NCBI GenBank assembly: GCA_019426215.1
Contig: CM033399.1
Span: 36,465,022-36,529,021, forward strand
Length of the DNA: 64,000 bases
Origin: Buddleja alternifolia
Taxonomy: Eukaryota; Streptophyta; Magnoliopsida; Lamiales; Scrophulariaceae
Direction: 5' to 3'
A model generated the notes under the pieces. The model was not told the origin of the DNA. It did no database searches and saw nothing but the letters and a program-made list of their open reading frames with translations. The position numbers were made by a program, and so were the translations under genes. This document shows, in pieces, positions 1 through 64,000 of the stretch; position 1 is the first letter of the stretch; every line of letters starts with the position of its first letter.

Positions 1-2144
1 AAAAGATCATTTTTGTGATATTTTATAAACAGAGTGGAATCAATAGTGCCCATGGAGAAACCTTTATCAATAAGGAATTTACTCAATCTTTCGTACCAGG
101 CTCGTGGAGCCTGTTTTAACCCATAAAGAGCCTTTGATAGCTTGAAAACATGTTTTGGAAAATCACTGTTTGTGAAACTAGGAAGTTATTCAACATATAC
201 CTCTACATTTATGAAACCATTTAAAAAGGCACTTTTAATGTTCATTTGAAAGAGGGTGAATTTCTTAAAAGCAGCAAAAGCAAGAAGCATACGAATAGAT
301 TCAAGTCTAGCTATAGAAGCGTATGTTTCATCGTAGTCTATATCTTCTTCTTAACTGTAGCCTTTTGCTACCAGTCTAGCTTTGTTCCGAATAACCTTAT
401 CGTTTTCATCGAGTTTGTTTCTGAAGACCCATTTGGTACCAATGACTGGATGATCAGTGGATCTTTTTACTAAAGTCCAAACTTGATTCTTTTTTAATTG
501 AGCAAGTTTTTCCTCCATAGCTTTTATCCAGGATTCATCATTTAAGGCTTCATCAATGTTTCTTGGTTCGGTAAGAGAAAAGAACGCACATCTACCACTG
601 TTGGGAGCATTTGTCCCATCTTGCTTTAAACTGAATCTGGTAATAATTCCAGCATTTAGATTTCCTAAGATGACATCTGTTGGATGACTAGAAGCATGCT
701 TGAATTTTCTCTATCTGGAAGTTCCAGATTCGGATGGTGCTTCCAACTCCTCTTCATTGGCGGAATCATTGTTGATGTTATTATCTGTGATTGGAACTTC
801 CGAATCTTTTGGTGAAGTATTAGAGTTTGTACATATAGAAGTACCAATAATACCTGCAGGTTCTGAGCTCAAAGATTCTTTAGCTGTGGAAGGGTTAGTT
901 TCATCAAAGGTAACATGCATGGATTCCTGAATAGTTCTTTTGCGTTTATTGAAAACACGATAAGATTTGCTGCGAGTAGAGTAACCCATGAAAATTCCTT
1001 CATCAGCGTTGGAATCAAACTTTGTTAAATATTTTCTATCATTCAGGATAAAACATTTGCATCCAATGACACGAAAATAGGATATGTTCGGAACTTTATC
1101 ATACCATAATTCAAAAGGGGTTTTCCTAATTAATGGGCTTAGAAATACTCGATTTGAAACATAACATGTAGTGTTCACGGCTTACCCCCAAAAGACGGTA
1201 GGCAAGTCATATTCATGAAGAATGGTTCTAGCCATTTCTTGTAAAACTCGATTTTTCCTTTCTACAACCCCGTTTTGTTGAGGGATCTTAGGTGAAGATA
1301 AATTATGATTGTATCCATTTTCTTCACAGAAGATAGTGAAGTTGTTTCCCTCAAATTCAGTGCCATGATCACTACGAATGCGTTTGATGGAAATTTCCGT
1401 TTCATTTTGCAAACATTTAGTGAAGGGAATGAAAGAATCCAAAGCTTCATTTTTGTGGGCTAGAAAAATTACCCAAGTGAAACGAGTGTAGTCATCTACA
1501 ATTACAAAGGCATATTTCTTACAAATGGAGAAGTTCCAAAGGGCTGGAGGTAGAAATATCGTACTTTGGTTTGAAAGAACTTTTGACCTGTTCCCCTTTC
1601 TGAGATGCATCACAAATCTTATTTTTAATAAAAGAAATTTTGGGAATACCTCTGACAAGATCCTATTTGGATAGATGAGTGAGAAGCTTCATGTTAGCAT
1701 GTCCCATCCTTCGGTCCCAAATCAAAGTACCATCATCTATAGCTACCAGACACTTGACATCTTGTTTGGTAAGTTCATCAAGATTTATACAATAGATGTT
1801 TCCATCACGAAAGACATTAAAGATTAATGTATCATTTTTCATAATTGAGCTAGAGTTGGATAAAATTGAACTTGGTAGCCCTTGTCACAGAATTGGCTAA
1901 TACTAAGAAGATTATGTTTCAAACCTTCTATCAAACATACTTCCTCAATAATGGTGGATCTATTCTTACTAATGGATCCCTTACCTATAATGCTTCCTTT
2001 TGTATTATCAGCGAAAGAGATTTTTCCACCAGCAAAATCATTTAGAGTAATGAATTTTGATATGTCTCCTATCATATTCCAGGAACACCCACTATCCAAG
2101 TACCACTTGTTTTTTCGGATCTGGTTCCAAGGCGAATCCTGCAT
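1..2144 (-). pseudogene. Copia pol remnant: protease, integrase, partial RT
   Basis: Protease lies at 2144-1839 with an aspartic-protease site in the context WYLDSGCS. The integrase core lies at 1658-1182, with its acidic triad seen as VDDYTRF, RSDHGTEF and NGVVERKN, and continues at 1178-711 into the C-terminal part (KTPFELWYDK, FRVIGCKCF). From about 600 down to 1 the minus strand gives RT motifs such as KWVFRNKL, ARLVAKGYS and ALYGLKQAPRAWYERL. The catalytic YVDD block and RNase H would lie left of the window. Stops and frameshifts separate these blocks, so the polyprotein is not translatable. Confidence 0.88.
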
Positions 2145-2199
2145 TGATTGCTATAATTTCTTAGGTACCAATTTGTCACTGGGTCCTGCAGGGTTAGCA

Positions 2200-3194
2200 T
2201 AATTGAGTTTTAGGACCCAAACAAGTTTAGTACCAACGTCTTGTTTCAAAAAACATCTTCGAGAGATGTGACCAGTTTTACCGCATGTATGACAAATCTT
2301 CCTTTGGAACTTTTCATAAGGTTGTCTTATATTCTGATTTAGCCATCTAGGAATTTTCGTACAGGAGCTTTGGGTAATATTTGGTGAGGAGAGTGCATGA
2401 TATCTTTGATTTTGATAGTTCTATTAAGATCTTGAATTTGTTTCTAAACAGAAATGTTTTCCTTAGTGAGATAATCTTTTTTTTTTTCGAGACAAAGTTT
2501 ATCTTCAGTAAGGTTTTTAATACAAAGTTCCAATTTTTCTTTTTCAAGAAGAGACTTTCTTGGAGAAGTTTGTTTTTGTAAGTCAAGTTATCGATTTGAT
2601 TTTCATAATTCTTAATGCTATCAAGCATGTCTTGACTTTCATCAAAATCATCATCAAAATTTAATTCAAGATTGGATTTTGTAGATACCTGTTTGTTGAC
2701 TATGAGATAGTCATCCTCATCATCGAAGTTCTCAGTTTTCGATTCATCCCAAGGGGAGGATAAGGCTCGTTGTTTGAAACTTCCATCAGTTCTGGAACTT
2801 CTTTATTTTCGGACAATCTGGTCGAATGTGACCTGGTTCAAAACATTCATAGCACACGATTTTGTTATTTTTCTATGGGTCCTTTTGTTTGAAGTTGTTT
2901 CTGGGATTGTGTTGGAACTTTCGACTTTGCTTAAGGGATTGAAGATGTCTAGTGACCATGGCCAACTCTTCACCAAACTGTTCATCACTCATCTCTTCTA
3001 GTTCCAGGATATCGGTAGAGAAAGCAATAGATTTTTGAGTTTTAGAGACCCAGCTTTCTTCCTTAGACATTAAGGTCAATTCATGTGAAGTGAGAGGTCC
3101 AATGAGTTCTCCCACGGTCATAACATTTAAATCTTTTGCTTCATGTATGGCAGTGACTTTGGGAGTCCATTCCTTGGGAAGAGATCTCAATTTT
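2200..3194 (-). pseudogene. Copia gag remnant with two CCHC knuckles
   Basis: The minus strand at 3194-2873 encodes a stretch typical of the C-terminal half of plant Copia gag (motifs LRSLPKEW, EAKDLNVM, ELIGPL). CCHC zinc knuckles of the form CX2CX4HX4C follow: CYECFEPGHIRPDC near 2806-2866, and CHTCGKTGHISRRC near 2250-2300. The N-terminal half of gag is missing, because the residues upstream of LRSLPKEW are translated duplicated host sequence. A low-complexity linker region (2347-2628) separates the two knuckles. Gag would form the virus-like particle and bind RNA; this copy cannot make a complete protein. Confidence 0.82.
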
Positions 3195-3894
3195 AGGTGT
3201 CCTTCCATGGCTAGGATGGAGGTTTCTACGACTGTGATTGGCACCGCCATGTACCTAGGCATGACTAGTTAATTATTCGGTGGGGTCGCTCTTCACAAAT
3301 GGAGGATAAGGTAGTAAATATTCAAATGGGAGTCACAAGGTGGTTTATCTGATTTGATTATTGCCTGATATCACACCCACAGGCCACAATTGACTTATAT
3401 GGTACGACTCTCGTCTAATTGGATCTTTACAGGCTTCAATTTGTCACCCCTGCTTTGGTCATCAAAGTCGTATTGCTGAATTTCCCTTTTCAAGCTTGAT
3501 TATTTACTTTCTTGCAAGCAAAAATATAAATTTTCAATTATAGTACTTCATGTTTTTTTTTGTATTAATAATTCATTACATTTTGCACATTGTACGTAGC
3601 TGGTCTCACTAAGCTTTTGCTTATTTAGTTTCTATTTTTCTATCGTCCAGATATGAGTCTTGTTTAGAGATTGATCGAGATTAGATTCAACAAGATGGAA
3701 TGTACTTGGAAAGGGTAAGTGAATCATGCATTAGACAGAAACTAGTAGATCTTTAGGAAAAATCATCAATCTTATGGGATGAACAATAAGCTGAGTTGAA
3801 AATGAGGTGAGTTACGGAATTAAGTTTTTTGTACTACTTGTTTGGTCACGCTACGGGTATGGGCCCACAAAGGGTCCATTCTCGGGGAGTGACA
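3195..3894. mobile_element. Truncated LTR tail
   Basis: Matches the last 0.7 kb of the solo LTR at 59384-62342 and ends in the same CGGGGAGTGACA-type terminus followed by an A run. The rest of the LTR is missing on the left, replaced by the Copia fragment. Confidence 0.7.
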
Positions 3895-4926
3895 AAAAAA
3901 CATAAAGTAAGTTTCAAAAAAGTGCTATCCTTAAGGACCTCAACCATCGGTTCATCACATAGGAGCTCTTAAGAACAAAGAAGATGGTGAACTTGGAATG
4001 AACATAGCTGCAACAAATCATAACAAAAAATAACAAATTGAACAAACTGGAGAGTTAAAAATATAAACTGAACATATAAGATAGACAATGATCAAAATAA
4101 AAAACATGAAGAAAAGGCGAATTAAATTAAAATTTTGGTAAAAACAAATTATACTCTCAAACAAAAAGGTAAAAAGAAGAATCCAATCATAAAGTAGGAG
4201 ACGGAATTAAGAAAAGAAAAACTCAAAATGGTAACCGCAGGAGCACGTTCATGCTTGATCGGCCAGTTGGCGGTTGAGAGGATAACCCACAATTCATAGA
4301 AGAAAAAGAGCTTTAGACCATAAGGTAGTCAAGAAAGATAGGTAGAAAAATAAAGATTCCTCACCTCTATTCTTTGCAGTGGTTAATTAAATGTGCAAAA
4401 AACACATTTATCAATATTTGACTCTGGAAATGATCTTGAATTCGAATTTAAAATTCACATTTAATGGCTTTGATCAAGGAGTAACAAATTGTGTATTAAT
4501 TAAGTTTTAACCAATGAAATTTCTTATAGCTAATTAAAAAATTCAAAATTCTAGAAAATAAGAATTTTGTCAATTGGGTCAAAATTGATCAAATACACCC
4601 TTCAAATATATAATAGTATAGATAGATATATAAAAGATAGCCCATTCAAACCACGTGCAAAAGTCTTTCACATTTCCTTATGGAGCCTGATATCAAATGT
4701 CACACGCTCCTTCTCTTATGAACAAGACATGTTTTAATTTTATCACTATTCTGTCTACATTCTTGGCGCCGCCAGAGGAATGGATAATTAATTAATACAA
4801 AGTCATATAATCCTTCCAAGAATAGCAATTCGATGTTAGACCGCTTCTGAAAATTCTCTAACTAAATCTTTATTTGTTAGTTTTATAATAGAAAACGCTT
4901 ACAGATTTATCACATTTCCATATAAT
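3195..4926. repeat. Segmental duplication, left copy (partner 61642-63323)
   Basis: This 1.73-kb stretch matches 61642-63323 in the same orientation with scattered substitutions and small indels. The match includes the tail of an LTR (to 3894) and about 1 kb of non-LTR sequence. It starts exactly where the Copia gag stops making sense and ends about 300 bp upstream of the P450 start codon. Because the LTR tail and its flank are shared, this is a duplication of a locus and not two independent insertions. Confidence 0.9.
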
Positions 4927-5157
4927 GACAGTTAGGTCCTATAGAATTAGATCCCTGAAATTTGATAAAATTACACTTAGGTCCTATGTTTGTTATTTTT
5001 TCACTCAATTATATATGATTTTTACTTTAAAATCTAATTATAAATAAAAAATATTTATTAAAATTAGTACAAAATGCACTTAATATTTTGTTTTAATTAT
5101 AAGAAAGGTAAATTTGTATAATTATCTTACAATTTCCCTTTTATATTCCAATTTAAT
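3895..5157. other. Upstream region of the P450 gene
   Basis: AT-rich non-coding DNA with no open frame of note. The part up to 4926 is duplicated at 62343-63323. The last 230 bp (4927-5157) is not in the other copy and contains a phrase about 4933-4990 (GTTAGGTCCTAT, then TTAGGTCCTATG) that looks like a short repeat. Confidence 0.6.
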
Positions 5158-5166
5158 CTATTTAAA
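5158..5166 (+). promoter_or_regulatory. Putative TATA box of the CYP76 gene
   Basis: TATTTAAAG lies about 62-70 bp upstream of the ATG at 5228, leaving a plausible short 5' leader rich in GA. The assignment rests on motif and spacing only. Confidence 0.45.
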
Positions 5167-5227
5167 GGTGAACTTCTAGTACGAGAGAGAAACAACCAAG
5201 TAAGAAAGGGAAAAAAGAAAGAAGCAA

Positions 5228-7163
5228 ATGGATTTGATAACACTTTTGGTTGTTCTACTTTCCCTCTCATGGGCATGTTTTAATTTCCTAAGGTCCAATT
5301 ATAGTCGCCGGAAGCTTCCTCCGGGGCCTTATCCTTTTCCGATCATCGGAAACGTTCTTCAAATTGGCCAAAACCCTCAGCAATCACTCACCAAACTCTC
5401 CAAAACTTATGGCCCTTTAATGTCTCTCAAAATTGGTAACCATAACATAGTAGTTGCTTCCTCACCTGAAATGGCCAAAGAAGTACTCCAAACACACGAT
5501 CATGTCCTTTCAGGTCGGACCGTGACTGCAGCAACTGAAGCTCAGAACCACAACATCAGTTCTATGGCATATCTGCCCGTCGGTGATGCATGGCGAAAAA
5601 TTCGTAAAATATGCAGAGAACAAATGTTTTCGACTCATCAACTGGACATCAGCGAGGACCTCCGCCGGGAGAAGTTGCAGAAATTACGTGAGTATGTGAA
5701 TGAATGTTGTGTTAGTGGTCGAGCTGTGAGAATCGAACAAGCTGCATTGACAACGACACTCAGTTTGTTGTCTTCAACGTTATTTTCTGTTGATTTTGGC
5801 GACCACGATTCCAATTCGACGCTAGAATATAAGGAAGCTATTCAGGGCGTGGTGGATACTGTGAGTGCTCCAAATTTGGCTGATTTCTTCCCGATTCTTA
5901 AAAGGTTCGACCCACAGGGGATTAAGAGGCGGGCTGAGATTTGTTTTGGAAAATTGTTGCGGATTTGTGAAAATATAATTAATCAGAGATTGGAATCAAG
6001 ACAAAATAATATTGGAGGCCCTAAGAAAAAGGATATGCTGGAAGCACTTCTTGATCTCAGGGAAGGAAATGAGGACTATTTCAGCTGCAGCGACATCAAA
6101 CATCTTCTCTTTGTGAGTTAAATTCAACTCCATTTTCGTCCTTTAATTTGACACTTAGCAACATTGATTAATAATTACTCGGATATCTATTGATTCAATT
6201 CTATTGTTCTACATGTTTAATTGTGACAAAATTTATTCTTAATAATTAATGACAAGAAAATTGTTCTCACTATTGACAATTTGTAACACACCTTTTGTGA
6301 CACCTTAGTGATAACAATTTTAATTGTCATTAAGTTGTCAATAGACATGTGTCACTAATTATCAATAGTGACAATTTTTAAAACACTCTTGTCACTAAAA
6401 AAATTTATTGTGACAAAACAAAAATTGTTGCCACTCATTATGTATATTTAGTAACAATTTAACATTGTCATTTCAAATTTTGTCACAAATATTCCTTTTT
6501 GTTGTAGTGTTTGGAAAAGTAAAATTATTTAAAAAAAGAATCTTACTTTTATTTTTTTAGGACTTATTTGTTGCAGGATCAGACTCAACTGCGGTTACAG
6601 TGGAATGGGTTATGACCGAATTACTACTCAACCCCGAGATAATGTCAAATGCTAAAAATGAGCTTAAGACTGTCATAGGAGATAATGCAGAAATCCGAGA
6701 ATCAGACATATCAAAACTCCCATACTTACAAGCAGTGATCAAAGAGAATTTTAGATATCACCCTCTTGCTCCTATTTTAATTCCCCACAAAGCTGAAACT
6801 GACGTAGAAATCAACGGTTATATAATCCCAAAAGATACACAAATAATTGTTAATACGTGGGCTATGGGCAGGGAATCAATTTTATGGTCAAACCCAACTT
6901 CTTTTAAGCCTGAACGGTTTTTGGACAGTAAAATAGATTTTAAGGGCCAAGATTTTGAGCTTCTTCCTTTTGGCTCAGGAAGAAGAATTTGCCCAGGTCA
7001 GGCACTGGCCCATCGGATGTTACATCTCATAGTGGCAACCTTAATTCATAACTTTGATTGGAAAATTGAAGGGATTAAAGGAAAAGATGTGAACAGGGAA
7101 GAGAAGTTCGGGCTACTACTACGCAGGGCAGTTCCTCTCAGGGCTATTCCAATCAAGATTTGA
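5228..7163 (+). CDS. Cytochrome P450, CYP76 family (two exons)
   Basis: Exons are 5228-6112 and 6561-7163. The intron has a GT donor (GTGAGT at 6113) and an AG acceptor (TTTTTTTAG ending at 6560) in phase 0, giving 495 residues, the usual CYP76 length. An N-terminal membrane anchor (about residues 1-21) is followed by the hinge KLPPGP (29-34). Helix C WxxxR is W122/R126. The I-helix is AGSDST (300-305), ExxR is E357/R360 (context KENFRYHP), PERF is 412-415, and the heme loop FGSGRRICPG is 432-441 with Cys439 as ligand. All catalytic motifs are intact. The product should be an ER-anchored, NADPH-P450-reductase-dependent monooxygenase. The family includes geraniol 8-hydroxylases and Lamiaceae diterpene oxidases (CYP76AH type); phrases such as SSPEMAKE, RKICREQMFS and ELLPFGSGRR recall the latter. 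Substrate is unknown. Its upstream region is duplicated near the right edge. Confidence 0.95.
6113..6560 (+). mobile_element. CYP76 intron containing CACTA-like/MITE sequence
   Basis: The 448-bp intron is largely repeats of GTGACAA/TTGTCAC phrases in both orientations. The stretch ends near 6509 with TTTTTGTTGTAGTG, the reverse complement of a CACTACAA-type CACTA terminus. The partner terminus is not clear on the left. Similar sequence starts at 7737. The splice junctions are preserved, so the insertion is probably tolerated. Confidence 0.55.
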
Positions 7164-7237
7164 AGCATAAATTTCATTATCACCCAGTAATGCTTAAAAT
7201 AAATTAGATTGGCTTGTTTTATGGTGATCTTATATGT

Positions 7238-7330
7238 ATTATGCTAGTTACATAAAGATATATGTATCTCGGAATAATTAATAAAGGAATATATGCTAGT
7301 TACATAAAGATTTATCTCGGAATAATAGAA
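7238..7330. repeat. Short tandem duplication in the CYP76 3' region
   Basis: The phrase starting ATGCTAGTTACATAAAGAT and ending CTCGGAATAAT occurs twice about 50 bp apart, with a few bases missing from the second copy. AATAAA-like signals (near 7198 and 7281) lie here and may serve as polyadenylation signals. Confidence 0.65.
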
Positions 7331-7342
7331 TTTGCAATGGTC

Positions 7343-7715
7343 GGGGCAATTGTCGTCACATTTATATAACTTTGGTCCTTAAAGTCCCAAATGTTACACT
7401 ACCGTCCTTAAGTTCAGTTTATGTTTCATTTTTATTCTTCAAGCTATTTTTCATTGAATTTTGGACGCATCGGGTGACATGTACATCTCACATGCATGTC
7501 CAACAACAACAATATGTGCACCTCACGTTTGCCCCTAAAAAATGGCACTTGAGGTGCACATGCTCCTCAATCCGGTCAAAATCCACCAAAAATTGGTCAA
7601 AAGGAAGAAAGTGAAATAGAAACCAAACTTTAGGGACAATAACGTAGCATCTGGTACTTTAAGGACCAAAGTGATACTTAGGTGAAACTTCAAGGATTTT
7701 CAGTGACATTTACCC
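7343..7715. mobile_element. MITE-like element with inverted ends
   Basis: Inner inverted repeats CTTTGGTCCTTAAAGT (near 7371) and ACTTTAAGGACCAAAG (near 7657) are perfect. The flanks extend the similarity towards GTCGTCAC and GTGACATTTACCC. Near-matching flanks CAATGGTC and AAATGGTT could be a diverged TSD. No coding capacity is seen. Confidence 0.6.
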
Positions 7716-7736
7716 AAATGGTTGTGTGCTATATTC

Positions 7737-7905
7737 ACTACAAAAAAATAAATATTAGTGACAAAATATCAAGTGACACTATTAAAGTTGTCACTAATTA
7801 TATATATTAAGTGACAACAAATTTTGTCTTGTCGCAGAAATAGTTTTCACATTTGGGATAGTGATAAGAATTGTAAACAAGTTCTCACTTTTGATCAGTA
7901 AAGGA
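7737..7905. mobile_element. CACTA-like terminus and repeat
   Basis: Begins CACTACAAAAAAATAAAT followed by alternating GTGACA/TGTCAC phrases like those in the CYP76 intron. No matching opposite terminus is obvious, so it is a one-ended or decayed copy. Confidence 0.5.
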
Positions 7906-9524
7906 TAATTTTGCCCCTGATCTACAAACCGTTGGATCTGATGTCCTTAAATCATTGGTCATTATTACTTACTTTTAATTTACTAAATTCAATTTATAAC
8001 AACTATAGATCTTGATAGAAATCAACGGTGTACATTAAATGTCTTATATTTATTCAATACTAGTAAACCATACGTGCGTTGCACGTGAATCATATGACCT
8101 CATTAAAACAATACATGTATATATCTATGGTTTGCAATTTGAAAATATTATATATTCAAAACGTCAATGATAATTTAACTAAGTGAATTGTTATTCAGTA
8201 AAGTATAATTGTTTGGAAAACTAAGGCTATGTATGGTTGTGAATTTTGAAAATATTTTCATTTTTTGGATCACAAAAAAATGAAAATACACAGTTCAAGC
8301 CAAATTCAACAGAAAATGGTCAAATTTTAAATACACTACACATTCCCCTATATAACAACCAATCATTTCAATCTTTTCACAATATTTTATCATTAATTAC
8401 ACTATCCCACTATCCAACTAATTATCTTTCTTACTTTTTCATATTTTATATAATAAAAATTCCTATTCAATTTTTCAAATATTCCAATTATTATTATTAA
8501 ATAATATATAATTTGAAAAAAAATATTGTGTGATTTAATATTTAATATTTCATATATATTTCATAATATGTGTACTTGAATTGAGACTTAATTGGCCATG
8601 CTTTTACCAAAAGTATATACAATATTGTGTGATTTATAATTTCATTTTAATAATTTCGTTTGTTGTTTATTGGATTTTAAATTATACTTCTTTAGCTTTT
8701 CAATATTCAAATAAATACCGACTGAATCTCGATTATTTCATTTTGGTATTAACGTGGTATTTAATAGGGTTGCCCACGAGCCGAGCTCGAGCAAAGATTT
8801 TTTGTAACATCATAGTATCTCATTATAAGAAGATGGAAATAAATTTGCCTCAATCAAATTGAAAATAAAATATTATATGTAAATGGAAAAAGAAATATAG
8901 AACTACTTATGCTCCAATCATATTTACACATTTCATAAAATATTGCAAATATGGACCACATCCTATTTTTATATTTGTCCAATGTGAACCGTATAATTAC
9001 ACTAACTATTATAAATATAGACGAACAATATTCAATTTTCTTGAACTTTTAGAATATAAAATTGAAAAGAAAACACGAAATGGAAAAGGGATAAAAATCT
9101 AAAGCTAAAAAGAAGCAGTGGTTGGAACAGCTCGCAAAATCCAACCACTTCACCTACTTCATTGCCCCCAACCCTTTCTCGTACCTCTATTGAAACAGAA
9201 TGGTTTCATGTTCTTTCAACCTAAATTTCGGGGCTATGATCTCTCCGAAAGACAATTTTTATTTTATTCCTCCGGGCCCCTCCCGTTTTTGAAGACCCCA
9301 TACTCCGCTTCGTGTAATGTCCATCAACCACCCATGAACAACCCATGACCTACTGCCGAAGCTCACTGCCTGGCGATGCCTTTCTTTTTGTCAATGATTT
9401 ATTGTGAGTGTCATTTACTGAGAACAAAGGAGAGGGATATGGAAAGAATGAAGTAATGAAAGAGGAATGAAGGGCCCCCCAAACCCATATTTGTATATTA
9501 TATTCTATTTGTATAATATATATT

Positions 9525-10603
9525 AGAGCTATTAACGCTAATCATTCCCCATGTTACGCAAAAGTGTCACTTTAGTCCCACTTGTGAAAAAATTATCACT
9601 TTCATCACTCATGTCCATAATTTGTACCCAGATGGTCCTTTTTTCGAAATTCCGACCAGATTTTTCGGCTTCCCACGCGAAAATGGGGCTATCCACGCAT
9701 ATATCATGCTCGTCTTCACGAGAAAATTCATAATTCACTGTAGAAAGCTCGGATTCATGAACCGTTTTCTTCCCATGAAACTAGACACATAGGGATATCC
9801 ACACATATATCGCACATAATCAGGAGACGTCTAGAACAAAGCCGTTTTGCATTAAAAAATTAGCTAAAAATCTGTCGGAAACAATGGTTAGCTAATTTTT
9901 TAATACAAAATGCTTTGTTCTAGATGTCTTCTGATTATGTGTGATATATGCATGGATAGACCTATGTGTATAGTTTCATGTGATGAAAACGGTTCATGAA
10001 TCCGAGCTTTCTGTAATGAGTTATGAATTTTCTCGTAAAAACGCGCACAGCTGTCTGCACTGTCGACAGATTTTTAGCTAATTTTTTAATACAAAACTGC
10101 TTTGTTATAGACGTCTTTTGATTATGTGTGATATATGCGTGGATATCCCTATGTGTCTAGTTTCATGGGAAGAAAACGGTTCATGAATCCGAGCTTTCTA
10201 CGGTGAATTATGAATTTTCGCGTGAAGACGCACACAACTGTCTGCACAGCCGACAGATTTTTAGCTAATTTTTTAATACAAAACTGTTTTGTTCTAGACA
10301 TATCCTGATTATGTGCAATATATGCGTGGATAGCCCTATGTGTCTAGTTTCATGAGAAAAAAACGGTTCATGAATCTGAGCTTTCTAAAATGAGTTATGA
10401 ATTTTCTCATGAAGACGCGCATGATACATGCGTGGATAGCCCTATTTTCGCGTAGGAAGCCGAAAAATATGGTCGGAATGTCGAAAAAAGGACCATCTGG
10501 GTACAAATTATGGACATGAGGGATGAAATTGATAATTTTTTCACAAGAGGGACTAAAGTGTCACTTTTGCGTGACATGAGGGATGATTAGCGTTAATAGC
10601 TCT
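9525..10603. mobile_element. Foldback element with internal repeats
   Basis: Terminal inverted repeats begin AGAGCTATTAACGCTAATCA and extend for more than 150 bp on each side. The flanks share ATATATT (9518-9524 and 10604-10610), a possible 7-bp TSD in AT-rich sequence. Inside, a unit of about 187 bp (starting with the CTTTGTTCTAGA phrase near 9912, 10101 and 10287) is repeated three times, with a partial inverted copy around 9700-9870. Open frames here are by-products of the palindrome. Confidence 0.8.
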
Positions 10604-10611
10604 ATATATTA

Positions 10612-10668
10612 TATTATGTGTGTGTATATGTATATATATACATATACACACATATATACATATTCCTT
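10612..10668. repeat. TA/CA microsatellite, partly palindromic
   Basis: Alternating TG, TA and CA dinucleotides that read almost the same on both strands. Confidence 0.8.
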
Positions 10669-10936
10669 TATTACCAACTCATAACATTATTAAAAAAAAT
10701 ATTAATTTAATATCTTTTCCCCCATCATCATCACATTCATAACCAACTCAATAATTTCATATATCAAATTCTAATAAAAATCAACTTTATACCACATCTA
10801 CACTACTTTCAATCAAATTCTAAAATACATCCAAACAAACAAATGGAGTCAATATTTTCACACGGATTTCTGTAATACACATTTCCCAAAAAAAACTCAG
10901 AATTCATTTCCGAAAACACAACCATACGGAGCCTAA

Positions 10937-11640
10937 ATATTGAGACATGAAAGATTGAATTAACACATAAGCAACTTTGAAAAATTAATACTTACACAAT
11001 AATGTAAATAAAAGTATTCATATGTAAATTTATTCTTCATTTGTTTTCTATAGATTGAGTGCTCTCCTCTTCTTTTTTAGATTTATTGCATAAACACCCC
11101 CTGTAGCCTTACGTAATTACAAGTAGGGGTATTATCATCATAAGAAAATTGACTGAAATTGGTCTCAGTCAACCCATAGGGCAAAATGGGGTTAATCAGG
11201 TCTTTTTTGGACGACATCAACGTATTCAAAGCCGAAAAAAAATCTCAGGAACTGTACTGGTAAAGTGTATGCTCTCTTTCCATTAGATCATGTTCTTCAA
11301 TTGAGGAAGGATGATGTTTAACACTCAAAGTCTCTCCAATGTTTCTCCCACAGATAGAGAATTTTTCTTTTTCTTTTTTTGGGAGTTCCTTCCTTTACAT
11401 ACATGTAATAAAACCCCGGGTTGATCCTGTTTTGGGAAATCTCTAAAAAAATTTGTTACACCAATTCTGTTGTGTTTTATATATTTTTTCCAACAGTCAC
11501 TAGGAAATAAACTTTTTATAATTTTTGGTCGATATTATACTATATAAAATAAAAAAATTTAAAAGTAAATTCGGTATTTTAAAGATAAAAAACAAAAACC
11601 ACACCAAATTTTTGGTTTTCGATTTTCGGTTCGGACAGAT
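10937..11640. other. No gene seen
   Basis: AT-rich DNA. Phrases near 11590-11650 (TTTTTGGTTTTCGATTTTCG and GGTTCGGACAG) resemble decayed hAT/MITE sequence, but no ends could be matched. Confidence 0.5.
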
Positions 11641-11649
11641 AACGTAATG

Positions 11650-11954
11650 GTGAACACCCCTACGCCGATCCTTGCGATTTTATCATTTGGGTTCCAGGTT
11701 TGTGGCATTGAAGTATCCACATTGATCTTAACAAAAATCTAGATTGGGTTTATTCCACCCACTTGAATCACAATGTCATCAATTTCTGAATTCGACATAG
11801 TCACGTACCGCGCCTCTTTAATGCATTTTTGAATAGCTTCGATTGTCACACATGGATTTATGATCTCTGTTGCATGGATGGCTTCATATCGACCCTGCCA
11901 CAACAAATTAACAGTTTCAGTAAAGGCAATGTTCCAATCCCCCCCTGCATACAT
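11650..11954 (-). pseudogene. LINE fragment: RT C-terminus and start of RNase H
   Basis: The minus-strand frame from 11954 to 11739 reads like the linker between the RT and RNase H domains of plant L1 elements (FTETVNLLWQGRYEAIH). After one in-frame stop it continues with VKINVDTSMPQ, the hallmark first strand of the plant LINE RNase H domain (K-x-N-V-D). It is cut on both sides, with no poly(A) or TSD seen. Confidence 0.6.
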
Positions 11955-12089
11955 GATTAAATGAGATGTCCGATTCTAGTAAATCCATTGTTGAAGGTCA
12001 ATGGAGAAATACATTGAGTGTTGGTTGGGTGCGACAAGTTGTATCCACACTTTATATATCCAAAGACAATCATGTATTGGGCAATGCCA

Positions 12090-12570
12090 TTAATAAAGTG
12101 AGAGACCCTCTAGAGAAATCAACTTTGGTCTGCCAACTTTTTGATATGACATTTTCTATCCTATAAGATTTTGAAATGTGTCAAAATATATCTCACATTC
12201 CTCAATGCTCTTTTGCACATTTTGTCTCTCTCTCTCTCTCTTCTCCACTCTCTCCCAATTTTTCTCTGAATATTTTTCTCTTTTTTTGTCTTTTTTTCTT
12301 CTTTCTCTTGCACCAATTTCTAACTATTTATAATATATTTGACAAAAAATTTATGCTTACATAATATCAAGCAATATATATAGCATTAAAAATTGTGTAT
12401 TATAAAATAATTTGTACAATTAATAAAGTGAGAAACCATTTAGAGAAACCAACTTTGGTCTGTCAACCTTTTAGTATGACATTTTCCATCCTATAAGATT
12501 TTGACATGTGTCAAAATATATCTCACGCTCCTCAATTCTCTTTTGCACATGTTCTTTCTCTCTCTCTTCT
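12090..12570. repeat. Two direct repeats of about 150 bp
   Basis: 12090-12245 and 12422-12570 are similar (AATAAAGTGAGA start, CAACTTTGGTCTG, CCTATAAGATTTTGA, then a CT-rich run). The start points lie about 332 bp apart, with CT microsatellites ending each copy. No coding is seen. Confidence 0.75.
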
Positions 12571-12719
12571 CCCCTCTTTCCCAGTTTTTCGAATCATGTG
12601 TTCTAACTTTTCTCTCTCTATCTCTACCCACTTAATATTCTCTCATTCTTTCTCCTGAAAAACATAATACTTCTCTTTTCAACACATTATCTAATTGTAT
12701 ATAATTAAATAAAATCATA

Positions 12720-13440
12720 AGTAAAAAACCAACGGGTCACCGGTTCAATCGTCGGGTGAACCACGGTCGAACCGGTGACGTCATAATTATGCAATAAATA
12801 ATATTTATTATACAAATAATATTAAAAATATATATACATGCATATATAAATATATATATATACAAACACACACAAACATTTATATATATAATAATAGAAA
12901 TGGGCCTGCAAAACAAAATTACAAAAGAAAAAAAAATATAAATACAAGAAAGAAATTTCCTAGCACAACCCTACTGGCCTACTTTTCCTCTTCACACACA
13001 CAGCAGCAGCGGCCAACAGCCATATGTACCCTTCTTCTTCTTCTTCTTCTTCTTCTTCTTCACTTCTTAATTTTTCTTCTCTATTTTCCTTTCTAATCTC
13101 ATTACCGGCAGGGCTGAGCGGGGGTTTCGCCTTCTTCGGTCTGCCTTTCCCCTTTTCTATTTCTCCTGTTTTGCGGCTGAGTGAGTGAGTAAGAGAGAGT
13201 TCTGTTCTGTTCTTTCTTCTGCCTTTATGATTTTGAAATAGGTTGGATTTTTTGCTTTTTTCCAGAACCGCCCGGGTCAATAGATTTAGGAACGGTTTTA
13301 CCCGTTCACCTGTTGAACCGCCGGATCGACCGGTTTTGAGCCCCGAACATTTTTTTTCTCATAATCGGACTGGATAAGTGGTCGATTCCGATTTTAACCG
13401 GTCGAACCGAAAGGTCCGGTCCGGTTCTCAAAACATTGTA
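12720..13440. repeat. GC-rich repeat patch with (TTC)n
   Basis: CCGGT-rich phrases near 12730-12780 and 13265-13435 (AACCGGTGACGTCATAA, GACCGGTTTTGAGC, AACCGGTCGAACCGAAAGG) flank a TTC microsatellite at 13028-13061. The two ends look like pieces of one dispersed repeat family. The minus-strand frame here is low-complexity and is not accepted as a gene. Confidence 0.45.
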
Positions 13441-13731
13441 AAAAATTATTTCTTTATCACAACTTCAAGTAAAAACATTCATATCAAGTAAAAATAAATT
13501 AATTATTTTTATTTATTTATTTTTAATCAGACACACGCATTGAGTGTGTCAACACGACTTTTATATAGAGAGAGAGATTGGTGTAACTTTAAAAGGAGTG
13601 ACTAATCGGGCAAGAGTTTTCCAATTATAGATTACCACTACTTGCATTTAGATGGGGTTTGCTTTTGATACTAAGTAAGCTATATTATACTAGTATTTTT
13701 TTCCAAGTTTCACATACATGCAATTTAAGCC

Positions 13732-13919
13732 TAATGACCAAAAAGAGTTGGTTGAGGTGGTACATGCCTCAGTCCCTTAACTAGGGGTCTCAGGTTCTAG
13801 TCCTGTGTATGAAAAAGAAAATTGGGAGAGTTAACCTCACACTTCCTGCAGATGTTCCCAGCTCGAGCAGTATTAGTATGGCCCCAAAGGTTAGAACAGC
13901 TGTGGGAAACCAAAAAAAA
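13732..13919 (+). mobile_element. tRNA-derived SINE
   Basis: A-box-like TGGTTGAGGTGG (about 13750) and B-box-like GGTTCTAGTCC (about 13793) have tRNA spacing. A tRNA-unrelated body and an A-rich tail (CCAAAAAAAAA) follow. AATTTAAGCC flanks it on both sides (13722-13731 and 13920-13929), which fits a retroposition TSD. Confidence 0.8.
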
Positions 13920-13997
13920 AATTTAAGCCCAGTGTTAAAAGATTTAAAAATATATTCGCATAGACAAGAACGAACATGTTAAATTCGCGTTAATATA

Positions 13998-14135
13998 ATT
14001 TTGCTATTAGCTGATTAGGCAATAGCTAGAAGGGCCATCTTAACTCCATACATAAATGATCAAATGATTTTGCTATTGGCTGATTATGCAATAGCTAGAA
14101 GGGCCATCTTAACTCCATACATAAATGATCATATG
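13998..14135. repeat. Tandem duplication, 69-bp unit
   Basis: Two head-to-tail copies (13998-14066, 14067-14135) starting ATTTTGCTATT, each with GAAGGGCCATCTTAACTCC and only a few mismatches. Confidence 0.9.
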
Positions 14136-14237
14136 ACGATCAAATTTTTGAAAAAAAATAAAATTGTTTTATTGAAGAACAAGATCAGTTTCAGTATTCT
14201 TTCAAGCTTTGGACCATCTTTTTACTAACGGCCCATT

Positions 14238-14474
14238 TGTTAAGAAACTAAATCTTCCATGGATGAAGATTGATCAGAGAAATCGAAGAAATCAACCGAG
14301 AGAAGAGAGAGAAGGAATTAAAAGTGACTTTCATTGAAAAGAATGAATGAATGATTTTACACAGTAAGAAAAGGTTTATAAATCAGCTAATCGCCCGATT
14401 AACTAAAACATACTGACGTGGCACTATTAACCAACGGCTATAAAATAATACAAAATTATTTCTTATTCTTAATA
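14238..14474 (-). repeat. 3' LTR of the 14238-18972 Copia element
   Basis: 237 bp. Plus-strand start TGTTAAGAAACTA, end TTCTTAATA, immediately followed by the CTCCCCCTC complement of the polypurine tract. Confidence 0.95.
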
Positions 14475-16615
14475 CTCCCCCTCAAATTTGGTGAGCTAAA
14501 CAGATCCAAAACACCAAATTTGCTTAACAAATAGTCAAATTGAAACTTGCTCAATGCCTTTGTAAGAAGATCTGCTGGCTGCTCATTTGAAGGCAAATAT
14601 CTTGTAGAAATCACTCCTTCTTGGATCTTGTCTCTTATAAAATGGCAATCCACCTCAATGTGTTTTGTTCTCGCATGAAACACTGGATTGGCTGCAATCT
14701 GGATGGCTGACTTGCTGTCACTGAATAAGGTCACTGGTTGCAAATTTGTGACTCCTAAATCTTTGAAAATACTGAGTAACCAAATCACTTCAGCAGTAGT
14801 AGTCCCCATGGCTCTATACATAGCTTCTGCTGAACTTCTAGAGACTGTGTTCTGTTTTTTAGCTTTCCATGAAATCAAGGAGTCTCCAAGGAATATAGCA
14901 TAACCTGTTAAAGATTTTCTGGACATAGGGCAAGAAGCCCAATCACTATCACAAAAGGCTGTTAACTCCAATTTAGATCCAGAAGATAACAAAATACCCA
15001 AACCAGGTTTACCTTTTAAGTATCTCAAAATTCCATACATGGCAACAAAATGCGATTTTCTATGCTTATGCATAAACTGGCTAAGTAACTGAACACCATA
15101 ACTAATGTCAGGCCTTGTTAAACATAGATAAATCAATTTTCCAATGATTTTTTGATAAACAGTGATATTTTCTACTAGAGGATCATTAATATCATCAAAA
15201 TTTTCAGAAAATTTCATGTTTTGTTCCACTGGTATATTCACAGGTTTACTTCCAAGCATACCAGTTTCTTTTAACAAATCTAAAGCATATTTTCTTTGAT
15301 TCATATATATACCTTGAGAAGACCTAGCAACTTCTATTCCAAGAAAATATTTCAACTTTCCTAAGTCTTTCATATGAAAGGTAGTATTCAAATATTCATT
15401 ACACTCTTTAATCAAATCATCATTGGTTCCAGTAATTAATATATCATCTACATAAACAAGGAGAATAACCATGTCACTCCCCCTGGTTTTTACAAACAAA
15501 GAATAATCATTCTTTGACTGAATGAAACCAAAAACACCTACTGCTTCTGTGAATTTATTATTCCACTGTCTGGAGGCTTGTTTTAAGCCATAAAGAGACT
15601 TTTGTAACTCACATACCTTGTTACCTTCAAACTGAAAACCTGGAGGTATGGACATGTACACTTCTTCATGTAACTCCCCTTGTAAGAAAGCATTTGTTAC
15701 ATCCATCTGCCACAAAGGCCAACCATATATAGCTGCAAGAGAAATCACAATCCTAACAGTAACTTGCTTAACTACAGGGGAAAAAGTTTTTGTATAGTCA
15801 ATGCCCTCCAATTGTGTATAGCCCTTTGCAACTAATCTTGCCTTGTATCTATCTATACTACCACCTGATTTATGCTTAATGTTGTAAACCCATCGACAAC
15901 CTACAGGTTTCTTTCCATGAGGTAAATCAACAATTGTCCAAGTCTTGTTCAACTCAAGAGCTTTAATTTCAGATTCTATAGCATCAATCCATCTTTTATC
16001 ATTCTTTACTTGGTGGTAATTATCAGGAATGACATCATTTGTTAAAGCAGCTAAATAGGATTTATATTCAGTACTAATGCCATCATAATGAATAAAATTT
16101 GATAAAGGGTGCTTAGTAGATGAACTAACATCATTACTTTCAGAATGAAACAACACATAGTCCTTACTCCAAACAGGAGGTGTAACAGTCCTAGTGGATC
16201 TTCTTACCATGACACTTTGATCATCATTTTGATTTCTGGGTTCATGAACAGTATGCTCAACATTTCTAATATCATTCACATCATCATTAACAAGCATAGG
16301 AGAAGAAGGAGCAGAATAAGGCACAACAAGCTCATCATAAAACTGTCTAACATCATGAAAAGGAAAATTTTGATTGTTCTTCTCATTATTATCAATAGCT
16401 AATGGAAAAATATGCTCATAGAATATCACATCTCTAGATACACTAAAAGTTTTGGTGCTTAAATCCAATAATCTATAACCTTTTTGTGTGTTAGAGTACC
16501 CCATCATCACACAAGGTTTAGACCTAGGTTGAAATTTATCATTTTGGGGTAAAAATTTTGCAAAGCATAAGCAACCAAAAACTCTCAAGTGAGTGTAAAA
16601 AGGTTTTTTTTCCAT
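14456..16615 (-). pseudogene. Copia integrase C-terminus, reverse transcriptase, RNase H
   Basis: 719 residues. The start is at a second homopolymer frameshift (T8 at 16604-16611). The N-terminus is the integrase tail (HLRVFGCLCFAKF). The reverse transcriptase follows with RWVYNIKHK, KARLVAKGYTQ and LYGLKQASRQW, and the catalytic YVDD at residues 388-391. RNase H follows from about residue 555 (CDSDWASCP, SRSSAEAMYRAM), then the conserved tail (KHIEVDCHFIRD, PADLLTKAL). This block is uninterrupted and would be active if linked to the upstream frame. Confidence 0.95.
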
Positions 16616-16887
16616 TTAAAACAGTAAGAGGAGCTTGACCCTTTAAAAGAGGAGTAGGGGTTCTATTTATCAAATAAACAGAAGTGTTAATACATTCACC
16701 CCAATATTTCATAGGCACATGAGAATGAAATTTAATAGCTCTAGCAACATTAAAAATGTGCCTATGCTTCCTTTCAACAACACCATTTTGTTGTGGTGTA
16801 TATATACAAGAGCTTTGGTGTACAACACCAAGAGATGCAAATAACTTTGTACATTCTTGACTAAAAAAGTCCCAAGCATTATCAGTT

Positions 16888-18150
16888 CTAACCTTTTTTT
16901 ACTTTAACAGCAAACTGTGTGTTAACATAGGTGAAGAACTTATGCAAAATATCATAAACTTCTGTCTTAGCTTTCATCAAAAAAGCCCAAGTTGTTCTAG
17001 AGAAATCATCAACTATAGTCAAGAAATACTTCTCATGATTGTATGTAAGCTCTCTATAAGGCCCCCATATATCAACATGCAAAAGCTCAAAAATACTTGA
17101 AGTAAAAGTGCTTTTATTAGGAAAAACAGTCCTTACATGTTTTGCCAGGGGACAAATAGAACAATATCTAGAATTTATTGGCACCTTTACATTCAAATCA
17201 GGAAGAAATTCAAATCTAGCAAATGACATGTGACCAAATCTTTGATGCCACAGAGCAGCTTTATCAAAAACAACAGACTTGGAAAAAATAGTACTGTTAG
17301 TAGAATTACATTTGACAGGAAAATTATTGAAAGTATTGGCTAAAAGATCATTGGGGACTGGATGTAGATAGTATAGACCATTCTTGAGCCTACCAATCCC
17401 CTTAATCATGCCATTCCACATCTCCTGTATTATACAAAAGTTAGGGTAAAAATTTATGAACACATTTGCATCACTTGTAAGCTTAGAGACAGACAACAAA
17501 TTATGTCTAAAATCAGGAACATATAGCACATTATAGAGAGTCAAACCATTAACAAGTTTAACTGTTCCTGAATAAGCCACTTTGCTTTCTACACCATTAG
17601 GCAGCTTAACAGTAGTGAAATTAAAGGATTCATTATAATAAGACTCATACATGTTTATATTAGAGATCATGTGTTGATTAGCACCTGTATCAATTATCCA
17701 ATCATTATTATGATAATCATTGGGATCAAGAGTACCTGCATGATTGGCCTCAGCCTTTGCCAAGTTGGAATTACTCAAGTTCTGTGATGAGTCATGAGAA
17801 CTATTTCCAAGTAGCTGAAGAATCTGCTGATATTGTTGTTGTGTGAAGGCAGAGGTTCCAATTTCTTGTTTCTCATTATTGACATTCACACTAGTATCCT
17901 GAGAACTTTTAGTGGATGCTACTGAATTAGCATTAAAACCTCTTCCAACAGGAACTCCAGTGCCCCTGCCACCACCTCTTCTGCCATTAAAAGTTTTCCT
18001 TCCACCTCTACCCCAATTAGGGGGATAACCATGAATCTTGAAGCAGTTTTCCTTTGTGTGACCAGTGAAATTGCAATGCTCACAATACAATGAAGATCTT
18101 GCAGATTTGCTCTGAGATGAGCTAGATAAGAAAACAATCGATGAGTCCAC
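16888..18150 (-). pseudogene. Copia gag C-terminus, protease and integrase N-terminus
   Basis: 420 residues, in order: a CCHC-type knuckle (CEHCNFTGHTKENC), the aspartic protease site DWIIDTGANQHM, the gag-pre-integrase block LWHQRFGHMSF, and the first part of the integrase core (HVDIWGPY, IVDDFSRTTW). The frame ends prematurely at an A run (T7 at 16894-16900 on the plus strand). One base fewer would restore the usual reading, which continues past 16888 in another frame with the NGVVERKH motif. Protein products would be cleaved from a gag-pol polyprotein in the cytoplasmic particle. Confidence 0.93.
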
Positions 18151-18722
18151 ATTGACAGGTTGAACATGAATACCTTTCTGTAAAGTGCATACGGTTTTGC
18201 ACCATTAACTCTGTCAAATCACTCCTTAAGATCCTTCCAAATTAAAAAGGCCGAATCGCAGTATACAACTCCGTGAATGAGGTCTCGAGATAGAGATCTA
18301 TGAATCCATGACTTAACCAAGGCATTAAACCTTTTCCAATGCGGATATAAGGAAGAATCTTCGTCTGGAATTTTGCAAGTTTTATTAATGAAATCGATTT
18401 TATTCTTTGCTTCGAGCGCGACGATCATCTCTCGGCTCCAGATTTTGTAATTCTCGGATCCTTGCAATACTTCAGTAACCAGATCAAGATTAGGGGTATC
18501 GGAAGGGTGTAGGTATAAAGGATCTTGAAAATCGATTACCGAAGAGGAATTTTTGGATGTTACTGCAGTTGAAGCAGATGTTAATGTTGTTGGAGGATCC
18601 GACATTGTTGATTTGCAGAGATCGAACAAAGATAAAGAAATATGCGGAAGCGATCCAAGATCGATTGATTGAAAACCAAAAAAGAAAAAGAACAAAGAGT
18701 ATGAACGGATGAAATCAATCAC
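18150..18722 (-). pseudogene. Copia gag, interrupted
   Basis: The minus frame starts in the leader; the likely native start is the MSDPPTTLT phrase. It contains typical plant Copia gag blocks (ENYKIWSREMIVAL, KNKIDFINKTCKIP, FLIWKDLKE). At 18219 a TGA stop replaces what is usually an arginine codon in this family, consistent with C-to-T change at a CpG. The frame then continues FDRVNGAKPYALYRKVF and jumps to the zinc-knuckle region, so the middle of gag is deleted. Gag of this copy is therefore non-functional. Confidence 0.85.
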
Positions 18723-18735
18723 CGCTCTGGTACCA

Positions 18736-18972
18736 TGTTAAGAAACTAAGTCTTCCATGGATGAAGATTGATCAGAGAAATCGAAGAAATCAACCGAGAG
18801 AAGAGAGAGAAAAAATTAAAAGTGACTTTCATTGAAAAGAATGAATGAATGATTTTACACAGTAAGAAAAGGTTTATAAATCAGCTAATCCCCTGATTAA
18901 CTAAAACATGCTGACGTGGCACTATTAACCAACGGCTATAAAATAATACAAAATTATTTCTTATTCTTAATA
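18736..18972 (-). repeat. 5' LTR of the 14238-18972 Copia element
   Basis: 237 bp, about 97.5% identical to the other LTR. It is preceded on its internal side by the tRNA-iMet-type primer-binding site. Confidence 0.95.
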
Positions 18973-19215
18973 CCATTTAAGTGTCTCAAGCCCAGTTAGT
19001 TCTAGCCCGTTATTGCAGCAGTCATGAGCATAAATTGGTCATTCTTTAAGAAACGTTCTACGTTTTGTACTTTTTGAGTTGTATATATGTTGGACAATAA
19101 TTTGTTAGTTTTAATTCTAAAACTAGGAGAGAAAAAGAAAAGCTCTTTCAATTTTTTAACTATACTTTGAAATTAAATTTACTTAAACGTTTTCCTAGCT
19201 CAATTTGTTAACAAA

Positions 19216-19414
19216 GACCGGTTGGTCTAGTGGTATCCACATCACACTTTATGTGAAAGGTCCTGGGTTCGAATCCAGGATGCTATAAGTTGTGGCTCTC
19301 CCCTCTTTTATGAAGCTAGATAGAGCCTTTATGGCTCAATATTATGACTATCAACTCGGTTTGTAGGATTAGATATTTAGGGTATCCCTATTCGTCTTGA
19401 ATTAAAAAACATAA
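19216..19414 (+). mobile_element. tRNA-derived SINE
   Basis: Starts with a tRNA-like head (A-box TGGTCTAGTGGTAT, B-box GGTTCGAATCC at about 19266). A TTATGGCTCAATATTATG body and an A-rich end (GAATTAAAAAAC) follow. TTAACAAA flanks both sides (19208-19215 and 19415-19422). The tRNA-like part has no proper acceptor stem pairing with the tail, so it is a SINE and not a tRNA gene. Confidence 0.78.
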
Positions 19415-19570
19415 TTAACAAAACCCTAAACCCTGTAATAAGAAAAAAAATTAATTAGTTAACTGAAAAAAAAGGCAATTCTCTGATGAAAAAATTATTG
19501 ATGCAAAGAAACTATTAACGTCATAGTATCTTAATGTTGGAAATAGCTTTAAAATTTCTTCAATTATTTA

Positions 19571-20650
19571 GGGATAATTACACTCAGCATCCTAAGGTAT
19601 TTTGAAATTACATAAGACATCCCCTAGTTCAATAAATTACATCTAACATCCCAACGTTTGATTTCGTCCAACAAGTAGCATCTTCTGTTAGGGTTACTAT
19701 ACGTCGCCGTTATAATTTTTGGTGAACTTTCTAAAATGCCCCAATCCTTTTTTGGACATGGAAACCATATAATATTTGGACAAGTTTACCCTTTTGGTGT
19801 AAATTATAATATTTTGTAAGAGTATAGGTGTTATATGTAATGTTGTGTATAAAAAGTATAAAAAAAAAATATTTATAAAAAACGTTATTCTCAAGAAAAT
19901 AAGATAAAATAAAATAAAACAAAAATTATTAAAATTACATTAAAAAATTATGCATAAAATATCATTTTAATCTTTTATTTAAATTTATATATAAGAGTTT
20001 ATATAATAGTTTAGATTATATAATAGTTTATATAATTTAAAATTATAAATTTAATTTAATTTATGAAATTTATAAATAAATTTAATAATTGTATTTTTAA
20101 TAAACTTAATTTCTACATTAAATTATTTAAATAATATATTAATTTTTAAAATAAATAAAAAAGAAAAATAGAAAAAGTGAAAACAGTAGTCATCTTCTCC
20201 ATCTTGCGCAACCCCAACCCCACCCTCACCTTATTCTCACGCACACGCATACACAACAATACACACACAATTACACACACTCGCACGCACACACACAGTC
20301 ACACACACACAAACACTCACATACATACGCAGTCACACACAAAGTCACACACATGTGTATATACATATATACATATATATAATTACTTTTCTTTTAAGTT
20401 TAAAATTTTATTTTAAAATCGGTATTAGAAGTAAATCTAAAGATGTGAAGGGGGTAATATGGTAATTTAGTTTTTTTTAATGTCTTTTCTTTTTTTAAAG
20501 AAATATTTTGTAAGGGCATTTACGTCTTTTGACACTTTCCATCCAATCTTACATCAATACATGAAACATGAGGATGCTAAATGTAATTTAGTGAACTAGG
20601 TGATTTTTTTGTAATTTTGAAATACCTTAGGATGTTAAGTGTAATTTCCC
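19571..20650. mobile_element. Terminal-inverted-repeat element, about 1.08 kb
   Basis: The left end GGGATAATTACACTCAGCAT, continuing CCTAAGGTATTTTGAAATTAC, is matched in reverse by the right end (reverse complement GGGAAATTACACTTAACATC, then CCTAAGGTATTTCAAAATTAC). Flanking ATTATTT occurs on both sides and may be part of a TSD. The interior is AT-rich with a CA-rich run near 20240-20355. No transposase is seen. Confidence 0.75.
20240..20355 (+). repeat. CA-rich microsatellite
   Basis: Imperfect ACAC/CACT repeat. The apparent histidine/threonine-rich frame is a by-product. Confidence 0.9.
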
Positions 20651-21302
20651 TTATTATTTATTTCCGATATTTGTATTTCATCATAAAATGCGCCTTCTCA
20701 ATTTTAGATTTATGCTTCTTCATCATTGTTTTATGATACATTTGATCACCTTATTGTGTTTATGATAATTTTATTATAATGTTAGTGGTCCATTATTATT
20801 TTATGAAAAATGTTATATACCACCCAATTTTGGGTCACTCTGTTTTCACTTCGTGTTTGACTATCATAGTCATTGTCCAACCCATATTAATCTTTTTTTA
20901 TTTATCTTTATATTATCCTTGATTTTGTTCCTAAAATCTCTCTTCTTCTCTTTCCTTAATTCACGTCCAAAATCCGCCAGATTTCTTTTCTTCCTAAACT
21001 ATGTCTTTTTCTTGTTAGTTGTTCTAGAAAAATAGGAGTATATATTTTCGTTAAGCATGGAGAATTAATCTCTTAAAAGAGTCAGGTGAAAAGAATTTAA
21101 ATTAAAAAAATTAATTCTTGTTCTCACGCCGAAGAACTGAACCAATTCATCTAATTTCAAGATTAATTGTCTCTGATGAACTCTCTGATACCGTCTTAAA
21201 TGGTTATATCACAATTAAGGATGTTCTTTCTCATTTCTAGATACCAACAAATTACGAAAATTATTGAATTAGAGTGCCTAATTTAGTAACATAAAAAAAA
21301 AA

Positions 21303-22070
21303 AGCATTACAAGAAAACAGGGTAGCAGAGACGGAATTTTAGAGACCCCTGGAATTCGGTCTCTAAACAGAGACCGAAATTGAGACTGACTTGGGTTCCG
21401 TTGCTAATTAGCGACGGATATGAGGATCCGTCTCTTTTTCTTAAAAAAAATATCCAATTGAGTAATTTAGTGTAAAGATAGCTACGGAATTAGAGACCAA
21501 TTCAGAGACGGAGTGATTTCCGTCTCTAAATCGGTATCTAAATTGCTGATTCACTTACCTAAGTTAGAGATGGATATTTTTAGTCTCTAATTTTCAAATT
21601 AGTGACGGGATTTAGCGACTGAGATGGGCATCAATTTTCCATTATTATTTAGAGACCGATTCCGCGACAGAATATGAAATTATATTTTAGAGACCGATCC
21701 AGGGACCGAATAATTGGGTCACTAATTCAGCGATCGAATAATTCGGTCTCTAATTCGAAAATATTCGTCTCTATTTTGTAAATTAGAATAAAAAAAAATT
21801 AGTGTAAAGATAGCTACGGAATTAGAGACCGATTCAGAGACGGAGTGATTTCCGTCTCTAAATCGGTAGCTAAATTGTTGATTTACTCACCTAAGTTAGT
21901 TACGGATATTTCGGTTTCTAATTTTCAAATTAGCGATGGGATTTAGCGACCGATTCCGTGACGGAATATGAAATTATATTTTAGATACCGATTCAGCGAC
22001 CGAATAATTCGGTCTCTAATTCAGAAATATCTATCTCTATTTTGTAAATTAGAATTAAAAAAAAATTATC
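21303..22070. mobile_element. CACTA-like MITE with internal tandem repeat
   Basis: Starts near the degenerate terminus CATTACAAGAAAACAGGG and is filled with GAGACCGA/CGGTCTCTAA phrases in both orientations. A unit of about 335 bp beginning GTGTAAAGATAGCTACGGAAT occurs at about 21470 and again at 21801. The opposite terminus was not identified. Confidence 0.6.
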
Positions 22071-23300
22071 ATCGAAATTCGAACCTCGGATCACTTCTAT
22101 GGTTTTGATAGCGAATGCCATTACATCACAAGGGCTACAACTACACTTATTGGTGCAATTATATGCTACATATTTATTATTTTTTATTTTACTAAAAATA
22201 ATTTTGCATTTTTAAGATTCGAACGTATGACCTCCCACTTTTAAATGGACAATTATGCCACCACGGTATTTCTCGAGTAATAAATGTTACAATATTGTAT
22301 TATATATATATATATATATATTATAACTAAATAAACAATATTGTACAACACTAATGAGACCATGGGCCAAAACTTTTCTAATAACAATCCCATTCAGTTC
22401 ACTTCCGGAAAACTTGCTGTTATATCTAATATATATTATAATTTTATTAAATTAGCTTATGTATATGCTAAAATGCCTTAATTAATTAGGCATTTTAGAC
22501 CCAAATAGCCCATTGGATCTCTGTGATAGTGGGCTATTTATCCTCAAGCCCAATCTCTTCTCATTGTAATTAGAAAATCCAGCAAACTTTATTCTCTTTG
22601 ATGTAAAATTATAATATAGTATATATATAGTATAGTAATATTATTTATATCCATATATATAAAGATATATATATATATATACACTAATAATAATATTGTA
22701 CAACACTAATAATATTATGGACCAAAGCTTTTCTAAGTGGCCTTTTAAGACATAATTATCTTTTTCAATTGTCCCATTAAGACATAATTATAATATATCT
22801 AATATATATTATAAGTTATAATATAGTATATGTAGTATATATTAAAAATAATAATATTAAATTATTATCTAATAAATCGAAATTTTGAATATCCTCGAAA
22901 TTTTCATCGAAATTTCCGTAAATTTACTACCCCATATCGATCCCGATTCCGATACCGAAATTTAATACCTTGTGTTTATTTTTAAGCGGTTGTTTAATTT
23001 AATTTGTTAATATATCCGAGAAGAATCTAAATTTTTTAATTTTTTTCAAAAATTAAATTATACTTTCATCTTATATTTGAGACGAAAATAAAAAAGATAT
23101 TAAAAATGAAAATAAAATTAAATAATAAAAACAAAACAAAATGAAAAATGTGAGCTTCTAAACTCGAATTTAAGACTTTTTGAATTCAATCTTTAGATGG
23201 GGAAAATTAAGCAAATGGATGCTACCGTTGCACCACAAGCAATTTTTTATAAGCAATAGTTGCCACTTGCCAATATGTATATTTCTCACCAATTATGTTC
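22071..23300. other. AT-rich DNA, no gene seen
   Basis: Contains TA microsatellites (22300-22320, 22664-22680). Short phrases (TTCGAACCTCGGATCAC; CATTACATCACAAGGGC; CGTTGCACCACAAGC) recur in CACTA-type MITEs of plants. A duplicated phrase (CAATATTGTACAACACTAAT) occurs near 22335 and 22690. Confidence 0.5.
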
Positions 23301-24700
23301 TCTACACTGAGAAATTTTAAAAAGCTTGAAAGCAATTTTCCTTGCTTCTTCACACGTCTTCTTCTCCCACCCACCTGAAAAAAATCCCTAGCTTCTTCAA
23401 TTCGATCTTCCCCTCACTCCCCCTCATTTCCATTTCATCTAAATCTGCATTTGTATTTCATCTCCATCTCAATTTCAATTGCTCCCCCTTCACCTCCCTC
23501 TCAATTTCCATTTCAATTTCATTTACCCTCTTCGCATTTCTAAAGATGAGAAACTTTCTCTCAGCCCTCTCCCTCAGAGCAGATACCTGTCTCCATATGG
23601 CACCAAAGGGAGAGAAAAATCCGACGGAAGCCAAAAACAGCCGCTGCTGAAAAGGCTCCGGCGGCAGTGGACTCTTGACCCTGGCGAGATGAGAAAGGCG
23701 GTGGGTCGGCGCCTTTTTATATCCTCTCTCTTTTGGGAGCTATTCTTCGTCTAAGAGCCCCCTGTTTTCTCCTTCCTCTTAGCTGCCAGTGAATAAACAC
23801 AAGGTTAGGATTTGCAGTTAATGTTTTATAAGTTTCCTTGATTTTAATTTTGTGATGTTTTTGAATTTTGTGGGTTTTGTTTATGCAGGTGGCTGAGATT
23901 GATGTTGAGCAGTGGAGCGAGTGGACCTATTCGACAATAATTGTTAGTTTTGAAATCTCTCCAAATACTGTATTTCTCTGTACTTTTCGTGAATTTTTTG
24001 TGTGATTATACTTTGTATACTTGAAATATTATATGAACATCTGGTAATAGTTTTGTGATATTTGTTGTGTTTTAGATGAACAACTGATAATAGTTTTGCG
24101 GGAAGGATTCCGGAATTCTTGAAGATTTTGTAATATTTAGTCTTGATAAGGAGATTAGAGCTTGGCCAATGGTAGTGACTCAAAAATCTAGATATAGATT
24201 GATAATGAGCTGCTGCTGGTGGCTAGGTATGTGGTAGTGGTGCTTAGTTTGATGATGATTAACCTGCATACCTTGGACTCTCTTTGATCCATTTCTAAAA
24301 CCAAAACCCTCAATGTTTTATGATTCTTGTTATCTGACCTGCTTTTCTCTCATTCCGGAATTTCTATTTGTTAGAAGTGTCTTCTTAGTTCTATCACTGG
24401 TAAAGAGTGTCCAAGTTTCGCAATTTTGTCCGTTGAACATGAAGAAGAAGTGGTCTCTTCTTACATTACATGGAAGTCGCGAATTGTCTACTTTATATAC
24501 AACTCTTAGTCTGAATATTTTTTAAGAGCAGGAGAAAATCTTTAAAAAAACTTCATTGCTAACATTCTGGTTTATGCAGGAATGACCATCCCTTGCATCA
24601 AACTTGGCCAAGGAGTTCAGATACTTTTCTTTTGTTCAGTTTGAAGATTTTGGGACGATCTCTTTAATAATATCAACCTTGTCGCATCTACTATCTTTGT
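23300..24700 (+). other. Gene-like, unrecognised transcribed-looking region
   Basis: A CT-rich leader (23340-23540) precedes a GC-richer part. Two acceptor-like TTTATGCAG sites follow (ending 23889 and 24580), each with short open sequence behind it (AEIDVEQWSEW after the first). No domain was recognised and the frames are short. It could be a broken protein gene, a long non-coding RNA or part of an unidentified element. Confidence 0.25.
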
Positions 24701-25229
24701 TGCATGTCCCGAGACTATCTATTTTGCTTCTTATGCAATTTATCTTCAGTGGATGTTAATCCAACACTTTTTCAATATGTTTTCATGTTTGGTGGCAGAT
24801 TCATATCAAATCTTCATCCAGTGTTGTGCACTTTTTATTGATTTCATTTAACAACCAAACATTAAGTCCCATATAACATTAATTGGTCCCGCATTGCTCT
24901 TATAGAATTTATCATTCAATCTTATGGATATTCAATTCGTTACTGATGCGTTTGATGCATTTAACGCCGTGCAACTCATATATTATTTTTTTAGTAGGAT
25001 TCTGTCTCGCTCTCCATAAAAATGAGGTTGCTTTAAGACATTGGAGTTGTTCACTTTGAGCTATCTCCTAAACTTAGTGTCACTGTCTTTCTTGGAGCCA
25101 TATTTTCATACGTCATCTTGTGATATTGTTCACTGCTTGTGTCTGTGATTTCTCTTCTCTTGGCTAAAGATGAGACCTCATTCTATTTGATGTTCAACCT
25201 TCCAAATTTTATTACTTCAATAATCCCAC

Positions 25230-25826
25230 CGTGAATAGGCATCTTAACTAAAGATAGTAATTGAAATAACTTATCTCAAAAATCCATCTTTGATGTTAGT
25301 TCAAAAGGATATGCTTTTCGTTGAAATGTGACACCTGTTGGAACATTGCTACCAAGTGTCACAAGGGTATTTTTCGAGCCTAAATTTTTGCACAAAACAC
25401 ATCTGTGCGGCCTGATTTGTGCCCAAATCAGTCAGCCTTCCAGATCCTCACAATTCACTCGAATTACGAGCCCCCCCCCCCTCACCCCCGAGACTTCGAA
25501 TTTTTCCTATAGGGTATATGAAATTTTATGATATGGCCTCTCCAAGGATAATATATATTTGTGTTCTATACCTAAGAGCATAACACCTTTGGTAGAGTTG
25601 TGCTTTTAAGATTTTTTATTTTGCCAATTTCTAGGGATAGGGGTTCGAATCCCAAACTGCCCCTTTTATGCAACAATTTTTTTATACCTCTTTTCTCAAA
25701 TTTAAGTGATCGATTCCTCCTGACTTCCTTCTCAATTTTCAAGTGCGCCGGATTATCATGCCAATATCCTTATTTTTGTATTAAAAAAAAAGGTAATTAC
25801 CATTAAAAAAGGTAATTACCATTAAA
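25230..25826 (-). repeat. Composite repeat, inverted partner at 34702-35287
   Basis: Matches the reverse complement of 34702-35287 over about 590 bp. It contains a tRNA-promoter-like stretch (TTTGGTAGAGTTG and GGTTCGAATCC near 25592-25656). It also contains about 110 bp (25330-25470) that matches the end of the nested LTR at 33725-33835. The start of the tRNA-like repeat inside the LTR tail looks like an insertion shared by both copies. Confidence 0.8.
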
Positions 25827-25902
25827 AGCTGAATCACACTTACATTGAGTCATCTAAACTCATGTGTGATCAGATACAAACCTAGATGTACAGTGGAGAA
25901 CA

Positions 25903-28900
25903 CTACACATGTATAATTTTCTCAAAATAATGACTATCTCTACAATTCAGATTCTTTGTTTTACTCCCTGCTATTCGTATACACAATTCATTCTTCAAAA
26001 TATCAAAAACCACGTTACAGTCTCTATTTTTCTGTGTGAATAATCGTCTGTTCCTTTCTTCCCAAGTCTTGTAAATAACTCCAGCCATACCTGCCACAAT
26101 AATACTCTATCTATACTTCCAACTTTTAAAAGCATACTTTACCCAATGTTTCCACCTTACTGTCTGTTCTGGGCAATTAGCAGCGTCTAACCATTGCGAT
26201 ATTTTTGCCAACAGATTCTTTGCCCACTCACATCTAAAATATAGATGCCCCACAAAACATAACACACAACTACTATTTGGTATTTGTATGAATTTCCTAA
26301 GCCTATCCCTAGTTAGGAATCTATGTTGAGTTGCCAACCAGAAGATAAAAGCATTTTTGGGAATGTTAAATTTATTCCAAACAATCCGTGCATCTGAAAA
26401 TGTTGTTGCTTCCCCTTTTAGCCAATTATAGCCACTCTACACAGTGTATTCCCCATTGTTTGTATGCATCCATTTATTCTGTAAATATCCTCCCGTTAGT
26501 TTACTTTTCACTTTATTTAGACGCCTCCAAACCCAGCTACGTACAATCCTGAGGTGGCTTATAGTCCCAAAATTCAACATCTTTCAGGTATATCTCACCA
26601 ATCCATTTCACCCACAGAGTATCTTTCTTCTGTGATAATGCCCAAATCTGCTTTCCCACCGAAGGAATATTCCATTCTCTACAACTTTTAATGTTAAGAC
26701 CCCCATGCCTCCTCTTTGCACAAACCTTATCCCAACTAATTAAAGTAATTTTCTTTGCTTGTTCAGTTTTTCCCCAAAAAAAATCTCTACATTTTTGTTC
26801 TACCAGCTTGACAACAGATTGTGGTAATATAAAGATAGAGGTCCAATAAATGTGAAGTGAAAGCAAAATAGAATTTATTAATTGAGCTCTACCCGCATAT
26901 GAAAGGTGCCTAGAGGCCCACCTGGCCAGTCTTTTAGTGATCTTATCCACTAAAAACTGACAATCCATCCTGCTCCATTTTGTAGGGCATAAAGGGACCC
27001 TTAAGTATCTCAATGGGAAACTTCCGTCATTGTACCCAGTAATCTGCAATATCCCTTGTTTAGTGTGTTGTGACACACCCCTTCCATATATGTTGGAATT
27101 AGCTTGGTTAGCATACAGCCCTGTAGTTTTTGAAAATTTATTGAAATTCTTCCACATAGCTTGAACAGACCCTTTAGTAGCTTTTCAAAATAACATTAAG
27201 TCATCTGCAAAGTATATGTTGGTGAGCTTGATCTGTTTACATGTAGGATGAAACCTGAAATCAGGGTCCCGAGCTGTTATCTTCATGCTCCTTGTCAAAT
27301 ACTCCATCACCAGCACAAATAGCAAGGGAGAAATAGGGTCCCCTTGCCTAATCCCTCTTTGCCCAGGGAAAAAGCCATGTGTCTCACCATTTATCACCAG
27401 AGAAAAGGCAACTGTCATCACACATTTCATGATCCATTTGCTAAACATCTGGGGATATTTATATCCCTCCAACATCTCTTGCAAGAAGTCTCAATCAATA
27501 GAATTGTATGCTTTGAATATCAATCTTTAATAAACATCTGGGACAAATATTTTTTCTATTGTAAAGCCAAATAATCTCCCGACTTATTAACACATTTTCT
27601 ATAATATTTTGGCCCTTCACAAAGGCCCCCTGATTCTCATAAACCAAAACAGGTAAAACTTGAGCTAATCTACTTGAAAACAACTTGGAAATTCATTTAT
27701 ACATCGTATTGCAGCAAGCAATGGGACGGAATTCACTTGCCTTGGTAGGATTTTCAACTTTAGGAATAAGTGCAAGCAAGGTAGTATTGAGTTGCTTCAA
27801 TAGTTTCCCAGTTCTAAAAAACTCTAATACTGCATCTGTCACTTCTTCTCCCACAATTTTTCCATGCTGATTTGAAAAACCCACTTCCAAAACCATCCGG
27901 ACCAGGACTTTTACCTCCTCCCTACCAACTGGTTTTATCAAACCTAACTGCTGCTCCACTGTCAATCTTTCACCTACTTCAAAAACCCTTTCTTCAGTAT
28001 GAATTCTCCCTACATTTGTGCCAATTAGTCCTTTATAGAACTCTATGAAGTGAGCACACACTTGAGTATAGTCTGTTACCACTTCTCCCCTGCTATCAGT
28101 TATAGAGACTATTCTATTTGTATATTGCCTCTTCTTTAGTGTCATATGAAAAAACTTCGAGTTTTGGTCCCCTGATGAAATCCACTCCACTTTTGTTTTC
28201 TGATGCATAAATTTCTCCAAAGTTACCCCTTTCTCCTGTAATATTTGTAAAGCCTCTTTAACTTGAGTTTGTTTTTCCACATTCATAGGATCAAGATGAA
28301 GACCGTCATGTAATTTAAGCAGAGTCTCTCTAACATATTCCACTTGTTTTTTCAACATCACGATATTGGCATTTATTCAGCTGTTTCAAAGTATGTTTCA
28401 AACCATTCAACTTCGTTACTACTGTAAACATTTTAGTACCAATTATATCCTTTCTTTTTTGAAGAAAAATCGATTTTATATATCATTCAATCGAAAGTTT
28501 ACAACGCCTGGAACAATACAATTCATATCGGCTCAAACGATTTAGTAAGAACATCTGAAACACCAACTATCCAGTTCTTGAATATAACAAATCTTAAGAA
28601 CTCACAAACGAACATAAGAAAATTCTTGTACAACTCCTATTCAAGGAGAGAAAAAAGTCTCATTCGAGAGAGAAAACAAACTCTCATACGAGAGAGAAAA
28701 TAAAGTACTAAATATAATATCTAAAATGCTATATAAATTTAAAAACTTAAGAATCACCCGTCTTCATCTCGTTAGATTTGTCTCTGTCTCTTTAGATCCA
28801 TATCCGTCTCGTTAGATTTGGAGATGTGTCTTTAGATCCATATCCGTCTCGTCAGATTTGAAGATGTGATGTACAACTTGAAGAAGGGTGCTCCAACCTA

Positions 28901-29715
28901 ATCCGCCGACGATGGTGGTGGTAACAGTGGTGAAGTAGAGGACTAGTACCAATTATATCCTGAGCCCAAGACTTCTGCACTTCTGATATAAACTGAGGGG
29001 TTGCAGTCCACATATTGAAATACTTAAAGGGGATTTTCCTTTTTATTTGTTGCAGTTTCATCTGTATCACCATCGGACAATGGTCTGAGACACCTTTTGG
29101 CAGAAAGAATGTCTTAGCCAAAAGATACTCCAAACAACACTGATGACTGACAAATACCCTGTCAATTTTGGAGTAAATTCTAACTCCCGTATCATTACAA
29201 TTACTCCAAGTATAGCTTTTACCCTTCCATTTCATTTCGTCTATCTCACAAAAATCAATGCATTCTTGGTACTCACAAATTTCATTCGCCATCACAGGAC
29301 TACCTCATATCCTATGTGTCATGGTTAAAACATTGTTAAAATCACCAAGTAGTATCCAAGGCTCATGTAACTGATTGAATGCATAGATAAAAGTGGCCAA
29401 AAATCTCCTTTTCGTTTGGATATGTAACACTGAACAATGAATGAGTTGGTCTGTTTCCTTCTGAATAGTTAGTTCAAAGGAATCTACCTTCCAAATCACC
29501 CAAATCCTCCCTCTTGGGTTACTAGCTAAGTTAGTAAAGCTCCCCCAACCTTGACACATTGTTCTATACACTCTATCATAATTTTGTTGCTTGATTTTAT
29601 GCTCTAAGATACCAAAAAGTCCCATACCATTTTTATTACAGAGAGATATGACTTCTCTCTGTCGACCCAAGCTATTTAAGCCCCTAATGTTCCAAGCACC
29701 GAGGTTGTCCATCAT
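25903..29715 (-). pseudogene. LINE ORF2 (endonuclease and reverse transcriptase)
   Basis: The endonuclease starts at 29715 (LGAWNIRGLNS, GILEHKIK) and continues at 29295-28962 (KGKSYTWSN, SKIDRVFVS, GVSDHCPMV). The insert at 28452-28943 interrupts it. The reverse transcriptase resumes at 28361-27693 (KVEWISSGDQNSKFFH, LLALIPKVENP, FRPIACCNT). It goes on at 27683-27495 (GAFVKGQNIIENVL) and 27484-27185, which carries RQGDPISPLLF and the catalytic YFADD. 27157-26537 is the thumb/connection part (SYAGRAQLINSIL), 26337-26107 the zf-RVT block and 26097-25903 the tail (YKTWEERNRRLF). Frame breaks occur at each junction. Confidence 0.9.
28452..28943 (-). mobile_element. Retroposed insert (SINE-like or truncated retrocopy) in the LINE
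   Basis: The insert is bounded by an 18-bp direct repeat TAGTACCAATTATATCCT (28434-28451 and 28944-28961), long enough for LINE-mediated insertion. A T-rich edge (TTCTTTTTTG) on the plus strand marks a poly(A)-like tail on the minus strand. The body has a duplicated phrase (GACGGATATGGATCTAAAG on the minus strand) and no open frame. A SINE, a truncated LINE of another family or a retrocopied transcript all fit. Confidence 0.8.
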
Positions 29716-29744
29716 TTAGCACAGTAACAGTTACACTCCTTGTG

Positions 29745-30471
29745 CTATTTGGATCTCCTGTGTACCTTCACCTCTTTCTTTTTGTGCTCGCACCACTTCT
29801 TCATCATGTATTTCAACAACCTTTTTTGCATTCCTAATGATGGTATGCCAAGATGTTTCCCCCTTCTCATTAGTATGGAATTTATTTTCCAGTAAAGTAT
29901 CTTTTTGCTCCCCCTTCCAGACCTATTGGTATCCTCATCTTTCTCTTTCTGTTTACCTTTCTCTTCTAACTTTTGTTTAGGCACCCACACTTTCTTGCCC
30001 TGTTTCCTTCTACACACAGCCTCTTCATGCCCAAAACCTTTACAATATGCACACTTAGTAGGTTTCCATTCATATACAATTTTTTGTTCCACCACAATCC
30101 CCTTTTCATTCTCATAGTATACCACTTCAGGCATGTTTTTAGTATCCACTTCCACCAAAATCCTTGCATATTGGATCCTTTCTTTTTTTCATTGTCATTT
30201 GGCCGGCCATGATTGGAGTGCCAACCAAACTTGAAATCTTACTCAAAGAGCTATTACTCCAATATTTCAATCCCAGCCCTTCTAACTGAATCCAGATTGG
30301 AACCCTCTCCACATCTTTACTAGTATAGTCAAAATTTTCATTCCATGGCTTAACTATTAGAGGTTTGTTGTGAAAATGGAAAATCCCAATTTGCATAACA
30401 AAATCCCTAGCCTCTTCCTTAAGAAAACGAACCAGATACATGCCATTTTCTTGTAATAGTACTTTATCCAT
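29745..30471 (-). pseudogene. LINE ORF1 (DUF4283 and zinc knuckle)
   Basis: 30471-30139 encodes a DUF4283-like block (YLVRFLKEEARDFVMQ, PLIVKPWNENFD, VPIWIQLEGLGLKYW). After a frameshift, 30158-29745 continues with YEWKPTKCAYCKGFGHEEAVC, a CX2CX4HX4C knuckle, and a lysine-rich tail. ORF1 proteins bind LINE RNA. The start of the block is missing relative to complete family members. Confidence 0.85.
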
Positions 30472-30475
30472 ATGT

Positions 30476-31116
30476 TGGTATAAGTGATATTGTGAGAGTT
30501 GATAATATCATTATATACTCCTTACAAGAGTCTTTGTGTTTTGACAACGTGAGTATGGATTGGTTCCTAATTTTCCTGTGGTCGTGCACATGGAATGAAA
30601 CACTGTTGTGAGCGAATGAAGTTTTATCTTGGAGTCGTGATCAGCTGTCAGAACCTGCACATAATAAGGCAATTATGACTTTAGGACAATATCAAGTGGC
30701 GTGCCTCTTCATCTGCAGTATCTTATTTTTATGTTTATATGTTGTTTGATATACATTATATTAAGTTTTATATTGATTGTATTAAATTTGTTAATAATAT
30801 ATTCTAAATGATTTGAGTAAATTATAAATATTTAAGCACAAATCACAAAATTCACAACACTTAACACTAGTTACGTAAATTAAATTTATATTAAATATAT
30901 ATATATTTGGCACTTCACTAAGAATACTGTAAAGATTTCTAATATTATAGGTAGAAAAGTCCAGACTCCAGACATGGTGGGATACTGGATCTTATGGATT
31001 TTAGGGGCCGTGGGAAGTCTATAGTTTGACTGACTTTCATATTGTAATTAGCCATTATTGAGTCTTGACTATATATTTCGTCTCTACCCAGCCAAGTCAT
31101 TTTTGAGTCTCACTCA
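30476..31116. other. No gene seen
   Basis: AT-rich after 30720. The 30480-30720 part could be decayed LINE 5' sequence or host DNA. No frame or repeat end was recognised. Confidence 0.4.
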
Positions 31117-31482
31117 CGGTAAATTGAATTTTTTGTCCCATAAATATAGTTGTGTATACTTTTGATCCCGTATTTTACAAAAATCTTACATTTGGTCCCA
31201 CGACCGATTTTTTTGTCAAAAAGCTAACGGTTTTTTTAGGCAAAAAAAGAAAACTAGAAAAACTTAGAAAGTGTAAAATTTTTTGGAAAGTTTTCATAAT
31301 GTTAATAAATGTAATTTTTTTTAGTTTTTGCCATAAACTAATGAAGACATTAATTTTTTGACGAAAATTGGACGTGGGAGTAAATGTGAAATTTTTGGCG
31401 ATTTATGGAATGCAATATAATTTTTTTATGTAAAACGCGAGACCAAAAATATCACTTATACAGCAAAAAATGCAATTTACCC
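31117..31482. mobile_element. MITE-like element
   Basis: The ends GGTAAATTGAATTTTTTGTC and (reverse complement) GGTAAATTGCATTTTTTGCT are imperfect inverted repeats. The inside has phrases of the kind TTTTGATCCCG and GGTCCCACGACC, common in plant MULE-type MITEs. No clear TSD was seen. Confidence 0.55.
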
Positions 31483-32517
31483 GTATCAAGTCATTGCTTA
31501 CAGCAGAGCAAGTACTGATGAATACTCTTATAATCGTTATCATGGAAAATTATATATAGAATAAATATACTTATAGTCCCTAATCTATTACGTTTATCAC
31601 ACTTATGTCCATAAACTAATGTATATTACACTACCGTCCTCAAAATAATAATTATGTCTCAATTTAGTCCCTTCTAGTGGTTTGTGACCGGATGTTAGTT
31701 TCTGGTGGTCCCTGAAGTATCAAGTATGTATCATTTTGGTCCCTAAACAGGTAAACCCAAAAAAAAATGATTTTTTTTTTGTTTTTTGCAATTTTACTAT
31801 CTACCTTATTTTAAGTGTTATTATTTAACTAATATATATTATTATATACTTATAGATAATGTCTCATAGAAGGATATAAATTAATATATATTGATAATTA
31901 ATTTCTAAGTGAAAGAATAAAAACTACTACCTTATTTTAATTGTTATTATTTAGCTAATATAGCAGGCGCATGAGCCACACGCGCAACTGTACAAAACCA
32001 TACGCATAAAGGTCTTTTCTCAACATAGCATGGATAAATTAATAAATTAATTTTTCTAGCATTCATGTGAAAAACTAATTTGGTAATATTTGATTGCTAT
32101 AGAAGTGACCAAAAATCATAATGCAAAGTACATGTCTGAATATGTGGTGATGGCGATTAACAAATATTTTCCTTTTCTTTTCCCTTTTTCTATGGTTTGT
32201 TTTCTTTATTTTTTTTCTATTCTTAATGAATATCATTTGTTGAGATTATAATTATTTATTTCAATAAAAATATAATTAAGTGTTATTGTTCTATAATAGA
32301 TAATTAATTTCTTATTGTAATAAATATTTAATTGATTATTAGTTAATAAATTGTTGCTTATCTTGTTAAAATATTCATCTTATTATAGAAATTAAATAAC
32401 TCAATTATAATTCTCTTGTAATTTGTGAAATTTATTATTTATTAACTAAACTTAATAAATTGAATGATTAAGCAATCGTTAAATTATTTAACGAGTAAAA
32501 ACTAATTATTATTTTTT

Positions 32518-32765
32518 TGTTATGAATAATTATTTTGTGGATGTTCATACAACTCCAAAATCTCTTCACCTCCATTTCCTCTCACTTTTCATCATTAATA
32601 TGAATCAATGTAATTTACTGCCCTCATTGTGTAATCTACCTTTGAGGTTCTTGTTTTGTGCCTACGAATAGGCTATGTCATTGTATTGTAGAGACACACA
32701 AAAATCAATAAAAGAAATCTCTCATTCTCTAATCTCTCTACTTTATAATATTTGGGGTTGTTTCA
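32518..32765 (+). repeat. 5' LTR of the 32518-40239 Copia element
   Basis: 248 bp, TG...CA. Matches 39989-40239 throughout. Confidence 0.93.
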
Positions 32766-32857
32766 TATTACATTATCAACATGATCCGTCTCAAGTTGTT
32801 AGCATTTTGATCAGAGGAATTGTGATAATGAGTTGGTGAAACTTTTTTTTAGCAATT

Positions 32858-34236
32858 ATCAACGCAACAAAGGTTTTCAAATAAGAGAGATTAAAACCGT
32901 GGTGAACTGGTGTTATCACCTTAAAACGTCAGGTTGGCTTGGTGCAGTCAGCCTGCGTGCCAAGCTAAACGACTGGTGTCGAGCGAGGCGTCACGATGGG
33001 TTAAGGCTGAGTGTGGGTGTCAGGACACGGACCGGTTTAAAGAAGGTACATGACACATATAAGTTGCGGGCAAGAGTGGGCATTGACTAGAGACAAAGTG
33101 GACTTGCCCGAGAAAGTGTGGGATTGTGGCGATTTATGGGCAATGTGTGCAAAATGGTCACCTGGTGTGCAGCCAGGGTGACCTTTGGCCGAGACAGTGT
33201 GTTAAATGCCGAGAAAACTCGACATTCTGCAAGAACACTCAGCAGCGTGTAGGCAGACCCGACAATGAGGCAGACTGCATGTGGACAGGGCTAGGCAGTT
33301 GGGCGACCGAACGGTGGACATCGGGTCATGTGAAGAACATGTGCGGCAGTTATGGAGCATTGACCAAGTCATAATGCCAGCATATGGACAGGATTTGAAG
33401 GTTGAAAGTGGAGGGAAAGGCGGTTATGGGCGGTTTTAGTGGCTAAAAATCTCCCGACACATGTTCCTTGCTTATTGGACGAATTTCCTAGTGATGGGGG
33501 ATGTCCATCACATCAGATTAGATAGTTTTATTTAATCTTCTAGGCTTGTACGTTTTTGGCTTAGTTGAGAAAAGTGTACAAAGTGTGGTCCTTGTATTAA
33601 GTTGTGCAAATTAATATAAGGTTGGCTTCGGCTATAAATTGAGTTTGCCTTTACGTTCTATGCTTTGCGTGCAATTCGTGAATGTTGTGTGTGCTTTGCA
33701 TTCTCTTAAACTCCCTCATAAACTCGAGTGAATTGTGAGGAGCGGGAAGGCTGACTGATTTGGGTGCAAATCAGGCCGCGCAGAGTTGTTTTGTGCGAAA
33801 AATTTAGGCTCGGAAAACACCCATGTGACAAGTAGTATCAAAGCCCGGCTGGGTTCTGAATCACTGTCGCTAACGTTGTTTGGTTCGATTTGCTTCCGCT
33901 GCAGAACTGGAAATTGTTGTCTTGATCATGGCAGATCCGAATTTTGTGTGTAATAGACTTGTGGCCTTGGAGGCACGAGTGCAAAGGACCGAGTCATTAC
34001 TTGGACAACCGCTGGAAACTTCCATGGTGGCCATTTTCCAGAAATTTCAAGACTTGGAAGAACGGGTTGAGAAATGGGGCAAATTAATAGATCAAATTCC
34101 TTCGTTCATTGAAGGAAGAATGGTGTTGCTAGCTGAGGATATAAATATCTTAACGGATGAGGTTGATCTAAGGCTTGATGCGGTTAACGTGGAAATTAGT
34201 GTGCTAAAGAGGGCGGCCAACAGTGCTAAAAAATAA
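32858..34236 (+). mobile_element. Nested LTR-retrotransposon 5' end (LTR, PBS, gag start)
   Basis: A GC-richer block set into AT-rich surroundings. It has LTR features: a CTATAAATTG box near 33630 and an end near 33830 (GTGACA). The degenerate primer-binding site TAGTATCAAAGC follows at 33833-33844 and then a gag start. The left boundary is uncertain, and the element breaks off at about 34236. It is not Copia-type by its gag start. Confidence 0.6.
33928..34236 (+). pseudogene. Gag N-terminus of the nested LTR element
   Basis: From ATG 33928, 102 residues beginning MADPNFVCNRL and containing LEARVQRTESLLGQP and a heptad-like stretch up to VLKRA. This resembles the coiled-coil start of some plant Gypsy-type gag proteins. 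It stops at 34236, with no capsid or knuckle domain following. Confidence 0.5.
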
Positions 34237-34239
34237 ACA

Positions 34240-34700
34240 AAAATATAAGTTGTTACAAACAAAAAATACAAGTAAAGAACATGGCAAAACATGTAAGTCA
34301 TTACACTAAAGAACATGGCAAAAAATACATGTAAATACATGGCAAAACAAACAAAAAAAAAAAAACTAAAGAACATGTAAGTCGTTACACTAAAAAATAT
34401 AGTTATTATTTACTAAAACTCTTGCAAAATTATAAAAGAACATAATACAATTAGTTCATAACTTGTGGCGGATAGACTCTAAATTATAGAATGATGATTG
34501 ACGCTTTCTCGTCTTTAGATTTGTTAATGTTTGGTACATCAACAATCCTTGTTTATAGTTTTTTGGAAAAATATTTGTTGGTTCTAATTTTAATGTGTAG
34601 AAGAGAGATTTAAAAGAAGAAGTCTTTATTAGTTTAACACCTAATAAGTGTAGAAGAGAGGTTCAAAAAAGAAAAAAAAAGAATTATTGCCAAACCAACT
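34240..34700. other. AT-rich segment with short direct repeats
   Basis: A phrase AAAGAACATG(G/T) with GTAAGTCRTTACACTAAA recurs several times between 34272 and 34400. No coding is seen. Confidence 0.6.
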
Positions 34701-34701
34701 T

Positions 34702-35287
34702 TTTTAATGGTAATTACCTTTTTTTTAATATAAAAATAAGGATATTGGCATGATAATCCGGCGCACTTGAAAATTGAGAAGGAAGTTAGGAGGAATCGAT
34801 CACTTAAATTTGAGAAAAGGGGTATAAATAAAATTGTTGCATAAAGGGGACAGTTTGGGATTCGAACCCCTACCCCTAGAAATTGGCAAAATAAAATATC
34901 TTAAAAGCACCAACTCTACCAAAGGTGTTATGCTCTTAGGTATAGAAAACAAATATATATTATCTTTAGAGGGGTCATATCATAAAATTTCATATACCCT
35001 ATAAGAAAAATTCGAAGTCTCGCCCCCGACCCCCCCTAAATCCGCCCCTGAACTCGAGTGAATTGTGAGGATCTGGAAGGCTGACTGATTTGGGCACAAA
35101 TCAGGCCGCGCAGATGTGTTTTGTGCAAAAAATTCAGGCTCGAAAAATACGCTTGTGACACTTGGTAGCAATGGTCCAACAGGTGTCACATTTCAACGAA
35201 AAGCATATCCTTTTGAACTAACATTAAAGATGGATTTTTGAGATAAGTTCTTTCAATTACTATCTTTAGTTAAGATGCCTATTCACT
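34702..35287 (+). repeat. Composite repeat, inverted partner at 25230-25826
   Basis: Contains the LTR tail (from about 35053, GAGTGAATTGTGAGG, to about 35158, CTTGTGACA) and a PBS-like TTGGTAGCAATGG. The tRNA-promoter-like repeat precedes this; it starts, on the minus strand, with CAGGGGCGGATTTAGGGGG. It lies inside the Copia leader. Confidence 0.8.
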
Positions 35288-35566
35288 GAAAAGTTTGAGA
35301 TTAAAAACATTTGGTCTTATTTACTGAGTGCATGCGTGTGTTCTCGGTATTTTTATGACATATGCACAGTGGCTACAAGACTCAATATGATTGTTTTTCT
35401 ATTTTGAAAATAAATCTATGATTATATCATTAGTTACGGGAATGCTTCATGAAAAAATAACTTACTATGAAGTCATTTTTCATCGTTGTCCGCCTTGCGA
35501 CTTGTATTCTTTGTGGATTATATCTCGTTATAAATATAATGTTAATTATTTGATCTCTAACTTTTC

Positions 35567-36092
35567 TTGTACTTTGATGATAGCATTATAATGACGAATT
35601 TTGCAAAACTTGACTTTGTGGCTCCTGACATTACAGGGAAGAATTATTTATCTTGGGTGTTAGATGTTGAAATTTATTTAGATGCAAATGGTCTTGAAGA
35701 CACGTTCAAAGAAGGAAACAAAGCATCTAATCAAGATAAAACAAGAAACCATGAGCCTCGTGTGACTGGTTCTGCTCCATTCCCTGAAATGAATGTAGCA
35801 ACACATAATCATTTTAATCATGAACAAAATCAAGGACGTGGACGTGGATATGGTCATGGAAATTGTGGTGGTTATTCAAAGAACACATCTTTCCACCAAA
35901 AGTGGAAAAAATAATGAAGAGAAAAATGAAGGTGGCCAAAATAGCAAATCTGTGGAAAATATATGGTATCGTTGTGGTGGTAAAGGTCATTGGTCACGTA
36001 CCTATCCTACACCAAGGCATCTTGTTGACCTTTACCAAGAATCGCTGAAAGTTAAAGGACAGAAGATAGAAACAAATTTTGCTTTTGAATAA
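35567..36092 (+). pseudogene. Copia gag remnant
   Basis: Begins MTNFAKLDFVAPDITGKNYL, continuing SWVLDVEIYLDANGL, the classic start of this plant Copia gag family. It then jumps over a large internal deletion to a glycine-rich stretch (GRGRGYGHGN). After a frameshift it reaches a degenerate knuckle (YRCGGKGHWSRTY, which lacks its last cysteine). A real start may be the ATG at 35591 (MTNFAK). Confidence 0.85.
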
Positions 36093-36356
36093 GGTGATTC
36101 TGATCATGCCTATTTTGATGACACTCAATTAGATGTTGATTTTTTTGCTGATCCTGATGAAAAATTGAACACTTGATTGGAGATGGGAGTGTTAAAAAAT
36201 AAGCTTGTTAAGTTTTAATTCTAGTTTATAAATAAATATTTAAGCATGTAATTTCTTTTTAAGATCAATAAATGAATTTATTCATAAGATTGCCTTTTCT
36301 CATATTAAATAATGTTGTTTGGTATTGATTTATTTCTTTTTATGTTTCAATAAAGA

Positions 36357-37699
36357 ATGAGTATTTACTCGATCAGCAGCAACATCAATAATGAAGATCT
36401 GTGTCTCCCTGATAGTGCAACAACTCACATCATCCTTAAGAATACAAAATACTTCTCTTATTTAGTAATGCAAGAAGCCAATGTTAGTACTGTATCGGGT
36501 AGTACAAAGTTAATTGAAGGCTCTAGCAGAGCTAATATATTGTTACCCAGGGATGTAATTTTATATAGATGAAGCATTATATTTTACTAAGTCTCAAATA
36601 AATTTACGAAGCTTCAAAGATATCCACCGAAATGGATATCATATTGAGACAACAAGTGATGGCAATATTGAGTATCTTTACACCACTAATACAATATCTG
36701 GTAACAAATGTATATTGGAAAAGTTACCTGCATTTTCCTCCGGTTTGTATTACATGCATATATCTACTGTTGAAACACATGTTATCTTAAACCAGAAGTT
36801 TGCGAATCAAAATAAGTTTGTTGTTTGGCATAAATGGTTGGGCCATTTCGGATCAATAATAATGCGAAATATAATTGAGAATTCATGTGGTCATCCATTG
36901 AAGAGCCAGCAGATTCTTCAATCAAATGATTTCTCGTATGCGGATTGTTCACAAGGAAAGTTGATTATTCGACCATCAACAACAAAAGTAAAAAGTGAAG
37001 CTCTTATATTTTTGGAACGTATTCAAGGCGGTATTTGTGGACCAGTACACTCGTCGTGTGGACCATTTAGATATTTTATGGTTTTAATTGATGCAACAAT
37101 AAGATGGTCACATGTATGTTTGTTATCAACTCGTAACCTGGCGTTTGCGAGATTGCTTGCTCAATTGATTAGACTACTGTCACATTTTCCTGATTAAGAA
37201 AATATGCATCAATAATGCGGGTGAATTTAGTTCCAAAACGTTTAATGGCTATTATATGTCTATTTGAATTGATGTTGAACATCCTGTATCACATGTTCAT
37301 ATACAAAATGGTCTAGCAGAATTGTTTATTAAGCATCTGTAGTTAATTGCAAGACCTTTACTTATGAGATCAAAACTTTCTATTTCTTGTTGGGGATATG
37401 CTATTTTGCATGCAGCAGCACTTATTCGCATAAGGCCAACAAGTTATCATAAGTTCTCCCCATTGCAATTAGTTTTTGGTCAGGAACCAAATATTTCTCA
37501 TCTAAGAACTTTTGGATGTACGGTATATCTTCCAATTGCTCCACCACAACGTACTAAGATGGGTTCTCAAAAGAAGTTAGGAATTTATGTTGGATTTGAG
37601 TCTCCATCTATAACAAAGTATCTAGAGCCGTTGACTAGAGACTTATTCATGGCTCGGTTGCTAATTGTTATTTTGATGAATCAGATTTTCCAACATTAG
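36357..37699 (+). pseudogene. Copia protease and integrase remnant
   Basis: The protease site is LPDSATTHIIL (36357-36572), with the usual DSA active-site context. Integrase follows at 36715-37197: the pre-integrase block (WHKWLGHFGS) and a broken core (VLIDATIRWSHV). The C-terminal part is at 37364-37699 (LLMRSKLSISCWGYAILHAA, FGQEPNISHLRTFGCTVY). Stops interrupt the core, including the region where the catalytic glutamate would be. Confidence 0.87.
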
Positions 37700-38149
37700 G
37701 GGGAGAAAATAAGAAGCTAGAAAAGAAAACAAAGTGAACTGAAAGTTCAAAAAATATTTCACTTGCAAGGTTTAGCTTACCAACTGCCAGACGCATTTAT
37801 TGAACTAAAGAAAGTGACTAAGTCACATGTACCAGCTGATGCTCCAGTAATAATTACTGTCCCTGAAGGACAAAGTAATGAGTTAACTGCTCGCCTTGCA
37901 GCGTGGTAGACCTATCAGTTCCAAAGATAGTAATCCTCGAAAAAGAAAAGAATCTATGGATCAAGATGGTCTAATCAAGGATAAAATAACTCCAGAAGAA
38001 TCCCCAGTCATAACTAATATTTTGGTTCCAAAAGAACCTCAGGTAACTGAAAATAATGAGATCTCAATAGATTATGTTATGAACGGGATACGATGAAATA
38101 GAAATGAATTCAATGTTGACAATATGATGTGATGAATGATAATGAGGAT

Positions 38150-39766
38150 CAAAAACCAAAGTTTGTTAATGCATGCAGAAAAAGAAATGATTGACCAAAA
38201 TGGAAAGACGCAATTGAGGCAGAGTTAAACTCGCTTGCAAAATGAAAAGTTTTTGGACCTATAGTCCGTACACCTGACGATGTAAAGCCAGTAGGATACA
38301 AATGGATATTTGTGCAAAAATGAAATGAGAAAGGTGAAATTGTAAGATATAAGGCACATCTTGTTGCCCAAGGGTTTTCGCAACGACCTAACATAGATTA
38401 TGAGTAGACATATTCTCATGTGATGGATGCAAATACTTTTCATTACATAATAAGTCTGGCAATGCATGAAAAAATTGATCTCCATCTAATGGACGTTGTT
38501 ACAACCTATTTGTATGGCTCGCTTAATATATGATATCTATATGAAAATCCCTTAAGGAATTAATATGCGTGAAGCATATAATTCAAGTTCTCGAGAACAT
38601 TATTCAATTAAATTAAATAAGTCTTTGTATGAACTGAAACATTCCAGACAAATGTGGTATAATTGTCTCAGTGAATATTTGTTGAAGGAAGGATATAAGA
38701 ATGATCCAATTTGTCCTTGCGTTTTCCTGAAAAGATCTGGAAATGAGTTTGTTATAATTACAGTTTATGTTGACGATTTAAATATCGTTGAAACTCCTTA
38801 AGAGATTCAAAAGGATGTAAATTGCTTAAAGAAAGAATTTGAGATGAAAGATCTTGGAAGAACAAAATTTTGTCTTGGATTGCAAATCGAATATTTAAAG
38901 AACAGAAATTTTGTATATCAAGACGCTTATGTATCAAAAGTGCTAAAGCAATTCTATATGGATAAATCACATCTATTGAGCACCCCGAGGTCGTAAGGTC
39001 ACTAGATGTGAACAAAGATCATTTTCGACCTCGAGAAAGTGATGAAGAACTACTTGGTCCTAAAGTATCATATCTAAGTGCAATTGGTGCACTAATATAT
39101 CTTGCTTGTCATACTCGACCTGATATAGCATTCGTTGTTAATCTATTAGCAAGATATAGTTCTTCTCCTACACGAAGGCATTGGAATGGGGTTAAGTAGG
39201 TACTTTGCTACCTTAGAGGTACAATCGATATGGGCTTGTTTTATTCAAATGTACCAAAGTCCAAATTGATTAGATATGCAGATACTAGATATATGTCTGA
39301 TCCTCATAATGGTTGTTCACAAACAGGCTAATTATTTACATGTGGTGGCACTGCCATTTCATGACAATCTATGAAACAAACTATATCGGCCACATCATCT
39401 AATCATGCAGAAATCTTGGCTATTCACGAGGCAAGTCGAGAATGTGTTTGGTTAAGATCTATGATTCAATACATTCGAGGGACTTGTGGTTTATCTTCTG
39501 GAAAAATGATCCTGACGATCTTATATGAAGATAATTCTGTGTGTATCGCACAATTGAAAGAAGGATACATTAAAGAAGATAGAACAAAGCATATTTCACC
39601 AAAGTTCTTTTTCACTCATGATCTTCAGAAGAATGGTGATATCAATGCTCAACAAATCCGTTCCAATGATGATCTTGCTGATTTGTTCACCAAGGCACTT
39701 CCTACACCAACATTTGAAAAACTAGTCTACAATATTGGCGTGCGTAGACTTAAAGATCTTGACTGA
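38150..39766 (+). pseudogene. Copia reverse transcriptase and RNase H remnant
   Basis: The RT start is broken (38150-38560). 38565-38801 has the SLYELKHSRQMWY block and the catalytic YVDD in VYVDDLNIV. 39008-39199 has the connection (YLSAIGALIYLACHTRPDI). 39371-39766 is RNase H with the tail (SATSSNHAEILAIHEASREC, TKHISPKFFFTHDLQ, DLADLFTKALP). Several stops separate these. Confidence 0.9.
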
Positions 39767-39988
39767 TATTGTCATGAGGGGGAAGAAAATACGCACTGCA
39801 CTCTTTTTCACTTAACCAAGGTTTTTCCCACTTGGTTTTCCTGGTAAGGTTTTTAATGAGACAACATCTGATTGCGTATTGATAGAATTATATACTCTTT
39901 TTCATTCACTAGGTTTTTGTCCCATTGAGTTTTTTCTAGTAAGGTTTTAACGAGACATATTCTTAAGTAATGGACATCCAAGGGGGAG

Positions 39989-40239
39989 TGTTATGAATAA
40001 TTATTTTGCGGATATCCATACAACTCCAAAATCTCTTCACCTCCATGTCTTCTCACTTTTCATCATTAATATGAATCAATGTAATTTACTCCCCTTATTA
40101 TGTAATCAACCTTTGAGGTTCTTTTTTTTTTGTGCCTATAAATAGGCTATGCCATTGTATTATACAGACACACAAAAATCAATAAAATAATTCTCTCATT
40201 CTCTAATCTCTCTACTTTATAAGATTTAGGGTTATTTCA
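39989..40239 (+). repeat. 3' LTR of the 32518-40239 Copia element
   Basis: 251 bp with a CTATAAATAG TATA-like box. It is preceded by the polypurine tract at 39981-39988. Confidence 0.93.
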
Positions 40240-40633
40240 TAATATTTTTTATCATTTTATTTAGACATTGATCATTAGTATATAAATAATAACAACCAAA
40301 ATAAGGTAGTTGTTTCTATTCTTTTATTTTGGAATTAATTATTAATATATATAATTTTTTTTCCTTCTATTTGACATTACCTATAAGTATATACTAATGT
40401 GTATTAGTTAAATAATAATAATTAAAATAAGGTAGATTGTAAAATTGCAAAAACAAAAAAAAAATCCCTTTTTTTTTGGGTTCAAGGACCAAAGTGATAC
40501 AAATTTGATACTTCGTGGACCACCGAAAATTGACATCCAATCACAAACCAAAAGGATTAAAGTGAGATGAGATTATTACTTTATGATGGTAGTGTAACAA
40601 ACTTTAGTTTAGGGATATTTATCCTTATATATA

Positions 40634-41267
40634 TACACACACACTAGCATGCACCTCGTGCTATGCAAATCAAAGATATGACCTTAAATGTGAAGATAAG
40701 GAGAGAAATTTTATACTGCAAAATTTAATTAACATAAGAAAAAAATGTAGAACCTCGAAAAGTATGAAAAATAAGCATAAGAATTGACTTGAGAAAACTA
40801 TGAGTGAAATGGACATAAAATTAAATTGGGCATTGGCTGGATGCACCATTTAATTAAATAAAAATTGAGAAGAGGTAAGAACATGAAGTAGATATAAAAA
40901 GCAACACAAGGAAATAGACTTGGTGATGGACTGAGGACTGACTCCAGGCACAAAATTATTTCGTCTTGGTTTTCTAATAAAATTTTAGAGTAATAAATTA
41001 TTCTTTTTCCAAATTTTTTATTTTTTTTAGAAATACAACAAATGTATAAGAAAAAAAATTAGGCTAGCCAGCAATTAAAATATGGGGAAAATTGAGAAAT
41101 TACCTTACAACTTGAAGTGATGAAAATAAATTAGACAAAACTTACTTAGCGTTTTGATTTAATATACACACTTGAAGTAAGTTTCAACATAACAATGCAT
41201 AAAACTGTACTTGCACTATATATACAAAAATTAACAATGCATGGAACAACGTACTGTAAACATATAT
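40634..41267. other. AT-rich DNA, no gene seen
   Basis: No repeat ends or frames could be supported. Confidence 0.5.
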
Positions 41268-41276
41268 AATTTTTAT

Positions 41277-42468
41277 AAAGCAAAATCCCATGTACCCCAT
41301 GTGATAGTCATTATTCTTCAAAAATTCCCCTGTGATAAAAAATTCCAAAGAAGACCCCTCCCTATGAAAAAAAATAAAGGTACAATTTAACCCCCTACGC
41401 GCGTAGTGCGCTTGGTTATAATTTTTTTGACCCTTTTGGATAATTTTGCCCCTGATTAACAATTATTGGATCAAATAGGATAAAATCGACGGTCCAGATT
41501 AATATCTATATATTGTTTAAATTTGATTAATCACATCCATAGATCTAAAAAATATCAACGGCTATAAACATATTATATTTAATATTTATTTTATTTAAAA
41601 AACATATTTTATATATAAATATATATTTTTGAATTTATAAAGATATTAAAAGAATATATATATACCGGGCCGCCGCCGTGTATAGACACCTCCGCCGTCT
41701 ACAACGCTTGAAAAATTGCCGGGGGTGTTTTTTATGATTTTGTTATTGGGTTTGTTTGTGGTGCAAATTGTTGAGGGGAGAAAGATTGAGAAAGAAGTAT
41801 TTGGAGGATTTGGAGGTGGTGGAGGTGTTGGTTGAGGACTTGGGGGAGGAGCATGTGGCGGACTTGGGGAGACGCAGGTGTCAGACTTGGTGGAGGTGTT
41901 GGCAACTGCCGGAGCAACATCTTTGATCCACTTTCGTTAGACATTTGGGATCCATTCGAAGGCTTCCCATTTTCAGGCGCGGTCGCCAATCGGGAAACGT
42001 CGTCGTTCGCTAGTGCTCGAATCGACTGGAAAGAGACGCCGACAGTGCACGTGTTCAAGGCTGATTTGCCGGGGCTGAAGAAGGAGGAAGTGAAGGTGCA
42101 GGTTGGTTGTTGTAGAGGTCAGCGGTGATGGGAGGCTACTGGGGAAGAAGATGGTGGTGGTGGTGGTGGTGGTGTATAGGAGATTGGAGATGGAGGTTTT
42201 GGGGAAGAAGAAGGTGAGAAAGAAGGAAAAGGAAATAAAAAATGAAATTAAAAATAATTATAAAATAAAATAAATAAAATATGGTTTAAATATTTTCAAA
42301 GTACAAGGGTATTTTCATCTTCACAAGAAAAATCAAAGTCAAAATATGTTTGAGGAGGTAGTGGGTATATTTCTTAAAAATTCAAGGGGGTAAGTTGATA
42401 ATTATTTTATCACAGGGGTTTTTTTGAAGAATAACGACTATCACACGGGGGTAAATTGGGCTTTACTC
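41277..42468. mobile_element. Pack-MULE-like element with a captured gene fragment
   Basis: About 100-bp imperfect terminal inverted repeats: left AAAGCAAAATCCCATGTACC then TGTGATAGTCATTATTCTTC; right, as reverse complement, AAAGCCCAATTTACCCCC then TGTGATAGTCGTTATTCTTC. The outer flanks share the 9-bp direct repeat AATTTTTAT (41268-41276 and 42469-42477). The left tip lacks about 4 bp present at the right tip. The interior (41650-42230) is far more GC-rich than the surroundings and contains exon-like sequence, which defines a Pack-MULE. Confidence 0.75.
41910..42104 (+). pseudogene. Class I small heat-shock protein fragment (captured)
   Basis: The frame reads [20 protein letters not shown], then a shortened linker, then [20 protein letters not shown] and [10 protein letters not shown]. 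This is the N-terminal arm and the first strands of the alpha-crystallin domain of plant cytosolic class I sHSPs (HSP17/18 family). The native N-terminus is missing and most of the alpha-crystallin domain after KVQV is absent. The sequence on both sides is unrelated glycine/proline-biased DNA. It lies inside a MULE-type element, so it is best read as a captured exon piece, not a chaperone gene. Transcription of the chimera from a TIR promoter is possible but not shown. Confidence 0.88.
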
Positions 42469-43390
42469 AATTTTTATATTAATGAACATTGTGTAGACGG
42501 AAATTTTGTTAATAGAAAATTTATTAATACAAAATATAATTTTGCATTATTTATAAAATGAAAAAAATTATATAGGAAGACCGTGAAAATACAAATAAGA
42601 AGCATAAGGATAGATGAAAAAAATAATCTATGGAAATGCTGAAATATAAAACGGACACAAAAAAGACGAAAGAATCAACTATGTGTTGGAAATCTTGATT
42701 GAGTAAATTGTGTTTAGCGCAATTTTATTGGAGATTTAAGTGAATTCCACATGTTGAGAGTGGAGTGTCTTTTACTTAAATTAATCTACGTTTTGAGTAG
42801 ATAAATTTAGAGTATTTAATTACTCAAATCCGATTTCGGGTGAATGAGAAATTAATTAGCAAAGTGTATCACTTAAAATGTTTCTCATAATTGGAATCAA
42901 TAATTGATGTGAACAAACGCGAATAAATGATCTCAATTATACGATCGACGGCCGCGGTCGTATAAGAAATAGTTCATTTAGTTCGTGGTCTAAAATGTTC
43001 AAATCGGAAAATTGAGGGACCAATTTGAAAGGACTTAATAAATCAAGATTCAAAGTTTTGGGGTCAAAATTAAAGTCTGTGGAAAAATAGGAGCTGAATT
43101 GCACAGCCGGATGGTGCAACCGCCCGCACCTAATCCTTTCCAGAAAATAGTGGCTTGTTATTGGTTGAGAGGCGGGTGTACGGTACACCAGCCACACCGG
43201 ATCATAACCATGTCAGGCGGATTTTATCTTTTAGCTCAGGGGTTGTTTTGAACAATTGCAACTCTTGGGGCTAATTTGAAAAGTCCGAAAAGGTGCAGTT
43301 AGGGGGCATTTTGTCCAAAAGACACAACCTTTGGGTCTTTCTGCAGAAATCCGAAAAGTCACACTTTTTGACCCAAAACCTTTCCTTCTC

Positions 43391-43398
43391 TATAAATA
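43391..43398 (+). promoter_or_regulatory. LTR promoter TATA box (repeated in each LTR)
   Basis: TATAAATA in a C-rich context (TATAAATAGCCCCCCATAG). The same position recurs in LTRs 2-5 at +3736/3737 steps. It sets the element orientation to plus together with the tract before each downstream LTR. Confidence 0.7.
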
Positions 43399-43454
43399 GC
43401 CCCCCATAGTTTGGATTTATTTACACCAATATCATATTCTCTTCTCTCTTTTAT

Positions 43455-43695
43455 TCTTAGTACTAATTTGAGTACTTTGAATATTCTTTTGTTTCTTAAA
43501 TATTAATTTTAATATTTTAAGAATAGTGTTGAATATTAAATGCTAAATTGAGCATTTAAAATATTCTTGAAGTTCTTAAATATTATTTTAAGAATTATTT
43601 AGTACTAATTTGAGTACTTTAAATATTCTTAAATATTATTTTAATATTGTAAGAATAAGTTTGCATATTAAATGTTTAGATGTGCATTTAATTCA
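43455..43695 (+). other. Serial hairpin region in the LTR
   Basis: Just downstream of the TATA box lie consecutive short palindromes: AGTACTAATTTGAGTACT (twice), AAATGCTAAATTGAGCATTT, and several TTCTTAAATATT...AATATT..AAGAA stems. Most loops share (A)AATTTGAG or AAATTGAG. The 5' part of the LTR has similar ones (ATCTACGTTTTGAGTAGAT). They would fold in the RNA leader. Confidence 0.7.
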
Positions 43696-44111
43696 TCCAT
43701 GTCCATCGAGAGAGTTTGGAACAAGTATTTTGTTCGCTAGGCTCGAAAATTTGTAGTGGTACTATTTTCGAGACGTTTGTCGTTGTATCTTGGGAGACAA
43801 TTGCCGTATTCCGTGACCACCAAGTGCGGGGCAATATTGTCTTAAGGAAATAGGGTAACCCTTGCCTCGACATATCATTATCATTTTGCATCTTCATAAA
43901 CACCGCCTGTTACGCGCTAGAATTTTTCCCAACAACTTAAGACAATAATTTTGGAGTGTATTATGAAGATGGTTTGCTCCGAGTTATCTATGTCTATGCA
44001 AGGCAGCGGATATATTAGCAAACAGGGAGTTCAACACAATTTTTTCAAATCAATAATAGTATTAAATTGCTTTGATATGAATGACTAACAATTTAATTTT
44101 ATTGTGCATAG

Positions 44112-44312
44112 GTTGGAATACAATCTGGAAATGCTAATGTGGTAATTAGCAACCCTTTTGCATATGGAAAATATGTTCCAGGCATCAATTGGAACTGTTC
44201 CAATCGAAACTTAATTGTTATTGTTCAAGGGCACGTTGTCATTGCTAGTGGACATGACCGAACTAAAACGTGGAAGCTATCAAAGGCAAAATATTGGTTA
44301 CAAAACAAATAA
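44112..44312 (+). CDS. Unidentified 66-codon open frame in the array unit
   Basis: Directly after an acceptor-like site (TTTTATTGTGCATAG, ending 44111) an open frame reads VGIQSGNANVVISNPFAYGK, then YVPGINWNCSNRNLIVIVQG, and ends WLQNK before TAA. It has no ATG at its start, so it would need splicing from an upstream exon such as 43963-44088 (MKMVCSELSMS). The same frame is kept in internals 2-4 at +3736 steps, but those copies are too recent for this to show selection. I do not recognise the family. It could be a captured plant exon. Confidence 0.35.
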   Translation, partial: VGIQSGNANVVISNPFAYGKYVPGINWNCSNRNLIVIVQGHVVIASGHDRTKTWKLSKAKYWLQNK

Positions 44313-45207
44313 TGAGATAAGTTCTTATTATGAATTATCAATTTTATAATTGCTTTATTTGATTACATATTGTGTTGAATAATATTAAATGTGATTTAAT
44401 ATCTAGTTATGCAACAATGATGTAATCATGTTAGAAAAACTTGAGCATGCGGTATTATGTGATTAAAACATTTAATTATATTTTATCTTGGTGATATTCT
44501 TGATAAAGAATAAATAATTGTTCATGCTTAAGATTGCGTTATTTTACTACGCATATATGAAGTAATTGTTTAGAAGTTCTCTTTCGACTTATGAATAAAT
44601 GCAATAAGTGCGATTCTTCACTATGTTTGACAATCTTTAGTATAAAACCTGATCACAATGAATGAAGAAATGCATCATTTAAATAATTGATTTAAATTGT
44701 TTGCATGTTATTTTCATGTGATAGTGACGTTTATTTAAAGAAGTCAATTTCGTGTTAAGAACAATTATTGCATTATTTAGAGTTGTAGCCTACAATTTTC
44801 ACCATAAAAGTGAAATAGTTGTTGAGGCTAAACTAGTCATTGTTTCGTTTAAGCGAAAGAAAATCGAGTCTATTTTTAAGAAATTAAAATAGACAATGTG
44901 TAACGTCGTCACTATGAACCTGTAAGGTTCTAAGTGAGAATTTTTCCAAATGTTTCATATTATGAAACATACTCTCCGAAGAGAGAAATGTGGACGACAT
45001 ATTGTACAAAGTACACAACTTGGTCAAGAATAAAGAATGTTAATGGTCGGAGTAAGATCGAGAAAGTTGATCAAATGTCTAAAATTAAATCCAAGAAAAT
45101 GACCTTAAGGCCTTAGACAATTTGGTAAAATAGTTGGTGCACTGACAATATTCGGAATAAAGATAAGTCAAAATTGTCTTTAATTGAGGACAAATTGAAC
45201 CATATAA

Positions 45208-45383
45208 ATGGTGGGTGTTCGTCTAAGACGATCCCAACCACACAAAATGTGTGTGATCATCAAGACAAACCAAGCTAGGCAAATGGTGGGTGATTAAATC
45301 ACTAAAACCAAGCTAGGCAAATGGTGGGTGGTCGGACCTTACGCTCTCTACTGTAGTGAGAGGTAACTAAACGAATGGTGGGT
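45208..45383 (+). repeat. ATGGTGGGT motif, four copies
   Basis: ATGGTGGGT occurs at 45208, 45283, 45321 and 45375; two are preceded by CCAAGCTAGGCAA. The same 9-mer forms the tract immediately before each downstream LTR (46410-46418 here). Confidence 0.85.
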
Positions 45384-46409
45384 CGACACCGGTGCTACAC
45401 ATACATCCGAGCTGGAAAGGCAGATGTATTGAGTATCACTAGTAATTGACGTAATGACCTTTTGAAGGCATTGATTAGAGTTCGTAGATATATAAAATAT
45501 GCTATGAACTGTGACTACTCTATACGATATATCCAAGTGTACGAATAGAATACACTGAGGAAAATGGACATTCTTTATTGGCTAGATTTTGTGCCACCTT
45601 TTCGATACATTGTACAAAATAGTCGACAGTCGTAAGGGCACAAAATAGCATGTAAAGTGGTAGTCTCGACACATATGTCGAAGATATAAAACCATTAGCA
45701 GTGATTTTAAGTGGCATTGTCTCTATTGATTGAGTAAGATCAAATGAGAATGTATGGATCCAAATGTATGCCTAAAAGATCAAATAAACTGCATATCGAT
45801 GGGAATGGGCCTAAAGCCTACATAATTAAGAATCGACATAGTGGAAACCCAACCTTGTTGACTGGAGATCCCAAGATCTTGGTTCAATGGGAGAACGAAA
45901 TTATGAAGATTCAGTGATGCACTTGAGGAGTTTAAAACACCTACCCATTCCTAGGATAAACAAGTGCAACCTGCAGAGCGTAGCTGAGGTTAAGCAAGTA
46001 GCTTTTAATGATTCCTATACTGTCTAAATGTGTGACGCAACAAAGTGGGGTACGGCAGGGTACTCTTTATAGGAGATCACCTATGTAAGTGAGAAGTGAG
46101 GGCCGCTTCAATATAGTAAACACTTATGAATCCAAGATGGTGTTCCATGGCCAAAACGGACCCAATTGAGAACAAAATCTGTTAGAGAAGTTATTGTGTG
46201 AGTATCATTGTCTTGGTTTACACAAACGGCTGGCCAATTCAAGACATCACGTTCATTGGGGAGCCAAGTAAATCCGATGGTATTTCACTAAGGAAGGTTC
46301 AAAGCCACAAGCTACCTCTCCTGATGCAATAGCTTTTCGCCCGAACTCTCTCATTGTCTGCATAGTCTGCATTGCGTCTGCATAGTCTGCATTTGCATTA
46401 ATTTCATTC

Positions 46410-46419
46410 ATGGTGGGTA
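46410..46419 (+). other. Polypurine-tract-like sequence before LTR2
   Basis: ATGGTGGGTA abuts TGTTGG of the LTR, the position expected for the plus-strand primer. It is a weak polypurine tract, being interrupted by T. It recurs before LTR3, LTR4 and LTR5. Confidence 0.5.
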
Positions 46420-47670
46420 TGTTGGAAATCTTGATTGAGTAAATTGTGTTTAGCGCAATTTTATTGGAGATTTAAGTGAATTCCACATGTTGAGAGTGGA
46501 GTGTCTTTTACTTAAATTAATCTACGTTTTGAGTAGATAAATTTAGAGTATTTAATTACTCAAATCCGATTTCGGGTGAATGAGAAATTAATTAGCAAAG
46601 TGTATCACTTAAAATGTTTCTCATAATTGGAATCAATAATTGATGTGAACAAACGCGAATAAATGATCTCAATTATACGATCGACGGCCGCGGTCGTATA
46701 AGAAATAGTTCATTTAGTCCGTGGTCTAAAATGTTCAAATCGGAAAATTGAGGGACCAATTTGAAAGGACTTAATAAATCAAGATTCAAAGTTTTGGGGT
46801 CAAAATTAAAGTCTGTGGAAAAATAGGGGCTGAATTGCACAGCCGGATGGTGCAACCGCCCGCACCTAATCATTTCCCGAAAATAGTGGCTTGTTATTGG
46901 TTGAGAGGCGGGTGTACGGTACACCAGCCACACCGGATCATAACCATGTCAGGCGGATTTTATCTTTTAGCTCAGGGGTTGTTTTGAACAATTGCAACTC
47001 TTGGGGCTAATTTGAAAAGTCCGAAAAGGTGCAGTTAGGGGGCATTTTGTCCAAAAGACACAACCTTTGGGTCTTTCTGCAGAAATCCGAAAAGTCACAC
47101 TTTTTGACCCAAAACCTTTCCTTCTCTATAAATAGCCCCCCATAGTTTGGATTTATTTACACCAATATCATATTCTCTTCTCTCTTTTATTCTTAGTACT
47201 AATTTGAGTACTTTGAATATTCTTTTGTTTCTTAAATATTAATTTTAATATTTTAAGAATAGTGTTGAATATTAAATGCTAAATTGAGCATTTAAAATAT
47301 TCTTGAAGTTCTTAAATATTATTTTAAGAATTATTTAGTACTAATTTGAGTACTTTAAATATTCTTAAATATTATTTTAATATTGTAAGAATAAGTTTGC
47401 ATATTAAATGTTTAGATGTGCATTTAATTCATCCATGTCCATCGAGAGAGTTTGGAACAAGTATTTTGTTCGCTAGGCTCGAAAATTTGTAGTGGTACTA
47501 TTTTCGAGACGTTTGTCGTTGTATCTTGGGAGACAATTGCCGTATTCCGTGACCACCAAGTGCGGGGCAATATTGTCTTACGGAAATAGGGTAACCCTTG
47601 CCTCGACATATCATTATCATTTTGCATCTTCATAAACACCGCCTGTTACGCGCTAGAATTTTTCCCAACA
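46420..47670 (+). repeat. LTR2 of the array
   Basis: 1251 bp. At offsets 299-458 it matches LTR5, at 941 and 1163 it matches LTR1, and at 1161 it has a C shared only with LTR3 and LTR4. Confidence 0.97.
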
Positions 47671-50156
47671 ACTTAAGACAATAGTTTTGGAGTGTATTAT
47701 GAAGATGGTTTGCTCCGAGTTATCTATGTCTGTGCAAGGCAGCGGATATATTAGCAAACATGGAGTTCAACACAATTTTTTCAAATCAATAATAGTATTA
47801 AATTGCTTTGATATGAATGACTAACAATTTAATTTTATTGTGCATAGGTTGGAATACAATCTGGAAATGCTAATGTGGTAATTAGCAACCCTTTTGCATA
47901 TGGAAAATATGTTCCAGGCATCAATTGGAACTGTTCCAATCGAAACTTAATTGTTATTGTTCAAGGGCACGTTGTCATTGCTAGTGGACATGACCGAACT
48001 AAAACGTGGAAGCTATCAAAGGCAAAATATTGGTTACAAAACAAATAATGAGATAAGTTCTTATTATGAATTATCAATTTTATAATTGCTTTATTTGATT
48101 ACATATTGTGTTGAATAATATTAAATGTGATTTAATATCTAGTTATGCAACAATGATGTAATCATGTTAGAAAAACTTGAGCATGCGGTATTATGTGATT
48201 AAAACATTTAATTATATTTTATCTTGGTGATATTCTTGATAAAGAATAAATAATTGTTCATGCTTAAGATTGCGTTATTTTACTACGCATATATGAAGTA
48301 ATTGTTTAGAAGTTCTCTTTCGACTTATGAATAAATGCAATAAGTGCGATTCTTCACTATGTTTGACAATCTTTAGTATAAAACCTGATCACAATGAATG
48401 AAGAAATGCATCATTTAAATAATTGATTTAAATTGTTTGCATGTTATTTTCATGTGATAGTGACGTTTATTTAAAGAAGTCAATTTCGTGTTAAGAACAA
48501 TTATTGCATTATTTAGAGTTGTAGCCTACAATTTTCACCATAAAAGTGAAATAGTTGTTGAGGCTAAACTAGTCATTGTTTCGTTTAAGCGAAAGAAAAT
48601 CGAGTCTATTTTTAAGAAATTAAAATAGACAATGTGTAACGTCGTCACTATGAACCTGTAAGGTTCTAAGTGAGAATTTTTCCAAATGTTTCATATTATG
48701 AAACATACTCTCCGAAGAGAGAAATGTGGACGACATATTGTACAAAGTACACAACTTGGTCAAGAATAAAGAATGTTAATGGTCGGAGTAAGATCGAGAA
48801 AGTTGATCAAATGTCTAAAATTAAATCCAAGAAAATGACCTTAAGGCCTTAGACAATTTGGTAAAATAGTTGGTGCACTGACAATATTCGGAATAAAGAT
48901 AAGTCAAAATTGTCTTTAATTGAGGACAAATTGAACCATATAAATGGTGGGTGTTCGTCTAAGACGATCCCAACCACACAAAATGTGTGTGATCATCAAG
49001 ACAAACCAAGCTAGGCAAATGGTGGGTGATTAAATCACTAAAACCAAGCTAGGCAAATGGTGGGTGGTCGGACCTTACGCTCTCTACTGTAGTGAGAGGT
49101 AACTAAACGAATGGTGGGTCGACACCGGTGCTACACATACATCCGAGCTGGAAAGGCAGATGTATTGAGTATCACTAGTAATTGACGTAATGACCTTTTG
49201 AAGGCATTGATTAGAGTTCGTAGATATATAAAATATGCTATGAACTGTGACTACTCTATACGATATATCCAAGTGTACGAATAGAATACACTGAGGAAAA
49301 ATGGACATTCTTTATTGGCTAGATTTTGTGCCACCTTTTCGATACATTGTACAAAATAGTCGACAGTCGTAAGGGCACAAAATAGCATGTAAAGTGGTAG
49401 TCTCGACACATATGTCGAAGATATAAAACCATTAGCAGTGATTTTAAGTGGCATTGTCTCTATTGATTGAGTAAGATCAAATGAGAATGTATGGATCCAA
49501 ATGTATGCCTAAAAGATCAAATAAACTGCATATCGATGGGAATGGGCCTAAAGCCTACATAATTAAGAATCGACATAGTGGAAACCCAACCTTGTTGACT
49601 GGAGATCCCAAGATCTTGGTTCAATGGGAGAACGAAATTATGAAGATTCAGTGATGCACTTGAGGAGTTTAAAACACCTACCCATTCCTAGGATAAACAA
49701 GTGCAACCTGCAGAGCGTAGCTGAGGTTAAGCAAGTAGCTTTTAATGATTCCTATACTGTCTAAATGTGTGACGCAACAAAGTGGGGTACGGCAGGGTAC
49801 TCTTTATAGGAGATCACCTATGTAAGTGAGAAGTGAGGGCCGCTTCAATATAGTAAACACTTATGAATCCAAGATGGTGTTCCATGGCCAAAACGGACCC
49901 AATTGAGAACAAAATCTGTTAGAGAAGTTATTGTGTGAGTATCATTGTCTTGGTTTACACAAACGGCTGGCCAATTCAAGACATCACGTTCATTGGGGAG
50001 CCAAGTAAATCCGATGGTATTTCACTAAGGAAGGTTCAAAGCCACAAGCTACCTCTCCTGATGCAATAGCTTTTCGCCCGAACTCTCTCATTGTCTGCAT
50101 AGTCTGCATTGCGTCTGCATAGTCTGCATTTGCATTAATTTCATTCATGGTGGGTA
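47671..50156 (+). mobile_element. Internal domain 2 of the array
   Basis: 2486 bp. Reads the same as internals 3 and 4 wherever compared. Confidence 0.92.
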
Positions 50157-51407
50157 TGTTGGAAATCTTGATTGAGTAAATTGTGTTTAGCGCAATTTTA
50201 TTGGAGATTTAAGTGAATTCCACATGTTGAGAGTGGAGTGTCTTTTACTTAAATTAATCTACGTTTTGAGTAGATAAATTTAGAGTATTTAATTACTCAA
50301 ATCCGATTTCGGGTGAATGAGAAATTAATTAGCAAAGTGTATCACTTAAAATGTTTCTCATAATTGGAATCAATAATTGATGTGAACAAACGCGAATAAA
50401 TGATCTCAATTATACGATCGACGGCCGCGGTCGTATAAGAAATAGTTCATTTAGTCCGTGGTCTAAAATGTTCAAATCGGAAAATTGAGGGACCAATTTG
50501 AAAGGACTTAATAAATCAAGATTCAAAGTTTTGGGGTCAAAATTAAAGTCTGTGGAAAAATAGGGGCTGAATTGCACAGCCGGATGGTGCAACCGCCCGC
50601 ACCTAATCATTTCCCGAAAATAGTGGCTTGTTATTGGTTGAGAGGCGGGTGTACGGTACACCAGCCACACCGGATCATAACCATGTCAGGCGGATTTTAT
50701 CTTTTAGCTCAGGGGTTGTTTTGAACAATTGCAACTCTTGGGGCTAATTTGAAAAGTCCGAAAAGGTGCAGTTAGGGGGCATTTTGTCCAAAAGACACAA
50801 CCTTTGGGTCTTTCTGCAGAAATCCGAAAAGTCACACTTTTTGACCCAAAACCTTTCCTTCTCTATAAATAGCCCCCCATAGTTTGGATTTATTTACACC
50901 AATATCATATTCTCTTCTCTCTTTTATTCTTAGTACTAATTTGAGTACTTTGAATATTCTTTTGTTTCTTAAATATTAATTTTAATATTTTAAGAATAGT
51001 GTTGAATATTAAATGCTAAATTGAGCATTTAAAATATTCTTGAAGTTCTTAAATATTATTTTAAGAATTATTTAGTACTAATTTGAGTACTTTAAATATT
51101 CTTAAATATTATTTTAATATTGTAAGAATAAGTTTGCATATTAAATGTTTAGATGTGCATTTAATTCATCCATGTCCATCGAGAGAGTTTGGAACAAGTA
51201 TTTTGTTCGCTAGGCTCGAAAATTTGTAGTGGTACTATTTTCGAGACGTTTGTCGTTGTATCTTGGGAGACAATTGCCGTATTCCGTGACCACCAAGTGC
51301 GGGGCAATATTGTCTTACGGAAATAGGGTAACCCTTGCCTCGACATATCATTATCATTTTGCATCTTCATAAACACCGCCTGTTACGCGCTAGAATTTTT
51401 CCCAACA
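50157..51407 (+). repeat. LTR3 of the array
   Basis: 1251 bp. Same as LTR2 and LTR4 at every diagnostic site. Confidence 0.97.
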
Positions 51408-53893
51408 ACTTAAGACAATAGTTTTGGAGTGTATTATGAAGATGGTTTGCTCCGAGTTATCTATGTCTGTGCAAGGCAGCGGATATATTAGCAAACATGG
51501 AGTTCAACACAATTTTTTCAAATCAATAATAGTATTAAATTGCTTTGATATGAATGACTAACAATTTAATTTTATTGTGCATAGGTTGGAATACAATCTG
51601 GAAATGCTAATGTGGTAATTAGCAACCCTTTTGCATATGGAAAATATGTTCCAGGCATCAATTGGAACTGTTCCAATCGAAACTTAATTGTTATTGTTCA
51701 AGGGCACGTTGTCATTGCTAGTGGACATGACCGAACTAAAACGTGGAAGCTATCAAAGGCAAAATATTGGTTACAAAACAAATAATGAGATAAGTTCTTA
51801 TTATGAATTATCAATTTTATAATTGCTTTATTTGATTACATATTGTGTTGAATAATATTAAATGTGATTTAATATCTAGTTATGCAACAATGATGTAATC
51901 ATGTTAGAAAAACTTGAGCATGCGGTATTATGTGATTAAAACATTTAATTATATTTTATCTTGGTGATATTCTTGATAAAGAATAAATAATTGTTCATGC
52001 TTAAGATTGCGTTATTTTACTACGCATATATGAAGTAATTGTTTAGAAGTTCTCTTTCGACTTATGAATAAATGCAATAAGTGCGATTCTTCACTATGTT
52101 TGACAATCTTTAGTATAAAACCTGATCACAATGAATGAAGAAATGCATCATTTAAATAATTGATTTAAATTGTTTGCATGTTATTTTCATGTGATAGTGA
52201 CGTTTATTTAAAGAAGTCAATTTCGTGTTAAGAACAATTATTGCATTATTTAGAGTTGTAGCCTACAATTTTCACCATAAAAGTGAAATAGTTGTTGAGG
52301 CTAAACTAGTCATTGTTTCGTTTAAGCGAAAGAAAATCGAGTCTATTTTTAAGAAATTAAAATAGACAATGTGTAACGTCGTCACTATGAACCTGTAAGG
52401 TTCTAAGTGAGAATTTTTCCAAATGTTTCATATTATGAAACATACTCTCCGAAGAGAGAAATGTGGACGACATATTGTACAAAGTACACAACTTGGTCAA
52501 GAATAAAGAATGTTAATGGTCGGAGTAAGATCGAGAAAGTTGATCAAATGTCTAAAATTAAATCCAAGAAAATGACCTTAAGGCCTTAGACAATTTGGTA
52601 AAATAGTTGGTGCACTGACAATATTCGGAATAAAGATAAGTCAAAATTGTCTTTAATTGAGGACAAATTGAACCATATAAATGGTGGGTGTTCGTCTAAG
52701 ACGATCCCAACCACACAAAATGTGTGTGATCATCAAGACAAACCAAGCTAGGCAAATGGTGGGTGATTAAATCACTAAAACCAAGCTAGGCAAATGGTGG
52801 GTGGTCGGACCTTACGCTCTCTACTGTAGTGAGAGGTAACTAAACGAATGGTGGGTCGACACCGGTGCTACACATACATCCGAGCTGGAAAGGCAGATGT
52901 ATTGAGTATCACTAGTAATTGACGTAATGACCTTTTGAAGGCATTGATTAGAGTTCGTAGATATATAAAATATGCTATGAACTGTGACTACTCTATACGA
53001 TATATCCAAGTGTACGAATAGAATACACTGAGGAAAAATGGACATTCTTTATTGGCTAGATTTTGTGCCACCTTTTCGATACATTGTACAAAATAGTCGA
53101 CAGTCGTAAGGGCACAAAATAGCATGTAAAGTGGTAGTCTCGACACATATGTCGAAGATATAAAACCATTAGCAGTGATTTTAAGTGGCATTGTCTCTAT
53201 TGATTGAGTAAGATCAAATGAGAATGTATGGATCCAAATGTATGCCTAAAAGATCAAATAAACTGCATATCGATGGGAATGGGCCTAAAGCCTACATAAT
53301 TAAGAATCGACATAGTGGAAACCCAACCTTGTTGACTGGAGATCCCAAGATCTTGGTTCAATGGGAGAACGAAATTATGAAGATTCAGTGATGCACTTGA
53401 GGAGTTTAAAACACCTACCCATTCCTAGGATAAACAAGTGCAACCTGCAGAGCGTAGCTGAGGTTAAGCAAGTAGCTTTTAATGATTCCTATACTGTCTA
53501 AATGTGTGACGCAACAAAGTGGGGTACGGCAGGGTACTCTTTATAGGAGATCACCTATGTAAGTGAGAAGTGAGGGCCGCTTCAATATAGTAAACACTTA
53601 TGAATCCAAGATGGTGTTCCATGGCCAAAACGGACCCAATTGAGAACAAAATCTGTTAGAGAAGTTATTGTGTGAGTATCATTGTCTTGGTTTACACAAA
53701 CGGCTGGCCAATTCAAGACATCACGTTCATTGGGGAGCCAAGTAAATCCGATGGTATTTCACTAAGGAAGGTTCAAAGCCACAAGCTACCTCTCCTGATG
53801 CAATAGCTTTTCGCCCGAACTCTCTCATTGTCTGCATAGTCTGCATTGCGTCTGCATAGTCTGCATTTGCATTAATTTCATTCATGGTGGGTA
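51408..53893 (+). mobile_element. Internal domain 3 of the array
   Basis: 2486 bp. Same content as internal 2. Confidence 0.92.
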
Positions 53894-55144
53894 TGTTGGA
53901 AATCTTGATTGAGTAAATTGTGTTTAGCGCAATTTTATTGGAGATTTAAGTGAATTCCACATGTTGAGAGTGGAGTGTCTTTTACTTAAATTAATCTACG
54001 TTTTGAGTAGATAAATTTAGAGTATTTAATTACTCAAATCCGATTTCGGGTGAATGAGAAATTAATTAGCAAAGTGTATCACTTAAAATGTTTCTCATAA
54101 TTGGAATCAATAATTGATGTGAACAAACGCGAATAAATGATCTCAATTATACGATCGACGGCCGCGGTCGTATAAGAAATAGTTCATTTAGTCCGTGGTC
54201 TAAAATGTTCAAATCGGAAAATTGAGGGACCAATTTGAAAGGACTTAATAAATCAAGATTCAAAGTTTTGGGGTCAAAATTAAAGTCTGTGGAAAAATAG
54301 GGGCTGAATTGCACAGCCGGATGGTGCAACCGCCCGCACCTAATCATTTCCCGAAAATAGTGGCTTGTTATTGGTTGAGAGGCGGGTGTACGGTACACCA
54401 GCCACACCGGATCATAACCATGTCAGGCGGATTTTATCTTTTAGCTCAGGGGTTGTTTTGAACAATTGCAACTCTTGGGGCTAATTTGAAAAGTCCGAAA
54501 AGGTGCAGTTAGGGGGCATTTTGTCCAAAAGACACAACCTTTGGGTCTTTCTGCAGAAATCCGAAAAGTCACACTTTTTGACCCAAAACCTTTCCTTCTC
54601 TATAAATAGCCCCCCATAGTTTGGATTTATTTACACCAATATCATATTCTCTTCTCTCTTTTATTCTTAGTACTAATTTGAGTACTTTGAATATTCTTTT
54701 GTTTCTTAAATATTAATTTTAATATTTTAAGAATAGTGTTGAATATTAAATGCTAAATTGAGCATTTAAAATATTCTTGAAGTTCTTAAATATTATTTTA
54801 AGAATTATTTAGTACTAATTTGAGTACTTTAAATATTCTTAAATATTATTTTAATATTGTAAGAATAAGTTTGCATATTAAATGTTTAGATGTGCATTTA
54901 ATTCATCCATGTCCATCGAGAGAGTTTGGAACAAGTATTTTGTTCGCTAGGCTCGAAAATTTGTAGTGGTACTATTTTCGAGACGTTTGTCGTTGTATCT
55001 TGGGAGACAATTGCCGTATTCCGTGACCACCAAGTGCGGGGCAATATTGTCTTACGGAAATAGGGTAACCCTTGCCTCGACATATCATTATCATTTTGCA
55101 TCTTCATAAACACCGCCTGTTACGCGCTAGAATTTTTCCCAACA
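53894..55144 (+). repeat. LTR4 of the array
   Basis: 1251 bp. Same as LTR2 and LTR3 at every diagnostic site. Confidence 0.97.
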
Positions 55145-57630
55145 ACTTAAGACAATAGTTTTGGAGTGTATTATGAAGATGGTTTGCTCCGAGTTATCTA
55201 TGTCTGTGCAAGGCAGCGGATATATTAGCAAACATGGAGTTCAACACAATTTTTTCAAATCAATAATAGTATTAAATTGCTTTGATATGAATGACTAACA
55301 ATTTAATTTTATTGTGCATAGGTTGGAATACAATCTGGAAATGCTAATGTGGTAATTAGCAACCCTTTTGCATATGGAAAATATGTTCCAGGCATCAATT
55401 GGAACTGTTCCAATCGAAACTTAATTGTTATTGTTCAAGGGCACGTTGTCATTGCTAGTGGACATGACCGAACTAAAACGTGGAAGCTATCAAAGGCAAA
55501 ATATTGGTTACAAAACAAATAATGAGATAAGTTCTTATTATGAATTATCAATTTTATAATTGCTTTATTTGATTACATATTGTGTTGAATAATATTAAAT
55601 GTGATTTAATATCTAGTTATGCAACAATGATGTAATCATGTTAGAAAAACTTGAGCATGCGGTATTATGTGATTAAAACATTTAATTATATTTTATCTTG
55701 GTGATATTCTTGATAAAGAATAAATAATTGTTCATGCTTAAGATTGCGTTATTTTACTACGCATATATGAAGTAATTGTTTAGAAGTTCTCTTTCGACTT
55801 ATGAATAAATGCAATAAGTGCGATTCTTCACTATGTTTGACAATCTTTAGTATAAAACCTGATCACAATGAATGAAGAAATGCATCATTTAAATAATTGA
55901 TTTAAATTGTTTGCATGTTATTTTCATGTGATAGTGACGTTTATTTAAAGAAGTCAATTTCGTGTTAAGAACAATTATTGCATTATTTAGAGTTGTAGCC
56001 TACAATTTTCACCATAAAAGTGAAATAGTTGTTGAGGCTAAACTAGTCATTGTTTCGTTTAAGCGAAAGAAAATCGAGTCTATTTTTAAGAAATTAAAAT
56101 AGACAATGTGTAACGTCGTCACTATGAACCTGTAAGGTTCTAAGTGAGAATTTTTCCAAATGTTTCATATTATGAAACATACTCTCCGAAGAGAGAAATG
56201 TGGACGACATATTGTACAAAGTACACAACTTGGTCAAGAATAAAGAATGTTAATGGTCGGAGTAAGATCGAGAAAGTTGATCAAATGTCTAAAATTAAAT
56301 CCAAGAAAATGACCTTAAGGCCTTAGACAATTTGGTAAAATAGTTGGTGCACTGACAATATTCGGAATAAAGATAAGTCAAAATTGTCTTTAATTGAGGA
56401 CAAATTGAACCATATAAATGGTGGGTGTTCGTCTAAGACGATCCCAACCACACAAAATGTGTGTGATCATCAAGACAAACCAAGCTAGGCAAATGGTGGG
56501 TGATTAAATCACTAAAACCAAGCTAGGCAAATGGTGGGTGGTCGGACCTTACGCTCTCTACTGTAGTGAGAGGTAACTAAACGAATGGTGGGTCGACACC
56601 GGTGCTACACATACATCCGAGCTGGAAAGGCAGATGTATTGAGTATCACTAGTAATTGACGTAATGACCTTTTGAAGGCATTGATTAGAGTTCGTAGATA
56701 TATAAAATATGCTATGAACTGTGACTACTCTATACGATATATCCAAGTGTACGAATAGAATACACTGAGGAAAAATGGACATTCTTTATTGGCTAGATTT
56801 TGTGCCACCTTTTCGATACATTGTACAAAATAGTCGACAGTCGTAAGGGCACAAAATAGCATGTAAAGTGGTAGTCTCGACACATATGTCGAAGATATAA
56901 AACCATTAGCAGTGATTTTAAGTGGCATTGTCTCTATTGATTGAGTAAGATCAAATGAGAATGTATGGATCCAAATGTATGCCTAAAAGATCAAATAAAC
57001 TGCATATCGATGGGAATGGGCCTAAAGCCTACATAATTAAGAATCGACATAGTGGAAACCCAACCTTGTTGACTGGAGATCCCAAGATCTTGGTTCAATG
57101 GGAGAACGAAATTATGAAGATTCAGTGATGCACTTGAGGAGTTTAAAACACCTACCCATTCCTAGGATAAACAAGTGCAACCTGCAGAGCGTAGCTGAGG
57201 TTAAGCAAGTAGCTTTTAATGATTCCTATACTGTCTAAATGTGTGACGCAACAAAGTGGGGTACGGCAGGGTACTCTTTATAGGAGATCACCTATGTAAG
57301 TGAGAAGTGAGGGCCGCTTCAATATAGTAAACACTTATGAATCCAAGATGGTGTTCCATGGCCAAAACGGACCCAATTGAGAACAAAATCTGTTAGAGAA
57401 GTTATTGTGTGAGTATCATTGTCTTGGTTTACACAAACGGCTGGCCAATTCAAGACATCACGTTCATTGGGGAGCCAAGTAAATCCGATGGTATTTCACT
57501 AAGGAAGGTTCAAAGCCACAAGCTACCTCTCCTGATGCAATAGCTTTTCGCCCGAACTCTCTCATTGTCTGCATAGTCTGCATTGCGTCTGCATAGTCTG
57601 CATTTGCATTAATTTCATTCATGGTGGGTA
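55145..57630 (+). mobile_element. Internal domain 4 of the array
   Basis: 2486 bp. Same content as internals 2 and 3. Confidence 0.92.
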
Positions 57631-58881
57631 TGTTGGAAATCTTGATTGAGTAAATTGTGTTTAGCGCAATTTTATTGGAGATTTAAGTGAATTCCACATG
57701 TTGAGAGTGGAGTGTCTTTTACTTAAATTAATCTACGTTTTGAGTAGATAAATTTAGAGTATTTAATTACTCAAATCCGATTTCGGGTGAATGAGAAATT
57801 AATTAGCAAAGTGTATCACTTAAAATGTTTCTCATAATTGGAATCAATAATTGATGTGAACAAACGCGAATAAATGATCTCAATTATACGATCGACGGCC
57901 GCGGTCGTATAAGAAATAGTTCATTTAGTCCGTGGTCTAAAATGTTCAAATCGGAAAATTGAGGGACCAATTTGAAAGGACTTAATAAATCAAGATTCAA
58001 AGTTTTGGGGTCAAAATTAAAGTCTGTGGAAAAATAGGGGCTGAATTGCACAGCCGGATGGTGCAACCGCCCGCACCTAATCATTTCCCGAAAATAGTGG
58101 CTTGTTATTGGTTGAGAGGCGGGTGTACGGTACACCAGCCACACCGGATCATAACCATGTCAGGCGGATTTTATCTTTTAGCTCAGGGGTTGTTTTGAAC
58201 AATTGCAACTCTTGGGGCTAATTTGAAAAGTCCGAAAAGGTGCAGTTAGGGGGCATTTTGTCCAAAAGACACAACCTTTGGGTCTTTCTGCAGAAATCCG
58301 AAAAGTCACACTTTTTGACCCAAAACCTTTCCTTCTCTATAAATAGCCCCCCATAGTTTGGATTTATTTACACCAATATCATATTCTCTTCTCTCTTTTA
58401 TTCTTAGTACTAATTTGAGTACTTTGAATATTCTTTTGTTTCTTAAATATTAATTTTAATATTTTAAGAATAGTGTTGAATATTAAATGCTAAATTGAGC
58501 ATTTAAAATATTCTTGAAGTTCTTAAATATTATTTTAAGAATTATTTAGTACTAATTTGAGTACTTTAAATTTTCTTAAATATTATTTTAATATTGTAAG
58601 AATAAGTTTGCATATTAAATGTTTAGATGTGCATTTAATTCATCCATGTCCATCGAGAGAGTTTGGAACAAGTATTTTGTTCGCTAGGCTCGAAAATTTG
58701 TAGTGGTACTATTTTCGAGACGTTTGTCGTTGTATCTTGGGAGACAATTGCCGTATTCCGTGACCACCAAGTGCGGGGCAATATTGTCTTAAGAAAATAG
58801 GGTAACCCTTGCCTCGACATATCATTATCATTTTGCATCTTCATAAACACCGCCTGTTACGCGCTAGAATTTTTCCCAACA
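57631..58881 (+). repeat. LTR5 of the array
   Basis: 1251 bp. Private differences near offsets 941 (58572) and 1163 (58794). It shares A with LTR1 at offset 1161. It is followed directly by the TSD CTATG. Confidence 0.97.
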
Positions 58882-58886
58882 CTATG

Positions 58887-59383
58887 ATACATCAATAAAT
58901 AATAGTAAGTGAAAACTAAAAATTGTGCACACTATAGGAAATGAGGATGGTGGAAAAATATAAAATTTTACGAAGGAAAAAGAAGAAACAAATTATTTTT
59001 TGATTCCTTTCTCTTTCTCTTAAAAAATATTTGAATAGTGAAAAGTGTGAATAACATAAAAGGAAAAAGAATCTTTCTCTAATGCTTTTCTTTTAGATAC
59101 TTAGAGAATTGGCATAATAATAAATTCTTTTTCTTGAGGTCTGCATGTGTTTTTGCAAATATCAAGAGAACCAATAGAAATACAACATATTCATTGTATA
59201 TAATGATAGACAAAAAATGAAGATAATGGAGTAAGTTTATATAATTAAATATTGATAAATAAACGAAAATAATAGATGAATATAAACCTCAACCCAAATG
59301 ATATAGAAAAACATAGTTAATTATTAAAATCTGCTAAGAGAATTAGAGATGCAGAAAAATAGATGAAATATAAATAAGAAAAA
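58887..59383. other. AT-rich DNA, no gene seen
   Basis: Flank between the array and the solo LTR. A-rich, without frames. Confidence 0.5.
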
Positions 59384-59895
59384 TGTGACGCCCGTTATTT
59401 CGATATATATTTTATTAAAAATATTATATTTGATCCTAGTTTTATTGAATTGGGTTAATGAGATTTAAAGGTCAACTCACAATTGGCATTTGACTAGGAC
59501 CTAATTGCAATTTAAATTCTTTTTGAGGGAGACATTGGTATTTTCAGTAACAATTGAGAAAAGGACGAACTGAAAATTTCATTAAGTGCTGGGGTTAAGT
59601 GGCAAACTTTACAAGTATGTGGACTAAATTGTAATTTTAAAATGTAGGGTTAAAGAAAAAAAAAATAGAAATTTCTTTCACCGCCTTTGTCCCTTCTTTC
59701 TTTAAACAATGATAAGAGTTCAAGTTAAAACCCACCTACAGGTACGTTTCGTCTTTCGTCTTTCGTCTTTCTCCTTTCAGTTTTGTTTTCCTTTCATTTA
59801 ACTGTTTACTTAATTAAATAGTTTTGCTCTAACTAGTTGATTAATAGGTAATTAACTTTTTATGTTGGGTTGTGAATTATGATCAGTGACTTAAT

Positions 59896-60048
59896 TTTTT
59901 TTTGACAATGACAGCGGTAGCATATATTAAAACTCAAATGGGAAAGTCCAACAAAATAGAAGAAACGGCTGAATCCGGAAGAACAAGAACAGGCTCTTGA
60001 CTATCCATCGCAGCCTTTGCCAAACAATGAGCAACAGAATTACCTAAA
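59896..60048 (-). mobile_element. 5'-truncated LINE insertion
   Basis: The minus strand ends an RNase H domain (RLGNSVAHCLAKAAMDSQEP, with the conserved N-x-V-A-H-x-L-A pattern), then a stop, a short 3' UTR and a poly(A) (T9 on the plus strand at 59896-59904). This is a typical short L1 insertion. Confidence 0.8.
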
Positions 60049-60517
60049 CGTTAATCAGTAAACATTAGTGTTCCTAATTCTCATGTCAATTAGACTTTGA
60101 TTAGCAATTAAAGACTTAATTGTTGTTTACATAATAAGTCATCTTCCACAGTTAGAATTGATTAGTTAGTATTAGCTTGTTGAATATCGAGTAGTTAGTA
60201 TATTCTAATTCCAATTCATTAATCTGAATGAAAGACATACCATTAGTTAACAGTTTAATATTAAGTTAGGAGTTAATTATGGATTAACTAGTTACTTAGG
60301 AGTTAAAGTTCTTTTCAACCAATTAGTTAGCTAATTACCAATGGTATTGGTGCAAAAGTCAATGGCCTTTAGCGACCGGTATGTTCTAATCGGTTCATGT
60401 GGTTTTCTTTTCTCTTTGAAAGTTGAAATATAATAGTTAAAGTATGAATTATTAGTGTTAAGATGACATACATATATTTGTGACGTTTCTACTCACCTAC
60501 AGGTACACGTGACTAGC

Positions 60518-61051
60518 GGAAAAATCGCGTTTTTAGTCCCGTAACTTTGCCCCATTTCACTTTTGGTTCCATTAGTTACGAGATTTTCACTTTACACCCC
60601 ATATCTTTCAAAAAATTCTCACTTTTGGTCCCAAATCCCTAATTCCGTCTATTTTTAACGGGAAATGGCATGTGAGTGACCCGTGCGCCGTTAGCCAACT
60701 GGGTTTGGGGGGAAATTGTTCACTTTGATTGTTTGGGAGGCAAAATTGGTGGTAAAATTGAGAAAAAGGAAGGGGAAATCAAATTTTGGGGCAAAATTAG
60801 ATAGGTTTTTCTCAATTTTGGCGCCAATTTTGCCTCCCAAACAGTCAAAGTTTCCCCCCCCAAACCCAGCTGGATAACGGTGCACGGGCCACTCACGTGA
60901 CATTTCACGTTAAAAATAGACGGAATCAGGGGTTTGGTACCAAAAGTGAGATTTTTTTGAAAGATATGAGACGTAAAGTGAGAATCCCGTAACTAATGGG
61001 ACCAAAAGTGAAATGGGGCAAAGTTACAGGACTAAAAATCCAATTTTCCCC
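60518..61051. mobile_element. MULE-type foldback MITE, 534 bp
   Basis: Almost wholly palindromic. The ends GGAAAAATCGCGTTTTTAGT and (reverse complement) GGGGAAAATTGGATTTTTAG continue into TTTGCCCCATTTCACTTTTGG. A perfect 9-bp TSD GTGACTAGC flanks it (60509-60517 and 61052-61060). Confidence 0.93.
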
Positions 61052-61450
61052 GTGACTAGCATATTGATACCTTCATAAGGCTTTGGGCATGCTGGATCAT
61101 CTATAGATGAATTATGTGGTCCGGAAATAGCTTATTCTTTCGGTGAGTGCCACTTAAAATTATATAAGTATTTGCAAAATTGGAGGAATATATATGTACC
61201 ACATGCGTGTTTTATATAAGTATTAAAGATTGTGATTTTCTATGACGAACTTGAGTAAAATATATATTGGAAATGTCTAGTATTTCGTGTTCAGAAAAGA
61301 TATGATATTCATGTATGTATGTGGAAAATGTGATTTTATGGTTTAAAATGCATGTGAGCGAGATGGTTATCTGGTCTTGCTGATTATTCTATTGGTGAGT
61401 GAAAACTGTTAAGCTGATGGTTCCTAAAAAGGGTATGTCTTGATTCTGGA

Positions 61451-61640
61451 TGTTGGGCTGGACAGTTCGCGGGGTCCGCTGTGTAGCATTGAGCTGCCAG
61501 TAGATAGACTTCATCATCAAGTGCCAAGTTTGATTGATTGTTCTACTATTGGTTCTTGGGCCGTGGGCTGGATGGTTCGTAGGGTCCGCTGGTAGCATCA
61601 GGCTGCCAGTAGATTGACTTCGTTGTTCAGTGCCAATCTT
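61451..61640. repeat. Tandem repeat inside the solo LTR, about 110-bp period
   Basis: GGGCTGGA...GTTCG..GGGTCCGCT...AGCATY.GGCTGCCAGTAGAT occurs at 61455 and 61565 with moderate divergence. Confidence 0.85.
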
Positions 61641-61641
61641 G

Positions 61642-63323
61642 GGTGTCTTTTCATGGCCGGGATGGAAGTTTCTACGGTTGTGATTGGCGCCGCCATGTAC
61701 CTAGGCATGGCTAGTTCATTATTCGGTGGGGTCGCTCCCCGCAAATAGAGGATAAGGTAGTACAAATTCAAATGGAAGTGACAAGATGGTTAATCTGATT
61801 TGATAATTGCCTGATATGACACCCACATGCCACAATTGACTTAATTATATGATACGGCTCTCGTCTGATTCGATCTTTACAGGCTTCAATTTGTCACCCC
61901 TGCTTAGGTCCTCAAAGTCATATTGCTGAATTTTCCTTTTCAAGCTTGATTATTTAGTTTCTTGCAAGCAAAAATATAAATTTTCATTTATAGTAATTCA
62001 TGTTTTTTTTGGTATTAATAATTCATTTCATTTGCACACAATACATAGCTGGTCTCACTAAGTTTTTGCTTATTTACTTTCTATTTTTCTGTCCTCCAGA
62101 TATGAGTCTTGTTTAGAGATTGATCGAGATTAGATTCAGCAAGATGGAATGTACTTGGAAAGGGTAAGGGAATCATGCATTAGACAAAAATTAGTGGATC
62201 TTTTGGAAAAATCATCAATTTTATGGGATGAACAATAAGTTGAGTTTAAAATGAGGTGAGTTGCGGAATTAAGTTTTTTGTACTACTTGTTTGGTCACGC
62301 TATGGGTGTAGCCCACAAAGCGTCCATTCTCGGGGCGTGACAAAAAAACTTAAAGTAAGTTCCAAAAAAGTGCTATCCTTAAGGACCTCAACCATCAGTT
62401 CATCACATAGGAGCTCTTAAGAACGAAGAAGATGGTGAACTTGGAATGAACATAGCTGCAACAAATCATAACAAAGAATAACAAATTGGAGAGTTAAAAA
62501 TATAAACTGAACATATAAGATAGACAATGATCAAAATAAAAAGCATGAAGAAAAGGCAAATTAAATTAAAATTTTGGTAAAAACAAATTACACCCTCAAA
62601 CAAAAAGTAAAAAAAAAAATCAAATCATAAAGTAGGAGATGGAATTAAGAAAAGAAAAACACAAAATGGTAACTACAAGAGCGTGTTCGCTCTTGATCGG
62701 CTAGTGGGCAACTAAGAGGATAGCCCACAATTCATAGAACAAAAAGAGCTTTGGACTATAAGGTAGTCAAGGAAGATAGGAAGAAAAATAAAGATTCCTC
62801 ACCTCTATTCTTTACCGTGGTTAAATATGGAAAAAGTACATTTACCAATATTTGACTCTGGAAATGATTCTGAATTCGAATTTAAAATTCATATTTATTG
62901 GCTTTGATCAAGGAGTAACAAATTGTGTATTAATTAAGTTTTAACCAATGAAATTTCTTATAGCTAATTAAAAAATTTAAAATTCTAGAAAATTAGAATT
63001 TTGTTTAATTGAGTCAAAATTGATCAAACACACCTTTCAAATATATAATAGTATAGATAGATTTATAAAAGATAGCTCATTCAAACAACGTGCAAAAGTC
63101 TTTCACTTTTCCTGATGGAACCTGATATCAAATGTCATGCGTTTCCTTCTCTTATGAACAAGCCATGTTTTAATTTTATCATTATTCTGTCTACATAGTA
63201 ATATCATCCTTCCAAAAATAGCAATTCGATGTCAGACCGCTTCTGAAAATTCTCTAACTAAATCTTTATTTGTTAGTTTTATGATAAAAAAACGCTTACA
63301 GATTTATGACATTTCCATATAAT
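61642..63323. repeat. Segmental duplication, right copy (partner 3195-4926)
   Basis: Same order and orientation as the left copy: LTR tail, A run, AAGTGCTATCCTTAAGGACC, CTTTGATCAAGGAGTAAC, then CATTTCCATATAAT at the end. Loss of sequence occurs near 63195 (the left copy has GGCGCCGCCAGAGG there). Beyond 63323 the copies diverge: a MITE starts at 63391 here, and the P450 gene lies 300 bp on in the left copy. Confidence 0.9.
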
Positions 63324-63390
63324 AAGAATTGCTCGTGTTGATAAGCAGAAAATAATTAAACAAAATACATGTACAATTAGTGAAAATGTC

Positions 63391-64000
63391 ATTTTTGGTA
63401 CCATAGGATACGCTGAGTTCAATTTTGATACCACGCTTTTAAAAAATAACATTTTTGATACCAAATCAAGTTTTTTGTCTAAATTTTGGTACTGTCGTTA
63501 GTTGACTAACGGTCAACACTAAAAAATCCATTAGTTTTTTAATTTGGGGGGAAAAAACAAATTTGGGGCAAAAATGGAGGGGGAAAACCGATTTAATTGC
63601 AGGGAAATTGATTTTGGGGGTGTTTTTAAAGCAATTTTTGTGGGTTTTTGCTCATTGGAGCTCTTCTTCTTCTTCTTCAACTTTCTCTAATTTCTTCTTC
63701 CAAATGGCTTCTTCTACTACTAGCTCTACTCGAGAAAGAAGAAGAGCTTAAATGAGCAAAAACCCACAAAAATTGCTTTAAAAACACTCTCAAAATAGAT
63801 TTCCCTCCAATTAAATCGATTTTTTTCCTCCAATTTCGCCCCAAATTCTGTTTTGCCCCTCAAATTAGAAAACTAACGGATTTGTTAGTGTTGACCGTTA
63901 GCCAACTAACGGCAACACCAAAATTGAGATAAAAAACTTGATTTGGTACCAAAAGCGTGGTACCAATATTGGATTCGGCGTGTCCTATAGTACCAAAAAT
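63391..64000. mobile_element. Foldback MITE reaching the window edge
   Basis: The left end ATTTTTGGTACCATAGGATA is matched by the reverse complement of the right end (ATTTTTGGTACTATAGGACA). The arms pair through GTTAGTTGACTAACGGTCAA and down to a loop with CTTCTTCTT. The right tip is at or just past base 64000, so the TSD cannot be checked. The 62-codon frame inside spans the palindrome and is not a gene. Confidence 0.85.

Follow-up and report, generated by a model that had tools for sequence, protein, structure and literature searches.

In-place growth suggested for a five-LTR, four-internal retrotransposon array in Buddleja alternifolia by polarised private mutations

At one locus in an assembled chromosome of Buddleja alternifolia, five long terminal repeats (LTRs) of 1,251 bp alternate head to tail with four internal regions of 2,485/2,486 bp, occupying positions 42684-58881 of the window, which is the whole 64,000-nucleotide stretch of contig CM033399.1 that was analysed. 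A first-pass annotation of this DNA had described five LTRs and four internals at a 3736/3737-bp period closed by a fifth LTR, and self-BLAST confirmed this arrangement, with LTR starts at 42684, 46420, 50157, 53894 and 57631, successive periods of 3736, 3737, 3737 and 3737 bp, and a fifth LTR that closes the array and ends at 58881. The array matches itself in register over 12,462 bp at 99.9%, so the pattern is not a product of chance. The internals measure 2485, 2486, 2486 and 2486 bp, and the LTRs have the termini TGTTGG...CCAACA. The 5-bp target-site duplication (TSD), CTATG, adjoins the outer edges of LTR1 and LTR5 and was found at none of the inner LTR/internal junctions of the array, as the annotation had stated. 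With alternating LTRs and internals, an LTR at both termini and one outer TSD, the locus is a shared-LTR tandem. Its features, in window coordinates, are as follows.

42679-42683, no strand assigned: left copy of the TSD CTATG
42684-43934, plus strand: LTR1 (1251 bp), with private new bases at LTR positions 409, 453 and 459 and the family base T300 retained
43835-43846, plus strand: candidate self-primer arm in LTR1, 12 nt whose exact complement lies at the start of internal 1
43935-46419, plus strand: internal 1 (2485 bp), with a single private deletion of 1 nt close to internal position 1627
43936-43947, plus strand: candidate primer-binding site adjoining LTR1, with predicted pairing to the LTR arm
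45209-45382, plus strand: cluster of four TGGTGGG motifs, whose core is that of the purine-rich motif adjoining the 3' LTR
46411-46417, plus strand: terminal TGGTGGG, candidate polypurine-tract core immediately before LTR2
46420-47670, plus strand: LTR2, the first middle LTR, with C300 common to LTR2-5 and C1162 common to LTR2-4
47671-50156, plus strand: internal 2, differing from internal 1 at G14, G62 and T91, which are common to internals 2-4
50157-51407, plus strand: LTR3, identical to LTR2
51408-53893, plus strand: internal 3, identical to internal 2
53894-55144, plus strand: LTR4, identical to LTR2
55145-57630, plus strand: internal 4, identical to internal 2
57631-58881, plus strand: LTR5, with C300 as in LTR2-4, positions 942 and 1164 unlike the other four LTRs, and the family base A1162 retained
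58882-58886, no strand assigned: right copy of the TSD CTATG

The first unit contains nine stop-to-stop frames of at least 60 aa, and none of the nine gave a Pfam match above the curated cut-off; at that sensitivity the unit is therefore without gag or pol, and the same claim in the first-pass annotation holds. TG...CA LTRs, a 5-bp TSD and the lack of a detected gag or pol identify the element as a non-autonomous LTR retrotransposon. A host gene captured in the internals was considered and rejected, there being no above-cut-off Pfam match. In TRIM elements, the LTRs and the internal each measure a few hundred bases at most, and with an LTR of 1251 bp and an internal of 2485/2486 bp the Buddleja element falls outside that group. 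Membership of Cassandra, whose LTRs contain 5S rRNA sequence (PMC7215508), was also rejected, as 5S rRNA was not found in the LTR and nowhere in the window did an Rfam family attain its gathering score.

How the element might prime reverse transcription was considered from its predicted pairings. The complement of the LTR arm extends to an exact 14 nt in four of the five family copies tested and is interrupted by C1162 in the middle units; when one LTR was shuffled 2000 times, no shuffle attained a 14-nt complement. The candidate primer-binding site is without the initial TGG expected of a tRNA 3'-end site. Conservation of the arm is 99.6%, a level that 22% of LTR windows equal. Pairing between the arm and the primer site is absent from the predicted minimum-energy RNA fold of the LTR end and internal start, and the predicted fold of this region is no better than those of shuffles, a result that counts against self-priming. 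In the Ty1/copia TAR lineage, predicted self-priming replaces the tRNA primer-binding site (PMC6317226); the Buddleja arm is a candidate only, and, unlike in that lineage, a polyprotein was not found in the unit.

The units of the array are not equally divergent. LTR2, LTR3 and LTR4 are the same at every letter, as are internals 2, 3 and 4; LTR1, internal 1 and LTR5 are slightly different. Unit 1 differs from unit 2 by eight substitutions and one indel, compared with zero differences among units 2-4 over 3 x 3737 bp, an outcome with a chance of about 6e-6 if the units were equally old on a star tree. At internal position 14, the base of internal 1 differs from that of internals 2-4, and neither is the family base. 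The eight substitutions are clustered, with four at LTR positions 300-459 and four from LTR position 1162 to internal position 91, and only 27 of 200,000 random placements were equally clustered. Exchange alone is insufficient to explain this clustering.

To polarise these differences, other copies from the 853.6-Mb host assembly, against which all genome-wide comparisons were made, served as outgroups. LTR position 300 is C in LTR2-LTR5 and T in LTR1, and all 51 other aligned LTRs carry T (C in 0/51); among the 100 listed of 115 matches to either allele, T stands in 96, LTR1 included, and C in four, which are LTR2-5. The exact 20-base context of C1162 occurs at three genomic places, corresponding to LTR2-4. 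For G62, three of the 15 genomic matches to the exact 21-base context carry G and are internals 2-4, the other 12, internal 1 included, carrying A. The C453 and A459 pair of LTR1 gave two genomic matches at no more than one mismatch, with both bases in LTR1 and A459 alone in the other. T91 is also present in 7 of 23 relatives, though those relatives align poorly there. The contexts of C1162 and G62, seen nowhere else in the assembly and shared by three identical middle units, indicate that copying of the middle unit took place at this site, later than the insertion. No new base is common to all five array LTRs yet absent from the 51 other LTRs, so the inserted LTR seems to have resembled the family state and the T300 of LTR1 needs no reversal. 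Six substitutions (604, 677, 828, 1506, 1609 and 1700) are present in all four internals and absent from 23 other internals, indicating one common origin of the array internals.

Relatives in the same genome show the form in which the element usually exists. Of 23 two-LTR relatives examined, 22 have the simple LTR-internal-LTR form, and 5-bp flanks match in 19 of the 23. Of five single LTRs examined, three (L025, L027 and L028) are solitary and have 5-bp flanks that match, as expected if exchange between LTRs operates in this family. One relative, L031 on C1, has two additional pieces inside a single TSD, TAAGT: an LTR end in inverted orientation and a further internal end of about 92 bp. It seems, then, that rearranged cDNA of the family can integrate in one piece. 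No autonomous partner was recognised at two further loci: L036 on C247 spans 9.2 kb between junctions with about 7 kb of other sequence between family pieces, and L037 on C2 spans 4.4 kb with no frame above 103 aa.

Judged from sequence, the array probably began as a simple LTR-internal-LTR insertion that grew in place through unequal exchange between its LTRs, followed by recent copying of one unit. The single TSD and the perfect register support growth within one insertion. First, a simple copy would have inserted, as the single TSD and the simple form of most relatives suggest. A T-to-C change at position 300 would then have arisen, presumably in the right-hand LTR. This right LTR may next have exchanged with the left LTR of a sister chromatid or homologue, to the right of position 300, which would yield LTR1-int1-LTRm-int2-LTR5, the reciprocal of the event that forms a solo LTR. 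Private changes, themselves observed, would have accrued in unit 1, LTR5 and the middle unit. Finally, the already changed middle unit would have been copied, perhaps by unequal exchange, into three identical units, and each of the three does carry the middle unit's private changes. The proposed LTR exchange relies on one shared site, 300. A direct left/right mosaic is seen at no site, since the right side holds no new base common to LTR1 and the middle LTRs.

The annotation had offered growth inside one insertion or integration as a multimer as alternatives, of which outgroup polarisation favours the former, leaving a dimeric insertion with subsequent growth as an unlikely competitor. Here a multimer, probably a dimer LTR-int-LTR-int-LTR from reverse or read-through transcription, would have inserted, and later exchange would have spread C300 and copied the middle unit. 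A single TSD fits this equally well, L031 resembles rearranged cDNA of more than one unit within one TSD and so leaves room for it, and tandem transcripts from LTR circles are deemed possible in PMC11899658; however, it is the longer history, because the same in-place exchange is still needed for C300, C1162 and G62. Insertion of a whole tetramer at once would account poorly for a unit 1 that has diverged while units 2-4 are identical. We consider it improbable that the true number of middle units in the plant is smaller (LTR1-int1-LTRm-int2-LTR5, for instance) and that the assembler looped repeatedly. Letter identity of units 2-4 over 3737 bp would allow such a miscount, but the private bases of LTR1, internal 1 and LTR5 need at least two internals unless two haplotypes were joined, and a second haplotype of the site was not seen, the 784-bp left flank being full-length only here among the 40 of 749 candidates scored. 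Least probable is gene conversion, in which other family copies patch-overwrote a simple or short array and made unit 1 look divergent: the clustered unit-1/unit-2 differences agree with it, but C1162, G62 and C453+A459 had no donor, being array-only in the exact or one-mismatch contexts of 20-24 bases searched, where donors with further differences would escape.

Similar arrays have been reported in plants, and the architecture itself is not new. The maize SMART TRIMs include Zma-SMART L5I4, which likewise places five LTRs and four internals inside a single TSD, ATAAT, though by its listed coordinates it measures 862 bp in all, compared with 16.2 kb, 3.7-kb units and 1.25-kb LTRs in Buddleja (PMC4717578). 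Wukong elements have six and seven LTRs, for which unequal crossing over was proposed (PMC4528315), and Cassandra, an LTR element that is likewise non-autonomous and arrayed head to tail over long stretches, reaches 13 LTRs and 12 internals in clusters detected by PCR (PMC7215508). These precedents make four internals within a single intact TSD less unusual than the annotation held, and its phrase "satellite-like block" is too strong for four units at a single locus. Among tandem LTR retrotransposons of rice and other plants, TLI1 and TLI2 share alternating LTRs and internals, shared inner LTRs and one outer 5-nt TSD, with 99% identity given for TLI2, but these detailed loci have two internals each, compared with four internals and five LTRs here (PMC11899658). 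The 28 rice tandems selected in that 2025 survey, which counted 266 candidate arrays in rice, all have coding domains, whereas coding was not found in the Buddleja array. Complex insertion and recombination were indistinguishable at the survey's loci (PMC11899658); polarised mutations in the Buddleja array favour in-place growth.

We lean towards reading this locus as a record of shared-LTR array formation, ordered by private mutations and without a second retrotransposition, in which LTR exchange turned one insertion into a tandem and a single unit then spread through repeated copying. Solo LTRs, the losing product of exchange between LTRs, are commonly counted; the gaining product is harder to demonstrate with a mutation trail. 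Here, a few private bases, together with relatives in the same genome, separate the first exchange, the divergence and the recent copying of one unit. The useful part is this mutation record, given that array origin was left undecided in PMC11899658. If the reading is true, the origin of plant LTR tandems would be decidable locus by locus using outgroup copies from the same genome, and the polarisation test, for which population data are unnecessary, would be applicable to the rice candidate arrays of that survey.

Self-comparison of the window from 41 to 60.5 kb yielded a repeat period of 3736/3737 bp and a fifth, closing LTR at 57631-58881, which bears out the tandem array of five LTRs and four internals described in the first-pass annotation, with CTATG directly flanking LTR1 and LTR5 on their outer sides. 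Each LTR measures 1,251 bp, and the internals measure 2485, 2486, 2486 and 2486 bp. LTR2, LTR3 and LTR4 are identical in sequence, as are internals 2, 3 and 4; the count of these middle units is as assembled and represents a candidate, not a proven, copy number. The LTR differences of unit 1 and LTR5 are few (positions 300, 409, 453, 459, 942, 1162 and 1164), and the internals differ at positions 14, 62 and 91 and by one indel near 1627. None of the nine stop-to-stop frames of at least 60 amino acids in the first unit, all of which were scanned, has a Pfam match at the curated cut-off, in agreement with the earlier reading that gag and pol are missing. With 40 of 749 candidates scored, the left flank of the array had a full-length match at the array site only. 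The start of a small heat-shock (HSP20-like) frame, with a weak Pfam match just under cut-off, lies at window 41790-42125, adjoined by a dispersed repeat (approximately 42100-42480) with at least 39 further genome matches listed. The window also holds a cytochrome P450 frame, with its closest named relatives among the best 120 of 863 proteins coming from Buddleja alternifolia (83%), and a copia element with Pfam matches above cut-off to RVT_2, SH3_retrovirus, Pol_BBD and gag_pre-integrs across several frames:

14238-18973, minus strand, copia element with 238-bp end repeats that are 97.5% identical

A DNA search of the assembly (853.6 Mb, 429 contigs) with one unit returned at least 70 matches, with 29 of 3411 first-look candidates scored and the array's own places missing from the 70. 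Twenty-eight relative loci (L001-L028) were fetched, 23 with two LTRs and five with a single LTR, and identical 5-bp flanks were found at 19 of the former and three of the latter. At 22 of the 23 two-LTR loci, one internal lies between two LTRs and the fetched sequence on either side holds no other unit; the exception, L008, has additional pieces. Junction patterns matched 147 places for LTR end plus internal start (73 forward, 74 reverse; 100 listed) and 95 for internal end plus LTR start, and pairing the listed 100 with the 95 gave at least 72 pairs, four of them inside the array, with a spacing of 2,365-2,874 bp in 60 of the 72 among the matches listed. Inner, tandem junctions occur at three loci at least, namely the array, C2:2711585 and C1:58814583, with 100 of the 147 5' junctions entering the pairing. 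The C2 tandem (L029, L033; C2:2707532-2714355) reads LTR-internal-LTR-internal, its second internal having no 3' part, and its two LTRs differ at 15/1403 positions. As the LTR pairs of four relatives (L012, L013, L017 and L019) carry 0 substitutions, the family has moved recently. Two near-identical elements, L006 on a 55-kb contig (C358) and L007 on a chromosome-size contig (C12), have the TSD AATTG in common and are possibly two haplotypes of one locus kept in the assembly.

The order of events within the array can be read from mutations polarised against these relatives. At LTR position 300, all 51 LTRs sampled from the 28 relative loci have T, as does LTR1, and LTR2-LTR5 have C; a 23-base pattern allowing either base gave 115 matches, and among the 100 listed C occurs in four (LTR2-5) and T in 96. 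C300 is thus a change that unites LTR2-5, excluding LTR1, after insertion. No base common to all five LTRs yet missing from the 51 relative LTRs was found, and therefore the inserted LTR looks family-like and the T300 of LTR1 needs no reversal. Against the same 51 LTRs, new bases at 409, 453 and 459 are confined to LTR1 and one at 942 to LTR5, and C1162 is new in LTR2-4, its exact context occurring at only those three places in the genome. Position 1164 is A in LTR5 and in three of the 51, with T in one more. In the internals, six substitutions (604, 677, 828, 1506, 1609 and 1700) are common to all four array copies and absent from 23 other internals, pointing to a single origin for the four copies. 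Position 14 is T in 22 of 23 relatives (C in one), A in internal 1 and G in internals 2-4, and G62 in its exact context occurs in three of 15 matches, all of them internals 2-4. Position 91 is G in internal 1 and 11 of 23 relatives and T in internals 2-4; T91 also occurs in seven relatives, whose internal positions 37-330 align poorly. Separately, most differing bases in array internal positions 1455-1627 are common to some relatives and missing from the closest copies (L001-L004, L008), which suggests that the source lineage underwent template switching prior to insertion.

These patterns would fit a simple element at the site whose right LTR acquired C300 and then exchanged with the left LTR at a breakpoint right of 300, so that the resulting inner LTR would take its left portion from the right LTR. 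This first exchange is likely, supported by one shared site, position 300. The middle unit would later have gained C1162, G62 and probably T91 (and G14), and the changed unit would have been copied to give the three identical copies now present. Because C1162 and G62 in their exact contexts are confined, within the assembly, to this array, the copies were most likely made in place. Of the two origins offered earlier, growth inside one insertion or integration as a multimer, the C300, C1162 and G62 pattern thus favors the former, although entry as a dimer, with growth of that kind afterwards, is possible in view of the C1 relative. At the C1 relative (L008, C1:58814292 onward; L031 5293-9901), an inverted LTR end plus approximately 92 bp of internal end precedes LTR-internal-LTR, all within a single TSD, TAAGT; this locus looks like rearranged cDNA integrated as one unit, suggesting that family cDNA can integrate whole in such a form. 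The eight substitutions between units 1 and 2 fall in two patches, and only 27 of 200,000 random draws were as clustered. This pattern is suggestive of conversion or of clustered mutation; however, no conversion donor was seen with exact or near-exact contexts of C1162, G62 and the C453+A459 pair (the last in LTR1 only), in searches whose exact contexts of 20-24 bases would overlook a donor carrying a further difference.

Taking 7e-9 to 1.3e-8 substitutions per site per year, the LTR1-LTR5 divergence (6/1251) gives the insertion an age of approximately 340-180 thousand years. At the same rates, the lack of any difference across 3 x 3737 bp implies that the last copying took place no more than about 38-21 thousand years ago, an apparent age that conversion between units would lower. 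If units 2-4 were as old as the divergence of units 1 and 2, the probability of finding them identical would be about 6e-6 (star-tree estimate).

From its second base, the internal opens with a stretch exactly complementary to part of the LTR (near LTR position 1150 in L001), 14 bases long in four of five family copies tested (L001, L002, L006, L012) and 12 in one. In LTR1 and internal 1 the complement is 12 nt (window 43835-43846 with 43936-43947, approximately 89 nt apart), and C1162 abolishes it in the middle units. In 2000 dinucleotide shuffles of one LTR, no complement of 14 bases arose, the longest being 12 bases, seen once. The candidate primer site does not start with TGG. This complement is a candidate self-primer replacing a tRNA site, as judged from base complementarity; the pairing is missing from the predicted minimum-energy fold. 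Such priming, if used, would be of a known type, as predicted for the plant copia TAR lineage in the excerpted text of PMC6317226. A TGGTGGG core adjoins the 3' LTR (window 46411-46417), and four extra copies lie within 174 bp (45209-45382), both repeated in each unit. All 27 internals scanned, including the 23 relatives, carry 2-5 extra copies besides the terminal one, on the plus strand only, and one copy occurs in the 47.8 kb of window outside the array.

The architecture had been called unusual, a view that the published record, as excerpted, weakens, since maize TRIM arrays include L5I4 forms inside one TSD (PMC4717578). Further arrays in such excerpts include Wukong elements carrying as many as seven LTRs (PMC4528315), Cassandra clusters with 13 (PMC7215508) and, in Arabidopsis, ten elements with three LTRs and another four exceeding that number (PMC5379124). 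Rice tandem elements share LTRs within one TSD, with 266 potential tandems counted in a pangenome, and in the portion seen those authors state that their own data could not decide between complex insertion and recombination (PMC11899658). The architecture is therefore already known from these sources, and the present array contributes a large, non-coding case in which the succession of events can be read.
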